NCBI GenBank assembly: GCA_024693715.1
Contig: JAILKS010000013.1
Coordinates: forward strand, 1-64,000
Source of the DNA: Treponema sp.
GTDB taxonomy: Bacteria > Spirochaetota > Spirochaetia > Treponematales > Treponemataceae
Length of the DNA stretch: 64,000 bases
Reading direction: 5' to 3'
Shown: positions 1 to 64,000 of the stretch, in pieces
Numbering within the stretch: the first letter of the stretch is position 1
Layout: each line of letters starts with the position of its first letter
Position numbers and translations under genes: made by a program
The notes under the pieces: model-generated
Told to the model about the DNA's origin: nothing
Database searches by the model: none
The model's input: the letters and a program-made list of their open reading frames with translations, nothing else

Positions 1-1
1 T

Positions 2-712
2 GTACGAGACCTTTGGGAAATGTACTGCCACCTTGCAGACCGCAAAGGCTGGAAAACAGAAACCATGGAAGCCCAGGAAACTGAGGTTGGGGGCTTTAAT
101 AAAATTGTAACTTCTATAAGCGGTAAGTTTGTTTATGGTACACTTCGCTGGGAATCTGGAGTTCATCGAGTTCAGCGTGTTCCTCAGACAGAAAGTCAGG
201 GACGTCTGCAGACTTCTACTGCAACTGTTGCCGTTTTGCCTGAAGCTGAAGAAACTGAAATTGAAATTAAACCGGGTGATGTTCGCATTGATGTTATGCG
301 TGCAGGTGGACCTGGCGGACAGTGTGTAAATACAACAGACTCTGCAGTTCGTCTTACTCATATTCCAACCGGACTTGTTGTAATTCAGCAGGATGAAAAA
401 TCACAGATAAAAAATAAGGAAAAAGCATTCCGCGTTTTGCGTGCAAGATTGTTTGATCTTGAAGAAAGCAAAAAACAGGAAGAAAGAGCCGCAGCCCGTT
501 CAAGCATGGTCGGTTCTGGAGCCCGTTCTGAAAAAATCCGTACTTATAACTTTCCGCAGGATCGCGTTACAGATCACCGCATAAATTACAGTGCGCATAA
601 TCTTCCATCGTTTATGATGGGCGAAATGGATGATATGCTTGATGCACTGAACGTTTACGCTAAGGAAGAGCAGCTTGCTGCGGATGTAACTACTTTGGAA
701 AGTAATGCATAG
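2..712 (+). CDS. prfA: Peptide chain release factor 1 (RF1), 5' truncated by window edge
   Basis: Class I release factor that reads UAA/UAG and triggers hydrolysis of peptidyl-tRNA on the ribosome. The frame is open from base 2 (VRDLWEMYC...), and these residues continue the RF1 fold, so the ATG at 20 is internal and the true start lies before the window. Visible landmarks are the [18 protein letters not shown] segment, the catalytic GGQ loop ([16 protein letters not shown]) and the RF1-type C-terminal signature [17 protein letters not shown], which separates RF1 from RF2. The stop overlaps the start of prmC by 8 bases. prmC modifies the GGQ glutamine of this very protein, so the pair is functionally and translationally coupled. 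Confidence 0.97.
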
Positions 713-1631
713 TGCTACAATCCGTCAATTCAAAAATTCCGCTATAAAAGAATTACAGGAAATCTCGCCGAGTCCTGAGCTTGATGTTCAGGTTCTTTTG
801 TCTCATGCGTTAAATTATGACAAAACCCGGCTTCTATTATTTGCAGAAAATCATATTCCGGATGATAAATTGGAATGGCTCAACGAGGCAGTTGCCAAAC
901 GAAAGACGGGACTTCCCGTTGCCTATATTACCGGTGTGAAGGAATTTTATGGGTATGATTTTTTTGTTACCCCTGATGTTCTGATTCCGAAGCCTGATAC
1001 AGAGATTCTTGTTGAACAGGCAGTACAGCAGATTGCAGATAAAATCAGAGCGAATAAAAGAATTTTAAGTATATGTGATATGTGTACTGGAAGCGGTTGT
1101 ATTGCAATTTCTGTATTAATGACACTTTCAGAAAAATATAAGCTTGATGATGAATCGATTCCTGTTTTTACGATGGTTGATATAAGTGAAAAAGTGCTTG
1201 AGGTCGCACGTAAAAATACATCGCAGATTTTGAAAAGACCTGAACTTTTACAAAAAATCAGATTTATACGATCGAATCTTTTTGAAAATGTTACAGGAAG
1301 GTTTGATTTTATTTTATCAAATCCACCATATATTCCTCATTCAATGGTAAAGGAGCTTTTAAAGGATGGAAGAAATGAACCTGTACTGGCATTAGACGGT
1401 GATGTAACAAAGGATGGTGAATTGACTTTAAAAGATGATGGAATGGAAGTTATACGGAACTTGATTGAGCAGAGTACGATTCATCTTTATACAGGGGGGA
1501 CAACCCTCATGGAAACCGGTGAATATAATGCGGAAAAAACTTCGGATTTTGCACGAATATATGGTTTCAAAACAAAAATTTACAAGGATTTAGAAAATCA
1601 GCCTCGTGTAGTTCAGATGAAAATTAATTAA
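705..1631 (+). CDS. prmC: Release factor glutamine methyltransferase PrmC (HemK)
   Basis: SAM-dependent enzyme that N5-methylates the glutamine of the GGQ motif in RF1 and RF2. Of 308 residues, the first ~80 form the helical substrate-binding domain and the rest a Rossmann methyltransferase. The motif VLIPKPDTE (~93-100) corresponds to the family's VLIPRPETE, the SAM-binding glycine loop reads [12 protein letters not shown] (~125-136), and the catalytic NPPY is at 206-209. The start overlaps the end of prfA by 8 bases, in the usual prfA-prmC order. The length is slightly above the usual 280-290 residues because of a longer segment around 140-190. Confidence 0.96.
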
Positions 1632-1650
1632 ACTAAATTGAATAAAAAAT

Positions 1651-1678
1651 TTGTATTTCTCATAATCAATGTTATAAT
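1651..1678 (+). promoter_or_regulatory. Putative sigma70-type promoter for the EAL gene
   Basis: TTGTAT and a perfect TATAAT are separated by 16 bases. The -10 box ends only 7 bases before the ATG at 1686, and no Shine-Dalgarno sequence is visible, so the mRNA would be leaderless or nearly so. Inferred from sequence only. Confidence 0.45.
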
Positions 1679-1685
1679 TTAACTG

Positions 1686-3635
1686 ATGTTCTTTGGTATA
1701 GAATATAGTTTGTGCGGTTTTCTTTGTCTTAGCCTGATATATATTCTTAATTGTGTTACGAACAACTTTCCGACACGCACAAATATTATTTACAAATTCT
1801 TTATGTTCTCTGTTCTTCTTGGGACTTTTTTACAGGGAGGAGCAATTTTCCTTGAGAGAGCTTTGCCTGTAGAATATAACGTAATTAAATATATTGCGTT
1901 TTTCTCTTTTATAGGAACATCCAATCTTGAAGCAATTTTCTATTACATGTTTATTGTTTCTATAAGTCATGAACAGATTCGTTTTAAAAAGATTCATCTT
2001 TTCCTTATAGTTTTACCGTTTTTATATGAAGCAATAACGCTTATTTCAAATTATTATACGAAGTTTGTTTTTTACATTGATGCAGATGGAAATTATGTAA
2101 GGCAGCTTGGTCTTTATATTTTTTATGGCATAAATCTTTATTATCTTTTCATATGTGTTTTTGAGCTTGTAAAAAACAGGGCATCGATAAAGACTATAAT
2201 ATATTCTTCTATTTTTACATTTTTCGTTTTAGTGGGCATGTCACTTCAGATTTTTAAACCACAGATGAATATTCTGTCGTTCTGTATTTCCATGGCATTT
2301 ATTATTATCAATTATATTTTGAGAAATCCTCGGGAACTTCATGATGCAAACAATGGTGCATATAATAGAATTGCCTTCCGTGAATTTTATTTTTGTAAAA
2401 AGAAAAAGTTAATAGACAATAAGGTTCTTGCTTTAGTTCAGCTTAGTAATTTTGATGTGATTTTGAGTAATTACGGTTCGTCAAACTGCTATTCTATTTT
2501 ACGACAGATAATTCCTGTAATTATGAAAAAAGTTGGAGTAAAATACTGCTTTTATCTTTTTCACAACAGTTTTCTTTTTACCTGTAAGGACAGGGAATCT
2601 GCACTGGAAATCCTTGAGTATATCAAGTGGTATATGCCGTCTCCAAAGGATTTGAAAGACGGAATCAGGAAAAATCCGCTTCATCATGTTCAGGTAGACA
2701 GGGATTTGTTTATTCTGGAAAATACAAGCTTTATAGATTTAGTTGAAGAGGATGTTGCAGAATATCATAAAATTGATGTGCTTACAGAATTGCTGCAATA
2801 TGCGGTAGTTATTAATTCAAATCATAATGCAATAAACATAATTGATGATAAGATTATCGATGAATTTTTAGCTGCAAAGAAAAGACAGAAAGCAATTCAC
2901 GCAGCAATTCAGGATCAGTCGTTTGAAGTTTACATGCAGCCTATTTATGATCTTAAATCGAAAACTTTTACGGGAGCGGAATCACTTTTACGGTTGAAAG
3001 ATGAAAACGGCAATTTTATACCGCCATCATTATTTATTCCTGATGCAGAAAAGGATGGCAGCATTATCAAGCTTGGTGAAATTTCGATAAGAAAAACTTG
3101 TGAATATATTAAACGTGGAAATCTTGTAAACAAAGGAATTAAAAAGGTAAATATTAATCTTTCAATAATTCAGTGTATGCAGGATAATATAGTTGAACAG
3201 ATTATAAACATTCTTGATGAATATCAGATTCCACCGACCATGATTCGTTTTGAAATTACAGAAACTATTATGGCAACGAATCCTGAACAACTTGAAGCAG
3301 TCATGCGCGGGCTTGGAGAATTCGGCATTGAATTTGCGCTTGATGATTATGGAACCGGTTATTCAAATACTTCACGTCTGCTTACTTTCCCGTTCTCTGA
3401 AATTAAATTTGACAAGAGCTTTGTAAATTCAATGGTTGTTGATGATAAAAATTCGATTCCGCTTAAATATCTTATGAACATGGTAAAATCTTCCGGAATG
3501 ATTACTCTTGTCGAAGGAGTAGAAGAAAAAGAAACCTCCGACCTTATAGAAGAATTCGGAGGTGACTTGATACAAGGTTTCTACTATGCAAAACCGATGC
3601 CTCTGGAAGAATTCAAAAAGAAAATTTCAAATTAA
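1686..3635 (+). CDS. Membrane-anchored EAL-domain protein (probable c-di-GMP phosphodiesterase)
   Basis: 649 residues. The first ~215 are very hydrophobic with about seven predicted membrane spans, resembling a 7TM/histidine-kinase N-terminal sensor. Residues ~220-370 look like a degenerate GGDEF fold without a GGDEF motif. The EAL domain covers ~405-649. Its active-site landmarks are kept: ESLLR (EAL variant ESL), the asparagine in NINLS, FEITE, LDDYGTGYS with both aspartates, IKFDKSF and VEGVE. The domain therefore probably hydrolyses c-di-GMP. The membrane part likely senses a signal, whose nature cannot be read from sequence. The 3' end overlaps the convergent PII-like gene by 4 bases. 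Confidence 0.85.
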   Translation: MFFGIEYSLCGFLCLSLIYILNCVTNNFPTRTNIIYKFFMFSVLLGTFLQGGAIFLERALPVEYNVIKYIAFFSFIGTSNLEAIFYYMFIVSISHEQIRFKKIHLFLIVLPFLYEAITLISNYYTKFVFYIDADGNYVRQLGLYIFYGINLYYLFICVFELVKNRASIKTIIYSSIFTFFVLVGMSLQIFKPQMNILSFCISMAFIIINYILRNPRELHDANNGAYNRIAFREFYFCKKKKLIDNKVLALVQLSNFDVILSNYGSSNCYSILRQIIPVIMKKVGVKYCFYLFHNSFLFTCKDRESALEILEYIKWYMPSPKDLKDGIRKNPLHHVQVDRDLFILENTSFIDLVEEDVAEYHKIDVLTELLQYAVVINSNHNAINIIDDKIIDEFLAAKKRQKAIHAAIQDQSFEVYMQPIYDLKSKTFTGAESLLRLKDENGNFIPPSLFIPDAEKDGSIIKLGEISIRKTCEYIKRGNLVNKGIKKVNINLSIIQCMQDNIVEQIINILDEYQIPPTMIRFEITETIMATNPEQLEAVMRGLGEFGIEFALDDYGTGYSNTSRLLTFPFSEIKFDKSFVNSMVVDDKNSIPLKYLMNMVKSSGMITLVEGVEEKETSDLIEEFGGDLIQGFYYAKPMPLEEFKKKISN

Positions 3636-3919
3636 ATATCTTCACTCTTACTTATAAAAAGACTGATTCCCTCTTTTGGGAATTTCTTTTTTATTGCTTC
3701 AATTATTGCCTTTATTTTCTGCATGCCTGATAAATCTGTGTACGCAAAAAGAACAAAGTTCAACTCCGGCCAGATTGTATCTCCAAGCTTTTTAGAACTT
3801 CCGCCTCGTCCCATTACTTCTGGTAAAACAGTGTACTGAATGTCTGGAATTTCCTGTTCAAGTAATTCAATTATATCATCTTCAACTGACTGATTTGAAA
3901 TTATTTCTGCTTTATACAT
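3632..3919 (-). CDS. PII-like transporter-associated protein (PG0541-type)
   Basis: 95-residue soluble protein with the alternating beta-alpha-beta pattern of PII-like/ferredoxin-like folds and a glycine-rich turn VMGRGGSSKKLGDTIWPELN where PII proteins have the T-loop and ligand site. It resembles the small proteins annotated as PG0541 family transporter-associated proteins, which sit next to RND efflux genes. Here it is last in the order TolC-adaptor-RND-this gene, 10 bases after the pump. I infer it binds a small ligand or regulates the pump; no ligand can be named. Family assignment is from memory of the motif and context. Confidence 0.7.
   Translation of the reverse strand: MYKAEIISNQSVEDDIIELLEQEIPDIQYTVLPEVMGRGGSSKKLGDTIWPELNFVLFAYTDLSGMQKIKAIIEAIKKKFPKEGISLFISKSEDI
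3666..3692 (+). terminator. Rho-independent terminator of the EAL gene, inside the convergent ORF
   Basis: ATTCCC and GGGAAT form a 6-bp stem around a 6-base TCTTTT loop, followed by TTTCTTTTTTATT. It lies about 30 bases after the EAL stop, within the coding sequence of the opposite-strand PII-like gene. Confidence 0.55.
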
Positions 3920-3929
3920 AGTTTTCCTC

Positions 3930-6900
3930 TTAATAGTTTACTCTGATAGGAGATTTTTTTGTTTTTTTCTCTTTCATTACAAGACTGTAGATTACAGGAA
4001 TAACAAGGAGTGTAATGAAGGTACTTGAAATTAATCCTCCTACAACTGCTATCGCTATCGGTTGAACCATACCTGCCTGTCCGTTATTGTTAAAGCACAT
4101 TGGTAACATTCCAAGGATTGTAGTTAGTGTTGTCATTAATACAGGACGTAAACGGCTTATGCCTGATGTGAGACAGGCTTCCTTTAATTTATAGCCTCGT
4201 CCTATCAGAATGTTAGTATAGTCTACGAGGATGATACCGTTGTTTACTACTATTCCAAGCAGCATGATAATACCAATCATGGACATTATAGATAAAGTGT
4301 TTCCTGCAATTTTGCTTATAAGGATTACACCAATCATAATGAATGGAATAGTTGCAAGATTTATAAGTGGAGCTTTAAAGCTTTCATAAGTAGAAGCCAT
4401 TACACCGAAAACCAGAAGAATTGCCATAAGTGCGATTTTTATATACAGGAAATACTGCTTTTTTGTATTTTTCCATGCACCCTCGTAGCTTATGCTTACT
4501 GATTCCGGAATTACAACTTTTGTGTTTACAAGCTCTTTAATCTCATCTTCAATAACATTGTCGTTTTCTTTTGTAAGATTATTTGCCGTTATGTGAATAA
4601 TACGTTTCTGATTTTCACGGTTGATTGAAACAGGTCCAAGACCTTTTTTTGTTGAGGCAAAGTTTGATACACTTATCATTCCACCGTTACCGCGCACGTA
4701 AATTGAGCTTAAATCATTTATTGTTTTTCTGTCTTCCGGTCTGTACGAAACTACTACATTGTAATCTTTTCCGTTATTTCTGTAGACGCAGGCAGTTGAA
4801 CCGTTGATTGCATAGTTTATTTCTCGTGCAACTGTAGAAATATCGATTCCAAAGGAATATGCCCTGTCTCTGTCAATTACTATTTCAACTTGTGGAAGAC
4901 CGTTTGACATGCTTATTACAGGTTCACTTATTTTTTTATCAGCAGAAATTGCAGTTTGAATGTCTGTTGCAACCTGCATAGCTGAAGTAATGTCATCTGA
5001 GCGAAGGACAATGTCTACACTGTTGCCACCCCATTGACCACGGAAGCCGGCACGGAAGTTAAAATTAACTCCTGGAAATTCTGCAAAATGCCTGCGAAGC
5101 TTATTCTGCATCGTATCTGCATCGTCAATCTGTTTATCAGAGGAAGGAAGCGAAATTGTAATTGAACCTCCGTTCGTTGAATTTCTGTTTCCGCCTATAG
5201 ATGTTCTTATAGTTCTTATTCCCTGAAGTTCATTTTTTGCATAATTTTCCATTGCAAGAACAACCTGCTTAGTTTCATCATAGGTTGAAGCAGTAGGAAG
5301 GGTAATGTTTAATCCAACCTGATCATCACGACCGCCTGTCATCTGATTGAACTGCATTGTAGGAAGTAAGGCAAGTGAAATACCAAGAATTGCAATTGCA
5401 AGAACCAGAGTTACTAATCTGTAGCTTAAGGCTGTCTTTAACAGTTTTGAATATATTCGTGTAATAAAAGTAATTATTTTATTGAAAGATTCATAAAGCT
5501 TTTTTAACACAGGATTTTTGACAGGATTTTCTTCTCTGTTTGAAAGCGGAAAGAATTTTCCTGCAAGAACCGGAACAAGGAATACTGCTACAAGAAGCGA
5601 TGAAAAAAGTGAAATTACAATCGTAAAAATTGCATCCTTGAAAACCTGTCCCATCGGTCCAAGGTCTTTGATAAAGAAAACGAATGGAAGGAAAACACAT
5701 ATTGTCGTAAGGTTTCCGGAAAGTACAGAGGTAAACATTTCCTGTGAACCAAGTATGGCAGATATTTTTGGTTTTGCTCCACGCTGACGGTATGCATAAA
5801 TGTTGTCTATCATAACGATTGAAGCATCGACTATCATACCTACTCCAAGAATAAGACCTGTTAATGTCATCATGTTCAAGGTCAATCCAAAGACACTCAT
5901 TGCAAACAGTGTGATGATTATTGAAAGAGGAATTGAAATTGAAATGATGATGGTTGACTTAAAGTTCTGAAGGAAAATGAAAAGAATCAGTACGGCAAGC
6001 AAAAGCCCCTGCCATGCAGATGTTATTAAAGTATTGATTGTCTCGCGGATAGAATCAGTTGAATCCTGAATGATTTCAAGCGTAATATCTGATGGAAGAT
6101 TTTTTTCTGCCTGCTGGATTTTTTTGTAAACGTTGTTTGCTACCGTTACCGTGTTTGAGTCGGATTCCTTTGTAATGTTTATGTAAACACCCATTTCACC
6201 GTTGATAAAGCTTTCCTGGGTTGTTTCTCCATATCCGAGGTAAACGTCTGCAATATCGTCTAATCTTACAGAATATCCGTTGATGTTTGAAATTACTGTG
6301 TTTTTAATTTCATCGAGGGATGTATATTCTCCGGTTGTTCTGACAATATAATTTTTTTTACCGTCCTGAACTTTTCCTCCTCCAAGCTCAAGATTTTGTC
6401 TTGAAAGGGCAGAGGTAACTGTAGGAACAGAATATCCATAAGCAGTCATTCTGTTTTGATTTAACAGAACATTTACCTGTGCAGAACGTCCGCCATAAAC
6501 TGTCGCTTCACCGACACCGTCAGCCTGTTCAAGAATGCTTACAACGGAATTTTCGGCAATCGCTTTTAAATCATCTGTTGAACGGTTACCGCGGATGAGT
6601 ACACTCATTATTTCGCTGTTGTCCATTCCGAATTTCATAATTGAAGGGTCGCTTGCATTGTCAGGAAGACTTCGTTTTACACGGTCAAGCTTTTCACGGA
6701 TTTCATTTTTTATTTTATCAAGGTCGGTTCCATATTCAAATTCAAGAGAAACCATCGATGAACCTTCATTTGATGTTGATGAAAGTTTTGTTAAACCGCT
6801 TATGCTTACAACTGCACTTTCAATCGGTTTAGTAACTGTTTTTTCTACAGATTCAGGACCTGCATTCGGATAACTAGTCTGTATTACCAAAAACGGATTT

Positions 6901-7022
6901 TCAGTTTCAGGCATAAGTGCAATTGAAACATTGCTTAAGGTCATAATTCCCATTACGCCAAGAAGTACGAAAATAATTAAAATAAGAACAGGATGCTGAA
7001 GTGTTTTTCTACTTAAACTCAT
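3930..7022 (-). CDS. RND-family efflux pump, inner-membrane subunit (AcrB/MdtB-like)
   Basis: 1030 residues, a normal length for an HAE-type RND pump. An N-terminal span (LILIIFVLLGVMGIMTL) is followed by a large periplasmic porter loop, a block of spans from ~330, a second large loop from ~550 and a final block of spans. The N-terminal motif NVSIALMPETENP matches the family. In TM4 the sequence is GMIVDASIVMIDNI: the first proton-relay Asp (AcrB D407) is present and the second (D408) is replaced by Ala. The start lies 2 bases after the adaptor stop, so translation is probably coupled. It uses the proton gradient to export substrates through the TolC-like channel; the substrate is unknown. 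Confidence 0.92.
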   Translation of the reverse strand: MSLSRKTLQHPVLILIIFVLLGVMGIMTLSNVSIALMPETENPFLVIQTSYPNAGPESVEKTVTKPIESAVVSISGLTKLSSTSNEGSSMVSLEFEYGTDLDKIKNEIREKLDRVKRSLPDNASDPSIMKFGMDNSEIMSVLIRGNRSTDDLKAIAENSVVSILEQADGVGEATVYGGRSAQVNVLLNQNRMTAYGYSVPTVTSALSRQNLELGGGKVQDGKKNYIVRTTGEYTSLDEIKNTVISNINGYSVRLDDIADVYLGYGETTQESFINGEMGVYINITKESDSNTVTVANNVYKKIQQAEKNLPSDITLEIIQDSTDSIRETINTLITSAWQGLLLAVLILFIFLQNFKSTIIISISIPLSIIITLFAMSVFGLTLNMMTLTGLILGVGMIVDASIVMIDNIYAYRQRGAKPKISAILGSQEMFTSVLSGNLTTICVFLPFVFFIKDLGPMGQVFKDAIFTIVISLFSSLLVAVFLVPVLAGKFFPLSNREENPVKNPVLKKLYESFNKIITFITRIYSKLLKTALSYRLVTLVLAIAILGISLALLPTMQFNQMTGGRDDQVGLNITLPTASTYDETKQVVLAMENYAKNELQGIRTIRTSIGGNRNSTNGGSITISLPSSDKQIDDADTMQNKLRRHFAEFPGVNFNFRAGFRGQWGGNSVDIVLRSDDITSAMQVATDIQTAISADKKISEPVISMSNGLPQVEIVIDRDRAYSFGIDISTVAREINYAINGSTACVYRNNGKDYNVVVSYRPEDRKTINDLSSIYVRGNGGMISVSNFASTKKGLGPVSINRENQKRIIHITANNLTKENDNVIEDEIKELVNTKVVIPESVSISYEGAWKNTKKQYFLYIKIALMAILLVFGVMASTYESFKAPLINLATIPFIMIGVILISKIAGNTLSIMSMIGIIMLLGIVVNNGIILVDYTNILIGRGYKLKEACLTSGISRLRPVLMTTLTTILGMLPMCFNNNGQAGMVQPIAIAVVGGLISSTFITLLVIPVIYSLVMKEKKTKKSPIRVNY

Positions 7023-7024
7023 TA

Positions 7025-8104
7025 TTATTCCTTGCTTTTGGAAGATTTTTTACCTTTTTTCTTCTCATCTGGTTTTGGAAAATTACCGTTATCCGGTAAA
7101 TCCTGCTTTTTATTCTTATCATCAAAAGATTCCGGCATCACAGCATTTCCGCTGACATCACTTACAGTTGCTCCGTCAAATAAGGTGAGCATACCCTCTG
7201 TTACGACAATTTCATCTGAATCGATTCCTGAAGTTATTTCATAGAAGCCGCTTACGTTATGACCGAGCGTAACTTCACGTTTAGTTACTGTACAATCCTG
7301 ATTTACAACATAAAGATAGCTTTTATCGTTTACGGTTACGATGGAATCCTGTTGAATGATTATGCAGTTTTTATAGGTAGAAGTAAAAAGCTTTACTTTA
7401 GCGAACATTCCCGCATTTATTCTGGAATCTGTTTTTTCAAATGTAAGATAAATTTCTTTCGTTCTTGTAAGTGAATCTACAACAGGAGATATTTTTGACA
7501 CATTTGCAATAAAAACTACATCAGGATATGCTTCAAGAGTAACTTCTGCAGTTTGACCTATTTTAAGCTCTGAAATATATCTTTCAGGAATGTTTGATTT
7601 TATCTGAAGGTTTTTAACATCACCGATTTTTGTGATTACAGAATTAATGTTTACCTTTTGTCCTGTTTTTATAGGCGAAGAAAGAATCGTTCCTGAAATT
7701 GACGCTGTCACCGGGCTTTTTGCATAAACTGTTCCAGGTTCAGACGGATCTATGTATGCAATTACATCACCCTTATTTACATAATCACCGAGAGATTTAT
7801 TTACCTGAACTACACGTCCTCCGATTGAAGGATAAACTTCAACAGATACCTGAGTTTCTATATCTCCGTTTGTAAGAATGAAATCTGTTAAATCAGTTCT
7901 TTGTGTTTTAATTGTTTTTACTGAAGTAATCTGTTGACCACCACCACTGAAACCAAAGCCTCTGAAGCTTTCAGGTCCTTTTGAAGAATTTTTACCCTTT
8001 TTTATCAAAAAAAAGATTGAAAGACCTGCTATGAGAATAACTATAATTGTAATTATTATTGTCTTTTTTTTAGATGGTTTTTCATAGTCTGATTCGTAAT
8101 CCAT
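7025..8104 (-). CDS. RND efflux periplasmic adaptor subunit (HlyD/AcrA family)
   Basis: 359 residues. A cytoplasmic lysine-rich start is followed by one membrane anchor (TIIITIIVILIAGLSIFFLI), then a lipoyl/barrel-sandwich half (SIGGRVVQVNKSLGDYVNKGDVIAYI, and its return SGTILSSPIKTGQKVNINSVITKI), a beta-barrel domain and a membrane-proximal domain. There is almost no coiled-coil hairpin between the two lipoyl halves, as in short adaptors. The C-terminus is highly charged and lysine-rich. An AGGAG Shine-Dalgarno precedes the ATG. It bridges the RND pump and the TolC-like channel encoded on either side. Confidence 0.9.
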   Translation of the reverse strand: MDYESDYEKPSKKKTIIITIIVILIAGLSIFFLIKKGKNSSKGPESFRGFGFSGGGQQITSVKTIKTQRTDLTDFILTNGDIETQVSVEVYPSIGGRVVQVNKSLGDYVNKGDVIAYIDPSEPGTVYAKSPVTASISGTILSSPIKTGQKVNINSVITKIGDVKNLQIKSNIPERYISELKIGQTAEVTLEAYPDVVFIANVSKISPVVDSLTRTKEIYLTFEKTDSRINAGMFAKVKLFTSTYKNCIIIQQDSIVTVNDKSYLYVVNQDCTVTKREVTLGHNVSGFYEITSGIDSDEIVVTEGMLTLFDGATVSDVSGNAVMPESFDDKNKKQDLPDNGNFPKPDEKKKGKKSSKSKE

Positions 8105-8113
8105 TTATAACTC

Positions 8114-9373
8114 CTATTTAATTGTTCCGAAAGGAACTCCCAGTGTGTTTTCCAAATCAAGTATTGCGCTTATTAAAGAATAAAGCTGTGACTGCTCATT
8201 TGTTTTTGCTTTTAGAAGATTGTCTGCCGCTGTCTGAAGGGTCAGAAGATCCTTTGAACCATGATTGTATGCAGTTAAAGTCATGTTGTAAGTTTTCTGT
8301 GCAAGTTCAACGTTTGATGATAGAATTTTCAACTGCGATTTTGACTGCTGGATTTGTTTTATCTTTGTCTGAATATTAATCTGTGTTGATTCTTTTTCAT
8401 CCTTGTATTGAAGCTCAATTGTCTGAAGGTTTGCTTTTTGAGTTTCAATATTTAATGCTCCTGTAGACCACGGCAGATAACCGTCCAGAGGAATTCTTAA
8501 TCCAAGTGAAATTGAATTTCTTGTTTGAGTTTTATCTGTTGCATCATTTCCGCTTAAGCTGTATGAATAGCCGGCAGAAAGTGATGGCCCCCAGACAGAG
8601 AATCTTGTTGCAAGAAGATTGTTCTTTGCATTTTCAAGCTGATATTTAAGTGATTTTATTGAAGGAATTTCATCTATATTGTATTCAACATTTATATCAC
8701 CGGTCGTATTAAAATCATTCAGACTGCCTTTAAGTTCAATTTCTTCATCCCAAGCTATTCCTATCATTTGTTTAAAAGAGTCGAGTGAATTTTCATAGCT
8801 GATAGATGTATTTTCAAGATTCGGCTTTAAGCTTTCATAATTATATTGTGCGGTGAGAAGATCAAGCTCAGAAAGCTGTCCGCGGTTAAATTTTTCTTTG
8901 CTTGCGTTGTAACGCTGGCGTGCAGTTTCAAGATTTCTTTGCTGGAGTGCAATATTTTCTTTTGTAAGGATAAGATTTAAGAATAATTTGCGAACATTCA
9001 GTTCAATTGTTCTTATTGCAGAATCATAGGTGATTAAACCGTTTTCATAATTGATTTTTGCACCGTTTATTGCAGTATAAAGCGAAGGTGTAAGCGAAAG
9101 ATTGACACTTGCAGAAATTGTCCAGGTAGACGGACTGTTTTCTTCCAGCGAGGGATTATAACCGGCACTTAAAGAGGCAGTTGGTGAAACGCTGTTCCAT
9201 GAGGTTTTATTTTTCTTATCAAGAAGATTAAGATTAATTCTCTGTTTTTGAATCGTAACATTATTCTGACAGGCAAGTGAAACTGCTTCATCAACAGTTA
9301 TTGTTTTTTTCTCCTGTGCAAAAAAGGATGCACAGACAGAAAGTATTAATAAAATAAGAAAAGTTTTTTTCAT
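8114..9373 (-). CDS. TolC-family outer membrane efflux channel
   Basis: 419 residues with a signal peptide (KKTFLILLILSVCASFFAQ) and two repeats of the outer membrane efflux protein family. The repeats consist of long amphipathic helices such as ARQRYNASKEKFNRGQLSELDLLTAQYNYE and the partly matching LAQKTYNMTLTAYNHGSKDLLTLQTAADNLL. These form the trans-periplasmic alpha-barrel. First gene of the efflux operon, followed after 9 bases by the adaptor. Confidence 0.9.
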   Translation of the reverse strand: MKKTFLILLILSVCASFFAQEKKTITVDEAVSLACQNNVTIQKQRINLNLLDKKNKTSWNSVSPTASLSAGYNPSLEENSPSTWTISASVNLSLTPSLYTAINGAKINYENGLITYDSAIRTIELNVRKLFLNLILTKENIALQQRNLETARQRYNASKEKFNRGQLSELDLLTAQYNYESLKPNLENTSISYENSLDSFKQMIGIAWDEEIELKGSLNDFNTTGDINVEYNIDEIPSIKSLKYQLENAKNNLLATRFSVWGPSLSAGYSYSLSGNDATDKTQTRNSISLGLRIPLDGYLPWSTGALNIETQKANLQTIELQYKDEKESTQINIQTKIKQIQQSKSQLKILSSNVELAQKTYNMTLTAYNHGSKDLLTLQTAADNLLKAKTNEQSQLYSLISAILDLENTLGVPFGTIK

Positions 9374-9477
9374 TTTTAATCCTACTATAATAATTTAGTA
9401 TATATTAAAAAGTTACTTTAATCAAAAAATAATTTAAAAATGGTGTTTTTTTTTAATAAATATTGTATTTTTATTAT

Positions 9478-11199
9478 ATGGGAAAGCTTGCAATAGAGGA
9501 TTTTTTTCTTGATTACGGATATTTTAATGACTCAGAAAAACAGAAGATTCAGACTGCATGGAATTTTTTAAATTCAAAAACAGATGCTTCTGCCCATCCT
9601 TTGCGTGTAGCCCGAATCCTTGCGTCTAATCAGCTTGATTGTGAAACTATAGTAGCCGCTCTTTTACATGAAATAAACGAAACCGGAGTTGAAGGTGAAG
9701 AAATAAAAGAAAAATTCGGTGATACGGTTTTTTCAATAATCACGGTAACAGATAAAATATTAAATCTTCCTATAAATGCAAAGCGTATTCAGCAGAGTGA
9801 TGCAATCAGGAAAATGTTTTTTGCACTTTCAGATGATATCCGTGTACTCTTGATTACTCTTGCCGAACGTCTGGACAGAATAAGAAATATAAAGGACTAC
9901 GATTCAGATTATCAGAAAATTCTTGCAGAAGCGGTTATAGAAGTCTGGGCACCTTTGGCAGACAGGCTTGGAATGCAGAATGAAAAAAATGAGTTTGAAG
10001 ATTTAAGTCTGAAATATACGAATCCTGCTGTTTTCCGTCAGATAAAGGAAATTGTCTCTCAGTCAAAGGAAGAAAGGGCAAATTATCTTGATAAGGCACA
10101 GCAGAGTATTTATAAAGCAGCAGAAAGAACCGGCATTAAGATTGAGATTCAAAGTCGTGCAAAACATTTTTATTCCATTTATCAGAAGATGAGGAAACGC
10201 AATAAAGAAGCGGGTGAACTGTATGATCTTCTTGCTTTACGAATCCTTTGTGAAAATTCAACTGATTGTTATACGCTTATAGGTATAGTTCACGGCTTGT
10301 GGAAACCTTTAGACGGACGTTTTAAAGATTATATTGCAATGCCAAAGACAAACGGTTATCAGTCGCTGCATACTACGGTAATGTGCGAAGGTAAGCCTCT
10401 TGAAATTCAAATCAGAACTTTTGAAATGCACATGAAGGCAGAACATGGTATTGCGAGTCACTGGCTGTATAAAAAAGGAACTGTTCATGATGTTGTTAAG
10501 GAAAGCAGTCTGAATATTTTTAATAAGCTTCAGTTGTTAAAGGAACAGGGCTTTAGGGATGAAGATAATTTTGCAACAATTAAAAATGAGCTTCTCGGTG
10601 ATGAAATTTATGTTTTTACTCCAAAGGGTGATGTAAGAAAACTTCCGGATGGAGCAACTGCGATAGATTTTGCGTATTCAATTCATTCTGCGATTGGTGA
10701 AAAAATCATAGCGGCAAAGGCTGATGGTAAAATTATCCCGCTGAATAAACCTCTTGCAAATACTCAGATTATTGAAATCATCACTAATCCTAACTCTCAT
10801 CCGACGGAAGCGCAGTTAAAAATAGTTAAAACGACAAAAGCACATCAGCGCATTCATTCATGGTTAATGGCTAATGATCCGACTTTTTCTGAACGCCAGT
10901 TGAATGAGACAGAAACTGAAACGCCTCCTCGACAAAGAAAACGAAGATCTAAAAGTACAGGTCATCTTGAAAATGTAATAGAGCGTAAACCGGCAAAGGT
11001 TCTTATTCAGGGCGAAAGAAATGTTCTTTATAATCTCGCTCAATGCTGTAAGCCATGTTATCCGGATTTGATTGCAGGTTATGTTACACGCACAAAGGGA
11101 GTTTCAATACATAAAGCAGACTGTCTTATCTATCAGCGCATTCCGTATAAGGAACAGAGAAGTGTTCAGGTTGAATGGGATAAGGGAGAAAAAAATTAA
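9478..11199 (+). CDS. rel: RelA/SpoT-type (p)ppGpp synthetase with degenerate hydrolase site and no ACT domain
   Basis: 573 residues from the ATG at 9478; the tracked ORF starts at an in-frame TTG 15 bases upstream. Neither start has a clear ribosome binding site. Domains: HD-type ~30-170, synthetase ~215-345, TGS ~375-440, and a Cys-rich region (LAQCCKPCYPDLIAGYV) near the end. The synthetase motifs YDLLALRI, RFKDYIAMPKTNGYQSLHT and EIQIRTFEMH are intact, so it should transfer pyrophosphate from ATP to GDP/GTP. The hydrolase motif is altered: HDxxED reads HEINET and the later LADRLHNMR reads LAERLDRIR. The protein stops where the ACT domain would begin. The downstream bases encode the convergent U32 gene, so the shortening is real. 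Confidence 0.9.
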   Translation: MGKLAIEDFFLDYGYFNDSEKQKIQTAWNFLNSKTDASAHPLRVARILASNQLDCETIVAALLHEINETGVEGEEIKEKFGDTVFSIITVTDKILNLPINAKRIQQSDAIRKMFFALSDDIRVLLITLAERLDRIRNIKDYDSDYQKILAEAVIEVWAPLADRLGMQNEKNEFEDLSLKYTNPAVFRQIKEIVSQSKEERANYLDKAQQSIYKAAERTGIKIEIQSRAKHFYSIYQKMRKRNKEAGELYDLLALRILCENSTDCYTLIGIVHGLWKPLDGRFKDYIAMPKTNGYQSLHTTVMCEGKPLEIQIRTFEMHMKAEHGIASHWLYKKGTVHDVVKESSLNIFNKLQLLKEQGFRDEDNFATIKNELLGDEIYVFTPKGDVRKLPDGATAIDFAYSIHSAIGEKIIAAKADGKIIPLNKPLANTQIIEIITNPNSHPTEAQLKIVKTTKAHQRIHSWLMANDPTFSERQLNETETETPPRQRKRRSKSTGHLENVIERKPAKVLIQGERNVLYNLAQCCKPCYPDLIAGYVTRTKGVSIHKADCLIYQRIPYKEQRSVQVEWDKGEKN

Positions 11200-12683
11200 C
11201 GGCCTGTGTCTCTGATTTGTCCTTCGATGTAATCAGGATCCAGGGTTCGTAGAAGGGTTGCGTCAGGTAAAGTTTCGTCTATGTAAATGACACATGGATG
11301 ACTGTCGCACACCCAGTTGAGCTTTAAGCCCGTTTCAGGATTTATAAGACAGTAAGATTCAGACGGAACTTTCAGGGAAACAAATTGCGGAGAAACAAAT
11401 TCAATTTCATCTTTTGCATTGATTTTGTTAAGTGCAAGACAGTTGTACATTTTCCATCCGTCTTTCTTTTCAAAAGGAATAATTTTTCGGTCAGGGTGTA
11501 TTTCAAGATCCTTTAATCTTGCTTCCCGTGCCTGAGGATGCATGCTTTCAAGTTCTTTTTTATTGTCGTTGAAATTTTTCTGTCCTGAAATATAGATTTT
11601 ATCAAATTCATCACCGGTAATTTCGGTGCCTATTTCTGCCGCAAGCTGGTATTTACTGTCAGATGCACCGGTTGTAGTTTTATCGGCATCTGCTTTATTG
11701 AAATAAAAACCTGTCGTGCTTTTTCGGTGCGCAACGTTTTCAAGTTCATCGATAAATGGCTTTGCATCCTCCGAAGAAAGCTTTCCGTCAAGAACATCGA
11801 GTGCTTTTCTGTACGCTCTTGTTACCATTGCAACATAGTAAACACTTTTCATCCTTCCTTCAATTTTTAATGAATCTACTCCGGCATTTTTCATGTCTTC
11901 CAGGTGTTCAATCATTCTTAAATCCTTGGAAGATAAGATGGCTGTAAAATCATCACCTTCAAAAATTGGGAAAAAATCACCCTTGCGTTGTTCTTCTTCT
12001 ATAGATAAAAGTCCTGATTGTGCAAGAGCCTTAGCTTCATCCTTCGTTAAAAGATGATTCTTGTCCTGCTTTGAATTTTCCAGTTTGAAATTCCATCTGC
12101 AGCCGTGTGAACAAAAACCGCTTTGTGCACTTCTTCCTGTAAGATAGGCGCTCATAAGACAGCGGCCTGCATAAGCGATGCACATGGCACCATGACAGAA
12201 GGCTTCAAGCTCCATATCGGGAACAGAATCCTTAATGCGTCTTATCTGATTGAGTGATATTTCTCTTCCAAGAACAATTCTTGAAAATCCCATGCTTTTA
12301 TATATTTTAACTGCTTCAGAATTAACGCATGAGGATTGGGTTGAAAGATGAAGCTTTGCAGAAGGAAACTCTTTTTGAAGAAGAGGAACGATTCCTAAAT
12401 CCTGGACTATAAAAGCGTCGATAGGGTAGAGATGAAAATAATCCAGATTTTGTTTTAAAGAATCAATTTCATCATCGTGAAAGGAAATATTCAAAGCGCA
12501 GTGAAGTTTTTTTCCCGGATATTTATTTTTTAGCTCGATTACTTTTTTGTATTCATCATCATAAAAATTATCTGCTTTTATGCGGAGAGAAAATTTCTTT
12601 AGTCCTATGTAAGCGGCATCGGCTCCATAAGCATAAGCGTATGAAAGTTTTTCTACATTTCCAGCCGGTGATAGTAATTCCAT
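11196..12683 (-). CDS. U32 peptidase family protein (YhbU/RlhA-like)
   Basis: 495 residues. The N-terminal half is TIM-barrel-like and starts MELLSPAGNVEKL. The family signature EAFCHGAMCIAYAGRCLMS fits the PROSITE U32 pattern exactly and is followed by FCSHGCRWNF, giving four cysteines that in relatives bind an iron-sulfur cluster. Members are called collagenase-like peptidases, but several are RNA hydroxylation or ubiquinone hydroxylation factors; RlhA acts on 23S rRNA C2501. Which of these activities applies here is not decided by sequence. It overlaps the rel stop by 4 bases and ends 11 bases from the alpha/beta hydrolase gene, with which it probably shares a transcript. Confidence 0.88.
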   Translation of the reverse strand: MELLSPAGNVEKLSYAYAYGADAAYIGLKKFSLRIKADNFYDDEYKKVIELKNKYPGKKLHCALNISFHDDEIDSLKQNLDYFHLYPIDAFIVQDLGIVPLLQKEFPSAKLHLSTQSSCVNSEAVKIYKSMGFSRIVLGREISLNQIRRIKDSVPDMELEAFCHGAMCIAYAGRCLMSAYLTGRSAQSGFCSHGCRWNFKLENSKQDKNHLLTKDEAKALAQSGLLSIEEEQRKGDFFPIFEGDDFTAILSSKDLRMIEHLEDMKNAGVDSLKIEGRMKSVYYVAMVTRAYRKALDVLDGKLSSEDAKPFIDELENVAHRKSTTGFYFNKADADKTTTGASDSKYQLAAEIGTEITGDEFDKIYISGQKNFNDNKKELESMHPQAREARLKDLEIHPDRKIIPFEKKDGWKMYNCLALNKINAKDEIEFVSPQFVSLKVPSESYCLINPETGLKLNWVCDSHPCVIYIDETLPDATLLRTLDPDYIEGQIRDTGR

Positions 12684-12694
12684 AATGCTTCCGT

Positions 12695-13696
12695 TTATGC
12701 TTCTGAATGAAGGCTATGTTCAAGTTTAGGCTGATTTTCAATCTGGATTTTTTCGAGCCCTGCAAAATATTCAGTGATTACTGTTCCGACCTTATCCATC
12801 GCAAGGTGAGATACATGAAGATATTCATCTGCCATCTGGAACATAAACATCATGTCAGGCCATACGTCCAGTGTACATTTATTACCGTTTGCTATGAGAC
12901 GTTTCGTAAAGGCTTTTGCATCATCAAGGAGGATTTCTTTTTCGCCCATTTGAATGAAGGTTGGCGGAAAATTCTGAAGCTGTTCATCTGTTGCAAGAAG
13001 AGGTGATACGGAAGGACTCGATGTGTTTGCAGCGTAAGTATAATCTGATGCGCTTTGTCTGATTACATCTGCATTTAATATTTCATCATTTGCTTTCTTT
13101 GCAGTAAGGATTCTTGAAGTAGGAGAAACATCAAGCCATGGTGAAAAAAGAATCAGATGTTTAATACACGAGCGGTATCTGTCGCGGAGATTCAAAATTA
13201 AAGCACAGGCGAGGGATGCTCCGGATCCGTCTGCCGCAATGATTATTTCCGGTGTTTTTGTTTTTCCTTCTTCTGCATTTAATGAACAGGCAACCTGTTC
13301 CTCTGTATAAACAGCGCGGAAAACAGTCTGAATATCTTCAATAGCGGCCGGACATGGATATGCAGGAGAAAGACGGAATTCAGGAACTATAACACGACTG
13401 AATGCTTTACTGGCGAGGGATGAACAGAAGCTTCTGTACGAAGCTCGGGAACCTGCTACAAAACATCCTCCGTGAATATATATTAAAACTCTGTTAGAAG
13501 CATAAATCTCCGGAGAAAGAATATCGCACGTAACAGTAGCATGCTTTACTTCATGGCATTCAACACGGTTCGGTAAAAAAATAGTTTTAAATTCTGCCTC
13601 AAGAGTCCGTCTGAAACTGTCGACTGTCTGTTTTGGCTGATAAGAAAGCAGTTTTAATTTTTTAATTGCACCTTTTCGATCGTTTGTTATTCCCAT
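12695..13696 (-). CDS. Alpha/beta hydrolase fold protein (HSL/esterase type), catalytic residues apparently lost
   Basis: 333 residues with the hormone-sensitive-lipase layout: oxyanion motif IHGGCFVAGS (~74-83, normally HGGG), FRLSPAYPCPAAIED, SPWLDVSPTS and an acid region GEKEILLDDAKAF (~251-263). The nucleophile motif GDSAGG reads ADGSGA (155-160), so aligned by the following LA the serine position is Gly, with a Ser one residue later. The histidine expected in WPDMxHVFQ is Phe (WPDMMFMFQ, F284). It is therefore probably a non-catalytic member or uses a shifted site. It lies upstream of the U32 gene and divergent from metA. Confidence 0.82.
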   Translation of the reverse strand: MGITNDRKGAIKKLKLLSYQPKQTVDSFRRTLEAEFKTIFLPNRVECHEVKHATVTCDILSPEIYASNRVLIYIHGGCFVAGSRASYRSFCSSLASKAFSRVIVPEFRLSPAYPCPAAIEDIQTVFRAVYTEEQVACSLNAEEGKTKTPEIIIAADGSGASLACALILNLRDRYRSCIKHLILFSPWLDVSPTSRILTAKKANDEILNADVIRQSASDYTYAANTSSPSVSPLLATDEQLQNFPPTFIQMGEKEILLDDAKAFTKRLIANGNKCTLDVWPDMMFMFQMADEYLHVSHLAMDKVGTVITEYFAGLEKIQIENQPKLEHSLHSEA

Positions 13697-13753
13697 AAAA
13701 TCATTATAGCAAAAGTTATAATAATTTGCTACAATTCAATAGGAGTAATTGAA

Positions 13754-14662
13754 ATGCCAATAAAGATTCAGTCAGATTTACCTGCATGTCATGTTCTTGA
13801 GCAGGAAAACATTTTTGTGATGACAGAAAAAAGAGCTGCTTCTCAGGATATTCGTCCGCTTAAAATTGCTATTGTTAATCTGATGCCTACAAAAGAAGTG
13901 ACGGAAACACAGCTTTTAAGATTGCTTGGAAATACTCCGCTTCAGATTGAAATTTCATTAGTCCGCATGGAAAATCATGACAGTAAGAATACACAGAAGG
14001 ATTATCTCGATAAATTTTACATTCCGTCCAGTGAGATTTTTAAACAGAAATTTGACGGAATGATAATTACTGGTGCACCGGTTGAACAGCTTGCATTTGA
14101 ATCGGTTGATTACTGGAAAGAGCTTTGTTCAATTATGGATTATGCAAAGGAAAATGTTTATTCAACTCTTTATGTCTGCTGGGGAAGTTTTGCGGGGCTT
14201 TATCATCATTATGGAATAAAAAAATATCCGCTGCAGAAAAAACTTTCCGGTGTTTTTATGAATGAACGAACGACAGACGGAGAGCCTCTTTTGCGTGGCT
14301 TTGATGATACTTTCCCTATTCCTCAGTCACGTCATACAACACTTAAAAAGGAAGATGTTCAGAATTGCAGGGATCTGGTCATTCTTGCAGAATCGGCAGA
14401 AGCAGGAGTTACAATCATAAAGTCAAAGGATAACCGTGAGATTTTTATGACGGGTCATCTTGAATATGATACCTTGACGCTTGCAGAAGAATATTACAGA
14501 GATACTGAAAAAGGGATGAAGGTTCCGCTTCCGAAGAATTATTTTCCTACGAACAATGTAAACAGAATGCCGGCAAGCTACTGGAGAAGTACAGCGCATT
14601 TGTTCTATACCAACTGGTTGAATTATTACGTTTATCAGGCAACACCGTTTAATTTCGTTTAA
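13754..14662 (+). CDS. metAA: Homoserine O-acetyltransferase (MetA family, predicted acetyl-CoA specific)
   Basis: 302 residues, the standard MetA length. It acylates L-homoserine as the first committed step of methionine synthesis. The catalytic Cys142 (VCWGSFAGL), His235 and Glu237 (FMTGHLEYD) fall at the canonical positions. Residue 111 is Glu (ITGAPVEQL); in this family Glu111 is associated with acetyl-CoA use and Gly111 with succinyl-CoA, so an acetyltransferase is predicted. An AGGAG lies 8 bases before the ATG. Other methionine genes are not in the window. The gene converges with the radical SAM gene with one base between the stops. Confidence 0.93.
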   Translation: MPIKIQSDLPACHVLEQENIFVMTEKRAASQDIRPLKIAIVNLMPTKEVTETQLLRLLGNTPLQIEISLVRMENHDSKNTQKDYLDKFYIPSSEIFKQKFDGMIITGAPVEQLAFESVDYWKELCSIMDYAKENVYSTLYVCWGSFAGLYHHYGIKKYPLQKKLSGVFMNERTTDGEPLLRGFDDTFPIPQSRHTTLKKEDVQNCRDLVILAESAEAGVTIIKSKDNREIFMTGHLEYDTLTLAEEYYRDTEKGMKVPLPKNYFPTNNVNRMPASYWRSTAHLFYTNWLNYYVYQATPFNFV

Positions 14663-14663
14663 T

Positions 14664-15746
14664 CTATTTATTTAAAAGCTCGTAGTTGCAGTGAGCCGGA
14701 CCTGAAATCATGTCATGGTGAAGATGAAGTCCGTTGCCAAGACATTTATTCCACTCCCTGCATTTTTTACATTTTCCTTTTTTTGTCCATTTCCGGTTCC
14801 GTAGGTTTTCGAAATGATTGTTCCATACGTCCATAAAATTGTCTTTATAGATATTTCCCTGAATAAAATCCTTTGAACGTACACTAAGACAAGCAGATAT
14901 GTCTCCATTGCACATTACCGAACCTACATTTATTCCGCCCCGACAGAAGAAAAAGAAATCTCTTGCTTTAAGTTCATATTTTCCAAGCCATCCTTCGCAT
15001 GAATAATTTAAATGAATTGAACTATTTTTTTCATCCTTGTATGAGCGGGTTTCAACGATAAAATCCATCAGTTGTTTATATTCATCTTTCGTAAGTGCCA
15101 GATTATTTTGTTCCGCCCGTCCTTCTGGAAAAATTGAAAAAATCCGCCAGTGGCTGATACCAAGCTCAATAAGATTTTTTCTAAGCTCCTTCAGGATATT
15201 CAGATTTTTATTATGAACGCAGGTAATTACATCGTAAGCAAATCTGTGCGGATTTTTTTTCTGATAATCAACGGCAAGTTTTATTCCTTCGCATGTGTGT
15301 TTATAGGATTCCGGATTTTTCCGAAGATAAGTATGTTCCTTTTCAAGTCCATCCAGACTAAAGCTTATGGAACTCATGCCTGCTTGTACGAGGGATTCAA
15401 ATCTTTGCGGGGTAAGGAGCATTGCATTTGTTACGATGCCCCATTTAAAACCGCGCCGTTTTATTTCTAGTCCTGCAACCTCAAGATCCTTACGAAGCAG
15501 AGGTTCTCCGCCTGTAATACATACAGTAAGCTTTTCTGATTTGATATTATCAAGGACATTTACAAAATCTTTGACAGGCATGTCCGGTGTGTCGGATATT
15601 TTAAGACAGTCGCTTCCGCAGTGAAGGCAGTTTAAATTGCATCTGAGTGTGCATTCCCAAAAGAGATAATTCAACTCATGTTTTTTTGTGATGCTTTTTC
15701 TGTATAATCTGAAGATAAAATTTTTGAACGACATCAAAGAACGCAT
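14664..15746 (-). CDS. Radical SAM/SPASM enzyme of a radical SAM/lipoprotein pair
   Basis: 360 residues. The 4Fe-4S cluster motif CNLNCLHC (C36, C40, C43) is followed by the SAM-contacting GGEP (VCITGGEPLLRKDL). The C-terminal ~90 residues hold a SPASM-type cysteine set (CRGGINVGSVMCNGD, CLSV, CKKCREWNKC, HCNYE) for auxiliary clusters, typical of enzymes that modify peptides or proteins. It lies 18 bases downstream of a 64-residue lipoprotein gene on the same strand. This matches, as far as I recall, the NCBI rSAM/lipoprotein system pair known from Bacteroidetes and Treponema. The substrate is inferred to be that lipoprotein; the chemistry is unknown. Confidence 0.85.
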   Translation of the reverse strand: MRSLMSFKNFIFRLYRKSITKKHELNYLFWECTLRCNLNCLHCGSDCLKISDTPDMPVKDFVNVLDNIKSEKLTVCITGGEPLLRKDLEVAGLEIKRRGFKWGIVTNAMLLTPQRFESLVQAGMSSISFSLDGLEKEHTYLRKNPESYKHTCEGIKLAVDYQKKNPHRFAYDVITCVHNKNLNILKELRKNLIELGISHWRIFSIFPEGRAEQNNLALTKDEYKQLMDFIVETRSYKDEKNSSIHLNYSCEGWLGKYELKARDFFFFCRGGINVGSVMCNGDISACLSVRSKDFIQGNIYKDNFMDVWNNHFENLRNRKWTKKGKCKKCREWNKCLGNGLHLHHDMISGPAHCNYELLNK

Positions 15747-15764
15747 TTAACGATTTATAATCAT

Positions 15765-15959
15765 TTAGTTTTCAGGAACTTCCTGAATTATTTCAGAATC
15801 GTTTTTGTTTTCATTTTCTTCTGTCTGTTCGGTAAGGTATTTTTCAAAATCCTCATCTGGTGGAACTACCATGCCGTAACATGAAACGAGCATTCCTATT
15901 CCAAAAAGAGTTCCAACGAGGGCGACTATTTTTTTCCATGTCCATGTAATTTTTTTCAT
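15765..15959 (-). CDS. Small lipoprotein, predicted partner or substrate of the radical SAM enzyme
   Basis: 64 residues from the ATG at 15959, which has a GGAG about 8 bases upstream. The longer tracked ORF (from 16013) would begin inside the ilvC terminator. Signal peptide KKITWTWKKIVALVGTLFGIGMLVSC with lipobox LVSC; Cys27 becomes the lipidated N-terminus. The mature part is only 38 residues, starting CYGMVVPPDEDFEKYL and continuing Glu/Asn-rich. Aromatic, glycine and proline residues right next to the lipid anchor are the plausible modification zone. It is the first gene of the two-gene unit with the radical SAM enzyme. Confidence 0.8.
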   Translation of the reverse strand: MKKITWTWKKIVALVGTLFGIGMLVSCYGMVVPPDEDFEKYLTEQTEENENKNDSEIIQEVPEN

Positions 15960-15999
15960 ATTTTTTTCTCCAGTTCCTTCAATAAGTGTATAGGCAAAA

Positions 16000-16034
16000 A
16001 TAATCCCTGTCAATTTATTTATGACAGGGATTGT
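16000..16034 (-). terminator. Rho-independent terminator of ilvC
   Basis: An 11-bp perfect inverted repeat AATCCCTGTCA / TGACAGGGATT with a 9-base loop. On the minus strand it is followed by TTATTTTTGCC. It separates ilvC from the lipoprotein/radical SAM unit. Confidence 0.85.
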
Positions 16035-16049
16035 TATTTTGAAAAATGA

Positions 16050-17528
16050 TTAAAGGACTGGCTTCATTGCTGTCATGTAAGCACGTAATCTTCGTCCTAC
16101 AGCTTCAATAGGATGATTTCTGATTTCTGCATTAACTGCAACAAGTTCAGCGTTGTTTACGCCTGTATCTTTAAGCTCAAGTCCTTTACCGATAACGTCT
16201 GTGTGGAGGTTTGGCATAAGGTCTTTAGCCATCATTGGAGCGGCTACACGGCTGAATAAGTAGCATCCGTATTCGGCTGTGTCGGAAATAACGCGGTTCA
16301 TTTCGTAGAGGCGTTTGCGGTCGATGAGGTTTGCAATAAGAGGAACTTCGTGGAGCGATTCGTAGTATGCGCTTTCAGGTTTAATTCCTGCGTCTACCAT
16401 TGTTTCGAATGCAAGTTCACAGCCTGCTTTTACCATTGCTACAAGAAGGATTCCCTTGTCAAAGTATTCCTGTTCAGAAATTTCTTCGCTTGATTCAGCG
16501 TTCTTTTCGAATGGAAGGTTTCCTGTGTCTTCGCGCCATGCAAGTAAATCTTTATCTCCTGCTTTCCAGTCTTCCATCATAGTAGAACTGAATTTTCCGC
16601 TGATGATGTCGTCCATGTGCTTCTGGTAGAGTGGAGCAAGGAGCTTTTTAATATCTTTTGAAATTTGATTTGCCTTGATTTTTGCAGGGTTAGAAAGGCG
16701 GTCCATCATGTTTGTAATTCCACCCCATTTGAGTGCTTCACTTACAACGTTCCAGCCGTGCATCAAAAGCTTTGTTGCATATTCAGGAGAAATTCCTTCG
16801 CTAACCATTTTATCATAACATACGATTGTTCCTGCCTGGAGCATACCGCACAAAATTGTCTGTTCGCCCATAAGGTCAGATTTAACTTCTGCAATGAAAG
16901 AGCTTTCAAGTACGCCGGCCTTAGAACCGCCCATACCAACTGCAAGTGCTTTTGCATAAGCCCATCCTTTGCCTTCAGGATCATTTGCCGGGTGAACTGC
17001 GATTAAATCAGGAACACCGAATCCTCTCTGGAATTCGTGCCATACTTCAGTTCCAGGTCCTTTTGGAGCGCACATAATAACTGTAATATCATCACGGATA
17101 ATCATTCCTTCTTCAATCATGTTAAATCCGTGTGAATACCACAATGCAGAGCCTTTCTTCATTTTTGACATAACTTCTGTAATTACAGGAGTGTGCTGTT
17201 TATCTGGAGTAAGGTTTCCGACTAAATCAGCTGTAGGAATCATTTCATCATAAGTTCCAACTTTAAAACCGTTTTCTGTTGCATTTTTCCATGACTGGCG
17301 TTTTTCTTTAATTGCCGCATCTCTTAATGCATAACTTACATCAAGTCCTGAGTCACGAAGACAAAGTCCCTGATTCAAGCCCTGTGCACCACAACCGACA
17401 ATGACAATTTTTTTGCCTTTAAGAGCATTTACTCCGTCTGCAAATTCATCCTTTGACATTGAACGGCAGTGACCTAACTGTAAACGTGCTTCGCGCCATG
17501 GAATTTTATTGAAATAATTTTCACCCAT
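16050..17528 (-). CDS. ilvC: Ketol-acid reductoisomerase, class II
   Basis: Converts acetolactate or acetohydroxybutyrate to dihydroxy acids with NADPH and Mg2+, the second common step of valine and isoleucine synthesis. At 492 residues it is the long class II form. The Rossmann motif is [15 protein letters not shown] (~41-55). The C-terminal region carries the duplicated knotted domain, with metal-site acidic residues in [16 protein letters not shown] and the repeat in [17 protein letters not shown]. It is divergent from an Lrp/AsnC regulator across 167 bases, which makes amino-acid-responsive control likely. Its own terminator follows. Confidence 0.96.
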
Positions 17529-17620
17529 ATTTATACCTCAATTTTTTCTATAATGATTTCAATAATTATAATTCAAATGAAACTTTCCGTCTATATAGCC
17601 TGTGAATCAGAAATAGAACA

Positions 17621-17649
17621 TTGTAAATAGAGTCATTTTATAGTATAAT
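17621..17649 (+). promoter_or_regulatory. Promoter of the Lrp/AsnC gene
   Basis: TTGTAA, 17 bases, then a perfect TATAAT, giving about a 47-base leader to the ATG at 17696 with GGGAG near the start. It lies in the 167-base divergent ilvC-lrp intergenic region, an obvious place for Lrp-type autoregulation. Confidence 0.6.
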
Positions 17650-17695
17650 TACTCTCGATTTTAAAACACTTAAAAAAGATTTTGGGAGAACAACA

Positions 17696-18181
17696 ATGGA
17701 AGAAATTCTTGATTTATTGCGTCAGAATGCAAGATTGTCTGTTTCAGACATCGCAGCTATGACAAAGAAAACACCTGATGAAGTAACTGCAATCATTAAA
17801 AAACTTGAAGATGATGGTGTAATTCTTAAGTACGCGGCCATTGTTAATCCCGAAAAAGATAAAGTCGCGAAGGACAGGGTTTGTGCCGAAATACAGATTC
17901 AGGTTCAGCCACAGAGAGAACATGGCTTTGATGCGATTGCCGATCGTATTTATCGCTTTCCGCAGGTAAAATCACTTTATCTTATGAGCGGGGGCTATGA
18001 TCTTAAGGTAATTATTGAAGGAGACAATCTTAAAGAGGTTGCCTTGTTTGTAAGCGAAAAGCTTTCTACACTTGAAGGTGTGCGTTCAACAAAAACAAAC
18101 TTTGTTCTGAAAACTTATAAAGAAAATGATATTGTTTATGTTGAGGATGAACGCGACCGCAGAGAAGGTGTACAGGCTTAG
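17696..18181 (+). CDS. Lrp/AsnC family transcriptional regulator
   Basis: 161 residues. The N-terminal winged helix-turn-helix (ILDLLRQNARLSVSDIAAMTKKTPDEVTAIIKKLEDDGVI, ~4-43) is followed by a RAM/AsnC ligand-binding domain (~65-145, with LYLMSGGYDLKVIIEG). Such proteins form octamers that sense amino acids. It is divergent from ilvC and 13 bases upstream of an aminotransferase gene, so control of branched-chain or related amino acid metabolism is a reasonable inference. The effector is not readable. Confidence 0.9.
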   Translation: MEEILDLLRQNARLSVSDIAAMTKKTPDEVTAIIKKLEDDGVILKYAAIVNPEKDKVAKDRVCAEIQIQVQPQREHGFDAIADRIYRFPQVKSLYLMSGGYDLKVIIEGDNLKEVALFVSEKLSTLEGVRSTKTNFVLKTYKENDIVYVEDERDRREGVQA

Positions 18182-18194
18182 TCCGGAGTGTTAA

Positions 18195-19367
18195 ATGAAT
18201 AATCGAAAAGATAAATTCAGTTCAAAAATGGAATCTATTCCACCGTCTGGAATCAGAAAATTTTTTGAGCTTTGTATAGGTCATGATGATATTATATCGC
18301 TTGGTGTAGGAGAACCTGATTTTCCTACTCCATGGGTTGTGAGGGAAGAGGCTTTTTATCATCTTGAAAAAGGTCATACTTCATATACTTCCAACTGGGG
18401 ATTAATTGAGCTGCGTGAAGAAATCTGTAAGTATCTTGAACGTTATAAGCTTTTTTACGATGCAAAAACTGAAGTTTTACCTACTGTTGGTGCATCTGAA
18501 GGTCTGGATCTTGTTCTGCGTTCAATTTTGAATCCTGGTGATGAGATTATTGTCTGCGAGCCGTGCTATGTAAATTATCAGCCGCTTTCAACTCTGTGTG
18601 GCGCAACAGTAATCCATCTTGATACAAGTAAGACAGGACTTTATCCGACTGCAGAAGCAATAGAAAAAGCATGCACTCCAAAAACAAAAGCAGTGATGTT
18701 CTGTTCGCCAAGTAATCCTACAGGACGAATCATTCCGGAAAAGGAGCTTGAAAAAATCGCAGAGGTTGTAAAAAAGCATCAAATCTGGTGTCTGAGCGAT
18801 GAAATATATTGTGAACTTATTTACGATAATCACAAGCATGTTTCAATAGGTTCATTTCCCGGAATGAAGGATTATGCAATTATTTTTAACGGCTTCAGTA
18901 AAGCCTTTGCCATGACAGGATGGAGAATAGGATATATTGCCGCTCCGCACGATTTACTTGTCCAGTGCTGTAAGCTTCATGGTTATAATACAATCTGTCC
19001 TCCGATATTCAGTCAGTATGCTGCTGCAGAGGGGTTAAGAAGCGGATGGGCAGAGGTAGAAAAGATGAGGGTAAGCTATCAGCAGAGAAGAAACCTGATG
19101 CTCAATGCTTTTAAAGAGATGGGACTTTCCTGCTTTGAGCCTGAAGGTGCTTTCTATATGTTCCCGGATATCCGTTCTACTGGTTTAACAAGTGAACAGT
19201 TTGCAACAGAACTGATTCAGAAATATAATGTTGCTGTTGTTCCGGGAAGCTGCTTTGGAGAAGCCGGCGAAGGTTTTATCCGATGCTGTTATGCTACTGA
19301 TATCAACAAGATAAAGATTGCTATGGAAAGAATAGCAGAGCTTGTAAAGGAAAAAACAAAAAATTAA
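18195..19367 (+). CDS. Class I/II pyridoxal-phosphate aminotransferase
   Basis: 390 residues, fold type I. Substrate-site motif GVGEPDFPTP (~37-46), CSPSNPTGRI (~170-179), SDEIYCELIYD (~201-211), and the PLP Schiff-base lysine K236 in NGFSKAFAMTGWRIGY. A conserved arginine occurs near the end (GFIRCCYA). It most resembles the aspartate/aromatic/PatA-like subgroup. The link to the upstream Lrp regulator suggests an amino-acid transaminase under its control; the exact substrate is uncertain. Confidence 0.9.
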   Translation: MNNRKDKFSSKMESIPPSGIRKFFELCIGHDDIISLGVGEPDFPTPWVVREEAFYHLEKGHTSYTSNWGLIELREEICKYLERYKLFYDAKTEVLPTVGASEGLDLVLRSILNPGDEIIVCEPCYVNYQPLSTLCGATVIHLDTSKTGLYPTAEAIEKACTPKTKAVMFCSPSNPTGRIIPEKELEKIAEVVKKHQIWCLSDEIYCELIYDNHKHVSIGSFPGMKDYAIIFNGFSKAFAMTGWRIGYIAAPHDLLVQCCKLHGYNTICPPIFSQYAAAEGLRSGWAEVEKMRVSYQQRRNLMLNAFKEMGLSCFEPEGAFYMFPDIRSTGLTSEQFATELIQKYNVAVVPGSCFGEAGEGFIRCCYATDINKIKIAMERIAELVKEKTKN

Positions 19368-19382
19368 TTTTTTGGAGATATA

Positions 19383-20750
19383 ATGGGTTTTTTGATAATT
19401 ACAATTCTTTCTTTTGTTATTTTAGTCTCAATTGTAGTAATCATAGTAATGATTGCTAAATCGCCGACAGATAAGCAGAAAAAAGAAAAGGTGAACAATG
19501 TAGTTCAGAAAAAAGGACGAACAACTGCAATCCGTGATTTAGAAAAAAAACTTATTCATGATCCTCATAATATCCAGAACCTTGAATCCCTCGGTGAACT
19601 TTATTTTATGGAAAACAACTGGGACAAGGTCTGGCATATTTATAAAACTCTTTATGATATTTCTTCCGTGCATCCTCAGGTAGATTATGCAAAGGCAACC
19701 TGCAGAATGGGAATCGCAGCCTTTAATCTTTCAAAATATGATGAGGCGATACAGTCATTCATGCTTTCTGGAAAAAGAGAGCCTGATGTTTTTGAAACAA
19801 ATTATTATCTTGGAAAGGCTCTTTCTGAAAAGGGTATTTTTGATAAGGCTATAAATTGTTTTAAAAAATGCCGGATTCTTAATCCTGATAATCTTAGTGT
19901 ATTTTCAGATTTTGGACTTACATATTTTAAAGCAAATCATTTTAAGGATGCATTGCCATATCTGAAAAAAATACTTGATGAAGATCCGTCAAATAAAGAA
20001 ATCCTTTTTGATATGGCAATATCCCTCGCAGAATGCGGAATCATCGATAAGGCTTTAAAAATCTTCATGCACTTGAGACCAGATCCTATTTATGGAGCAC
20101 AGGCATGTCTTGAAGCAGGAAGAATGCATGAAAAACAAAAGGATTTTGAAAATGCAATTTCTGATTATGAAATAGCGCTGAAGCTTCCTTCAATTACAGA
20201 CAGTCTTCTTATGCAGATAAAATATCGCTATGCATCCTGCTGCTTCCAGATGAATAATATTCCAAAGGGACTGATGATTTTAAAACAGATTGCAAGCACC
20301 CATGCCGGATATAAAGATGTCGAAACTCTCATAACAAGATATTCAGAGTTAAATAAAAATCAGAATCTTCAGACATATCTTATGGCGGGAACAAGTGATT
20401 TTGTCGCTTTGTGCCGTATGTTCATTCAGTACCATAACAAGGATGGTTTCGTAAAAATTGAAGATGTATCTGTTGCACAGGAAAGCATAGAAATTATCTG
20501 TTATGTCGAAAGTGCAAAATGGGAAGCAAAAACCTTGTATCGTTTTTACAGAACACAGACTGTAATCGGTGATATTTATATTCGTGAGTTCCATTCGAAA
20601 ATGCGTGATTCAAAATGCGATAAGGGAATCTGTGTTTCGATGGGAACTTTTTCTGAGAATTGTCACAAATATATTGAAGGGCGCCCGATTGATTTGATTG
20701 AAAAGGATGAATTGTGTGCCTGCCTTAAAAAAATTAATGTGTTCAATTAA
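19383..20750 (+). CDS. Membrane-anchored tetratricopeptide repeat protein
   Basis: 455 residues. One N-terminal span (LIITILSFVILVSIVVIIVMIA) is followed by a basic linker and then about seven TPR units between ~60 and ~330, for example ALPYLKKILDEDPSNKEILFDMAISLAECG. The C-terminal ~120 residues form a separate, unrecognised domain. A GGAG lies shortly before the ATG. It probably works as a scaffold at the cytoplasmic side of the membrane. It lies 15 bases after the aminotransferase and 11 before rsmE, in one transcription unit. Confidence 0.8.
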   Translation: MGFLIITILSFVILVSIVVIIVMIAKSPTDKQKKEKVNNVVQKKGRTTAIRDLEKKLIHDPHNIQNLESLGELYFMENNWDKVWHIYKTLYDISSVHPQVDYAKATCRMGIAAFNLSKYDEAIQSFMLSGKREPDVFETNYYLGKALSEKGIFDKAINCFKKCRILNPDNLSVFSDFGLTYFKANHFKDALPYLKKILDEDPSNKEILFDMAISLAECGIIDKALKIFMHLRPDPIYGAQACLEAGRMHEKQKDFENAISDYEIALKLPSITDSLLMQIKYRYASCCFQMNNIPKGLMILKQIASTHAGYKDVETLITRYSELNKNQNLQTYLMAGTSDFVALCRMFIQYHNKDGFVKIEDVSVAQESIEIICYVESAKWEAKTLYRFYRTQTVIGDIYIREFHSKMRDSKCDKGICVSMGTFSENCHKYIEGRPIDLIEKDELCACLKKINVFN

Positions 20751-20761
20751 GATGGAGCGCT

Positions 20762-21496
20762 ATGAATATCTGTCTTTTTAATCGGGAAGAAATTGGAGTT
20801 CCGCTTCAGCTGAAGGATAAAAGGGCTGAACATCTTTTAAAAATTCTTCATAAAAAAGAAGGCGATTCCTTTAATGCAGGAATAACTGGCGGTAAAAGTG
20901 GTGCTGCAGTAATTGAAAAAATAACAGACGATGGAATTTATTTTTCGTTTAAGGAGCTTTCAGACGGAAAGAATCTTTTGCCCCTGAAATTAATAATCGG
21001 TTTTCCCCGTCCAATTCAGTTAAAAAGACTTTTGCGCGATGTAGCTGCTCTGGGAGTTTGTGAGGTACATCTTACAGGAACAGAGCTCGGTGAAAAATCG
21101 TACATGAAATCAACGCTTGTAGAAAAGGGAAGTGCATATAACATGCTGCTTGACGGAACCGTTCAGGCAGGAAGCACTTTTGTACCGGAACTTTTTTTAC
21201 ATCAGACTTTTAAAGAATGTCTTTTGTCGGTTTGTTCTGAAAGTAAAGGTCAACTGTTTCTCGGTCTTGATAATATTTCACCGTCAATGTCTTTAAATAG
21301 TGCTCTTGAAAAAAACAGCTCTGATTCTATTGTTGCTGCAATTGGAAGTGAGCGGGGATGGACCGATAAGGAACGAACTATGATGGTGAACGAGGGATTT
21401 ATTCTTTGTTCAATGGGAGAAAGAATCATGAGGACGGAAACTGCTGCGACGGTTGCCTCTTCAATAATTTTAAATAAAATGGGATACTTATCATAA
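20762..21496 (+). CDS. rsmE: 16S rRNA m3U1498 methyltransferase RsmE
   Basis: 244 residues, the normal length. An N-terminal PUA-like domain precedes a SPOUT (knotted) methyltransferase domain with the signature AAIGSERGWTDKE (~197-209) and the knot motif ERIMRTETAATVA (~223-235) that binds SAM. It methylates N3 of U1498 in the decoding site of 16S rRNA. GGAG precedes the ATG. Confidence 0.94.
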   Translation: MNICLFNREEIGVPLQLKDKRAEHLLKILHKKEGDSFNAGITGGKSGAAVIEKITDDGIYFSFKELSDGKNLLPLKLIIGFPRPIQLKRLLRDVAALGVCEVHLTGTELGEKSYMKSTLVEKGSAYNMLLDGTVQAGSTFVPELFLHQTFKECLLSVCSESKGQLFLGLDNISPSMSLNSALEKNSSDSIVAAIGSERGWTDKERTMMVNEGFILCSMGERIMRTETAATVASSIILNKMGYLS

Positions 21497-21506
21497 CGAG
21501 GGGAAA

Positions 21507-22319
21507 ATGACAAATGACCGCATAAAAGAAATCCTTCTGGATATACAGAATTGTGATATAGATTTTTCGGTAATCCAGACAGGAAAAGAAAGTAAAAGGG
21601 TAAATGGATTTTATAAACCGGATGTCCATGAAATTTATATTCATAATCTTAACTTAAAGACAGACAACGAACTGATTTATACTGCAGTTCATGAATATAC
21701 TCATCATCTTATAACAGTTGAAAAGCAGAAATATGATCCTGAATTTGGAATTGTATGTAAATCGCACACTCAGGAATTCTGGGCCAAATTTGGAGATTTG
21801 ATTGCCGTTGCCGAGCAGAAGGGATATTATTCTCTTGGCTGGGAAAATAATGCAGAACTAAAGGAGCTTACTCAGGATATTAAGAATTATTATCTTGCAA
21901 AGAATGGTGAGCTTATGAAGGAATTCGGTCAGAAGCTTTCACGGGCAATGGAACTTTGCAGGGAAGCAAATATTCGTTATGAGGATTATATAGACAGGGT
22001 TTTATGTTTACCGCGAAACACTGAAAGAGATATTCGAAAGGTTTCTGTGGCAGATGTGAATCCTGCAATTGGTTTTGATAATATGAAGGTTGTTGCGGCT
22101 GTAAAGCGAAAGGATGAAAGGCAGCAGGTTGAACAGGAATTTTTACAGGGTGGAAAATCGCCGTCTACGGTACGCGAAATAATGAAGCAGAAAAGTGCTC
22201 AGAAATCTGATAATGATCCTAGGACAAAACTTGAAAAAGAAAAAAACAGACTTGAAAAAACAATTGCACAATTGACTCAACGTCTTGAATATGTGGAGGA
22301 AAGTCTTGCAGCACTGTAA
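21507..22319 (+). CDS. Zincin-like metallopeptidase family protein with C-terminal coiled coil
   Basis: 270 residues, not assigned to a named gene. An HExxH zinc motif (AVHEYTHHLI, ~65-74) is followed about 23 residues later by a further histidine (KSHTQEFWAKFGDLI), as in SprT/WSS1-like gluzincins. Residues ~235-270 are a strongly charged coiled coil (KLEKEKNRLEKTIAQLTQRLEYVEESL). There is no signal peptide, so it is cytoplasmic. It sits between two rRNA methyltransferase genes with 10-base spacing and overlaps the next gene. A protease role is inferred from the motif; the target is unknown. Confidence 0.65.
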   Translation: MTNDRIKEILLDIQNCDIDFSVIQTGKESKRVNGFYKPDVHEIYIHNLNLKTDNELIYTAVHEYTHHLITVEKQKYDPEFGIVCKSHTQEFWAKFGDLIAVAEQKGYYSLGWENNAELKELTQDIKNYYLAKNGELMKEFGQKLSRAMELCREANIRYEDYIDRVLCLPRNTERDIRKVSVADVNPAIGFDNMKVVAAVKRKDERQQVEQEFLQGGKSPSTVREIMKQKSAQKSDNDPRTKLEKEKNRLEKTIAQLTQRLEYVEESLAAL

Positions 22320-23211
22320 AATTAATTTTAAGAAAATTATTGGTATTGTTTTTGTATTGACTGGTATCGGTACATTATATTCTCAGACTGTAAATATGCC
22401 CGAAATGCCTGAATTTCCACAGATGCCCGATATGCCTTCAGTAGGCGGGGGATTTTATCGTCCGGCGGTGCCAGAATATAAGGGTAAAGAAAAAAGCAAG
22501 ACAAATTCTTCTTCAACGAAGGAGTCTCAGGATAAGGGCATAAAAGGAAGCTCTGATGCAGTTCTTTCTGAAAATACAACCTCACAGGATTTTGTTGAAT
22601 CACTTATAAAAAATTCTTCTATATTAACTGCAAATGATATTTCTTCTTTATATGATGCAGGACTTTTTAACAATATTTCATCACTTAATAAAACGGCAAT
22701 TTCTTCGTCCTCATCTGATGTTCTTTTGAAGCAGATTTTGAGCAAACTTGAAGAATTAAAGGAAGAAAAGAAAAATGCATCGGCAGTTCAGGCAGAATCC
22801 CTTGAAAACAGACAGAAAGATAATCTTACATTTAAAACAAGAAATCCTTCTATCCTTCGTTTTAATATCAACGGCTACAGCATAATAGAATCACTTGAAA
22901 AAGTATTTTTCAGCGAAACAGAGGCAGACGGTTCGTTCCTTCTTACAGGCGACAGAAAATATTTTGTAAATCAGAAAACATATAAAGAAACCTTTTACTT
23001 TCTGTTCAGGACAATAAAATCAAACGGTTCTGTAACTACATACGAGGTAATTCCTTATATTTCACAGGATACAAAAAATGATAATTCATATATCGCCCGC
23101 ATGTCTCGTGAACAATCAATGATAGCGGAAAAAACAGGAAATTTCGTTGTTTTGCATTACACAAAAAATAATCTTAAGATAGATCTTCTTCTTGATATTG
23201 ATAATAAATAG
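22306..23211 (+). CDS. Secreted hypothetical protein with Met/Pro-rich N-terminus
   Basis: About 301 residues. I place the start at the TTG at 22306 because a perfect GGAGG lies 6 bases upstream; the track's TTG at 22285 has none. The protein then begins with a clear signal peptide (FKKIIGIVFVLTGIGTLYSQ). A repeat-like segment of alternating Met-Pro (NMPEMPEFPQMPDMPS) follows, then a low-complexity Ser/Lys region and a conserved-looking C-terminal domain from ~180 (RFNINGYSIIESLEKVFFSE). It overlaps the previous gene by 14 bases and abuts rsmG. No known family recognised; probably periplasmic or surface-exposed. Confidence 0.65.
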   Translation: MQHCKINFKKIIGIVFVLTGIGTLYSQTVNMPEMPEFPQMPDMPSVGGGFYRPAVPEYKGKEKSKTNSSSTKESQDKGIKGSSDAVLSENTTSQDFVESLIKNSSILTANDISSLYDAGLFNNISSLNKTAISSSSSDVLLKQILSKLEELKEEKKNASAVQAESLENRQKDNLTFKTRNPSILRFNINGYSIIESLEKVFFSETEADGSFLLTGDRKYFVNQKTYKETFYFLFRTIKSNGSVTTYEVIPYISQDTKNDNSYIARMSREQSMIAEKTGNFVVLHYTKNNLKIDLLLDIDNK

Positions 23212-23891
23212 TGGAATTAAATATGGCAGATTTGAAGCAGGGATTACTTGAATGTTTTATTGAAAAAGAAAAAATTGATTTGCTTTCAGATAAAATTGAA
23301 AGTTATATCAAGGAAATTATTCTTTTTAATTCGGCATATAATCTTACAAATACATCAGATTACGATGAGCTTGTAATACGACACATACTTGATTCACTTT
23401 CTGCATATCCCTTTATAAAAAAAATTGCTGCTGATAAAAAGGATTTTGTAATTGGTGATATAGGTTCCGGTGGTGGACTTCCGGGCATCCCGCTTGCAGC
23501 TGCTTTTCCTGAGCATGAATTTATTCTTGTAGAAAGGATGAGCAAGCGTTGTGCTTTCCTTGAAAATTGTACTGCTATCCTCGGATTGAAAAATGTGACT
23601 GTTTTGAACAGTGAGGCAGAAAAGGTTGAAAATCAGAAAATGTCGCTTACTGTTTTCAGGGCATTTCGTCCGCTTGATGAACAGATGACAAAAACTTTAC
23701 TTGCCCTTACAAAAAAAGATGGTTATCTTTTTGCATATAAAGCAAAGCTTGAAAATATAAAAGAAGAGATGGGAAAAATCAAGGAGCTTGTTCCATCCTT
23801 TGAAATACAGCAGCTTAAGGTTCCTTTTTTATCTGATGCTGAAAGAAATCTTGTAATTATAAAAAACAGTGAATGTACTTTCTGGAGTTAA
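23211..23891 (+). CDS. rsmG: 16S rRNA m7G527 methyltransferase RsmG
   Basis: 226 residues if started at the GTG that overlaps the previous stop; 222 if started at the ATG at 23223. Landmarks: YNLTNTSDYDELVIRHILDSL, the SAM loop GDIGSGGGLPGIPLA, ILVERMSKRCAFLE and FRAFRPLDE. It adds a 7-methyl group to G527 of 16S rRNA. rsmG often lies near parAB; here parA is about 3.3 kb downstream. Confidence 0.93.
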   Translation: MELNMADLKQGLLECFIEKEKIDLLSDKIESYIKEIILFNSAYNLTNTSDYDELVIRHILDSLSAYPFIKKIAADKKDFVIGDIGSGGGLPGIPLAAAFPEHEFILVERMSKRCAFLENCTAILGLKNVTVLNSEAEKVENQKMSLTVFRAFRPLDEQMTKTLLALTKKDGYLFAYKAKLENIKEEMGKIKELVPSFEIQQLKVPFLSDAERNLVIIKNSECTFWS

Positions 23892-23894
23892 ACT

Positions 23895-24989
23895 ATGGGT
23901 AAAAAAGAAAGAAATGGCGCACAAGTTATAGTAGAAGATGTCGTTAATGTAAAAAAGAATGAGCGTGTTCTTATAATTGCAAATCCTGCAACAAATGTTA
24001 TAGCACAGGATTTATATCTTGCGGTTGAAAAAACAGGCGGCATTCCTACTTTGATTTTTCAAAAGGATAAGACGAGCTTTGACAATGCAAATAAAGAAAT
24101 CCTTGCGGCAATTGCAACAGAACCGGAAGTCTGTTTTTCAATTTCAAATGTAAAGCTTGGGAAAGACCCTGAAGCGCAGAAGAATCCTTATGTTACGGAA
24201 GATGGTCAGAAGTTCACTCATATTTTTGATTATTTACTGGATGGGAAAAAGACAATGCGTGGAATCTGGACTCCTGGTATTACCGAAGATATGATGAACC
24301 GTACTGCAAATATTGATTATTGTCAGTTGCAGGAAAGATGTAAAAAGCTTGAAGAAATATTTGATGGAGCGGAAAAGGTCCGTATAACTGCTCCAGGCGG
24401 AACTGATATTGAATTTTCAATAAAGGGCAGAAAGCTTTTGTCAGATGACGGTGATTTTACAAAACCTGGTACGGGTGGTAATATTCCGGCAGGTGAGGTT
24501 TTTATAAGTCCGGTTGTCGGTACTTCAGAAGGAAAGATTGTTTATGATGGTTCCATGACATTTTTTGATGGTGATTCAATCCTTAAAACTCCGATTGAAT
24601 GTGAGGTAAACGAAGGATTTGTCACAAAGATAAACGGTGGAGGAGAAGCAAAGCGGCTTTTAAAAACAATCATAGATGCAGAAATAAAACCTTTTATTAT
24701 GGAAAAGGAAAATAAACTTGAAAAAGGAATGGCAGAGGTTTATAGAAAAAATGCAAGGAATATCGGTGAGCTTGGAATAGGACTCAATCCTGCTGCAAGA
24801 ATTACCGGTAATATGCTTGAGGATGAAAAAGCGTTTCATACCTGTCATTTTGCAATAGGTGAAAATTATGACAATGATGCACCAAGTCTGATTCATCTTG
24901 ATGGTGTTGTAAAAGATCCTACAATTATTCTTTTTTATGCTGATAATATTGAAAAAATCATCGTAAAGGATGGAAATTTAGTTATTTAA
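23895..24989 (+). CDS. M29-type leucyl aminopeptidase
   Basis: 364 residues, cytoplasmic. The C-terminal metal-binding half is recognisable: GELGIGLNPAARITG, AFHTCHFAIGENY and SLIHLDGVV supply the Glu, His, Tyr, His and Asp ligands of the M29 (AmpS/AmpT) family. The N-terminal Rossmann-like half starts with VEDVVNVKKNERVLIIANP. It removes N-terminal amino acids from peptides with a two-metal site. It starts 3 bases after rsmG, so it is cotranscribed. Confidence 0.85.
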   Translation: MGKKERNGAQVIVEDVVNVKKNERVLIIANPATNVIAQDLYLAVEKTGGIPTLIFQKDKTSFDNANKEILAAIATEPEVCFSISNVKLGKDPEAQKNPYVTEDGQKFTHIFDYLLDGKKTMRGIWTPGITEDMMNRTANIDYCQLQERCKKLEEIFDGAEKVRITAPGGTDIEFSIKGRKLLSDDGDFTKPGTGGNIPAGEVFISPVVGTSEGKIVYDGSMTFFDGDSILKTPIECEVNEGFVTKINGGGEAKRLLKTIIDAEIKPFIMEKENKLEKGMAEVYRKNARNIGELGIGLNPAARITGNMLEDEKAFHTCHFAIGENYDNDAPSLIHLDGVVKDPTIILFYADNIEKIIVKDGNLVI

Positions 24990-25046
24990 AACAATAAATC
25001 ATTTAAAAAAAATGACGAAAATTTATTTATGGATGAGGATAGGAAA

Positions 25047-25925
25047 ATGAAGTTGAAATTAAAAATACTGGCAGCTGTTTTTGCTATGGGAGTTGTAATC
25101 ATGTGTTTTATCGGTGCGGCACCTGCAGTTAAAAAATCTGGTAATTCAAAAAAACAGGATACAGTTAAGGCAGATGCAAAAAAGCAGCCTGAAGATCCAC
25201 GTATAGAAAAACTTAATCTCGTTCTTTCTAAGATGACACCTCGTTTCAGAATGGAATGTAAGGAAACTATTCTTGCAGATAAGGAAGCATTTTTAAGTGA
25301 GCTTGAGACTGTATTGGCCGATGAAGATAATTATCCTTCAAATGAAGATCCGTCTTCTAAACAGTTTTTCCTGATTGATAAAAAGCATAAGGCACAGCCT
25401 GAAATGTATGAACCTTACGATTTAATTCCTCTTGTAAAAAATAATTATTTCAATATTTCACGAAATGATTTGAGGCTTCGTTCCTATGTTTATGATGCCC
25501 TTGTTGAAATGGCAAAGGGAGCACGTCAGGATGGAATTACACTCCTTGTAAGTTCTACATATCGTTCGTGGGAATATCAGAAGAATCTTTTTCAAAAATG
25601 GGTACGCATAGACGGTCTGGAAGAAGCAGAAAGAGAATCTGCCAGAGAAGGAACCAGTCAGCATCAGCTTGGATTTGCAATTGATTTTGGAAGTATAGAT
25701 GATTCTTTTATTCAGACATCACAGGGAAAATGGCTCGACAGTCATTGTGAAGATTACGGCTGGAGTCTTAGTTTCCCGCAGGGCTACGAGGATGTAACCG
25801 GTTACCGCTGGGAATGCTGGCATTACCGATACATAGGAATTCCTGCATGTAAGTTCCAGAATAAATGGTTTAACGATATTCAGCAGTTTATGTTTGAGTT
25901 TATCGACGCATGGAAAAATAATTAA
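25047..25925 (+). CDS. D-alanyl-D-alanine carboxypeptidase, VanY-type (M15B)
   Basis: 292 residues from the ATG at 25047, which has GAGG at 8 bases; the track start at 25029 lacks a site. An N-terminal membrane anchor/signal (LKILAAVFAMGVVIMCFIGAAPA) is followed by a linker and the M15 zinc domain from ~145. Motifs: VSSTYRSWEYQ, SQHQLGFAIDFG (His and Asp zinc ligands) and WECWHYRYIG (third zinc His with catalytic Glu). It trims D-Ala from peptidoglycan stem peptides in the periplasm. It converges with the methyltransferase gene two bases away. Confidence 0.9.
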   Translation: MKLKLKILAAVFAMGVVIMCFIGAAPAVKKSGNSKKQDTVKADAKKQPEDPRIEKLNLVLSKMTPRFRMECKETILADKEAFLSELETVLADEDNYPSNEDPSSKQFFLIDKKHKAQPEMYEPYDLIPLVKNNYFNISRNDLRLRSYVYDALVEMAKGARQDGITLLVSSTYRSWEYQKNLFQKWVRIDGLEEAERESAREGTSQHQLGFAIDFGSIDDSFIQTSQGKWLDSHCEDYGWSLSFPQGYEDVTGYRWECWHYRYIGIPACKFQNKWFNDIQQFMFEFIDAWKNN

Positions 25926-25927
25926 AT

Positions 25928-27070
25928 TTAATCTTTCCACAACTCAGGTTGTATTTTTAATAAATCAATAATGGCAGGCTTCGTTTTTTCTTTTGCGGGG
26001 CCTGTTTTTTTTGCCCTTATAAGCAGGTTTTTCGGAGTATGTTCTTCATCAATAAATTCGAGAAGCTGAACTCTGTAGCCCTGCTGTTCAAGCCATTCTG
26101 AACGTAAAGCATCTGTGAGTAAGGATGAAAATTTTTCCCGTAAGAATCCATGTTTTAGAATCGGCTCAAGAATGGAATCAGAGGGGGTAATTTTTTCTTT
26201 TTGATTTTTTTCAAGCTGTGAGTTTATCTGATGCTGGCAGCACGGAACGCTTAAAATTACTTTTGTGTTTTTTTCTACGGCGTATTTCAGGGCAAAATCT
26301 GTCGCAGTATCACATGCATGCAGGGTTATAATCATGTCAGGATTTTCATCTTCTGTATAACTTTCAATGCTTCCTTTTTTAAAGCCGATGTTTTTTAAGT
26401 TAAGTTTTTTTACAATATCATTGCAGTAGTCAATGACTTCTTCTTTTAAATCAAGCCCTTGAATTTTACATGGGATTTTTTTTATCTCTGTCAGAAAATA
26501 ATGTACGGCAAAGGTTAAATAAGATTTTCCACAGCCAAAATCGATTATGCGCAGAGGAGTTTCCCTGTTTTTGAAATCATCAAGAATATCATCAATAAAT
26601 TCAAGAAATCTGTTTATCTGGCGGAATTTATTATATTTTGAAGAGATGACTTTTCCCTCGCTTGTCATAATACCGCCAAAAATTAAAAAAGGAATTGCAT
26701 TGCCTTCTTTTAAGATGTAATTTTTTGTAAGACTGCTTTTATTTTTCGCAGTAAAAAGATTTTTCTGATAGTTTGCAGGCTTCTTTATTTCTGTACGTTT
26801 TCCTTTTTTATTTGTAAGAATAGTTATTTCTTCTTTTTCAGTACGTTTCACGCAGTTTTTAAATGTCGTGCCTTCATGCTTTGATAAAAAATCATCAAGT
26901 TCTGTTTGTGAAAAATGCCTGTGAAAAACCTGTGTTTTTGTAAAAAGTTCAACATACCAGGCACTTCCTTCCGATGAATTTTCTGCACTGATTTTAATTT
27001 TCTGATAAGGTTTGCCCATTATCGCTTCTATATTTGAAACAGGTTTTGAAAGTGTAACTGCTAAAATCAT
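25928..27070 (-). CDS. SAM-dependent methyltransferase of the Methyltransf_32 type
   Basis: 380 residues. An N-terminal ~165-residue region of unknown fold precedes a Rossmann methyltransferase: RIIDFGCGKSYLTFAVHYFL (SAM loop), IQGLDLKEEVIDYC, MIITLHACDTATDFAL and SVPCCQHQIN. This arrangement is typical of the GSTCD-like/PF13679 family, whose members are suspected RNA or protein methyltransferases. Substrate unknown. AAAGGA lies upstream of the ATG. It is divergent from parA across 170 bases. Confidence 0.75.
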   Translation of the reverse strand: MILAVTLSKPVSNIEAIMGKPYQKIKISAENSSEGSAWYVELFTKTQVFHRHFSQTELDDFLSKHEGTTFKNCVKRTEKEEITILTNKKGKRTEIKKPANYQKNLFTAKNKSSLTKNYILKEGNAIPFLIFGGIMTSEGKVISSKYNKFRQINRFLEFIDDILDDFKNRETPLRIIDFGCGKSYLTFAVHYFLTEIKKIPCKIQGLDLKEEVIDYCNDIVKKLNLKNIGFKKGSIESYTEDENPDMIITLHACDTATDFALKYAVEKNTKVILSVPCCQHQINSQLEKNQKEKITPSDSILEPILKHGFLREKFSSLLTDALRSEWLEQQGYRVQLLEFIDEEHTPKNLLIRAKKTGPAKEKTKPAIIDLLKIQPELWKD

Positions 27071-27240
27071 TTTATATCCTTTAAAATATTATAATATAAA
27101 ATTTGCATTATAGAAATAGAAAGGTTCACCTTAGGGCATAACAGTTTTTCCTTGCAATAAATATTTTTATTTCAAACGCATAATGTATTTGATATAGGGA
27201 AATAGTATACTAAATATTATAAAAATGTTATATTAACCGT

Positions 27241-27996
27241 ATGGGAAAGACTATTGTTTTTGTTAATCAGAAAGGAGGAGTAGGTAAAACTACTTCTGCT
27301 ATTAATATTGGTGCTTATGTCGCTCTTGCAGGAAAAAAAGTTCTTCTTGTTGATTTTGACTCTCAGGGAAATATGTCGAGTGGTGTAGGTGTATCAAAGG
27401 ATAAGCCTACGATTTATGAACTCATGGCAGGAATGGTAAAACCTGAAGAAGCAGTTAAGCATACAAATGTAAAAAATCTTGATGCAATCAGCGCTTCCAT
27501 AGATTTGTCGGGTGCCGCAATAGAGCTTGTAGATCAGGATGACAGGGAATTTTATCTTAAAAATGCACTCGCTCCTTTAAAATCTAAATATGATTATATT
27601 TTTATAGATTGTCCGCCATCTCTTGGTATTCTTACTTTGAATGGTCTTGCAGCAGCAGATTCTGTTTTAGTTCCTATGCAGTGTGAATATTTTGCACTTG
27701 AAGGAATTACACTTCTTTTACAGACTGTTCAGAAGGTTCAGAAAGAAATTAATCCATCACTGAAAATCGGCGGTATTTTCTTTACAATGTACGATTCAAG
27801 AACACGTCTTGCACAGGATGTAGTCGTTCAGGTTAAATCATATTTTAAGGATGTTGTTTTCAGTACAATTATTCCAAGAAACGTAAGGCTTTCTGAAGCT
27901 CCTTCACATGGACTTCCTATCTGTAAATATGATCCGGAATGTGTCGGTGCAAAAAGCTATGAAAAACTTGCAGAAGAGGTAATCCGTCGTGGCTAA
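27241..27996 (+). CDS. parA: Chromosome partitioning ATPase ParA/Soj
   Basis: 251 residues. Deviant Walker A motif QKGGVGKTTSAIN (~10-22), LLVDFDSQGNMSSGVG (Walker A') and YIFIDCPPSLG (Walker B). It is a small Soj-like ParA without an N-terminal HTH, as in chromosomal systems. It dimerises on ATP, binds DNA and moves ParB-parS complexes. There is no Shine-Dalgarno; a TATATT ends 6 bases before the ATG. It overlaps parB by 8 bases. Confidence 0.95.
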   Translation: MGKTIVFVNQKGGVGKTTSAINIGAYVALAGKKVLLVDFDSQGNMSSGVGVSKDKPTIYELMAGMVKPEEAVKHTNVKNLDAISASIDLSGAAIELVDQDDREFYLKNALAPLKSKYDYIFIDCPPSLGILTLNGLAAADSVLVPMQCEYFALEGITLLLQTVQKVQKEINPSLKIGGIFFTMYDSRTRLAQDVVVQVKSYFKDVVFSTIIPRNVRLSEAPSHGLPICKYDPECVGAKSYEKLAEEVIRRG

Positions 27997-28930
27997 AAAT
28001 GGTTTGGGTAAAGGGCTTGGCGCTCTTCTTTCAGAAAGTGCAATAGAATCTCCTGTAGATACGACTAAGAAAGTCAATCTTACTCAAAAAAGAGATTCAA
28101 AAATTCCAGATGCGATAGACGTTGATGAAAACGGATGTCTTTGGATAGATCCTTCGTTATTAAAACCAAACCCAAAACAACCTCGAATTGAATTTAATCA
28201 GAAGCTTCTTGATGAATTGTGCGATTCCATAAAAGAAAATGGAATTTTACAACCGATTATTATTGAACATAACGGCGGTGATGATTTTTATATTATTGCC
28301 GGTGAACGCCGAACAAGAGCTGCAAAAATGGCAGGACTTAAGAAAGTTCCTGTTCAGATTAGAAAATTTGATGAGCAGCAGAAGCTCGAAGTTGCCCTTA
28401 TAGAAAACATTCAGCGTGCAGATTTAAATCCGATTGAAGAAGCAACCGCATATTATAATCTTGTTCAGATGGGAGATTTAACTCAGGATGAGGTTGCAAA
28501 ACGTGTCGGTAAAAACCGCTCTACAGTTACAAACGCAATAAGGCTTTTGAAATTACCGGAAGATATTCAGAAAGCACTTGTTAATGGTCAGATTTCTTCA
28601 GGTCATGCAAGAGCACTTCTTATGGTAAAAAATGATTCTGACATGCGTGTCATTTTTGGAAAGATTCTTGGTAACGGAATGTCTGTTCGGGAAGCAGAAG
28701 CAATGGCAGATTCCTACAACAACGGTGGACGTGCTGCAAAAAAGAAAGGTGCTTCTAAAAAACAGAGAAAGGATCCTGACATTGCCTTATTCGAGCAGGA
28801 ACTGCGCAATATTTTTGGTGTAAAAGATGTAAATTTCAAGGGTGATACATCAAAAGGTTCCATCGAAATCGGTTTTTCTTCAAAACAGGATTTCGACAGA
28901 ATCTATGATTTGTTGCTCGGTAAACAGTGA
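27989..28930 (+). CDS. parB: Chromosome partitioning protein ParB/Spo0J
   Basis: 313 residues. The N-terminal MAKNGLGKGLGALLS is the ParA-interacting arginine/lysine tail common in ParB. The CTPase domain includes PNPKQPRIEF and GERRTRAAKMAGL, followed by ENIQRADLNPIEEA, the HTH (LTQDEVAKRVGKNRSTVTNAIRLL) and a C-terminal dimerisation domain. It clamps on parS DNA and spreads. I saw no good parS palindrome in the window. Confidence 0.95.
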   Translation: MAKNGLGKGLGALLSESAIESPVDTTKKVNLTQKRDSKIPDAIDVDENGCLWIDPSLLKPNPKQPRIEFNQKLLDELCDSIKENGILQPIIIEHNGGDDFYIIAGERRTRAAKMAGLKKVPVQIRKFDEQQKLEVALIENIQRADLNPIEEATAYYNLVQMGDLTQDEVAKRVGKNRSTVTNAIRLLKLPEDIQKALVNGQISSGHARALLMVKNDSDMRVIFGKILGNGMSVREAEAMADSYNNGGRAAKKKGASKKQRKDPDIALFEQELRNIFGVKDVNFKGDTSKGSIEIGFSSKQDFDRIYDLLLGKQ

Positions 28931-28931
28931 T

Positions 28932-30269
28932 TTATATTTTCAGAAAAGCTTTATATCCTTCATATATCTGACATATATCTTCTTTTGATACAATTTCCCA
29001 TGGTGCATGCATACTTAAAACTGCAACTCCTGCATCAAGTACATTCATTCCATATTTAGCCGCATGATAGGCAATTGTTCCGCCACCACCCTGATCTACC
29101 TTGCCAAGCTCTGCCATCTGATAAGAAATTTTTGCCTTTTCCATTGCATTTCTGATTTTCGCAATGAATTCAGGATTTGCATCACTTGCTCCGCTTTTTC
29201 CACGAGAGCCTGTGTATTTTTGAAAAGCGATTCCTCCGCCTAAAGCAGAAGCGTTGTCTTTATCAAAGAGATGGGAGTTCATAGGATCATAAGCGGCATT
29301 AACATCTGAAGAAAGCATGTATGAGTTTGCAAGACATCTTCTTAAAGTTAATTCTGAATAGTTTTGTTCCGTTCTTGAAATGATTTCTGCAAGCATGTTT
29401 TCAAAAAGATTAGATGCCATTCCTGTAGCGCCTACACTTCCTATTTCTTCCTTATCTACACATAAACAGCAGATTGTTCGTTTAACTGCAGAAGAATCCA
29501 GGACTGCACGGACACTTGTAAATGCGCATGAGCGGTCATCCTGTCCGTATGCCAGAATCATTGAACGATCGAGTCCAAGATCTTTTGCTTTTCCAGCTGG
29601 AACAATCTCAAGTTCAGCTGATTCGAAATCTTTTTCTTCAAATGAATATTTATCTTTAAGGATTTCAAGAATCCTTTTTTTACATTTCTGTTTTTCTTCT
29701 TTTTTATCTCCATCAGTTTTTTGTGGAACAGAAAGACCTGCAATTAAATCTAAATCTTCACCGTGAATAAAATCGGAAGCTTTATCTTTTAACTGTTCCT
29801 GTGCAAGATGAGGGAGAATATCTGAAATGCAGAAAACAGGGTCTGTATCATCTTCACCTATTACAATATTTAATTTTGTACCGTCCTTTTTGCAGACAAT
29901 CCCATGAATAGAAAGAGGAATTGTTGTCCATTGATATTTTTTTATTCCACCATAATAGTGTGTATTTAAATATGCGATGTTATCTTTTTCATAAAGAGGA
30001 TTTTGCTTTGCATCAAGACGCGGAGAATCGATATGAGCACCAAGAATATTAAGACCTGCTTCTATCTTTTCACTTCCAATTTCGAAAAGTGCAATAGCTT
30101 TGTCCATTTTTGTAATATAAACCTTGTCTCCGGTTTTAAGTGAATTGTATTGAGAAATGTCCTTATATCCTTTTTTTTGTGCAAGTGAAATTATCTGAGT
30201 AACGCATTCACGTTCTGTTTTGCCCTTGTCAAGAAAATTTTTGTATTCATTAATTAACTGTTCGTTCAA
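28932..30269 (-). CDS. apeA: M18 family aminopeptidase
   Basis: 445 residues. The start codon is TTG (30269), strongly supported by AAGGAG 8 bases upstream. Metal and active-site segments of the dodecameric M18 family are present: LGAHIDSPRLDAKQNPLY, LIAGLSVPQK, AYGQDDRSCAFTS, CVDKEEIGSVGATGM and VLSMHAPWEIVSKEDI. It is a cytoplasmic zinc aminopeptidase, often preferring acidic or neutral N-terminal residues. It converges with parB one base away. Confidence 0.92.
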   Translation of the reverse strand: MNEQLINEYKNFLDKGKTERECVTQIISLAQKKGYKDISQYNSLKTGDKVYITKMDKAIALFEIGSEKIEAGLNILGAHIDSPRLDAKQNPLYEKDNIAYLNTHYYGGIKKYQWTTIPLSIHGIVCKKDGTKLNIVIGEDDTDPVFCISDILPHLAQEQLKDKASDFIHGEDLDLIAGLSVPQKTDGDKKEEKQKCKKRILEILKDKYSFEEKDFESAELEIVPAGKAKDLGLDRSMILAYGQDDRSCAFTSVRAVLDSSAVKRTICCLCVDKEEIGSVGATGMASNLFENMLAEIISRTEQNYSELTLRRCLANSYMLSSDVNAAYDPMNSHLFDKDNASALGGGIAFQKYTGSRGKSGASDANPEFIAKIRNAMEKAKISYQMAELGKVDQGGGGTIAYHAAKYGMNVLDAGVAVLSMHAPWEIVSKEDICQIYEGYKAFLKI

Positions 30270-30402
30270 TTTAATTACTCCTTTGATAATAATTTAATTA
30301 TTCTTTTGATAAATGTAAACAGGTCTTTTATAAGCAGAATCTGATTTCTGAAGAGAAACAGAATGTTATAAATAGTGTATTTGAAGAAGCTGGGAGCAGA
30401 TA

Positions 30403-30849
30403 ATGAAAAAAAATTTTAGAATAATGATTACAGGTTTAATTGCTTTTCTATTTTTATCATGTCCGGGTATTGGTTATTATCCTTTTGGTTCTAGAATTCA
30501 TATAGTATCAGAAATCAGTGATGAAACAGTAAAAGCCGGTGATGAAATAAATATTAAGGTAAAGCTTTCTGATGGACCGGTAAATGTATTGTATTATAAT
30601 CTTCCAGAAGGGTATCAATATATTGATTGTAAGCGTGAAAATGAATTTGTTTTAACAGAAGAAGAAGATAAGAGAGATTATTGCGGTATTCCAGAGGGAT
30701 ATGAAAATACAACATTATCTATTATCAGTAGTAATGATAAAAAATATAAAACAGAGGTTTCTTTTTCGTATAATGAACCAGGTGAGTATAAGATTTTGAT
30801 AGAATGTCTTAAATTTTATAAAGAATATACAATTACTGTTACAGAATAA
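30403..30849 (+). CDS. Hypothetical lipoprotein
   Basis: 148 residues. Signal peptide with lipobox FLSC (Cys20). The mature part contains a predicted beta-sandwich (DETVKAGDEINIKVKLSDGPVNVLYY ... SFSYNEPGEYKILIECL), similar in layout to Ig/PKD-like or bacterial periplasmic beta domains, but no family recognised. GGGAG lies upstream of the ATG. It is divergent from the aminopeptidase gene. Confidence 0.7.
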   Translation: MKKNFRIMITGLIAFLFLSCPGIGYYPFGSRIHIVSEISDETVKAGDEINIKVKLSDGPVNVLYYNLPEGYQYIDCKRENEFVLTEEEDKRDYCGIPEGYENTTLSIISSNDKKYKTEVSFSYNEPGEYKILIECLKFYKEYTITVTE

Positions 30850-30862
30850 TCTGAAATTTTTT

Positions 30863-30891
30863 TTGACATATTCTTTTTCAGGTTGTATTCT
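30863..30891 (+). promoter_or_regulatory. Promoter of the DUF308-like gene
   Basis: A perfect TTGACA, a 17-base spacer and TATTCT, followed by AAGGAAGG just before the ATG at 30910. The TTGACA lies 13 bases after the stop of the lipoprotein gene, so the two genes are probably separately expressed. Confidence 0.6.
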
Positions 30892-30909
30892 TGTAATTAA
30901 GGAAGGAAT

Positions 30910-31521
30910 ATGAAATTTAAGAATTTTTTACTTGGTGCAATATTAACTGTTACAGGAATCCTGATGATAGCTATTCCTGAAACGTGCATTAAAACAATTG
31001 TAATTATGATTGGGGCTGCTACTGCCATTAATGGCATTTATACTCTGATAAATTTTTATAAATTAAGTGATGATAAAATTTACAAACGTACTGTTTTGGT
31101 TAAATGTCTTTCAAGTGTGATTGTCGGTATTGTTGCAGTTTTATTCCCGCTTCTTTTAATGAAAACTGTTGCCGCTATCTGGACTGTAATAACAATCATT
31201 CTTGCAGTTTATTTTGTTCTTTTTGCAGTTGCAGGATTTTTCTCATCTTCTTTAATTAAAGATTTATCTGTTGAAGATAAAAAACGGATTACACAGGAAA
31301 GCTTTATTTATCTGTTAATTGCAGTTGTGCTTTTTATAATTCCTGTTGGAAAAATAATTTCTACTTTATTCAGAATTGCAGGTGTTGCTGGAACTGTCAT
31401 CGGACTTGTTATTATTGTTAAGGAAATAATTCTTGTAAGCATGAAAAAAGGTGCAGAAAAAGCAATCGCAGAAGCTGATAAATCTGATTCCGGTGAAGCT
31501 TCAGATATTATTGAAAAATAA
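30910..31521 (+). CDS. HdeD-like DUF308 membrane protein
   Basis: 203 residues with about six hydrophobic spans, arranged as three repeated hairpins (LGAILTVTGILMIAIPETCI, VIVGIVAVLFPLLLMKTVAAI, YLLIAVVLFIIPVGKII), each with the IP/FP turn typical of DUF308/HdeD proteins. A short charged cytoplasmic tail follows. In enterobacteria HdeD is linked to acid stress; no specific role can be claimed here. Confidence 0.75.
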   Translation: MKFKNFLLGAILTVTGILMIAIPETCIKTIVIMIGAATAINGIYTLINFYKLSDDKIYKRTVLVKCLSSVIVGIVAVLFPLLLMKTVAAIWTVITIILAVYFVLFAVAGFFSSSLIKDLSVEDKKRITQESFIYLLIAVVLFIIPVGKIISTLFRIAGVAGTVIGLVIIVKEIILVSMKKGAEKAIAEADKSDSGEASDIIEK

Positions 31522-31569
31522 GCATTTTTTTATTATCATAAGTCTATTCTAATAATGAGGTAATTTTTT

Positions 31570-32406
31570 ATGGCACATTGTATAGTACCGGAAGCAGAAG
31601 CAATTTTAGATAAGGAATATCCGGTTTTAGATAAAGGCTTTGTAAGACTTGTTGATTATTTTGGCGGTGACCAGCGCATTGTTCAATCTGCAAGAGTTTC
31701 TTATGGCGAAGGAACAAAAACTGTAAGTCAGGATGGTGCTTTAATTGATTATCTTTTGAGACATCAGCATACATCTCCGTTTGAACAGGTTGTAATGACT
31801 TTTCATGTTAAGATGCCTATTTTTGTTGCACGTCAATGGGTTCGTCATAGAACTGGAAGAATGAATGAGGTTTCAGGACGTTATTCAATCATGAAGGATG
31901 AATTTTATGTTCCTGCAGAAGATAAGGTTTCTCCTCAATCAACAGATAACAAGCAGGGAAGGGCAGCAGAAGCTTTTGATAAAAAGAAGGCTGATGAAAT
32001 AATTTCAAAGCTTGAAAAAGGGCAGAAGGATGCCTATGAAGGCTATAACGAATTGATTGAAAGCGGACTTGCCCGTGAAATTGCAAGAATAAATCTTCCG
32101 CTTTCTTTGTATACAGAATTTTACTGGGAAATGGATTTACACAATCTTTTCCATTTCTTAAAGCTTCGTCTTGACAGTCATGCTCAGTATGAAATACGTG
32201 TTTATGCAGAAATCATTCTTGAAATTTGCAAGAAGGTTGCACCAATGGCGACAGAATCCTTTATTAATCACATGAATGAAGGAGTAAATTTCAGCGGTGA
32301 AGAGATGAGGGCGTTACGCGATATTATGGACGGAAAGCCTAATCCTCTTGAAGGAAAGAAGCTTGAGCGTTTCAATGAAAAAATAAGAACCGGAACTCAA
32401 CTGTAA
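31570..32406 (+). CDS. thyX: FAD-dependent thymidylate synthase ThyX
   Basis: 278 residues. It makes dTMP from dUMP using methylene-THF, FAD and NADPH. The ThyX signature RHRTGRMNEVSGRYS (92-106) includes the RHR motif and the serine seven residues later. Other conserved parts: SYGEGTKTVSQDGALIDYLLRHQHTSPFEQ and LDSHAQYEIRVYAE. GAGG lies 8-10 bases before the ATG. It suggests that the organism may lack ThyA. Confidence 0.96.
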   Translation: MAHCIVPEAEAILDKEYPVLDKGFVRLVDYFGGDQRIVQSARVSYGEGTKTVSQDGALIDYLLRHQHTSPFEQVVMTFHVKMPIFVARQWVRHRTGRMNEVSGRYSIMKDEFYVPAEDKVSPQSTDNKQGRAAEAFDKKKADEIISKLEKGQKDAYEGYNELIESGLAREIARINLPLSLYTEFYWEMDLHNLFHFLKLRLDSHAQYEIRVYAEIILEICKKVAPMATESFINHMNEGVNFSGEEMRALRDIMDGKPNPLEGKKLERFNEKIRTGTQL

Positions 32407-32412
32407 TTATTT

Positions 32413-32952
32413 TTATTCAATGAACGTGTAATCGGTAAAATATAAGTCGAGTATTTTTCCAAGAGTCAACTGCTCGTTAATCCTTGATTTTAACTCTGTT
32501 TTTACCATATCTTCTCCAGCCTGAAGAAGTTCTTTTCTTGTGTGACTTGAAAAGTAGGTTGTAAAAATATTTTCTATTAATCTGTTCTTTCGTGAAAGCT
32601 CCTCGAAAAATGCAGTTTCTCCTGCAGGATAAGTAAACCATGGAGTAACTACAAGAAGGGTCCCGCTTTCTTCTTCATTTTCAGAAGATGTAATGATTCT
32701 TAATGAACCGATTCCAGAGAATGCAGACATTTCTTCACCTGCTTTTTTGCTTAAATGACGTATTTCCAGCGGTGAAGGATCTGATTTTCGTAAATATTTA
32801 CCTGGACGTGCTTTCTTTGAAGCAAATCCGATTATAGTTACAAGAAGGATGATAAGAATTAATGCCGTTATTATATAAACAAGAATCCTTTCAAATTTAT
32901 TGAATTTTTTCTGGAATTTCTGCCAGAGTTCGTAAAAAATCATTGTATTCAT
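32413..32952 (-). CDS. FliL-like membrane protein
   Basis: About 179 residues. I favour the ATG at 32952 because GAGGGG precedes it; the tracked start is an in-frame GTG overlapping that site. A short cytoplasmic start, one span (RILVYIITALILIILLVTIIGFA) and a periplasmic region follow. The C-terminal half (LRIITS...LLVVTPWFTYPAGE...TTYFSSHTRKELLQAGEDMVKTELKSRINEQL...DLYFTDYTF) looks like the FliL fold found near flagellar stators. It is 6 bases after hflX and not in a flagellar operon, so it may be a FliL paralogue. Confidence 0.6.
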   Translation of the reverse strand: MNTMIFYELWQKFQKKFNKFERILVYIITALILIILLVTIIGFASKKARPGKYLRKSDPSPLEIRHLSKKAGEEMSAFSGIGSLRIITSSENEEESGTLLVVTPWFTYPAGETAFFEELSRKNRLIENIFTTYFSSHTRKELLQAGEDMVKTELKSRINEQLTLGKILDLYFTDYTFIE

Positions 32953-32970
32953 TTTTCCCCTCACAAATGA

Positions 32971-34209
32971 TTATAGTTTGTATTCTGCAATCAGAGCCGA
33001 AAGTCTTCCCTGTGTTCTTGCCGTTATATGTACACCGTCATCGAGCCATTCTTCGTTTTGAATGCAGCTGTTTTTCCGAAGCTCGTTTATCAAAGACATT
33101 TTTGTCACTGGAATAACATATTCTCCAATATCACCATATAACATTTCATAGATTTTGTCTTTAAGTTCATCGAAGCCTGTCTGTTCTTTTGCGCTTGTGC
33201 AGATTGCATCCTGGAATCTGGCTTTAAGCTTTTGAAGTATTTCAGGATTTTCTTCATTCTTGTCGCATTTATTCAGAAGAATGAGCCTTTGATTATGAGT
33301 TGCACCTATATCTTCCAATACATCATTTACTGTTTCATACTGCTGTTCAACCTGTTCATCAGACGAATCAAGGACAATGAGAAGTAAATCTGCAAACTTT
33401 GCTTCTTCAAGAGTTGATTTGAACGCATCTACAAGATGATGAGGAAGATTGCTTATAAAACCAACTGTATCTGTTATTAAAGCACCGGCACTGTCGTTTA
33501 GCGGTAATTTTTTGGTAAGAGGGTCAAGGGTAGCAAAAAGCTTATTTTCTACATACGCATCTGCACCGGTCAATGCATTTAAAAGACTTGATTTTCCGGC
33601 ATTTGTATAACCGACAAGTGCACATGAAGGGGCTTTTTCCCTCTGCTTTCTTTGTGTTTTACGGTTAATTTCAATTTCTGCAAGTTCACGCTTTATCTGT
33701 GCGATTTTATTTCTGATTAATCGCTGGTCAAGCTCAAGCTGTGTTTCTCCAGAGCCTTTTGCACCAAAAGCACCACCCCTTATTCTTTCAAAATCCTTCT
33801 TTACGTGAGCAAGTCTTGGTAAAGAATATTGAAGGCGTGCAAGCTCTACCTGCAGAACTGCTTCTTTTGTCTGTGCCCTCATAGCAAAGATTCGTATAAT
33901 GACTTCCTGTCTGTCAAAGCATGAAAGGTTTGTGAGTTCTTCCCAGTTGCGCTGTTTTCTTGGTTCAAGGTTAAAATCAAAAATAATGCAGTCTGCCTCA
34001 ATCTTTTGTGCAAGTTCATTTATTTCCTGTGCCTTTCCTGTTCCCATACCGTAGGCTGGATGTACTTCAAGACGATTCAATGTTAATCTTTGAATGACAT
34101 CCATCCCAAGTGTTAAGACGAGACCCTTTAATTCCTGTAAATCGTTTCCAGGTTCCCCGATTAAAAGTGCGCGTGGAATCTTATTGTTTTCTTCTTCAAT
34201 ATTAATCAT
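32971..34209 (-). CDS. hflX: Ribosome-associated GTPase HflX
   Basis: 412 residues. The N-terminal HflX domain contains GMGTGKAQEINELAQ and the linker RIRGGAFGAKGSGETQLELDQRLIRNKI, followed by a long basic helix. The GTPase domain from ~200 has G1 GYTNAGKSS, G2 FATLDPLTK, G3 DTVGF and G4 NKCD. HflX binds the 50S subunit and splits stalled ribosomes. It is followed after 6-18 bases by the FliL-like gene. Confidence 0.95.
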   Translation of the reverse strand: MINIEEENNKIPRALLIGEPGNDLQELKGLVLTLGMDVIQRLTLNRLEVHPAYGMGTGKAQEINELAQKIEADCIIFDFNLEPRKQRNWEELTNLSCFDRQEVIIRIFAMRAQTKEAVLQVELARLQYSLPRLAHVKKDFERIRGGAFGAKGSGETQLELDQRLIRNKIAQIKRELAEIEINRKTQRKQREKAPSCALVGYTNAGKSSLLNALTGADAYVENKLFATLDPLTKKLPLNDSAGALITDTVGFISNLPHHLVDAFKSTLEEAKFADLLLIVLDSSDEQVEQQYETVNDVLEDIGATHNQRLILLNKCDKNEENPEILQKLKARFQDAICTSAKEQTGFDELKDKIYEMLYGDIGEYVIPVTKMSLINELRKNSCIQNEEWLDDGVHITARTQGRLSALIAEYKL

Positions 34210-34317
34210 TACTTCAATTCTAACTTAATCAAAAGTAATTCGCAATAAAAAAACTTACACAGATTCTCATTTTTTTTGATTATTTACCGATAATATAATA
34301 AGGAAATAAGGAATAAA

Positions 34318-36324
34318 ATGTCTTCAGCACAAAAGGTAGCAGTAAGTATTTTAACAGCCGTTATTCTTTTTACAGGCTTTGTTTTTCTTGGTCAGACAAC
34401 CTTAATGTCAAAAATTCAGACAAGGTTTTATGCCCAGTCGAAAGTTACTGAAAAACAGAATCAGCTTAAAAAACTTACAGATAATACTGATGCTTATATT
34501 GAAGAAATTCTCAATAAAATTATCCTGGCAGATAATGCGTATTTAAAGAATAATTCTGTCCGCACCTATACAATTCAGAATCCTACAGAAAAGGATGAGG
34601 TTGAACGAAGAAGGGAAACTACAAGGATTTTTGATGAAATAGAAGAATTGGACGGTATGCGTCTTGTTGATGATAATGCAAAGACAATCCATTACAGTTC
34701 ATATTATTCTGATGTCCTTAACACAAACGGAAATTTCAAGACATATAAAAATTATCCTGATATTAATGAGCTTGATTACGGATATTTTGATTTTTCAGAT
34801 AAGGATTACAAGCTTCTTTTTGACAGAAATCAGAACAGAATAATTCTTGCGGTTCCTTATCATATAACTGACAGTGTAACAAGAGGAAAGTTCCTTTTTT
34901 ATTTTAACTTCTATAAAATCTGCAGTAAATTTATTGATAATTCAGTTCTTTCTTTAGGCGAAAATCTGACGCTTGTTTCATCAGATTCAGAGTTTGAGGG
35001 CGGAATCGTGAGCGGGCTTCCATTAGAATCGCAGAAGGATTTTTATGAGCCTGTTTTATCTGCCTGGAAAAATAATTCAGAAAAAGAACGGATTTTAGAG
35101 GCTCCCGATAATTCATACTATCTTTTGTTTACCGACAATTCGTCTAAATTCTTTAAAGTTTCATCGGTATATAAAAGTACTGTCTTTGAGCTTTCAAGAG
35201 AATTTATATGTCTCATTTATGTATGCGTGTTCATTACACTTGTTTTAATCTGCATGCTTCTTTTTAATATTCGCCGTGATTATCTTACAAAAATCCGTGA
35301 GCGAATTAAAAAGGTTCAGATGGGAATTATTAATGAATATCTGGAAAATAAAGAGAAGATAGAATGGGCTCAGGTCTCACGTCAGCTTGATTTACGTAAA
35401 GAAGAACTTTCTCAGGAAATAAAGAAGAGCATTGGAAACGCTAAGGAAAAATATTCTAAACAGGTAGATGAATATATAGATGCCAGCTGGAAAGAAATTA
35501 TTGAAATCCTTGGCGGTGATAAAAATAATCAGAAAACACAGGCAGTGCTTGGTGAAAATGCAATAGATGAAATCCGCAAGGTAATAGAAGAAGTGCTCGT
35601 TTCTGCAAGACTTCATGTAAATCTTGATCAGATTAATGTACAGGAGCATAAGCTTCAGACAGTTGAGCCTGTTTCTGAAATAGAAGAAATTGAAGATGCA
35701 CAGGAGCTTGAATCTCTTGATTCTGATGTTGAGGAAATTGAAGAGATAGATGAGATTGAAGATGCTGACAATGTTGAAGAAATAGAAGATATTGAAGAAG
35801 CAGCTGATGAAAAGCAGATTAAAGCTTCTGCTTCAGAAGAAGAGCTTGAAGAACTTGAAGAGGTTTCTGAAGATGAAACTCCATTGCTTGCAATTAAAAA
35901 GCCGCTTCCAGTTAAATATGATTATTTCGTAAGTGACGATACATTTATCGGTGGTGCGACAGATGAATTTGCAACTGTAGATAATATTTTTGCCGAAGAC
36001 TTATGTATTGGTCCGCAGTATACGACAGATTATCCGGAGCTTCCAAAGAACTTTACATTTACAGCAGAAACTCCTCATTTTGGCAAAGCACAGAAAGAAA
36101 ACGAAGAAGAAATTGAAGAAGCAGAACTGATTCCTGAAGCAGAGATGTTTTATACTATGACTGAATTCGGTGCAAAGATTTTACCTGCCGCAGAACTTCA
36201 GAGTGAGCAGATAGAAGCAATTGTAGAAAATCAGGGTGTGTATTCAATTTCAGATAATATAAACTATACGGACATAATACAGGACAGTGAATTCAAGAGT
36301 CTTGTAGATTCTGTCTTAAGATAA
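34318..36324 (+). CDS. Bitopic membrane protein with acidic Glu-Ile repeat region
   Basis: 668 residues, no named family. TM1 (VAVSILTAVILFTGFVFLG) is followed by an extracytoplasmic domain ~28-285 with Cache-like beta segments (GMRLVDDNAKTIHYSSYYSD; RIILAVPYHI), TM2 (FICLIYVCVFITLVLICMLLF), a coiled-coil linker ~320-400, and then a very acidic stretch ~445-530 rich in EEIEEI/EDIEEA units. The last ~130 residues are unrelated and less charged. The layout resembles a chemoreceptor or sensor without an output domain. AAGGAA lies upstream of the ATG. Probably treponeme-specific. Confidence 0.7.
   Translation: MSSAQKVAVSILTAVILFTGFVFLGQTTLMSKIQTRFYAQSKVTEKQNQLKKLTDNTDAYIEEILNKIILADNAYLKNNSVRTYTIQNPTEKDEVERRRETTRIFDEIEELDGMRLVDDNAKTIHYSSYYSDVLNTNGNFKTYKNYPDINELDYGYFDFSDKDYKLLFDRNQNRIILAVPYHITDSVTRGKFLFYFNFYKICSKFIDNSVLSLGENLTLVSSDSEFEGGIVSGLPLESQKDFYEPVLSAWKNNSEKERILEAPDNSYYLLFTDNSSKFFKVSSVYKSTVFELSREFICLIYVCVFITLVLICMLLFNIRRDYLTKIRERIKKVQMGIINEYLENKEKIEWAQVSRQLDLRKEELSQEIKKSIGNAKEKYSKQVDEYIDASWKEIIEILGGDKNNQKTQAVLGENAIDEIRKVIEEVLVSARLHVNLDQINVQEHKLQTVEPVSEIEEIEDAQELESLDSDVEEIEEIDEIEDADNVEEIEDIEEAADEKQIKASASEEELEELEEVSEDETPLLAIKKPLPVKYDYFVSDDTFIGGATDEFATVDNIFAEDLCIGPQYTTDYPELPKNFTFTAETPHFGKAQKENEEEIEEAELIPEAEMFYTMTEFGAKILPAAELQSEQIEAIVENQGVYSISDNINYTDIIQDSEFKSLVDSVLR
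35680..35880 (+). repeat. Low-complexity GAA/GAT-rich tract encoding Glu/Asp-Ile repeats
   Basis: Imperfect tandem units such as GAAATTGAAGATG, GAAATTGAAGAGATAGATG and GAAATAGAAGATATTGAAG within the preceding gene. They encode EEIED/EIEEI-type repeats, so unit-number variation by slippage is possible. Confidence 0.6.
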
Positions 36325-36335
36325 CCGGTAAAAAA

Positions 36336-37886
36336 TTAATTTGCCAGATACTGCTGCATAAGCTGTACAAAAAGATAAATCTTCTTGTAAATTGTTACTC
36401 CGAATTCCTTCATCGGTTTTTCAAGATAGCGTTCCAGCTCTTTCCAGTTCTGTACAATTACAGGCTGCGGCTTCATGTAATCTTCAATAAGCTGCTTTAA
36501 GGTTTTTCCAATAGTTATGAGTTTTTTAGTTCCTGTCGTAATAAAGCTTTTAGCCTGATTGTTTGCATCATCTATAAGCCTGTTGATTATGTTTTCTGCA
36601 CCTGAATCATGCGCTGTCTTAGGAAGAAGAGTTTTTATTTTATGTCCGATTGTTCCATCATCAACTGAGATTGAATTGTCAAATTCTGTAATCTGATCAG
36701 AAAGCTTAAGAAGATCCTGATATGCTTCGGAAACTGGAGCGGAAAGGGTAGAATCCCATTGACCTCTGATTACAATTACATCAAAAAATTCACGGATATC
36801 TTTTTTAACATATTCAAGCAGGAAGGTTTTTAAAAAGTTCAGAGGTTCTGTAAGCGTAAAAAATTTAAGGTTCTTTCTGTCCAGTGCAGGATTAAGCTCC
36901 GGTGTGTAATATTTTAAATTCTGAATGTCTACCGAGCCGAAAATCTGCATACAGATTGAGCTTGCCTTTGATTCCTTTTGAGCTTTGTTCATTTTTTTCA
37001 GAACGTTATGTGCTTCTTCTTCAATCTGTGTAACATAAGGATCTACAATTTGTTCCTGTGTTTCACGTACCTCAGGAATATAATCAGGAGAACTTAAAAT
37101 ATGACGGAGCATAAGATCGAATGCCTGTGATGACTGAATTGAAGAAATTTTTGCAATGATTTTTTTCCAGGTTCCCTGTGGTACAAGTTCACTTCCACGG
37201 CTTACCTTCAGAAAATCAAATAAATCTGACCAGGCAATTCTGTTATCGGTGATTGAATATGCAACTGCGATAAAGTCCTTTAAATCATCTGCTATGAATT
37301 CTGCGTTTGATTTTCGGAATTCAGGAACTGCATCAAAATTATTTTCGACAAGACCAGGTGCAAAACGTTTGATGAGCATGTAATAATCATAACTGCAGAA
37401 ATCTCTGAAAGCGACGAACGATTTGTAGAGATTTTCTATTTTTGTTACACGTTCAGGTGTAAACTCGTTCTGGAAATTTATAAGGTATTCTTCAACTTTA
37501 TCATTGATTGCATCAAGATCCATCGTTCGTGAAAGTTCCTGAATTGCTTCCATGCTCAACGATTCTAAAAGTGAAGTTTGTTTTTCAGAAAGTGAATAAT
37601 TTATAATCTGATGCTTGAAAAGACCTGCATTCGGATTTGCCTTAAAAACAGCCTGGGCAGGAGCACAAATTTTATACAAATCATAAAAAAGCTTTGCAAA
37701 CTGCGGTTGAACCTCATAAGTCGAAGGTTTATAGAATGAATGATATTTTGTTTTAGAAAAACTCTTTACGATTGCCTTTAATCTGCGTTTTTTTTCTATT
37801 TCAGGATTTGCAGATTTGAAAATGCTAGAGAAGAGATTAGTGAAAAAATTGCCGCCTGCACTGTTTGAATTCTTTGTCTTTTCCAT
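36336..37886 (-). CDS. Hypothetical treponemal cytoplasmic protein (possibly DUF5312)
   Basis: 516 residues, mostly alpha-helical by composition, without signal peptide or membrane span. It starts with a poorly conserved Asn/Ser-rich tail, then KKRRLKAIVKSFSKTKYHSFYKPSTYEVQPQFAKLFYDLYKICAPAQAVF. I believe this resembles the spirochaete-restricted DUF5312 family, from memory and with moderate doubt. It is convergent with the acidic membrane protein gene, 11 bases apart. No function is known to me. Confidence 0.65.
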   Translation of the reverse strand: MEKTKNSNSAGGNFFTNLFSSIFKSANPEIEKKRRLKAIVKSFSKTKYHSFYKPSTYEVQPQFAKLFYDLYKICAPAQAVFKANPNAGLFKHQIINYSLSEKQTSLLESLSMEAIQELSRTMDLDAINDKVEEYLINFQNEFTPERVTKIENLYKSFVAFRDFCSYDYYMLIKRFAPGLVENNFDAVPEFRKSNAEFIADDLKDFIAVAYSITDNRIAWSDLFDFLKVSRGSELVPQGTWKKIIAKISSIQSSQAFDLMLRHILSSPDYIPEVRETQEQIVDPYVTQIEEEAHNVLKKMNKAQKESKASSICMQIFGSVDIQNLKYYTPELNPALDRKNLKFFTLTEPLNFLKTFLLEYVKKDIREFFDVIVIRGQWDSTLSAPVSEAYQDLLKLSDQITEFDNSISVDDGTIGHKIKTLLPKTAHDSGAENIINRLIDDANNQAKSFITTGTKKLITIGKTLKQLIEDYMKPQPVIVQNWKELERYLEKPMKEFGVTIYKKIYLFVQLMQQYLAN

Positions 37887-38043
37887 AACATAAATTGTAA
37901 GTCACTTTTCCTGATTTTTCAACAATCTTATAGTAAAAAATATAATTTTGTTCTATAATTAACACGTAAAAAAATACAAATCAAAGAAAGGATGATAAGA
38001 ATTTTCGAGAGATTTTTATCACGACTTTTTTTAAGGAGAAAAA

Positions 38044-39117
38044 ATGAAACGATTTATATCCCTGATTATTTGTTCCGGTTTATGTGCTTTTACACTCAGT
38101 GCATATAATCCTCCTATAAATGGAGATAATCTTTTTGAACTCGCAAGTCCGCATCAGATTGCAGATGCTTCTTCTGTAACCGGTGGTGCTATTTTCTATG
38201 GCGGACCGGATTCAATCCTCGTTAATCCAGCATTGCCTGCTTCAGAACAGAGAGTTTCCTTAAATCTTTCGTATACCGCTTTAATTAATACAGATAAAGC
38301 AGACAGCAATCATTTTTCAAGTGCATATCAGCTTGGAATTGTAATTCCATTTAAGTTTGCTGTTTTCACAGGACTTTTGGACGGTGTTCACGGTGAATTT
38401 GATAATATGAATGTCGGAAATACGCTTAGTACAAAGCTTGCACTTTCGAAGGAAATTTCAGAAAGGCTTGATATTGGACTTGGTCTTAATACAGGACTTT
38501 TCTGGGCAAAGAACAGCGGTTCTGACTGGATGCTTTCAGGAAATATCGGTTATCTTTACACTTTTGGTGATGCAGGTTTCCTTAAGGATTTTAAATATGG
38601 TGTTTCTGTTCTGAACCTTGGTAAAAATGTAAAGGATGTTGAGCTTTCTGTTTTGAATAAAAAGGATACAGATCTTTCTGCGTTCCCTACACTTGCAACT
38701 GTAAAGGTTGGTGCTTCGGGATTATTTGTTTCTAACAGTGCAGTTAAATTCGGATTTTCTTTTGGTGTAACTACACCTATGTTCATGAATGTAATTTTTG
38801 ATGCAGGACTTCAGTTTTCTGTAAAGGACTGCTTCTATATTCACGTTGCAGACAGATTTAATCTTTCTGAATTCTGTAATGGTCATAAAGACTTCCTTCC
38901 GTCAATTGGAATCGGCGTAAGATTTACTTTTGATTTTAACAACGATTACATGCAGAAGAACGGATGGGAACAGAGCGAAGTTTCATCAACTTTTGTTTAC
39001 AAAAATTACTATCAGACAATAAATGCTTTTTCTTTAGGCGTTGACATGAATCTTGGTATGCAGGATACAACCCCTCCTGTAATTACTTTATGGAATAATG
39101 AAGGAGATGATGAATAA
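38044..39117 (+). CDS. Outer-membrane beta-barrel protein of the PorV/FadL-like type (UPF0164-related)
   Basis: 357 residues with a cleavable signal peptide (KRFISLIICSGLCAFTLSA). The early segment ITDASSVTGG-like (IADASSVTGGAIFYGGPDSILVNPALPASEQ) contains the NPA motif of FadL/PorV-like barrels. Many alternating hydrophobic strands follow, with aromatic girdles and glycines (LALSKEISERLDIGLGLNTGLFW). It resembles the treponemal UPF0164/FadL-like families. AAGGAG precedes the ATG. The stop overlaps the next gene's start by one base (TAATG), so the two are translationally coupled. Confidence 0.72.
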   Translation: MKRFISLIICSGLCAFTLSAYNPPINGDNLFELASPHQIADASSVTGGAIFYGGPDSILVNPALPASEQRVSLNLSYTALINTDKADSNHFSSAYQLGIVIPFKFAVFTGLLDGVHGEFDNMNVGNTLSTKLALSKEISERLDIGLGLNTGLFWAKNSGSDWMLSGNIGYLYTFGDAGFLKDFKYGVSVLNLGKNVKDVELSVLNKKDTDLSAFPTLATVKVGASGLFVSNSAVKFGFSFGVTTPMFMNVIFDAGLQFSVKDCFYIHVADRFNLSEFCNGHKDFLPSIGIGVRFTFDFNNDYMQKNGWEQSEVSSTFVYKNYYQTINAFSLGVDMNLGMQDTTPPVITLWNNEGDDE

Positions 39118-42100
39118 TGAAAAAATTATTATTTACTTTTGCATTGTTTGCACTCGCTGCAGTTTCTTTATCTGCAAAACCAAAATATATTTCTCCTAAC
39201 AACGATGGTGTTCAGGATGAACTTGTAATTCCTTTGAATATTTCAGATAAAAGATATATTCAGGGCTGGAGTCTTGTGATTATGGATTCCAACAAAAATG
39301 TAATCCGAACAATTGAAAATAAAATTGCTCTTGGTAAGAAAATCGGCTTTAAATCTTTCTTTAAGCAGCTTGTTGCTCCAAAACAGGGAATCGCTGTTCC
39401 ATCTTCAATTACATGGAATGGTGCAATGAATAACGGTGAAACAGCACCTGACGGAACTTACTACTATTATGTTACTGCAACAGATGATAACGGAAATACC
39501 GGTAAAACAAGAGAATATGAAGTTATCGTAGATACAGTCGCTCCTGAAATTACACTTGCACAGCCTTCAGATAAAACTTTTGGTGAAGGTGCAAAAGCAT
39601 CGCTTAAAATCAGACAGTCTGGTTCTAAAGAAGATGAATGGCTTGGTGTTTTTAAAGCGGCAGACGGAACTGTCGTAAAAACAGTGAAATTTACCGGCGA
39701 ACCTTCAGATTTCAGCTGGTACGGTACAAAGGATAATGATACTCAGGTAATGGACGGTATTTATTCATACGAAATCACCGCTACAGACCGTGCCGGAAAT
39801 AAATCGCCATATGCTGTAATTTCAAATATCATTTATTCTGCAGATAAGCCTGCAACAAATATTTACGTTTTAGGTTCAAGATATTTTTCACCTGGAACAC
39901 AGAGCAAAAATAAGGATGTAACCTTTAACGTTACAATTCCTGTTCCTGAAGAAAAAACAGGAAATAAACTTGTTGAATGGTCAGTTGTAATTAATAAAGC
40001 AGGAAAAGAAGTAAAGACTTATAATCAGACAAAGGATGGAAGTATCCCGCCGGAAAAAATTGTTTTTGACGGAACAGGTGATGACGGTAAATTCCTTGGC
40101 GACGGTGAATATCAGGCATCTGTAACTGCAAAATATCTTAACGGATACGTTCCGGCAAAAATTTCTTCACCAGTAGTAGTGCTTGATACAGAAAAGCCTG
40201 CAGCACAGATTACTGCATCAGATAAAGTTTTTGGTGCAGGTGCAAAATCTGAAGTTAAGTTCAATATTCTTGTTCCGCCTGTAAAAGGTGCTCCTGTAGA
40301 AAATTGGAAGGCACAGATAAAATCTGCAGATAATAATGAAGTAATAAAAACCTTTGATCTTGGCGAATATCCTGCAGATACACTTTCATGGAACGGATTG
40401 AATGAAAAAGGTGAAATTGCAGAAAAAGGAAAATATTATCTTGAGCTTTCTGCAACAGACCTTGCCGGTAATGAAGGAATAACTAAAACTGTAGATTCAG
40501 TTACATTCGATACCACAGAGACTCAGCTTTTACTTGCAATGCAGGACAGTGCTTTCTCTCCGAATGCAAACAGAATTAAAGATACAATTTCAATCACTCC
40601 TGTAACTGCCACTAAAGATGTTGTAAACTATGAATTTAAAATTTCTGATGCAAAGGGAAATATTGTTTATTCAAGAAAAGAAAATAAAAAGCTTCCTGTA
40701 AGTTTTATCTGGGATGGAAAAGACAACGACGGAGTCCTTTGTGATGACGGACTTTTTGCTGCAAGTCTTACTGTAACTGCTGCCAACGGCTCTGTTGCTT
40801 CTGCTGCAACTCCAACTTTTGAAATTGATACTAAATTCCCTTCTATCAGTGCAGAAGTTCCATACACATTCTTCTCGCCTGATTCAGATGGAATTCAGGA
40901 TGCAGTGCTGGTTAAGCTTACTGATTCTACTTCAGAAAAATTATGGACAGCAGAAATCAGAAATGTAAAGGATAAGGCTGTAAAGACTTATAAATGGAAC
41001 GGAACAAAATCTGATTTTTCATGGGATGGTACAGATGAATCCGGAAATCTTGCAGCGGACGGAAAATACAGCATTGTCATTTATTCAACAGATGATGCCG
41101 GAAACAGCTTCAGTACTGAAATCAAGAATATTGTTCTCGACAGCAGGGAAACAAAGCTTTATCTTACAGCAGAATACGAAGGAATCTCTCCTAATAATGA
41201 TAAGGTTCTTGATGTTCAGGAATTTGCAGTTAATGCATCTGTAACAGAAAATATTCTTTCATGGAATTTTGACGTAAGAAAAGAAGATGGAAAATCAGTT
41301 TACTCACTTTCAAACAAGGATTCTGCAAATCTTCCGTCAAAAATCAGATGGAATGGTGCAGACAGCGAAAACAATGTTTGTGAAGGAACATTTACAGGAA
41401 CTTTGAATGTAGTTTATAAAAAAGGTAATGTTGTAAATGCAGTTACATCTCCATTTATCTGTTCTGCAACACCACCTCAGCTTAAAGTTCAGACAGCACC
41501 GGTTTATTTCAGTCCTGATAATGACGGTATTGATGATGATCTTTTCATAAAGCTCACTGGAAATACTAAAGCAAAAATCAAGAACTGGTCTTTCAATGTT
41601 TATGATCCTAAGGGAAAACTCTTCTGGAAAAATGAAGGAAAGACTTCGATTACCGAAAGACTTGTATGGGACGGTTTGAGTAACGTACAGAAGGATAAAT
41701 ACGGAAATGCTGAACGTGTTCAGTCTGCAATGGATTATCCTTATAAGTTTATTATTACAGATAATCTTGGAATGACTTCAGTTGTAGAAGGCGTTATTCC
41801 TGTGGATGTTCTTGTAATCCGTGAAGGAAATGTTCTTAAGATGGCAGTTCCGTCAATTATCTTCGAATCAGATTCTTCAAACTTCCAGACTGCAAACACA
41901 ACTCTTGCTCCTGATCAGGTAAGAAGAAACATTGAGATTTTGAATCGTGTAGCAGATATCCTCAAGAAATTTACAGATTACAAGATTTTGATTCAGGGAC
42001 ATGCAAACAGAGTTTCTGACAATGAAAATGAAGAAACACAGGATAATATGTCTCAGTGGGGAAGGGCACTTATTCCTCTTTCTAAAGAGCGTGCAGATGC

Positions 42101-42245
42101 AATTAAAGCATATCTTGTAAAACGTGGTGTAAGTGAAGCTTCTGTTTCTACAGAGGGTATGGGTGGAACAAAGCCTGTAGTTGAACCAAAGGATAAGGAC
42201 AACAACTGGAAGAACAGACGTGTAGAATTTATCCTTGAAAAATAA
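39117..42245 (+). CDS. Large repeat protein: FlgD-like Ig repeats plus C-terminal OmpA domain
   Basis: 1042 residues with a signal peptide. About eight repeats of ~90-110 residues each combine a loop like ISPNNDGVQDE, FSPDSDGIQD or FSPDNDGIDDD with a FlgD-Ig strand motif such as WNGAMNNGETAPDGTYYYYVTATDDNGN and WDGTDESGNLAADGKYSIVIYSTDDAGN. The Asp/Asn-rich loops resemble calcium-binding turns. The last ~150 residues are an OmpA-like domain (ILIQGHANRVSD ... LSKERADAIKAYLVKRGV ... NRRVEFILE) expected to bind peptidoglycan. Probably periplasmic or outer-membrane-linked, working with the barrel encoded just upstream. Confidence 0.85.
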   Translation: MKKLLFTFALFALAAVSLSAKPKYISPNNDGVQDELVIPLNISDKRYIQGWSLVIMDSNKNVIRTIENKIALGKKIGFKSFFKQLVAPKQGIAVPSSITWNGAMNNGETAPDGTYYYYVTATDDNGNTGKTREYEVIVDTVAPEITLAQPSDKTFGEGAKASLKIRQSGSKEDEWLGVFKAADGTVVKTVKFTGEPSDFSWYGTKDNDTQVMDGIYSYEITATDRAGNKSPYAVISNIIYSADKPATNIYVLGSRYFSPGTQSKNKDVTFNVTIPVPEEKTGNKLVEWSVVINKAGKEVKTYNQTKDGSIPPEKIVFDGTGDDGKFLGDGEYQASVTAKYLNGYVPAKISSPVVVLDTEKPAAQITASDKVFGAGAKSEVKFNILVPPVKGAPVENWKAQIKSADNNEVIKTFDLGEYPADTLSWNGLNEKGEIAEKGKYYLELSATDLAGNEGITKTVDSVTFDTTETQLLLAMQDSAFSPNANRIKDTISITPVTATKDVVNYEFKISDAKGNIVYSRKENKKLPVSFIWDGKDNDGVLCDDGLFAASLTVTAANGSVASAATPTFEIDTKFPSISAEVPYTFFSPDSDGIQDAVLVKLTDSTSEKLWTAEIRNVKDKAVKTYKWNGTKSDFSWDGTDESGNLAADGKYSIVIYSTDDAGNSFSTEIKNIVLDSRETKLYLTAEYEGISPNNDKVLDVQEFAVNASVTENILSWNFDVRKEDGKSVYSLSNKDSANLPSKIRWNGADSENNVCEGTFTGTLNVVYKKGNVVNAVTSPFICSATPPQLKVQTAPVYFSPDNDGIDDDLFIKLTGNTKAKIKNWSFNVYDPKGKLFWKNEGKTSITERLVWDGLSNVQKDKYGNAERVQSAMDYPYKFIITDNLGMTSVVEGVIPVDVLVIREGNVLKMAVPSIIFESDSSNFQTANTTLAPDQVRRNIEILNRVADILKKFTDYKILIQGHANRVSDNENEETQDNMSQWGRALIPLSKERADAIKAYLVKRGVSEASVSTEGMGGTKPVVEPKDKDNNWKNRRVEFILEK

Positions 42246-42816
42246 GATTCATTTTTACATCATTTTCCGTAACAGGAAGATTTTGTAAAATTTGAAAATC
42301 AAAACAGACACCTGCGGTTTTTATGCTGCAGGTGTTTTTTATAACTGCAGATTTAAGCTCTGAAAGAAATTTATCGTAAAAGCCTTTTCCTCTTCCAAGC
42401 CTGTCCCCATTGTCGGTAAATGAACGGCCCGGAACTAAAATAAGAACGTTTCCATTGAGAGAGGAGGTTTCAAGCTTTTTGCACTTTGTTTCATCCGGTT
42501 CTTTTATTCCGTAATAACCGTCATTCAGACTGTAGGAAGCGCCGGCAGTATCATCAAAATAATAAAAATCAAGAGAGCCTGACTGAAGATTTACCTTTGG
42601 AACAGCAATTTTTTTTTCCTGAACGAATGAAGAAATTATCACAGCGCCCAAATCAACTTCATCGTCCAATGCCATGTATGCGAGGATAATATCGGCGGTT
42701 AAATATTCATCTGATGTAACGATTTTTTTACAGATATCTTGAGATTTTGCATGAAGGACAGCCTGATTTTCATTTACAAGCTGCTTTATTTTTGATCTGA
42801 TTTCCTGCTTTGTCAT
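42229..42816 (-). CDS. 5-formyltetrahydrofolate cyclo-ligase
   Basis: 195 residues, normal for the MTHFS family. The N-terminal KQEIRSKIKQLV carries the ATP-binding basic residues; the C-terminal signature LVPGRSFTDNGDRLGRGKGFYDKFLS binds ATP and substrate. It converts 5-formyl-THF to 5,10-methenyl-THF with ATP and so recycles folate. Its 3' end overlaps the convergent OmpA-repeat gene by 17 bases. Confidence 0.92.
   Translation of the reverse strand: MTKQEIRSKIKQLVNENQAVLHAKSQDICKKIVTSDEYLTADIILAYMALDDEVDLGAVIISSFVQEKKIAVPKVNLQSGSLDFYYFDDTAGASYSLNDGYYGIKEPDETKCKKLETSSLNGNVLILVPGRSFTDNGDRLGRGKGFYDKFLSELKSAVIKNTCSIKTAGVCFDFQILQNLPVTENDVKMNLIFQG
42308..42341 (+). terminator. Rho-independent terminator of the OmpA-repeat gene, inside the convergent ORF
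   Basis: ACACCTGC / GCAGGTGT, an 8-bp perfect stem with a 12-base loop, followed by TTTTTT. It lies about 60 bases past the stop of the plus-strand gene, within the 3' coding part of the opposite-strand 5-FTHF cyclo-ligase gene. Confidence 0.7.
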
Positions 42817-42885
42817 ATTCTGATTTTAGACCTTGTTCGTTATATTAGTCAAATTAATTTTTTATAAAAATGTCTTGTAAATGTG

Positions 42886-42914
42886 TTGACATAAATCATG
42901 AATTTTAATAAGAT
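42886..42914 (+). promoter_or_regulatory. Promoter of tRNA-Asn
   Basis: A perfect TTGACA, 17 bases, then TAAGAT, about 24 bases upstream of the mature tRNA 5' end. Confidence 0.65.
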
Positions 42915-42937
42915 TATATCACGTTCGAAAGAGCGAT

Positions 42938-43010
42938 GGTTCCTTAGCTCAGTCGGTAGAGCAACGGACTGTTAATCCGTGTGTCGCTGGTTCAAGCCCA
43001 GCAGGAGCCG
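42938..43010 (+). tRNA. tRNA-Asn (GTT)
   Basis: A 73-base cloverleaf. Acceptor GGTTCCT pairs with AGGAGCC (one G-T), D-arm GCTCAGTCGGTAGAGC, anticodon stem ACGGA/TCCGT with loop CTGTTAA (anticodon GTT), T-arm CTGGTTCAAGCCCAG, discriminator G. CCA is not encoded. A T-rich run (TTATTATTTTTTTT) starts immediately after it and may assist termination before the convergent M16-like gene 3 bases away. Confidence 0.97.
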
Positions 43011-43013
43011 TTA

Positions 43014-45848
43014 TTATTTTTTTCCTTCTTTGCTGTAAACTCTGAAGGCCGGAATTTCCGGGAAGGCTGTAAGAGCCTGTATATAATCTTCAATTCCTGC
43101 CTGCTGAATATAATTGTACATTTCAAGATAATACAAGGCATCAGATTCATAAGGGAAGTATTCAAAGCCCTGCTGTAAAAGCTTTGCGGTGCCGGTTGTT
43201 GTTCCTGCTTCTGTAAATTGTGTTGAAATCCATATGTCTTTTATAAGTTGAATTGTTTGTGCTGCTTTTTGTGATGTAAGTTCTTTTTTTATCTGCGAAA
43301 TTGTTGTTTTAAAAGCTGAATCAAGTTCTTTTGTATGAGGAACATTTTGAACGATTACTGCCGCTGTATCCATCTGTGCTTTTGTAAAAGAGGCGGCGGC
43401 TGTACTTCCTTTTAATCTTTGATTTGAATTTATATTGTCCTGAAGCTTGTTTACAATATATAAAAGCATTGCATTGAAAAGTGCTTCATCCTTTGTTCCG
43501 AACTGAGGAGATGAAAAAAAGTACATTACAGGATCGAGAAATTCTGTAGTAGGTATAAGAACTGCAGGCATAGGTCCTGCTTTTTCTGCAGGAATGTCGG
43601 TCAGGAACGTATGATTTATTTGTGTTGTAACGCTTTTACTTGTTGTAAGCTTTGTTACCGCATATGAAATGTTTGTTTTGTTTTTATTGTTCGTTAATAA
43701 ACCAAGTGTCGTGTTCATTATGGTAACGATGTTGTCAGAAAAATTACCTGTAACAATCAGTTTGTATCTTGAAGAATCAAGGAGCAAAGGATAATATTCA
43801 AGAATTTTCAGATATGTAGTATCTTCAAGAATGTCTTTTTTTGTTTCAAAAAGTGTAATGAACTGTGAGTCTGGATAAAGTGTTTCTACTGCTTTTGAAT
43901 ACATTTGATTTACTGCGCTTCCGTTTTCCATTCTTTTTTTGTACTGCCTGTTCGCTACTGCACGGTCTGCCGTTGCCGGAAGTACGTCGGAATAAATAAT
44001 TGCATCTGCAACTGCTTTTGCGATTTTCGGTAAATCAACATTTTCGCATTCAATTATAATCTGACTTGTCGTTATGTCTGTATTTGATGTTACGACCGGC
44101 ATTCCCTGAATCTGGCCTTTTTGCTGTAGTGCAACTATTTCTCTTTGAATGTTTGTCGTAAGAATGTTTATCATCACTTCTTCAAAGCCGTGATTATTCG
44201 CACTGTTTAATTTTCCGCCATTAACTGAAATCAAGAAAGTTACCTGAGAGGTGTTTCCGTTATATTTTGTAACAAGAGGAATTCCATTTAAAAGTTTGAC
44301 TTTTTTTATCTGTTCCTTATTAAGCTTATAGAATTGCTGTGCATCGTTTACGTAAGCGGCTTCTTCCGGTGTAAAAAAGTTCTGTGAATCCTTCGGATTA
44401 TAATTTTTTATATCTGCAAATTCCTTTTGGGTGTACCAGCTTGCATTTTCAATTGTGATTTCTTCAAAGCCTGCCGATTTGTATTCTGCTTTATGAGCAT
44501 AATAATCCTTTGAATTGATAATTATAAAAATGAATGGTTTTTCTTTTGTCAGTTTTGAAGAGATTTGCGATGCCTTTATTTTTTTATATTTTTCGAGCCG
44601 TGATGATAAGGTTTGTACTTCTATGGAATCCTGTGCTTTATCTAAGGATGATTCTAAAAAGGACTGATATGGTTCTATTGCCCACCATGAGCTTAAATTA
44701 TCCATATATTCAGCAGATGATGTATTAATCAGATTCATTGAATATTGTGCATTCTGAAGGGCGACTTCATATTCTGCCGAGTTGATGTTTTTGATTGCGT
44801 TTTCTACTTCCTTTGAAAATAAAAGTGACTGCTTGAGTGAGTTTGTCTTGATTTTTGGATCTGCCGGATTTTGAAGAAGCGTCTGTATGATGAGACGGTT
44901 GCTGTTTTTTTTGTGTGCAGAAGATGCATTTATGTATTCATTACCGGGAATATTTAGTTCGGCAAGATTTAACAGATTATATTTGAAAAAAGAATAATCG
45001 TTGTTGTAAATCAAGGCGGCTAAATCACTTTCTTCCATATCAAGATTCAGATACTGTATTACGACCTGTGTAAGTTCATCTGAAAAATCAGGATTATGAA
45101 GTACGAATTTTCTTTGTGTCACTTTATGTTCAAGAGGTTTTTCCTGTGGTGAAGAATAAACGCTGTAGAATCTTCCGAAGGTTTTGTTCAGCACGTTGAG
45201 AATCTGTTTTGAATCGAAATTTCCGCTAATGAAAACCGCGCTGTTTTGAGGAATGTAATATCTTGTAGAAATTGTATTTATGATTGAACGTGCGTTTTTT
45301 GCAGTTGTTTTATTGAATAACGGAGGATATATTCCCGAATCATGCTTCCATGGAGAATCTGAAAAAACCTTTGCATCAATTGCACTGTTTATAAAACCGC
45401 TCATCGATTCTGCGTTTTCTTTAACTTCGAGTTTAAGTGCATTAAGTTCCTTTTGAATTAACTCATTGGAAAAATTAGGCTCAAAGGCTGTGCGTGCAAG
45501 AAGCTCCAGAATTACATCCTTTTGAGAAGAGGTTGCCTGTATTACATAGCGCGAAGAATCGGCGTTGCAGAAGGCCTGTTCGAATTTAATGTCAGAAAGA
45601 CTTGCGGCAAACAGTCTTGAATAAAGCTTGAAAAATCCGCTTGTGTTTTGTGTCTGTGATGAAAAGCCTGCACGAACGGTATATTCTATTCTTATAAGCG
45701 GATCTGAATGATCTTCAAGTAAAAAAACAGTCAGCCCGTTTTCAAGAGTATATTGTTTTACAGCATCCTTTGGTGCAGAAAATATCAGGGCGTTAAAAAA
45801 TAAAAATGAAACAACTGATATCAAAATGTTTTTATAAATCTTTTTCAT
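43014..45848 (-). CDS. Secreted M16 (pitrilysin/PqqL-like) family protein without the zinc motif
   Basis: 944 residues with a signal peptide (KNILISVVSFLFFNALIFSA). The start of the mature protein fits M16: YTLENGLTVFLLEDHSDPLIRIEYTVRAG. The length agrees with four tandem M16 half-domains. The inverse zinc motif HxxEH expected around residues 73-77 reads FKLYS (SGFFKLYSRLF), and no replacement HxxEH was seen in the following domains. It is therefore probably not a peptidase and may bind peptides or act as a structural partner in the periplasm. Confidence 0.82.
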   Translation of the reverse strand: MKKIYKNILISVVSFLFFNALIFSAPKDAVKQYTLENGLTVFLLEDHSDPLIRIEYTVRAGFSSQTQNTSGFFKLYSRLFAASLSDIKFEQAFCNADSSRYVIQATSSQKDVILELLARTAFEPNFSNELIQKELNALKLEVKENAESMSGFINSAIDAKVFSDSPWKHDSGIYPPLFNKTTAKNARSIINTISTRYYIPQNSAVFISGNFDSKQILNVLNKTFGRFYSVYSSPQEKPLEHKVTQRKFVLHNPDFSDELTQVVIQYLNLDMEESDLAALIYNNDYSFFKYNLLNLAELNIPGNEYINASSAHKKNSNRLIIQTLLQNPADPKIKTNSLKQSLLFSKEVENAIKNINSAEYEVALQNAQYSMNLINTSSAEYMDNLSSWWAIEPYQSFLESSLDKAQDSIEVQTLSSRLEKYKKIKASQISSKLTKEKPFIFIIINSKDYYAHKAEYKSAGFEEITIENASWYTQKEFADIKNYNPKDSQNFFTPEEAAYVNDAQQFYKLNKEQIKKVKLLNGIPLVTKYNGNTSQVTFLISVNGGKLNSANNHGFEEVMINILTTNIQREIVALQQKGQIQGMPVVTSNTDITTSQIIIECENVDLPKIAKAVADAIIYSDVLPATADRAVANRQYKKRMENGSAVNQMYSKAVETLYPDSQFITLFETKKDILEDTTYLKILEYYPLLLDSSRYKLIVTGNFSDNIVTIMNTTLGLLTNNKNKTNISYAVTKLTTSKSVTTQINHTFLTDIPAEKAGPMPAVLIPTTEFLDPVMYFFSSPQFGTKDEALFNAMLLYIVNKLQDNINSNQRLKGSTAAASFTKAQMDTAAVIVQNVPHTKELDSAFKTTISQIKKELTSQKAAQTIQLIKDIWISTQFTEAGTTTGTAKLLQQGFEYFPYESDALYYLEMYNYIQQAGIEDYIQALTAFPEIPAFRVYSKEGKK

Positions 45849-45910
45849 TCTTCTATTATATAATAATTTTATCTTTTTGCATCTAGAAAATTGATGTCAG
45901 TTATAGTAAT

Positions 45911-48094
45911 ATGTTTTTCATGGTAAGTGTAGATTATAAATCAGATATAGACAAAATTGAAATTCCTAAAGATTTAATCAAGGGTAAAAGACTTTTAACT
46001 AAAGCAGAAATTCAGATTCTCGAAAAAAATCTGAATCATAACGAAGATTCTTTGTGGAATAATTTTTATGTAGACGCTGAAGAAAACTGCTTTGATGCAG
46101 AGCTTATTCATTTCTGTGATTTTTCAGGCTATGTAATCCTTGGTAAATTAAAAAAAGGAATGCTCAATTACAACGATCTTCATCTTGAGTGTGGAATTGA
46201 ACATTCAAAGCTTCATAATGTAGTTACCGGTGATGATAATGTCATCCGCAATGTTGCTTATCTTGATAATTACAGGCTTGGAAACAGGGTAATTCTTTTT
46301 AATATAAACGAAATGTGCTGTACCAAGCATTCGAAATTCGGAAACGGAATCCTTAAAAACGGTGAAAGTGAAAATAACAGAATCTGGATTGGTGTTGCAA
46401 ACGAAAACGACGGGCGAAGCATTCTTCCTTTTGAATCTCTTATTCCTGCCGATGCATATCTGTGGTCTCATTACCGTGATGATAATGAGCTTTTGAATAG
46501 ATTTGTTCAGCTCACAGAATACGGTAACACAAAAGAGCTTAATACCTTCGGTTTTGTTGATGATGATTGTGTCATTAAAAATTCGAATATCATTAAGGAT
46601 GCAAAAATAGGAAAATGTGTTTATATAAAGGGTGCTTTTAAATTAAAGAACATAACTATCCTTTCATCTCCCGAAGAGCGTTCACAGATTGGTGAAGGCG
46701 TTGAAATGGTAAATGGTATTTTAGGTTATGGAAGCAAGCTTTTTTATCAGGCAATTGCAGTCCGCTTTGTAATCGGAAGAAACTGTCAGGTAAAATATGG
46801 AGCACGTCTTTTAAATTCAGTCCTCGGTGATAATTCTACTATTTCCTGCTGTGAGGTTTTGAATAATCTTATTTTCCCTTTCCACGAACAGCATCATAAT
46901 TCATCCTTCCTTATTGCAACAACAATTATGGGACAGTCAAACATCGCATCAGGTGCAACAATCGGAAGTAATCATAACTCACGAAGTCCTGACGGTGAAA
47001 TTTTTGCAAAGCGTGGTTTCTGGCCTGGTCTCTGTTCTGACTTCAAGCATAATTCGCGTTTTGCATCCTTTGTTCTTGTTTCAAAGGGAAGTTATCAGCA
47101 TGAGCTTGATATTCCTTATCCGTTCTCGCTTGTAAGTCCCGGTGATAAATCTGATGAAGCAATTTCTATCATACCGGCATTCTGGTTTATGTATGATATG
47201 TTTGCAATTACAAGAAATAAAAATAAATTTACAAAAAGAGATAAGCGTATCGTAAAGGTTCAGCATATTGAATTTGATCCTCTTGCACCGGACACAATGC
47301 AGGAAATCCTTTTTTCAACTGAACGTCTTATAGGACTTACTGCAGAATATTTGAAGGAAAATCAACCGGATGTAGTAAAAAATGCAAAAACACAGCAGCA
47401 GATTTTCCAGTGTGCGAAGGATTATCTTCATAAAAATGAGGAAGCTGATTTTACTTTATTCGATCAGGTATGTCAGAAAAAATTCGGTGCAATCATCTTA
47501 AAACCTGTAAAGGCCTATAAGATGTATAGAAAGATTGTAAAATATTTTGCAACACGTACACTCATGGAATTCTGTAAATCATTGCACGAGGAATATCTTA
47601 ATCCTGAAATGATTGAAGAAATAAGAAAGCTTCCTCTTTATACCCAGTGGGAAAATGTCGGCGGTCAGATTATTCCGTGCGAAAAAATCAATGAGCTTTT
47701 TGCAGACATTAAGAGTGGAAAATATGTAAACTGGGATGAAGTTCATGATTATTATAATCTCTGTGAAGCATCTTATGAAAAATTTAAGGTACGTTATGCG
47801 CTTTATCTTCTTGAGCAGCTTTATTCACGACCGATTGAAGATTTTTCTCCTGATATTTACAGGGATGTAATTGAAGATGTTATTATTGTTGCAAATGAAA
47901 TATATAATCATTCCGTTCAGTCTCGTGAAAAGGATTATACTGATTATTACAGAAACATGACTTATCGAAACAGACAGGAAATGGAAATTGTAATTGGACC
48001 ATTGAGCGACAATTCATTCTTAAATCAGCTTAAGGTAGATACAGAACAGTTTGTTAAAGAAATCGGAGTTGTCTTTAAGGGATTGATAAAATAG
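45911..48094 (+). CDS. DUF4954-like protein with left-handed beta-helix region
   Basis: 727 residues, no signal peptide. Residues ~60-390 contain hexapeptide-like turns (CVIKNSNIIKDAKIGKCVYIKG, GARLLNSVLGDNSTISCCEV, SNIASGATIGSNHNSRSPDGE) typical of the LbH acyl/nucleotidyl-transferase superfamily. The C-terminal ~300 residues are helical. It resembles the DUF4954 proteins of Bacteroidetes and Treponema. The enzymatic role is unknown to me; sugar-nucleotide chemistry is only a guess. A TATAGT -10 box ends just before 45911, so the second ATG at 45920 may be the real start. It precedes leuA by 12 bases. Confidence 0.7.
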   Translation: MFFMVSVDYKSDIDKIEIPKDLIKGKRLLTKAEIQILEKNLNHNEDSLWNNFYVDAEENCFDAELIHFCDFSGYVILGKLKKGMLNYNDLHLECGIEHSKLHNVVTGDDNVIRNVAYLDNYRLGNRVILFNINEMCCTKHSKFGNGILKNGESENNRIWIGVANENDGRSILPFESLIPADAYLWSHYRDDNELLNRFVQLTEYGNTKELNTFGFVDDDCVIKNSNIIKDAKIGKCVYIKGAFKLKNITILSSPEERSQIGEGVEMVNGILGYGSKLFYQAIAVRFVIGRNCQVKYGARLLNSVLGDNSTISCCEVLNNLIFPFHEQHHNSSFLIATTIMGQSNIASGATIGSNHNSRSPDGEIFAKRGFWPGLCSDFKHNSRFASFVLVSKGSYQHELDIPYPFSLVSPGDKSDEAISIIPAFWFMYDMFAITRNKNKFTKRDKRIVKVQHIEFDPLAPDTMQEILFSTERLIGLTAEYLKENQPDVVKNAKTQQQIFQCAKDYLHKNEEADFTLFDQVCQKKFGAIILKPVKAYKMYRKIVKYFATRTLMEFCKSLHEEYLNPEMIEEIRKLPLYTQWENVGGQIIPCEKINELFADIKSGKYVNWDEVHDYYNLCEASYEKFKVRYALYLLEQLYSRPIEDFSPDIYRDVIEDVIIVANEIYNHSVQSREKDYTDYYRNMTYRNRQEMEIVIGPLSDNSFLNQLKVDTEQFVKEIGVVFKGLIK

Positions 48095-48106
48095 GATTCT
48101 GAGCGG

Positions 48107-49786
48107 ATGAACGTAAACGGAAAATATAGACAGTTCCAAGCTATTGATTTTCGTGATAGAACCTGGCCTTCTAAAAAAATAGATAAGGCTCCTGTGTGGT
48201 GTTCTGTAGATTTGCGTGACGGGAATCAGGCGCTTATTAATCCAATGGGAATAGAACAAAAGCTTGAATATTTTGACATGCTTGTAAAAATCGGCTTTAA
48301 GGAAATTGAAGTCGGTTATCCTGGAGCCAATGAGGTTGAATTTGTTTTTATTCGCCGTCTTATTGAAGAACATCGTATTCCTGATGATGTTGTAATTCAG
48401 GTGCTTGCCCCGATGAGGGATGAATTAATAAAGCATACGATGGAATGTGTTGCAGGTGCATCAAAGGTAATATTTCATCTTTACAATGCAACTTCACCTG
48501 CTCAAAGAAAATACAATTTTGATAAATCAAAGGAAGAAATAATTTCTCTCGCATGCAGCGGTGTAGAGTCTGTAAAAAAATACAGGAGTCTTGCAAAGGA
48601 CACACATATTATTCTTGAATATTCACCTGAGAATTTTACGGAAACAGAAATTGATTATTCAATAGAAATCTGCTCGAAGGTAATGAAAACCTGGAATGCA
48701 GACAAGAATAACCGTATGATTCTTAATCTTCCGTCTACCGTTGAATGCTGTCTTCCGAATCAGTATGCAGATATGATTGAATATTTTTGCCGTAATATTC
48801 CTCAAAGAGATGCATGTATAATTTCTCTTCATAATCATAATGACAGAGGCGAGGGGATTGCTGCCTGTGAGCTTGGAATCCTTGCAGGTGCGGAGCGTGT
48901 AGAAGGATGTCTTTTTGGAAATGGAGAAAGGACAGGAAATCTTGATATTGTTACTGCGGCGCTTAATCTTTATACGCAGGGTGTAAATCCGGCTCTTGAT
49001 TTTTCTAATCTTGAAGAAATTACACGTCAGTTTGAACGGTTAACGGGAATGAGTGTACATCCGAGAAGTCCTTATGCAGGCGAGCTTGTTTTCTGTGCCT
49101 TCAGCGGAGGTCATCAGGATGCGATTCGTAAAGCAATTTCAGGAAGAAAAGGAGCGGATGCTGATAAGGTGTGGGATGTTCCTTATCTTTTGATTGACCC
49201 TCACGATATTGGACGTGAATACGAAGGAATTATCAGAATTAATAATCAGAGCGGAAAGGGTGGAGCAGCATATATTCTTGAACATGAATTCGGTATTATT
49301 CCTCCAAAACCAATGCTTGGTATTATCGGTCGTGTAATAAAACAGGCTGCCGATAAGGAACAGAAAGAGCTTTCTGCCGAAAATGTATATCAGATTTTTG
49401 CCGACAGATGGCTCAATACGAAGGTTCCTCTTAACGTTCTTGAAATTACTGAAAAGCATATTGAAGGTGAGCGTGGCGGAAGCGGTGAAGAACATGTAGC
49501 GGCATCTGCAACTATTGAATATCTTGGAAAGCGTTATGTTATTACAGCCAGTGGAAACGGTCCTCTTGATGCCTTTGTTAAGATATTGAGAAGAACTACA
49601 GCTCCTGTATTCAACATTACATCCTTTCATGAACATTCTATTGGTTCCGGTTCTGATACCCACGCTATGGCTTATGTTCAGATTACTTTTGAAGACGGAA
49701 CAACAAAATGGGGAGTCGGCAAAAGTTCAAACGTCGGCCGCGCCGGTATTGCAGCAGTTGTAAGTGCAATCAATTTTGAAGAATAA
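48107..49786 (+). CDS. leuA: 2-isopropylmalate synthase, type 2 (long form)
   Basis: 559 residues. It condenses acetyl-CoA with 2-ketoisovalerate as the first step of leucine synthesis. TIM-barrel motifs: VWCSVDLRDGNQALINPM (metal Asp), IEVGYPGANEVEF, ISLHNHNDRGEGIAACELG (metal His-x-His) and GCLFGNGERTGN. The C-terminal LeuA regulatory domain (~440-559) normally gives feedback inhibition by leucine. The length and sequence fit the yeast/actinobacterial type rather than the ~510-residue enteric type. leuBCD are not in the window. Confidence 0.94.
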   Translation: MNVNGKYRQFQAIDFRDRTWPSKKIDKAPVWCSVDLRDGNQALINPMGIEQKLEYFDMLVKIGFKEIEVGYPGANEVEFVFIRRLIEEHRIPDDVVIQVLAPMRDELIKHTMECVAGASKVIFHLYNATSPAQRKYNFDKSKEEIISLACSGVESVKKYRSLAKDTHIILEYSPENFTETEIDYSIEICSKVMKTWNADKNNRMILNLPSTVECCLPNQYADMIEYFCRNIPQRDACIISLHNHNDRGEGIAACELGILAGAERVEGCLFGNGERTGNLDIVTAALNLYTQGVNPALDFSNLEEITRQFERLTGMSVHPRSPYAGELVFCAFSGGHQDAIRKAISGRKGADADKVWDVPYLLIDPHDIGREYEGIIRINNQSGKGGAAYILEHEFGIIPPKPMLGIIGRVIKQAADKEQKELSAENVYQIFADRWLNTKVPLNVLEITEKHIEGERGGSGEEHVAASATIEYLGKRYVITASGNGPLDAFVKILRRTTAPVFNITSFHEHSIGSGSDTHAMAYVQITFEDGTTKWGVGKSSNVGRAGIAAVVSAINFEE

Positions 49787-49885
49787 ATTTTCATATTTTT
49801 TTTAATCCTCAAAGAAAAAGTTGATGTTCTCGCATAATACGGTTTATAATTAGGTTATAATTTTTTTTTGGCAATAGGAGACGAG

Positions 49886-50332
49886 ATGAAAAAAAGAATT
49901 ATTATAAGTTCTTGTCTAATTGTTTTGTTGGTTGTTGTTATAATAATAAAGGCTAATACTAAAAAAACTGAGGATCATTATCTAAAATCTGAATTTAATG
50001 AACTTATGTCAGATAATAAAGTGGATGATTATACATTTATAGAATATGCACGACAGGAACTTTTAAACATAGACAAATTTATTGAAAAATATAAAGAGGA
50101 TGAACTTTTTGTAGATTATATGATGGATCAAAAAGACATCTTGTCCTGGGAAATTGAACAAAAAGAAGTGAAAAATCCAAAGCCACCAAAAAATAAAAAA
50201 CAGAAATTTGAGTATAACCCGTTGGATTATATTTCGTATTATGAAAAATATTGCTGTTTAAAACATTTCAGACCCCAAAAGTTTGAAGAGTTTTGTAAAA
50301 AGTTTAATATAGTTGTAAATCAAGAAAAGTAG
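49886..50332 (+). CDS. Small hypothetical membrane-anchored protein
   Basis: 148 residues from the ATG at 49886, chosen because AGGAG lies 5 bases upstream; the track's TTG start includes that site. One N-terminal span (RIIISSCLIVLLVVVIIIKA) is followed by a highly charged, helical extracytoplasmic part ending in a Lys/Pro-rich segment (KNPKPPKNKKQKFEYNPLDYISYYEKYCCLKHF). No family recognised. Its leader GGAGACGAGATGAAAA recurs at the next gene. Confidence 0.6.
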   Translation: MKKRIIISSCLIVLLVVVIIIKANTKKTEDHYLKSEFNELMSDNKVDDYTFIEYARQELLNIDKFIEKYKEDELFVDYMMDQKDILSWEIEQKEVKNPKPPKNKKQKFEYNPLDYISYYEKYCCLKHFRPQKFEEFCKKFNIVVNQEK

Positions 50333-50367
50333 ATATATTGGAGAAAAATGTTTCTTATGGAGACGAG

Positions 50368-50706
50368 ATGAAAAGAAGAATTTTTATTTTTTGTATACTG
50401 ATAGTTTTTGCAGTTTTATTGTTTACGATATTTATAAAGACTCACAATAATTTTTCATTTGTATATAGAAATGAAATAAAATCAGGGAAGGAATTAATCC
50501 AGCGAATAGAAGACTATAGAGCAAAAAATGGTGTGCTGCCGGGAAAATTAAATGAGCTTTATTCCGAAGCGGAAAAAGAGCGTAATGAGATTTATTGCTA
50601 TGATATAGAAGGCCAGGATTATGTTTTGTATTTTGGAACTTCACTTGGAGAAGGTGTTTATTATTTTTCAAAATATGATGAATGGTGCGATTATCTGAAG
50701 CATTGA
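50368..50706 (+). CDS. Small hypothetical membrane-anchored protein with pseudopilin-like segment
   Basis: 112 residues from the ATG at 50368, with GGAGA 4-5 bases upstream. One N-terminal span (RIFIFCILIVFAVLLFTIFI) is followed by LIQRIEDYRAKNGVLPGKLNELYSE, which resembles the post-helix segment of type II secretion pseudopilins, although no GFTLxE prepilin motif is present. The C-terminus has aromatic beta-like segments (YVLYFGTSLGEGVYYFSKYDEW). It has the same leader as the preceding gene but the proteins share little else. Confidence 0.6.
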   Translation: MKRRIFIFCILIVFAVLLFTIFIKTHNNFSFVYRNEIKSGKELIQRIEDYRAKNGVLPGKLNELYSEAEKERNEIYCYDIEGQDYVLYFGTSLGEGVYYFSKYDEWCDYLKH

Positions 50707-50775
50707 TTTTTTCACAAATGATTGCAAATGTTCTTTTTTGGAAAAGGTAATATAAATAAAAATGTAAAGCTTTTT

Positions 50776-52368
50776 TTATTCAGAAAACCAGGTTTTAACT
50801 GCAACCATATATTTATTACCGCGGTCAAATTCATTATTGAACATGCCGAATGAGGTAGCTCCCGGAGAAAATACAACAACTTCGGGAGTTTCTGTTTTTA
50901 AAAGGTTTTCCTTTAAACATTCCATCATCTTATCAAGACTTTCGAAAGGTCCGTTGTATTTAATTCCTTCCTTATCAAGCTCCGGTAAAAGTTTATCTGT
51001 GGCAGTGCCTTTTAAAAAGTAGAGGTCTTTTACAGGAATAACTCCGTTTTCGTTTAATTCGTCCTTGTTTCCCTTCTGGCAAAGCACGTTTTTAAGAGGT
51101 GTTAATTCAAGCCCCTTGTCTGTTCCGCCTGTTAAAAGAATAACTGATTTTCCAAACGACTGTGATGCCGCTGCTGCAGCTTCCGGTACTGTTGCACATG
51201 AATCATTGTAGAATTTAATTTCGCTTCCATTATTTTTGAATGAATGGAAGAACTGAAGTCTGTGCTCAATTCCGCTCCAGCTTCCGCAGATTTCAGCCGT
51301 TTTTTTTGCATCCACACCCATAAGGTATAAAACCAAGGCTGCGTTTAATACATTAATTTTATTATGCTCGCCCGGAACAGAAAGCCCTTTCAAAATAACT
51401 TCAGGCTCTGTCATTCCGCCAAGTAAAACCTTCCCGCAAAAGCTTCCGTCTTTTTTTGTTTCCTGCCATACACCAAAAATCTTTTTTCCGTTTGCATTTA
51501 ATACAGCAGATGTATTTTCCAAAGGCTGTTTTCCGTATCTTAAAACTGTAGCTTTTGATTCAGACGCAAAAAGATTTCCCCAGGTTGTGCATTCAGGATA
51601 AAGTGATTTATCAGGGCCTGTTCCAGGTTCATCTTCTTCTGCATCAAAAATTGAATAATCGCCTGCAGTCTGGTCTTTATAAATAAGGCGTTTATCCTGA
51701 ACATAATCCTCCATGTTGCCGTACCAGTTTTGATGATCGGGAACAATTTTTGTGATGATTGAAATGTGTGGTTTTAAAACTTTTCTTCCGCGTAAGTCTG
51801 CAAGCTGCCATGAAGAAAATTCAATTACAACCGGTGTGTCCTGTGTAACTTCATCAATAAAGGTGAGGGGACTTACTGTAATGTTTCCGCCAAGGAAGGC
51901 TTTAAATCCTGCTTTTTTTAATCCGTAATAGATGGCGCTTACTGTAGAGCTTTTTCCTTTGCTTCCTGTTACTGCAATAAGAGGACAGTCTGTAAATCTT
52001 AAAAAGATGCTTAAGTCTGTTTCGATTGCTTTGGCTGCAGCAAGATATTTATTTCCTTCGTATTTTACACCAGGGTTTTTAATTACACAGTCTGCGTTTT
52101 CAAAATCTTCTATGCGGTGTTCGCCGAGCCTGTAGGTTAATCTTGAAGTATCGATTGAAGGGTTGTTGGAAAGGCGTTCGATTGTAGGGAGTAACTGTTC
52201 TTTGGTTTTCATGTCTGTTACAAGAACGTATGCACCTTTTTGAAGAAAGAATTTAACTGCAGCTTCGCCACCGCCGTTTAATCCAAGCCCCATAATTGTT
52301 ACGTGTTTTCCTTTAATGTCGCTGAGTGATGAAAAGGCGCATTTACTTGAGTAAGAATGAAATTCCAT
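50776..52368 (-). CDS. murD: UDP-N-acetylmuramoyl-L-alanine:D-glutamate ligase
   Basis: 530 residues, somewhat above the common ~450. The N-terminal UDP-binding Rossmann domain (KHVTIMGLGLNGGGEAAVKFFL) is followed by the Mur ligase ATP loop VTGSKGKSSTVSAIYYGL, EFSSWQL, the central-domain SIITKIVPDHQNWYG and a C-terminal domain with EHRLQFF...FYNDSCATVPEAAAAA and VILLTGGTDKGLEL. It adds D-Glu to UDP-MurNAc-L-Ala in the cytoplasm. GGAG precedes the ATG. No other mur gene is adjacent. Confidence 0.93.
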   Translation of the reverse strand: MEFHSYSSKCAFSSLSDIKGKHVTIMGLGLNGGGEAAVKFFLQKGAYVLVTDMKTKEQLLPTIERLSNNPSIDTSRLTYRLGEHRIEDFENADCVIKNPGVKYEGNKYLAAAKAIETDLSIFLRFTDCPLIAVTGSKGKSSTVSAIYYGLKKAGFKAFLGGNITVSPLTFIDEVTQDTPVVIEFSSWQLADLRGRKVLKPHISIITKIVPDHQNWYGNMEDYVQDKRLIYKDQTAGDYSIFDAEEDEPGTGPDKSLYPECTTWGNLFASESKATVLRYGKQPLENTSAVLNANGKKIFGVWQETKKDGSFCGKVLLGGMTEPEVILKGLSVPGEHNKINVLNAALVLYLMGVDAKKTAEICGSWSGIEHRLQFFHSFKNNGSEIKFYNDSCATVPEAAAAASQSFGKSVILLTGGTDKGLELTPLKNVLCQKGNKDELNENGVIPVKDLYFLKGTATDKLLPELDKEGIKYNGPFESLDKMMECLKENLLKTETPEVVVFSPGATSFGMFNNEFDRGNKYMVAVKTWFSE

Positions 52369-52409
52369 AAAAGTACTCCAGAATTATTAAATTGAAAAAA
52401 GTTTTTTAT

Positions 52410-52442
52410 AAAAAAAAAGCCTCCCTGCAAAACAAGGAGGCT
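52410..52442 (-). terminator. Terminator downstream of tRNA-Leu
   Basis: On the minus strand AGCCTCC pairs with GGAGGCT around an 11-base loop, followed by eight T residues. It lies 5 bases after the tRNA 3' end and upstream of murD, which is therefore separately initiated. Confidence 0.8.
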
Positions 52443-52446
52443 AACA

Positions 52447-52532
52447 TGCCGGGAACCAGAATCGAACTGGCACGTCGGTCGCCCGACACAGGATTTTAAG
52501 TCCTGGGCGTCTACCAATTCCGCCATCCCGGC
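52447..52532 (-). tRNA. tRNA-Leu (TAA)
   Basis: An 86-base class II tRNA with a long variable arm. Acceptor GCCGGGA / TCCCGGC, D-arm region TGGCGGAATTGGTAGACGC, anticodon stem CAGGA/TCCTG with loop CTTAAAA (anticodon TAA), variable arm TGTCGGGCGACCGACGT, T-arm CCAGTTCGATTCTGG, discriminator A. CCA is not encoded. A TATAAT lies about 13 bases upstream on the minus strand. Confidence 0.97.
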
Positions 52533-52666
52533 AACTGAATATATATTATAGAATTGATTAAAAAAAAGCAAGGGGAGGAAAAAAACGGTAAAAAAATTTA
52601 ACTTTACTTTTACTAAACTTTGTGGTAAATTATATGTTATTAAGATATTTTTTGTGAGGAAAATTA

Positions 52667-53215
52667 ATGAGTTTTAAAAAATTACCGGCTCTTGTCTGTA
52701 CAATACTTATGATGTTTGTATTGCTTGCTGCCTGTAGTAAAGAAAATTCAGAATCTTCCTACAAGGGAAACTGGTCCTACAGTTACGAACCAAAAAAAGC
52801 TGCACTGTTAGTTAAAAATGGTGGCAAAGCAAAGTTGGATGGTAAGAAATTTACCTATACCGAAAAAGACGGTATACTCAGGCTGGAAAACAAAGCCGGA
52901 GATTTAGCTTTTGCAAAATTTAAGAATGATGATAAACGACACATCTTTCTTTTTAAACACACAATCTACACAGGTGCAAATAATAATGGACTGATCGGTA
53001 AATGGACATCAGGTAAATGGTCTTTTGAGTTTAGTGCAGAAGGAACTTTTTTAGAGGATGGCTATTTTCCAGGCTACTATTCAGTAGATGAAGGAAATTC
53101 CTCCATAGTTCTGATTTATAACGATCAGTTTGAAAATACCATTGTTCCTTATGAGCTTGAAGGCAATAAGCTTATACTGGACTACCCTTGGGAAATGGTA
53201 AAAATGATTAATTAG
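52667..53215 (+). CDS. Hypothetical lipoprotein with beta-rich mature domain
   Basis: 182 residues. Signal peptide with lipobox LLAAC (Cys23). The mature region has two similar beta-rich halves: YKGNWSYSYEPKKAALLVKNGGKAKLDGKKFTYTEKDGILRLENK, and LIGKWTSGKWSFEFSAEGTFLEDGYFPGYYSVDEGNSSIVLIYND. The GxW start of each half is reminiscent of lipocalin-like or DUF5640-type domains. GAGG precedes the ATG. No specific function recognised. Confidence 0.7.
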   Translation: MSFKKLPALVCTILMMFVLLAACSKENSESSYKGNWSYSYEPKKAALLVKNGGKAKLDGKKFTYTEKDGILRLENKAGDLAFAKFKNDDKRHIFLFKHTIYTGANNNGLIGKWTSGKWSFEFSAEGTFLEDGYFPGYYSVDEGNSSIVLIYNDQFENTIVPYELEGNKLILDYPWEMVKMIN

Positions 53216-53228
53216 GATTTATGGCCGA

Positions 53229-53253
53229 CAGGTCACAAAATAAATCAGGTCAC
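53229..53253 (+). promoter_or_regulatory. Direct repeat CAGGTCAC upstream of the sugar ABC operon
   Basis: CAGGTCAC occurs at 53229-53236 and 53246-53253, 17 bases apart start to start, about 105-130 bases before the binding-protein ATG. A small imperfect inverted repeat (CATAAAAAGG...CCTCTTATG) follows. Possible regulator sites; inferred only. Confidence 0.35.
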
Positions 53254-53358
53254 TAAGTTTCATAAAAAGGCATAAACCTCTTATGGAACAAAAGTAAAAT
53301 TAATCCGAAAGGATTGTAAGAGTATTTTTTTAATTTATCATCAGGAGGATAAAAAAAA

Positions 53359-54624
53359 ATGAAAAAAATTCTTAAAGTATTGGGATTAGGACTTATGGTT
53401 CTCCCATTCCTTACTGGTTGTACCAAGAAGGATGGAGCAAAAGCTGGTGGCAAGATAAAGCTCGAAATGTGGTGTATTGCTACAGAGTCTGACTCTAACC
53501 GCCATTCGTATGAAGAAGCTATCAAGACTGTTACAGCTGCTCATCCTGAAGTTGAATTCACATGGGAAGCTTTCGAAAATCAGTCTTATAAGACAAAGAT
53601 TAAGGCAGCAGTTGCAGCTGATGAAATGCCTGATATCTTCTTCACATGGTCTTGTGCATTCATTGGTGACTTCGTAGATGCAGGTCGTGTTTACTGTCTC
53701 GATGAAGAATACAAGAACTTTGCAAGCGAACTTGATGAAAAGATGCTTGGAAATACAACATTCAACGGAAAACACTATGGTGTTCCTTTAACAATGAATA
53801 TCGTTGGTCTTTTTGCTAATATGGATCTTCTTAAACAGGTAGGATATACAGAAGTTCCTGGAACATACGAAGACTTCATTGCTTGTTGTGATAAACTCAT
53901 TGCAAAGGGAATCATTCCTTTTGGATGTGCAGGAAAAGAAACATGGTGTGTTACAGAATATCTTGAATCTGTAATCGAAAAGAGTTGTGGTGCTAAGACT
54001 CTTGATGATATCTTCATGGGAAGAGCTTCTTGGAACAACAAAGACGTAGCTAATGCTGTAGATACATTCCAGGCTATGGTTACAAACGGATACTTTGATC
54101 CAAACGGTATGGCTCTTTCTAACGACGAAGTTAAGGCTAACTTCATGGCTGGTAAATATGCATTCTATATGAACGGTACATGGAACTGTGCTGACTTCGC
54201 TGCTAACGCTGACTTCTTCCCAAAAGTAAAGGTTGCTGAATTCCCAGTTATCGATTCTTCAAAAGCTAAGCTCGGACAGCTCATTGGTGGTCCTTCAGAC
54301 ACATTGGCTGTTGCTAAGAGCAGCAAGAATGCCGCTGTTGCAGCTAAGTTCACATTTGAACTTGGTAGAGAAATCTGTCACTATGGATACCTTGATGGTT
54401 GTGGACTTCCAGCTTGGACACCATTCTATGACACTTCTTCTGTAAACGGTTTAACACGCGAAGTTCAGAAGATCGTTGCTGGTGCAGATCAGATGGTTCT
54501 CTTCGGAGATACAGCTATGAGTGCTGACATTGCTCAGATTTATCTTTCTTATGTAGCTAAAGTTTATGGTAAGGAAGTTAACGGAGCTCAGTTCATTGCT
54601 GGTCTTGCTAGCGAAATTAAATAG
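53359..54624 (+). CDS. ABC transporter extracellular solute-binding protein, family 1
   Basis: 421 residues. Lipoprotein signal with lipobox FLTGC (Cys21). The fold is the carbohydrate-binding cluster: IKLEMWCIATESDSNRHSYEEAIKTVTAAHPEVEFTWEAFE, DEMPDIFFTW, GVPLTMNIVGLFANMDLLKQVGY, FMAGKYAFYMNGTW and IGGPSDTLAVAKSS. It catches a sugar or oligosaccharide outside the inner membrane and delivers it to the two permeases downstream. Codons are strongly biased (GCT, AAC, GAC, TTC), unlike neighbours, which points to very high expression. AGGAGG lies before the ATG. Confidence 0.93.
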   Translation: MKKILKVLGLGLMVLPFLTGCTKKDGAKAGGKIKLEMWCIATESDSNRHSYEEAIKTVTAAHPEVEFTWEAFENQSYKTKIKAAVAADEMPDIFFTWSCAFIGDFVDAGRVYCLDEEYKNFASELDEKMLGNTTFNGKHYGVPLTMNIVGLFANMDLLKQVGYTEVPGTYEDFIACCDKLIAKGIIPFGCAGKETWCVTEYLESVIEKSCGAKTLDDIFMGRASWNNKDVANAVDTFQAMVTNGYFDPNGMALSNDEVKANFMAGKYAFYMNGTWNCADFAANADFFPKVKVAEFPVIDSSKAKLGQLIGGPSDTLAVAKSSKNAAVAAKFTFELGREICHYGYLDGCGLPAWTPFYDTSSVNGLTREVQKIVAGADQMVLFGDTAMSADIAQIYLSYVAKVYGKEVNGAQFIAGLASEIK

Positions 54625-54657
54625 TTTAGAAATTTAATATTTTTCTAACTTACGGGG

Positions 54658-54699
54658 GGACCTTTCCCATATATTATATATAGGAAAGGTTCCTTTTTT
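54658..54699 (+). terminator. Partial terminator/attenuator between binding protein and permeases
   Basis: GGACCTTTCC pairs with GGAAAGGTTCC (one bulge) around an AT-rich loop, followed by six T residues. It lies between the binding-protein stop and the first permease start (54712), an arrangement expected to lower permease transcription relative to the binding protein. Confidence 0.75.
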
Positions 54700-54711
54700 A
54701 AAGGAACAATT

Positions 54712-55626
54712 ATGAATAAAAAAGCTGAAAATCTTTTAAAACCACTAAATATTACGGCATTTTTACTTCCCGCCCTGATTCTTTTTATTGCAATCCTTAT
54801 TGCACCTATTATAATGTCTCTTTATTACAGTTTTTTTGATTGGAAGGGATTTGGAAACAAAACCTTTGTAGGGTTTTCAAATTATATTGAACTTTTTAAA
54901 AGTAAAGATATAAATTTCCTTGAAGCGTTGAAAAATTCGCTGCTTCTTGCAGCTTTATCAGTATTTATACAGTTACCTATTTCCCTGGGGTTTGCTTTGG
55001 CTTTGGGAAAAGGTATTAAGGGAGAAAGAGTTTTTCTTTCTGTTTATTTTGCACCGGTTTTGATTTCTACTGTTGTAATCGGTCAGCTCTGGCTTAAAAT
55101 ATACAATCCGGACTATGGTCTTTTAAATGTTTTTTTAAGAAAGATTGGTCTGGAAGAGCCAATTATGAGATGGACCGGCGATGTCAAAGATATTCTTTGG
55201 CTTGGAAATAAGAAAATTGCGCTTGGTGCGGTTTTTGCTCCAACCTTGTGGCAATATGTAGGTTATCATATGCTCTTGATGTATGCAGGTGTTAAAGGTG
55301 TACCTCTTGAGCTTAGAGAAGCCGCTATGCTTGACGGTGCAACTCCGGGCCAGGTAAATAGATATATAGTAATTCCATACATCAAAAATATTATCAAGAT
55401 TTGTGTTATTTTTGCGGTTACAGGTTCCCTTAAAACGTTCGACCTTGTATATGTTCTTATGGGAAACAGCCACCAGCACCTTGTTGAAGTTCCAAATACC
55501 TGGCTTTTCCAGATGCTTTACTTAAGTAACCGTTACGGCATGGGTAGTACAATAGCAGTAATGTTGATTATTCTTTGTTTTGCCTTCTCTCTGATTATTA
55601 GTGCCGTATTCAAGAAGGAGGATTAA
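54712..55626 (+). CDS. Sugar ABC transporter permease (MalF/UgpA-like)
   Basis: 304 residues with six predicted spans, starting with LNITAFLLPALILFIAILIAPIIMSLYYSFFDW. The EAA loop that contacts the ATPase reads ELREAAMLDGATPGQVNRYIVIPYIKN. Three bases separate it from the second permease. It forms one half of the inner-membrane channel for the substrate of the preceding binding protein. Confidence 0.93.
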   Translation: MNKKAENLLKPLNITAFLLPALILFIAILIAPIIMSLYYSFFDWKGFGNKTFVGFSNYIELFKSKDINFLEALKNSLLLAALSVFIQLPISLGFALALGKGIKGERVFLSVYFAPVLISTVVIGQLWLKIYNPDYGLLNVFLRKIGLEEPIMRWTGDVKDILWLGNKKIALGAVFAPTLWQYVGYHMLLMYAGVKGVPLELREAAMLDGATPGQVNRYIVIPYIKNIIKICVIFAVTGSLKTFDLVYVLMGNSHQHLVEVPNTWLFQMLYLSNRYGMGSTIAVMLIILCFAFSLIISAVFKKED

Positions 55627-55628
55627 AA

Positions 55629-56483
55629 ATGGAATCCACAGTTTATAAGACACAGGGTGGCGGCAATAAATTAAAATATTTTATTTATGCATTACTCATA
55701 TTCTGGCTTTTAATAAACATTTTCCCTATTTACTGGATGTTTACTTTTTCATTGAAGGATAATGCAGAAATATTTGGTGCAAATGTAGCAGGTCTTCCTC
55801 ATAAGTGGTTGTGGAGTAACTATGTAACTGCTATGCGTACCGGTAAGATGGGAATTTATTTCTTGAACAGTATCATTGTTGCTTTGGCAACAATCGTAAT
55901 CACTATTATTGCTGCAGTTATGGCTTCTTTTGCTATGCAGAGAATTATCTGGAAGGGACGAAAATTGATGAACAAGTTCTTTATGTTAGGACTTACTATT
56001 CCTATTCATGCTTCTCTTATTCCTGTATACATTACTCTCAAAAAGATGGGAATGCTTAACTCTTATCAGGCTCTTATTATTCCTTATTCAGCCTTCTCTC
56101 TTGCTATGGCTATTCTCATAAGCATGGGCTTTATGCAGGATATTCCTATGGAGTTAGACGAAGCAGCTACAATCGACGGTTGCGGTGTCTGGGGTATATT
56201 CTTCAGAATTATTTTCCCGTTGATGAAACCATCAGTTTCTACAATTGGAATTTATACCTTCCTTCAGTGCTGGAATGAACTTATGTTTGCTACAACCTTT
56301 AATAGTAAACAGGCACTTAGAACTCTTCCAGTTGGTATTCAGGCTCTTTCTGGTCAGCATACTACAAACTGGGGTCCTATTGGTGCAGCACTTGTTCTTG
56401 CGACATTCCCGACTTTGATAGTTTATGTGTTCTTAAGCAAAAAGATTCAGTCTAGTTTTATGGAAGGTGCTATCAAGGGATAA
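55629..56483 (+). CDS. Sugar ABC transporter permease (MalG/UgpE-like)
   Basis: 284 residues with six spans. The family start is FIYALLIFWLLINIFPIYWMFTFSLKDNAEIF and the EAA loop is ELDEAATIDGCGVWGIFFRIIFPLMKP. It pairs with the upstream permease. No ATPase gene follows in this operon, so a shared MsmX/UgpC-type ATPase encoded elsewhere is expected. Confidence 0.93.
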   Translation: MESTVYKTQGGGNKLKYFIYALLIFWLLINIFPIYWMFTFSLKDNAEIFGANVAGLPHKWLWSNYVTAMRTGKMGIYFLNSIIVALATIVITIIAAVMASFAMQRIIWKGRKLMNKFFMLGLTIPIHASLIPVYITLKKMGMLNSYQALIIPYSAFSLAMAILISMGFMQDIPMELDEAATIDGCGVWGIFFRIIFPLMKPSVSTIGIYTFLQCWNELMFATTFNSKQALRTLPVGIQALSGQHTTNWGPIGAALVLATFPTLIVYVFLSKKIQSSFMEGAIKG

Positions 56484-56542
56484 AGATTTTTTTAGTTTTT
56501 TATCTCGGTTGAACAATTCATAGTAATTCGTTTAAAAAAAAT

Positions 56543-56600
56543 AAGAGGTCGAAAAATATGTAGTTGTTAATTCAAAGACATATTTTTACGATCTCTTTTT
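56543..56600 (+). terminator. Long-stem terminator after the ABC operon
   Basis: AAGAGGTCGAAAAATATGT and ACATATTTTTACGATCTCTT form a ~19-bp stem with one bulge and one G-T pair, followed by a short T run. It ends transcription about 60 bases after the MalG-like stop. Confidence 0.75.
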
Positions 56601-56692
56601 CATTTTATTTATATAATTGATTTCAATGTTACAGGCAAGGGACGGAAAAATCCCCTTTAAATTTAAAATTGAATTCATTATAATAACGTCTT

Positions 56693-58045
56693 ATGTTACT
56701 CGCACAGATTTTATCTATTCTTATATTTACAGTAATGTTCATGCTTATTATTCTTGAGGTTTTTGAAAGGCATTACATTACATTGATTTGCGGTGCTTTG
56801 ACTCTGCTTCTTGTCTTCGGACTAGGCATGCACAGCTTTCAGGCAGTTTCAGAAACACTCAATATAAAAAATATATTTACCATAGATTTCTGGTATTCAG
56901 TTTCAGAAGCAAAGGAAGTTACAACAGGCATAAACTGGGCAACCATCTTTTTTATTCTTGGAATGATGGTAATGGTAGAAGGAATGGCACGCGTCGGTTT
57001 TTTCCGATGGCTCTGCATGTGTCTTGCAAAAGCCGTTCACTATAAAGTAATTCCTGTTTTCATCACCTTTATGATTATGTCTTCTGTGCTTGCAATGTTC
57101 ATCGACAGTATAACTGTAATCCTTTTTCTTGCTACAGTTACGATTGAGCTTTCGCAGTTATTGAAGTTTAATCCTTTACCGATGATTCTTTCTGAAATCT
57201 TTTGTGCAAACTTAGGCGGTTCTGCGACTATGTGCGGGGATCCTCCGAATATAATCATCGGTACAAGTTTCGGCTGTTCGTTCTCAGATTTTTTCATGAA
57301 TACAGGAGCAATTGCAGGTATAAGTCTTGTTGTAATCATCATCTTTTTTTATTTTTCTTACAGAAAGGATTTAAAAGTTAAAGAAACGGTCGATACATCT
57401 TCTTTTCCTTCTCCTGAATCTGCAATTACCGATAGAAAAGGTTTTGTCATAAGCACATTTGTTTTTTTGATTGCAGTTGTGCTTCTTGTTACTCACGCAA
57501 TGACAGGATTTACTGTTGCTTCCATCGGAATGTTCATCGCTCTTTTAACTCTCATTACTGCTCCAAGGCATATCCCTGAAATTTTAAAGAAGGTTGATTA
57601 TAAGACGCTTTTGTTCTTTACGGGATTGTTTGTTGTTGTAGGAGGACTGGAACAGACAGGAATTCTTGAAATTGTGGCAGGTTTTATTGGAAAAATCTCT
57701 GGTGGTAATGTATACTTACTTGTAGCGATTATTATCTGGGTATCTGCATTTGCAAGTGCCTTTATCGATAACATTCCTTTTGCAGCAACAATGATTCCTG
57801 TAATTCAGTCACTTTCAGTTTCTTCCGGTGTAAGTTTGCCGACGATGATATGGTCTTTGTCTATGGGAACAGATATAGGAGGAAGTGCAACACCGATTGG
57901 AGCCAGTGCAAATGTTGTAGGAACCTCTGTTGCCGGTAAAGCGGGTTATCCTGTAGGATGGGGAACTTATTGTAAAAAAGCACTGCCCGCTACAATAATC
58001 GTAATGATAATAAGTACGGTTTATATTTTTGCAGTTTATTTATAA
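56693..58045 (+). CDS. ArsB/NhaD (SLC13-like) ion transporter
   Basis: 450 residues with about 11-12 spans. Motifs FIDSITVILFLATVTIELSQLL, GGSATMCGDPPNIIIGTSFG and the repeat-related FIDNIPFAATMIPVIQSLS with GTDIGGSATPIGASANVVG match the ArsB/NhaD branch of the ion transporter superfamily, which contains two inverted repeats. It may move anions, Na+/H+ or a small organic acid; specificity cannot be read. A TATAAT ends 8 bases before the ATG without a Shine-Dalgarno. Confidence 0.87.
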   Translation: MLLAQILSILIFTVMFMLIILEVFERHYITLICGALTLLLVFGLGMHSFQAVSETLNIKNIFTIDFWYSVSEAKEVTTGINWATIFFILGMMVMVEGMARVGFFRWLCMCLAKAVHYKVIPVFITFMIMSSVLAMFIDSITVILFLATVTIELSQLLKFNPLPMILSEIFCANLGGSATMCGDPPNIIIGTSFGCSFSDFFMNTGAIAGISLVVIIIFFYFSYRKDLKVKETVDTSSFPSPESAITDRKGFVISTFVFLIAVVLLVTHAMTGFTVASIGMFIALLTLITAPRHIPEILKKVDYKTLLFFTGLFVVVGGLEQTGILEIVAGFIGKISGGNVYLLVAIIIWVSAFASAFIDNIPFAATMIPVIQSLSVSSGVSLPTMIWSLSMGTDIGGSATPIGASANVVGTSVAGKAGYPVGWGTYCKKALPATIIVMIISTVYIFAVYL

Positions 58046-58053
58046 GGAATAGT

Positions 58054-58653
58054 ATGGAAAAACAGCTGATTGTTTCTATCGGAAGACAGTATGGAAGTGC
58101 AGGTCGTGAAATCGGACTCAAGCTTGCAGAAAAACTTGATATCCCTTTGTACGACAGGAATCTTTTTGAAGAAATCGGAAAGATAAAAAACATTGATACA
58201 AATAATCTCGAAAAATATGATGAGGTTCCAAGAAAATTTTTCTTCAGTCGGAAAGTCAAAGGATATTCAAATTCCCCGGAAGAAAATGTTGCAGAGCTTC
58301 AGTTCGGACTTTTAAAATCAAAGGCAGCTGATGGAGATTCGTTCATTGTAGTAGGTCGTTGTGCCGATGAGCTTTTCCGAGGGATGGAAGGTTTCATTTC
58401 AATTTTTATCATTGCCGATATGGATGAAAAAATAAAAAGGATTATGGAAATCCGTAATATGGATCCTAAAAAAGCCAGACTCACGATAGAACGTCATGAC
58501 CGTAAGCGCCGGGCATATCACGATTACTTTTGTAAAGGCGGTAAGTGGGGCGACTGCACGAATTATGATATCTGCATTAATTCCAGTCTCCTTGGAATTG
58601 ACGGTACTGTCGATCTTCTTTATACAATGATACAGAAAATGCGTGAAAAATAG
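58054..58653 (+). CDS. Cytidylate kinase-like family protein
   Basis: 199 residues, Cytidylate_kin2/AAA_26 type. It starts QLIVSIGRQYGSAGREIGLKLAEKL, an altered P-loop with GSAGRE, and has IPLYDRNLFEEIG, FIVVGRCADELF, IFIIADMDEKIKRIM and ERHDRKRRAYHDYF. These proteins resemble Cmk but do not replace it and are often fused or linked to transporters or signalling domains. It starts 8 bases after the ion transporter stop, so the pair is cotranscribed. True substrate unknown. Confidence 0.82.
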   Translation: MEKQLIVSIGRQYGSAGREIGLKLAEKLDIPLYDRNLFEEIGKIKNIDTNNLEKYDEVPRKFFFSRKVKGYSNSPEENVAELQFGLLKSKAADGDSFIVVGRCADELFRGMEGFISIFIIADMDEKIKRIMEIRNMDPKKARLTIERHDRKRRAYHDYFCKGGKWGDCTNYDICINSSLLGIDGTVDLLYTMIQKMREK

Positions 58654-58661
58654 ATTTTAAG

Positions 58662-58705
58662 AAAACGTTTTTGTTTTCAGATAAACGCATAAAAGTAAAA
58701 CGTTT
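58662..58705 (+). promoter_or_regulatory. Two copies of AAAACGTTT upstream of pflA
   Basis: AAAACGTTT, containing the palindrome AAACGTTT, occurs at 58662-58670 and 58697-58705, 35 bases apart. They lie between the cytidylate-kinase-like stop and the terminator hairpin before pflA. They look like operator half-sites spaced by about 3.3 helical turns; no regulator can be named. Confidence 0.4.
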
Positions 58706-58716
58706 ATTATAGATTT

Positions 58717-58759
58717 AAATCCCTGCTTTTATTATATTAATAAGGGCGGGGATTTTTTT
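58717..58759 (+). terminator. Terminator or attenuator just before pflA
   Basis: AAATCCCTGC pairs with GCGGGGATTT (one T-G pair) and is followed by TTTTTTTAT. It ends 22 bases before the pflA ATG, so it either stops readthrough from the upstream pair or attenuates a pflA promoter lying before it. Confidence 0.7.
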
Positions 58760-58780
58760 ATAAGGAGCGTTAATATAATT

Positions 58781-59554
58781 ATGCAGGGATATATTCATCA
58801 GTTGGAATCTTTTGGTTGTGCAGATGGACCGGGTTCTCGTTTTATTATTTTTTTTAGTGGATGTCCTTTAAGATGCCTGTATTGTCATAATCCTGATACG
58901 TGGGATAAAACAAAAGGAAAGCTTTATACTGTTGAAGAACTTTTGAGTGAAGCAGAAACCTGTCGTGCTTACTGGGGACCTAAAGGCGGAATTACGGTGA
59001 GCGGAGGAGAGCCTCTTTTTCAGATAGATTTTCTGATTGAACTGTTAACTGAATGTAAAAAAAGAAATATTAACACATGTATTGATACAAGCGGTGCAAC
59101 TTTTGTGCGCGGTGATAAACCAGATTCTACTGAGGCAGAAAAAAAGTGGTTTTCAAAATTCAATGAATTGATGAAAGTTACTGATCTTTTGTTAATGGAC
59201 ATTAAGCATATTGATGAACAGGAGCACATAAAGCTTACCGGACAATCCGGAAAAAATATTCAGGAAATGTTCCGTTATCTTGATGAAATCAAAAAGCCTA
59301 TATGGATTCGTCATGTTCTTGTTCCTGGAATCACCGATAATGACGAATATTTAATCCGCACACGAGATTTTATCAGGACGCTATCGAATGTTGAACGTGT
59401 AGAAATTCTTCCGTATCATGGACTTGGAATAATTAAATATAAAGACCTTGGTATTGATTATGTTTTAAAGGATGTTGAAAGTCCAGAAAAGGAAAGGGTA
59501 GAGAATGCAAGAAAAATTCTTGAATGCGAAAAATATACTAAATGGGAGAAATAA
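58781..59554 (+). CDS. pflA: Pyruvate formate-lyase activating enzyme
   Basis: 257 residues, standard length. The radical SAM cluster motif is CPLRCLYC (C28, C32, C35) within FFSGCPLRCLYCHNPDTW, preceded by ESFGCADGPGSRF; further motifs are ITVSGGEPLFQ, CIDTSGATF, DLLLMDIKHIDEQEH and ILPYHGLGIIKY. It uses SAM to place the glycyl radical on pyruvate formate-lyase, indicating fermentative anaerobic metabolism. pflB itself is not adjacent. It is followed closely by a four-Cys protein. Confidence 0.94.
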   Translation: MQGYIHQLESFGCADGPGSRFIIFFSGCPLRCLYCHNPDTWDKTKGKLYTVEELLSEAETCRAYWGPKGGITVSGGEPLFQIDFLIELLTECKKRNINTCIDTSGATFVRGDKPDSTEAEKKWFSKFNELMKVTDLLLMDIKHIDEQEHIKLTGQSGKNIQEMFRYLDEIKKPIWIRHVLVPGITDNDEYLIRTRDFIRTLSNVERVEILPYHGLGIIKYKDLGIDYVLKDVESPEKERVENARKILECEKYTKWEK

Positions 59555-59556
59555 AA

Positions 59557-59961
59557 ATGAGTAAATATCTGGAGCGTACAAAGGAAATACGTGCAATTGA
59601 AACACCGCATCATAACTGTGCACAGTCTGTTTTGATGTCTTTTACACAGTCGTTACAGTTTGATGATGAGACTGCATATAAAATCAGTGTTGCTTTTGGT
59701 GCTGGAATAAAAAGCGGACTTATTTGTGGTGTAATTATCGGTGGGCTTATGGTGCTTGGGCTTTTTGGAGTTGATGATCAGGCAACAACACAGCAGTTAG
59801 TTAAAGATTTTAAGGAACGTCATTCCGGAATGCTTAATTGTGCGGAGCTTCTTAGTGCAAATACACGTGCCGGAGGACAGCGAAAACCTCATTGCGATGC
59901 TCTTGTTTATGAAATGGTAGAATACGTTGAAAATATCCTCAAGGAACGAGGAAAGATTTAA
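59557..59961 (+). CDS. C_GCAxxG_C_C-type four-cysteine protein
   Basis: 134 residues from the ATG at 59557, with GGGAG 8 bases upstream; the track's ATG at 59542 overlaps pflA. Cysteines at 21 (HHNCAQSVL), 57 (GLICGVIIGGLMVLGL), 95 (GMLNCAELL) and 113 (KPHCDALV) follow the pattern of the C_GCAxxG_C_C family, suspected metal or redox proteins. The hydrophobic, glycine-rich middle is family-typical and not a true membrane span. Cotranscription with pflA suggests a redox or iron-sulfur role, an inference. Confidence 0.75.
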   Translation: MSKYLERTKEIRAIETPHHNCAQSVLMSFTQSLQFDDETAYKISVAFGAGIKSGLICGVIIGGLMVLGLFGVDDQATTQQLVKDFKERHSGMLNCAELLSANTRAGGQRKPHCDALVYEMVEYVENILKERGKI

Positions 59962-60048
59962 CTTTCAGCAAAACATAAGATTTTTTCGAAAAAACGGTCT
60001 ATTGAGATAACTCTTTTTTTTCTATATAATATATTTTACTCGAGGATT

Positions 60049-61593
60049 ATGATGATAGATAAATGGGAAATTGTAATTGGTTGTGAAATTCATACACAGT
60101 TATTAACAAAGACAAAGGCATTTTGTTCCTGCGAAAACCGTTATGGTGGAATGCCTGATACAAGAGTTTGCCCGGTATGTTTAGGGCTTCCTGGAGCAAT
60201 GCCTCGTATTTCCAAGGGATATGTTGAGCTTGGTGCAGTTGCAGGACAGGCTTTGAACTGTAATATTGCACGTTTTACAAAATTTGACCGAAAGCATTAT
60301 TTTTATCCTGACCTTGCAAAAGGTTATCAGATTACCCAGTATGATATTCCTCTTTGTACAGATGGTTATGTTGACCTTCCGTTCAGAAGTTTTCCGAAAG
60401 ATGAACAGCCTGGCGGTGCAAAATGCCGTGACAAAAATTTTAAAGGCGAAGATTGTATAATTGAAAATGAAGGTCAGAAATATCGTCGTGTTCGTGTAGA
60501 AAGAATCCATCTTGAAGAGGACGTTGGAAAATCTTTACACCTTCAGGGGGCTCATTCATACATTGATTATAACCGTTGTGGAACTCCTCTTATTGAAATC
60601 GTAACAAAACCGGATATGACTTCTCCAGAAGAAGCCGCTTTGTTTATGCAGACAGTTCAGGAAATCCTTCGTTATGTAAAAGTTACTAACGGTAATCTTG
60701 AAGAAGGAAACATGCGCTGCGATGCCAACATAAATTTAAATGTCTGGGAAGACGGAAAGCTTTATCATACTCCGATTTCTGAAATTAAAAACTTGAATTC
60801 CTTCCAGAAAATTAAAGATGCCTGTGCTTATGAGGCTCAGCGTCAGCTTAAAGAATTTATGGAAGACAGACAGGAATTTAATCCTGGTTTTAAAGTAACA
60901 ATGGGCTGGAATGATGAAGAAGGAAAAACTGTTGTACAGCGTACAAAGAATTCTTTTGTTGATTACCGGTTTGTTGTTGAACCAGATATTAAGCCGTTTA
61001 CGGTAAGCGAGGAATTGATTTCTCGTGCTAAAGAAAATGTAGGTGAGCTTCCTGAAGCAAAACGTCAGCGGTATAAAAAACAGTATGGCATGACAGATTT
61101 TGATGTAGAGACAATTACTTCGTCTAAAGACCTCGCAAATTTTTTTGAAGATGCTGCAAAGAAATCTAAAAATCCTAAACGTGCTGTAAATCTTATTCTT
61201 GCAGAATTACTTGCAGTTTTAAATGACAAAAAACAGACGATAAATGATGTTTCTATAACTCCTGGCCATATTGCAGAACTTGCAGATTCATTGGAAGATG
61301 GAAAAATCACTTCTAAACAGGGAAAAGAAGTTTTTGCACAGATGCTTGCTTCTAACAAAATGCCTTCTGTTATCATAAAAGAGAATGGTATGGAGGTTGT
61401 AAGCGATGCCGATGCAATTGAAAAAATTGTTCAGGATGTAATTGCTGCAAATCCAAAAGCAGTAGAAGATTACAAGAGCGGAAAGACAAATGTTGTCGGA
61501 TGGCTTATGGGGCAGGTTATGAAGCAGAGTCAGGGAAAGGCTAATCCAAAGCAGGCAACGGAATTGTTGAATAAAGTATTGAAAGAACTTTAG
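60049..61593 (+). CDS. gatB: Asp/Glu-tRNA(Asn/Gln) amidotransferase subunit B
   Basis: 514 residues. Motifs: VIGCEIHTQLLTKTKAFCSCENRYG and RVCPVCLGLPGAMP (cysteines of the zinc site), GNLEEGNMRCDANINLNVW, and a C-terminal YqeY-like tail domain (~365-514, KAVEDYKSGKTNVVGWLMGQVMKQSQGKANP). With GatA and GatC it amidates misacylated Glu-tRNA(Gln) and Asp-tRNA(Asn). gatA and gatC are not adjacent. GAGG lies before the ATG. Confidence 0.96.
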   Translation: MMIDKWEIVIGCEIHTQLLTKTKAFCSCENRYGGMPDTRVCPVCLGLPGAMPRISKGYVELGAVAGQALNCNIARFTKFDRKHYFYPDLAKGYQITQYDIPLCTDGYVDLPFRSFPKDEQPGGAKCRDKNFKGEDCIIENEGQKYRRVRVERIHLEEDVGKSLHLQGAHSYIDYNRCGTPLIEIVTKPDMTSPEEAALFMQTVQEILRYVKVTNGNLEEGNMRCDANINLNVWEDGKLYHTPISEIKNLNSFQKIKDACAYEAQRQLKEFMEDRQEFNPGFKVTMGWNDEEGKTVVQRTKNSFVDYRFVVEPDIKPFTVSEELISRAKENVGELPEAKRQRYKKQYGMTDFDVETITSSKDLANFFEDAAKKSKNPKRAVNLILAELLAVLNDKKQTINDVSITPGHIAELADSLEDGKITSKQGKEVFAQMLASNKMPSVIIKENGMEVVSDADAIEKIVQDVIAANPKAVEDYKSGKTNVVGWLMGQVMKQSQGKANPKQATELLNKVLKEL

Positions 61594-61594
61594 T

Positions 61595-63763
61595 TTATCC
61601 GAGATTTATATAAGAAATAAAATCGGTTTCAGCAAGAGGCTTTGAATAAAAGAATCCTTGGACCTGATCACAATTGATTGATTTTAAGAAATCTATTTGT
61701 TGCTGAGTTTCAACTCCTTCAAAGATTGTGCGTTTTCTCAGTCTCCTTCCTAGAGCTACAAGGGTTTCAATAAAATCAGCAGATTGTGCATCTATTCGAC
61801 CGGTTTCATCTGTTGAAGAAAGAAGAAAATCCCTGTCAAATTTCAGAATATCGACTGGAATTTTTGAAAGCATGTTCAGTGAAGATTCGCCGCTTCCAAA
61901 ATCATCCATTGCAACTTTAAATCCTTCGTTATGAAGCCGGTCAACAATTTCTTTAAGTGATGAAGAATCAAGAACTGAGCGCTCAAGAATCTCAACTTCA
62001 ATCAGACTTGGTGGAATTGTATATTTGTTAAAAAGCGCCATGAATTCGTGCATGAATTTATCGGGTTTGTTGTGATAGCGTGACATATTTAAAGAAATTG
62101 GAACAACTGAATGATTGTTTTTGAGACAGTTTTGAATGAAGTGGAAAACTTTATCATAAACATAAAAATCAAGCTTTTGTATAAAACCATTTCTTTCAAA
62201 AAGTGGGATGAATTTATCCGGGCTCATAAGTCCATGCTCACTGTTATACCATCTTACGAGGGCTTCGGCGCCTACGGCTTTATCGGTCGTTAAATCTATT
62301 TTAGGCTGGTAAAGAACAAAAAATTCTTCGTTTTCAAGTGCCTGTTCCATATGAGTTTCTATAAAACGTTCTTCGTTGATTTTACCAAGAAGCTTTGAGT
62401 TATACAGGGAATATTGAACAATCATGTTATCCTTGATGGAAGCCTTGGCAAAGGTTGCCTGATTTATCATATTGTGGATTGTTGTTTTTGCATGAGTTTT
62501 TCCAAGCTGAAATGTAATTCCATATTTCAGTTGAATTGGTATGTCAAAGGATTTAATTTCCTCATTAATTCTGGAAATCTCTTCTTTGAAAAGATTCATT
62601 GCGGCATGAACTGATTTTATTTTCATGAAAAGTGTAAAATGATCGGCAAAGTTTCTGCAAAGATAACCTTTATATTTCGATGCAACCTTTGAAAAAATTC
62701 CTGAAAGATAAATAATCATTTCATCGGCTTTTGTTTCTGTATAATTTTGATTTACAAACTTAAAACCTTTTACGTCACATTCAATGAGCATGAATTTACT
62801 TTTTGGGAAATATCGCAGCATTTTTTCACACTCATTTTCAAAATTTTCACGTGTCCATAAGTTTGTGAGCGGATCATAGAGGGTAGCAAGAAGCTGTCGT
62901 TTCTGGAAAAAGCTTAACAGGAAGGTTTCAAGCGTTATCAAAAAGAGGATGCAGATAATCGCAATGAAAAAAATCATCAGTTTATGCTTCTGCTGATATT
63001 TATATTCTTCGGTTTTCTTAAAATCACGGATGGTTAAGATTATTTTCCAGGGAGTAAGTTCAATTTCATCTGTCAGAACAAGGGTTTTATCCTGGATGAA
63101 TGAATCATCCTTGTAGTTTAAGATGCTTAAGAGACTGTTGTTGTTTTTGTCTACTACGGCGATTTGTCCTTTATCGCCAATATGGAAGTCTTCGAAAAGT
63201 GCCCGCATGGAAGAAATACGGACAGAAGCAGAAAGAACTCCTTTTATATTATTATCAATATCGTAAACAGGTTCAGAAATAATAAAAACTGTTCTATTTG
63301 AAACTGGTGTTTTTATTAAGCTCTGGCTTACCTTGAAAGGAAGATTCAGATTTATGATACTTTTATAATGATTGCTCGAAGAAAGGTTGTAGGTTTTCCC
63401 ATCTGAAAAATATGAATATCCGTTCAGATTCGTAAAATAAATGTTTAGAAAATCTGGATGAAGCTTTTCCTGATAGCGTTTAAGAAAATCGAAAATCTGT
63501 TCATCGTTTGAAACTGAAAATATCTGGGGAACATTGAACGCATGAAGTGCAGTGCGATAAGTTTCAATCTGCATGGTAAGTGTTTTTGAATAGCTGTCTA
63601 GAATATTTATGCTGTTTGTAAGATATTCGGAACGTGTTTTGTTATTGATTTTCTTAATAGAAGAATCTGTAACTACCATCACTATTGCCATCATAATAAC
63701 CGCAATAATAGATGAAGATACAAGCTTTGCGACATTTGGATTTATAAAATGCTTTTTTGGCAT
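61595..63763 (-). CDS. Cache sensor protein with degenerate GGDEF and intact EAL domain
   Basis: 722 residues from the ATG at 63763, with GGGGG 6 bases upstream; the tracked start is 39 bases further out. TM1 (LVSSSIIAVIMMAIVMVVT), a periplasmic dCache-like sensor ~40-265 (FLNIYFTNLNGYSYFSDGKTY; GVLSASVRISSMRALFEDF), TM2 (LMIFFIAIICILFLITLETFLL), a GGDEF domain whose signature is NFADHF, and an EAL domain ~465-720. EAL residues AEALVRW, NMSRYH, EVEILE, MDDFGSGES, ILKFDRDF and FEGVET are present, so c-di-GMP hydrolysis is expected. The Cache part would sense a small external ligand. Confidence 0.88.
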   Translation of the reverse strand: MPKKHFINPNVAKLVSSSIIAVIMMAIVMVVTDSSIKKINNKTRSEYLTNSINILDSYSKTLTMQIETYRTALHAFNVPQIFSVSNDEQIFDFLKRYQEKLHPDFLNIYFTNLNGYSYFSDGKTYNLSSSNHYKSIINLNLPFKVSQSLIKTPVSNRTVFIISEPVYDIDNNIKGVLSASVRISSMRALFEDFHIGDKGQIAVVDKNNNSLLSILNYKDDSFIQDKTLVLTDEIELTPWKIILTIRDFKKTEEYKYQQKHKLMIFFIAIICILFLITLETFLLSFFQKRQLLATLYDPLTNLWTRENFENECEKMLRYFPKSKFMLIECDVKGFKFVNQNYTETKADEMIIYLSGIFSKVASKYKGYLCRNFADHFTLFMKIKSVHAAMNLFKEEISRINEEIKSFDIPIQLKYGITFQLGKTHAKTTIHNMINQATFAKASIKDNMIVQYSLYNSKLLGKINEERFIETHMEQALENEEFFVLYQPKIDLTTDKAVGAEALVRWYNSEHGLMSPDKFIPLFERNGFIQKLDFYVYDKVFHFIQNCLKNNHSVVPISLNMSRYHNKPDKFMHEFMALFNKYTIPPSLIEVEILERSVLDSSSLKEIVDRLHNEGFKVAMDDFGSGESSLNMLSKIPVDILKFDRDFLLSSTDETGRIDAQSADFIETLVALGRRLRKRTIFEGVETQQQIDFLKSINCDQVQGFFYSKPLAETDFISYINLG

Positions 63764-63884
63764 ACGCATCCCCCATTTTTCGACCAATGGCGAATATCCC
63801 ACCCAAAAAACACAACTTATCAGATTATTTTAACATAAAAAAGAAATAATGCAAATTTAAAAGAAAAATGTTATTATTCGTATT

Positions 63885-64000
63885 ATGAGATTTGATTCAA
63901 TTATTTTGGATATTGACGGAACTATCTGGAATACAACTGAAATAGTTGCACAGGCATGGAATAAAGCCATTGCAGAAAATTTTCCTATGGTACCCGCGGT
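63885..64000 (+). CDS. HAD-superfamily hydrolase, 3' truncated by window edge
   Basis: The first 38 residues are visible. ILDIDGTIWNTTE is HAD motif I (nucleophile D9, acid D11), followed by a helix as in phosphoglycolate-phosphatase-like cap proteins. There is no Shine-Dalgarno; TATTAT ends 7 bases before the ATG. The rest lies beyond the window, so substrate class cannot be stated. Confidence 0.8.
   Translation, partial: MRFDSIILDIDGTIWNTTEIVAQAWNKAIAENFPMVPA

Follow-up and report, generated by a model that had tools for sequence, protein, structure and literature searches.

The locus analysed here raises the question of what links a radical SAM/SPASM enzyme to a lipoprotein whose mature part comprises only 38 residues. 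The window, a stretch of 64,000 nt of Treponema sp. DNA from the 2.63-Mb draft genome of a gut bacterium, carries both open reading frames on the minus strand, where an earlier sequence-only reading had placed them. The lipoprotein gene (15765-15959) has an ATG start codon with GGAG just 5′ of it and is followed after 18 nt by the enzyme gene (14664-15746). That reading had also described the unit as isolated from its neighbours, which was confirmed on both sides. On the upstream side ilvC ends at 16050, and beyond it folding revealed an 11-bp intrinsic terminator hairpin at approximately 16001-16035 on the minus strand (-18 kcal/mol, z -5.95). On the downstream side the convergent metA ends at 14662, with a single base between both genes. 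A sigma-70-like promoter, TTGACA-17-TACACT (15985-16013, minus strand), is suggested by a consensus match only and overlaps the downstream arm of the ilvC terminator. In the closest relative (locus L055) the order metA/rSAM-lipoprotein/ilvC is identical, the neighbours are kept on both sides, and the partner starts with CYGMVVPPDEDFEKY. The sole Rfam matches within the window were tRNA genes at 42938-43010 (plus strand) and 52447-52532 (minus strand).

The lipoprotein of 64 aa reads MKKITWTWKKIVALVGTLFGIGMLVS for the signal peptide (residues 1-26, lipobox LVSC) and CYGMVVPPDEDFEKYLTEQTEENENKNDSEIIQEVPEN for the mature part, which is acidic (computed pI of the lipoprotein about 4.05) and begins with CYGMVVPP, encoded at 15858-15881 on the minus strand with CYG at 15881-15873. 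It is matched by the N-terminal lipoprotein profile A2 at an E-value of 9.5e-23, while the TIGR04134 model (lipo_with_rSAM, cut-off 39.8 bits) gave no match, so that membership of this family was ruled out; a longer partner from T. zioleckii scores 41.4 against the same model. The window protein is thus a short form lacking the usual beta-sandwich. Matches of the small protein to Pfam DUF4538 and EpsG and to NCBIfam Orr and MotA stayed below cut-off, look driven by the signal peptide and were discarded.

The enzyme (360 aa) matches PF04055 (Radical_SAM), PF13186 (SPASM) and, over residues 11-346, TIGR04133 (rSAM_w_lipo) with 443.2 bits at a curated cut-off of 425; it is the only protein of the draft genome above this cut-off. 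The pair is therefore already a computational family, TIGR04133/TIGR04134, of the kind named in the sequence-only reading, although of the two proteins searched only the enzyme matches its model. Cysteines C36, C40 and C43 of the CxxxCxxC radical SAM motif are invariant, as are C47, C250, C268, C286, C326, C329 and C335, giving ten invariant cysteines across 26 aligned relatives; the SPASM cysteine that usually follows CxxCxxxxxC is replaced by GxG in these enzymes. An AlphaFold2 model (pLDDT 92.8) has its nearest solved folds among the peptide maturases SuiB, a sactipeptide-type thioether maturase and SkfB, besides anSME and BlsE, all of them, including the likeness to anSME, at superfamily level only. 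The anaerobic sulfatase maturase model TIGR03942 was absent among the best 25 families, and the remaining families shown were scored far under their cut-offs, including TIGR04103 (83.6 bits, cut-off 725). The next families by score were the heme enzymes AhbD and NirJ2 (111 bits each, cut-off 500). These scores would be consistent with an enzyme whose substrate lies elsewhere, as a small molecule or heme-type compound, and with a lipoprotein that only happens to lie next to it or that binds to it.

The distribution of both genes speaks against such a substrate. TIGR04133 enzymes were found in 27 of 195 Treponemataceae genomes (14%), and the lipoprotein N-terminus profile in 22, all of them within the 27 enzyme carriers and none among the 168 others (Fisher p ~1e-24). 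The arrangement of enzyme and lipoprotein is not due to chance, and the partnership proposed in the sequence-only reading is borne out; the small gene is conserved beside the enzyme in relatives. Enzyme-carrying genomes without a profile match hold other partners with an X-Tyr-Gly (XYG) sequence, for example at L045, L064, L066 and L067 and, of RiPP type, at L058. In the order of Bacteroides graminisolvens the pair occurs in about 23% of the sampled genomes (57/247), and human-gut species such as Parabacteroides distasonis carry it; the NCBI label for the relatives' partners is 'radical SAM-associated putative lipoprotein'. Some Treponema genomes have two or three TIGR04133 enzymes, as in G155 (L054, L071, L073) and in G146, where L049 and L072 form a close pair on one contig.

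The partners were then compared for shared residues. YG is present in 68 of the 72 distinct lipoprotein ORFs adjoining TIGR04133 enzymes (mean 28.7 and maximum 40 in 500 shuffles) and 49 carry YGxP (1.4 on average after shuffling, 6 at most); where YG is lacking, the ORF is in most cases an unrelated neighbour or an additional lipoprotein next to one with YG. In 22 aligned longer partners Tyr and Gly are invariant. The usual pattern is X-Tyr-Gly, one residue, then Pro. X is the lipobox Cys itself at 31 of 94 first sites; at the others E, M, V, K, L or A predominate, Bacteroidales partners frequently having Glu or Lys, and the distance to the Cys is mostly no more than about 20 residues. The signal peptides are unusually alike (xxKIxWTWKKI...LGIGTLTSC). 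What follows the anchor in most partners is a beta-sandwich (carboxypeptidase-regulatory, transthyretin or CnaB type). In the window protein and those of L009, L020, L055, L061 and L062 there is nothing more than a short tail, which is mostly acidic; short-tail partners are also found in L116, L119, L124 and L129. A second, unrelated partner architecture was noted in L118, L120, L127 and L131, which encode coiled-coil-like lipoproteins with repeated [CVLA]YG[ST]PE sites. At L130 (495-1325, minus strand) the partner has no lipobox Cys but an ordinary-looking signal peptide with QYGAP at the predicted mature N-terminus, so that the system may be able to do without a lipid anchor.

All conservation in the aligned partners points to a single Tyr-Gly site beside the lipid anchor, and this dipeptide is very probably what the enzyme modifies. 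A modification close to the anchor, as had been expected earlier, is supported by this predicted site, while the crosslink or epimerisation expected along with it fares less well: the Tyr-Gly dipeptide is conserved and a crosslink partner residue is not. Crosslinks between an aromatic residue and the residue two positions on are made by several SPASM enzymes, and the conserved Tyr, the repeated cores and the presence of crosslinking maturases such as SuiB among the closest solved folds would suit a Tyr-centred crosslink (a three-residue cyclophane or an ether) within YGx(P), made with no splicing of the backbone. However, the residue after YG may be any of M, T, V, S, C, G, A or P, so that no acceptor is conserved; short and long partners have no further residue in common save the lipobox and, often, a Pro, and the Gly directly after the Tyr, which spliceases require, is invariant. 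Such a crosslink is accordingly regarded as unlikely. Epimerisation or crosslinking at a conserved pair of residues was rejected, as no second conserved residue is present beyond Tyr-Gly and the usual Pro. The lack of a conserved crosslink partner beside a conserved Tyr-Gly would instead indicate backbone chemistry of the splicease type.

Some other alteration of Tyr-Gly, by loss of the Tyr side chain, epimerisation, C-alpha oxidation or cleavage of the backbone, might change the processing or sorting of the lipoprotein, and the placement of the motif, often right at the lipobox Cys, agrees with it. To our knowledge, known peptide epimerases demand no X-Tyr-Gly motif. Kinship and motif jointly favour spliceases over these reactions, which we consider rather improbable.

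The kinship of the enzyme to splicease families was examined by comparison with TIGR04103 (rSAM_nif11_3), which we take to be the PlpX family; this assignment is backed by a Nostoc plasmid on which a TIGR04103 enzyme (853 bits) directly follows a Nif11 precursor ending in ALYGLPPELF and is itself followed by a 71-aa protein where PlpY would stand. Among published systems, PlpXY excises tyramine at XYG, with MYG and LYG as natural sites (PMC10533398; PMC11002830); PlpXY tags contain LYGLPI and GYGVVFP (PMC10533398), PlpX substrates include LYGLPI and MYGVVFP, PlpX has been assigned to IPR026482 in a review, and PlpY is a truncated RRE (PMC11002830). In an unrooted tree comprising one TIGR04103 sequence, few splicease sequences without PlpX, and few outgroup families, TIGR04133 and the splicease-like enzymes were separated from MftC, NirJ, TIGR04347, TIGR04053 and AhbD-like enzymes with SH-aLRT 94.4 and UFBoot 95, support within the tree being uneven. 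The long branches PqqE, Collinsella and L138 were left out of this tree, and resolution was poor when they were included. A grouping of TIGR04133 with AhbD-like enzymes was rejected by the AU test (p 6e-4), as was one of splicease-like with AhbD-like enzymes (p 1.6e-5). The heme-pathway kinship hinted at by raw HMM scores was thereby ruled out. Additionally, 12 alignment positions are exclusive to TIGR04133 and the splicease-like enzymes, compared with 6 and 2 in the alternative pairings; examples are HCGS after the SAM motif, G252, an aromatic residue at 253, E258 and R262. In this tree no sampled family stands closer to the splicease families than TIGR04133.

The family also serves precursors of RiPP type, as two Spirochaete loci that may stem from one species (L029, L058) indicate. 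Here the TIGR04133 enzyme (458 bits in L029) is followed by double-glycine precursors, among them MKELKEKINDYVINLLLEVTGEDLDEVSGG-LGLGPCYGCPSR and ...LDEITGG-YCVGYGGLPAR, with the ends GPCYGCPSR and CVGYGGLPAR, and X-Tyr-Gly is the site that these precursors have in common with the lipoproteins. The operon (L029:4076-4669, also in L058), which encodes a 403-aa second SPASM-like protein, the TIGR04133 enzyme and three precursors ending in CYGCPSR, GYGGLPAR and PYAGPFGR, looks like an undescribed RiPP cluster. Because precursors take the place of the lipoprotein at L029, because Tyr-Gly is kept in the partner across unrelated folds, and because an AhbD-like grouping is rejected, a small-molecule or heme-type substrate is very improbable. 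XYG sequences were also seen beside other related enzymes. In Bacteroidota, splicease-like enzymes under the TIGR04103 cut-off were noted at L134 and L135, and a protein upstream of the latter (L135:2622-3149, minus strand) has the C-terminus LLYGTPPVPLYQAPSK. An unannotated peptide on an Agathobacter rectalis plasmid (L090:2743-2955) ends in FGPVMYGTGVRM (VMYGTGVRM), and its gene immediately precedes those of a splicease-like radical SAM enzyme and an MFS transporter.

What the analysis establishes is the gene pair, its co-occurrence, the Tyr-Gly motif and the kinship to splicease families. On these grounds a lipoprotein splicease is the function that we moderately favour for the TIGR04133 enzyme of the pair. 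The enzyme would act on the pre-lipoprotein in the cytoplasm before Sec export, an order that we infer from the need of radical SAM chemistry for a reduced site and from the leader-like conservation of the signal peptide, through which the substrate would probably be recognised. SAM would be opened, a hydrogen would be taken from the Tyr, and C8H9NO, the equivalent of tyramine, would be removed at X-Tyr-Gly, with X-CO rejoined to CO-NH-Gly and a mass change of -135.07 Da. The lipobox Cys, which occupies X in the window protein, would become the homologated residue; its amino group, alpha-carbon and thiol would remain, so that lipidation by Lgt and cleavage by Lsp are still conceivable. The modified lipoprotein is predicted to be an acidic tail tethered to the membrane and bearing a reactive alpha-ketoamide at, or close to, its lipid anchor. 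Spliceotide ketoamides have been reported as protease inhibitors (PMC11117315; PMC10373908), and by analogy the product might serve in defence or regulation, for example by inhibiting proteases covalently. Points that weigh against splicing include the missing RRE partner and the altered SPASM cysteines described below, and the small number of splicease sequences in the tree; moreover, the Tyr-Gly motif alone could suit another Tyr-directed reaction, and the Glu or Lys found as X in Bacteroidales partners are residues for which no splicease precedent was at hand. The wider proposal is that the TIGR04133 family as a whole consists of lipoprotein spliceases, which in gut Bacteroidales and Treponemataceae give cell-envelope lipoproteins an alpha-ketoamide (beta-amino acid) in the backbone, either at the lipidated Cys or next to it, the acylated Cys itself being homologated in some; such a type of protein would be previously undescribed. 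This proposal seems to us about evenly balanced.

The system had been put forward as undescribed, which does not hold for the pair as such, named in TIGRFAM/NCBIfam models, but does appear to hold for its chemistry in the literature searched, where no paper, product or stated chemistry was found for TIGR04133/TIGR04134 or for radical SAM ketoamide lipoproteins. The 2022 splicease survey of Scott et al. (Chem 8:2659), which deals with ribosomal beta-amino acid peptides and proteins, may already cover TIGR04133. The chemistry is known elsewhere; its combination with lipoproteins and with a partner cut down to 38 residues seems to be new, judging by the literature searched. For an orphan pair, one dipeptide site and one mass change (-135.07 Da) are now named. 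If the proposal is true, splicease chemistry reaches from secreted peptides to membrane-anchored proteins, an electrophilic ketoamide is displayed on the bacterial envelope, entire families of lipoproteins in gut bacteria may have a backbone with an unusual group that is chemically reactive, and protein labelling would gain a very compact natural substrate in the short Treponema form.

Among the closest known systems is the TIGR04133/TIGR04134 pair itself: the window enzyme exceeds the cut-off of the model and has a lipoprotein partner, but this partner is the 38-residue short form with neither a beta-sandwich nor a TIGR04134 match. MftC, PqqE and AhbD/NirJ belong to the same radical SAM/SPASM superfamily, and MftC also acts on a Tyr; however, their substrates and motifs are different, and MftC, NirJ and the AhbD-like enzymes stand on the opposite side of the tree from TIGR04133. 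TIGR03913 (rad_SAM_trio, GDL motif) lies near TIGR04103 in the tree and adjoins small proteins with XYG or XYx near the N-terminus, but these are soluble DUF1843 proteins rather than lipoproteins and the YG is not strict, since YA and YM occur. From the PlpX spliceases the window unit differs in its substrate, a lipoprotein that has a signal peptide where PlpX substrates have a Nif11/NHLP leader, and in its SPASM cysteines, where the Cys of GGC in splicease-like enzymes is replaced (GNG or GGG) and Cys 250 is an extra invariant residue; the window enzyme and the Nostoc TIGR04103 protein are 26% identical. PlpX works with the RRE protein PlpY, whereas no RRE partner was found adjacent to the TIGR04133 unit or by a PqqD/RRE profile search of the genome at E 0.1; as PlpY is truncated, a divergent RRE could escape such profiles. 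In both systems a radical SAM/SPASM enzyme sits beside substrates of the form X-Tyr-Gly-x-(x)-Pro, represented by CYG in the window protein, and the HCGS and G-aromatic-x4-E-x3-R positions are common to PlpX-type enzymes and TIGR04133.
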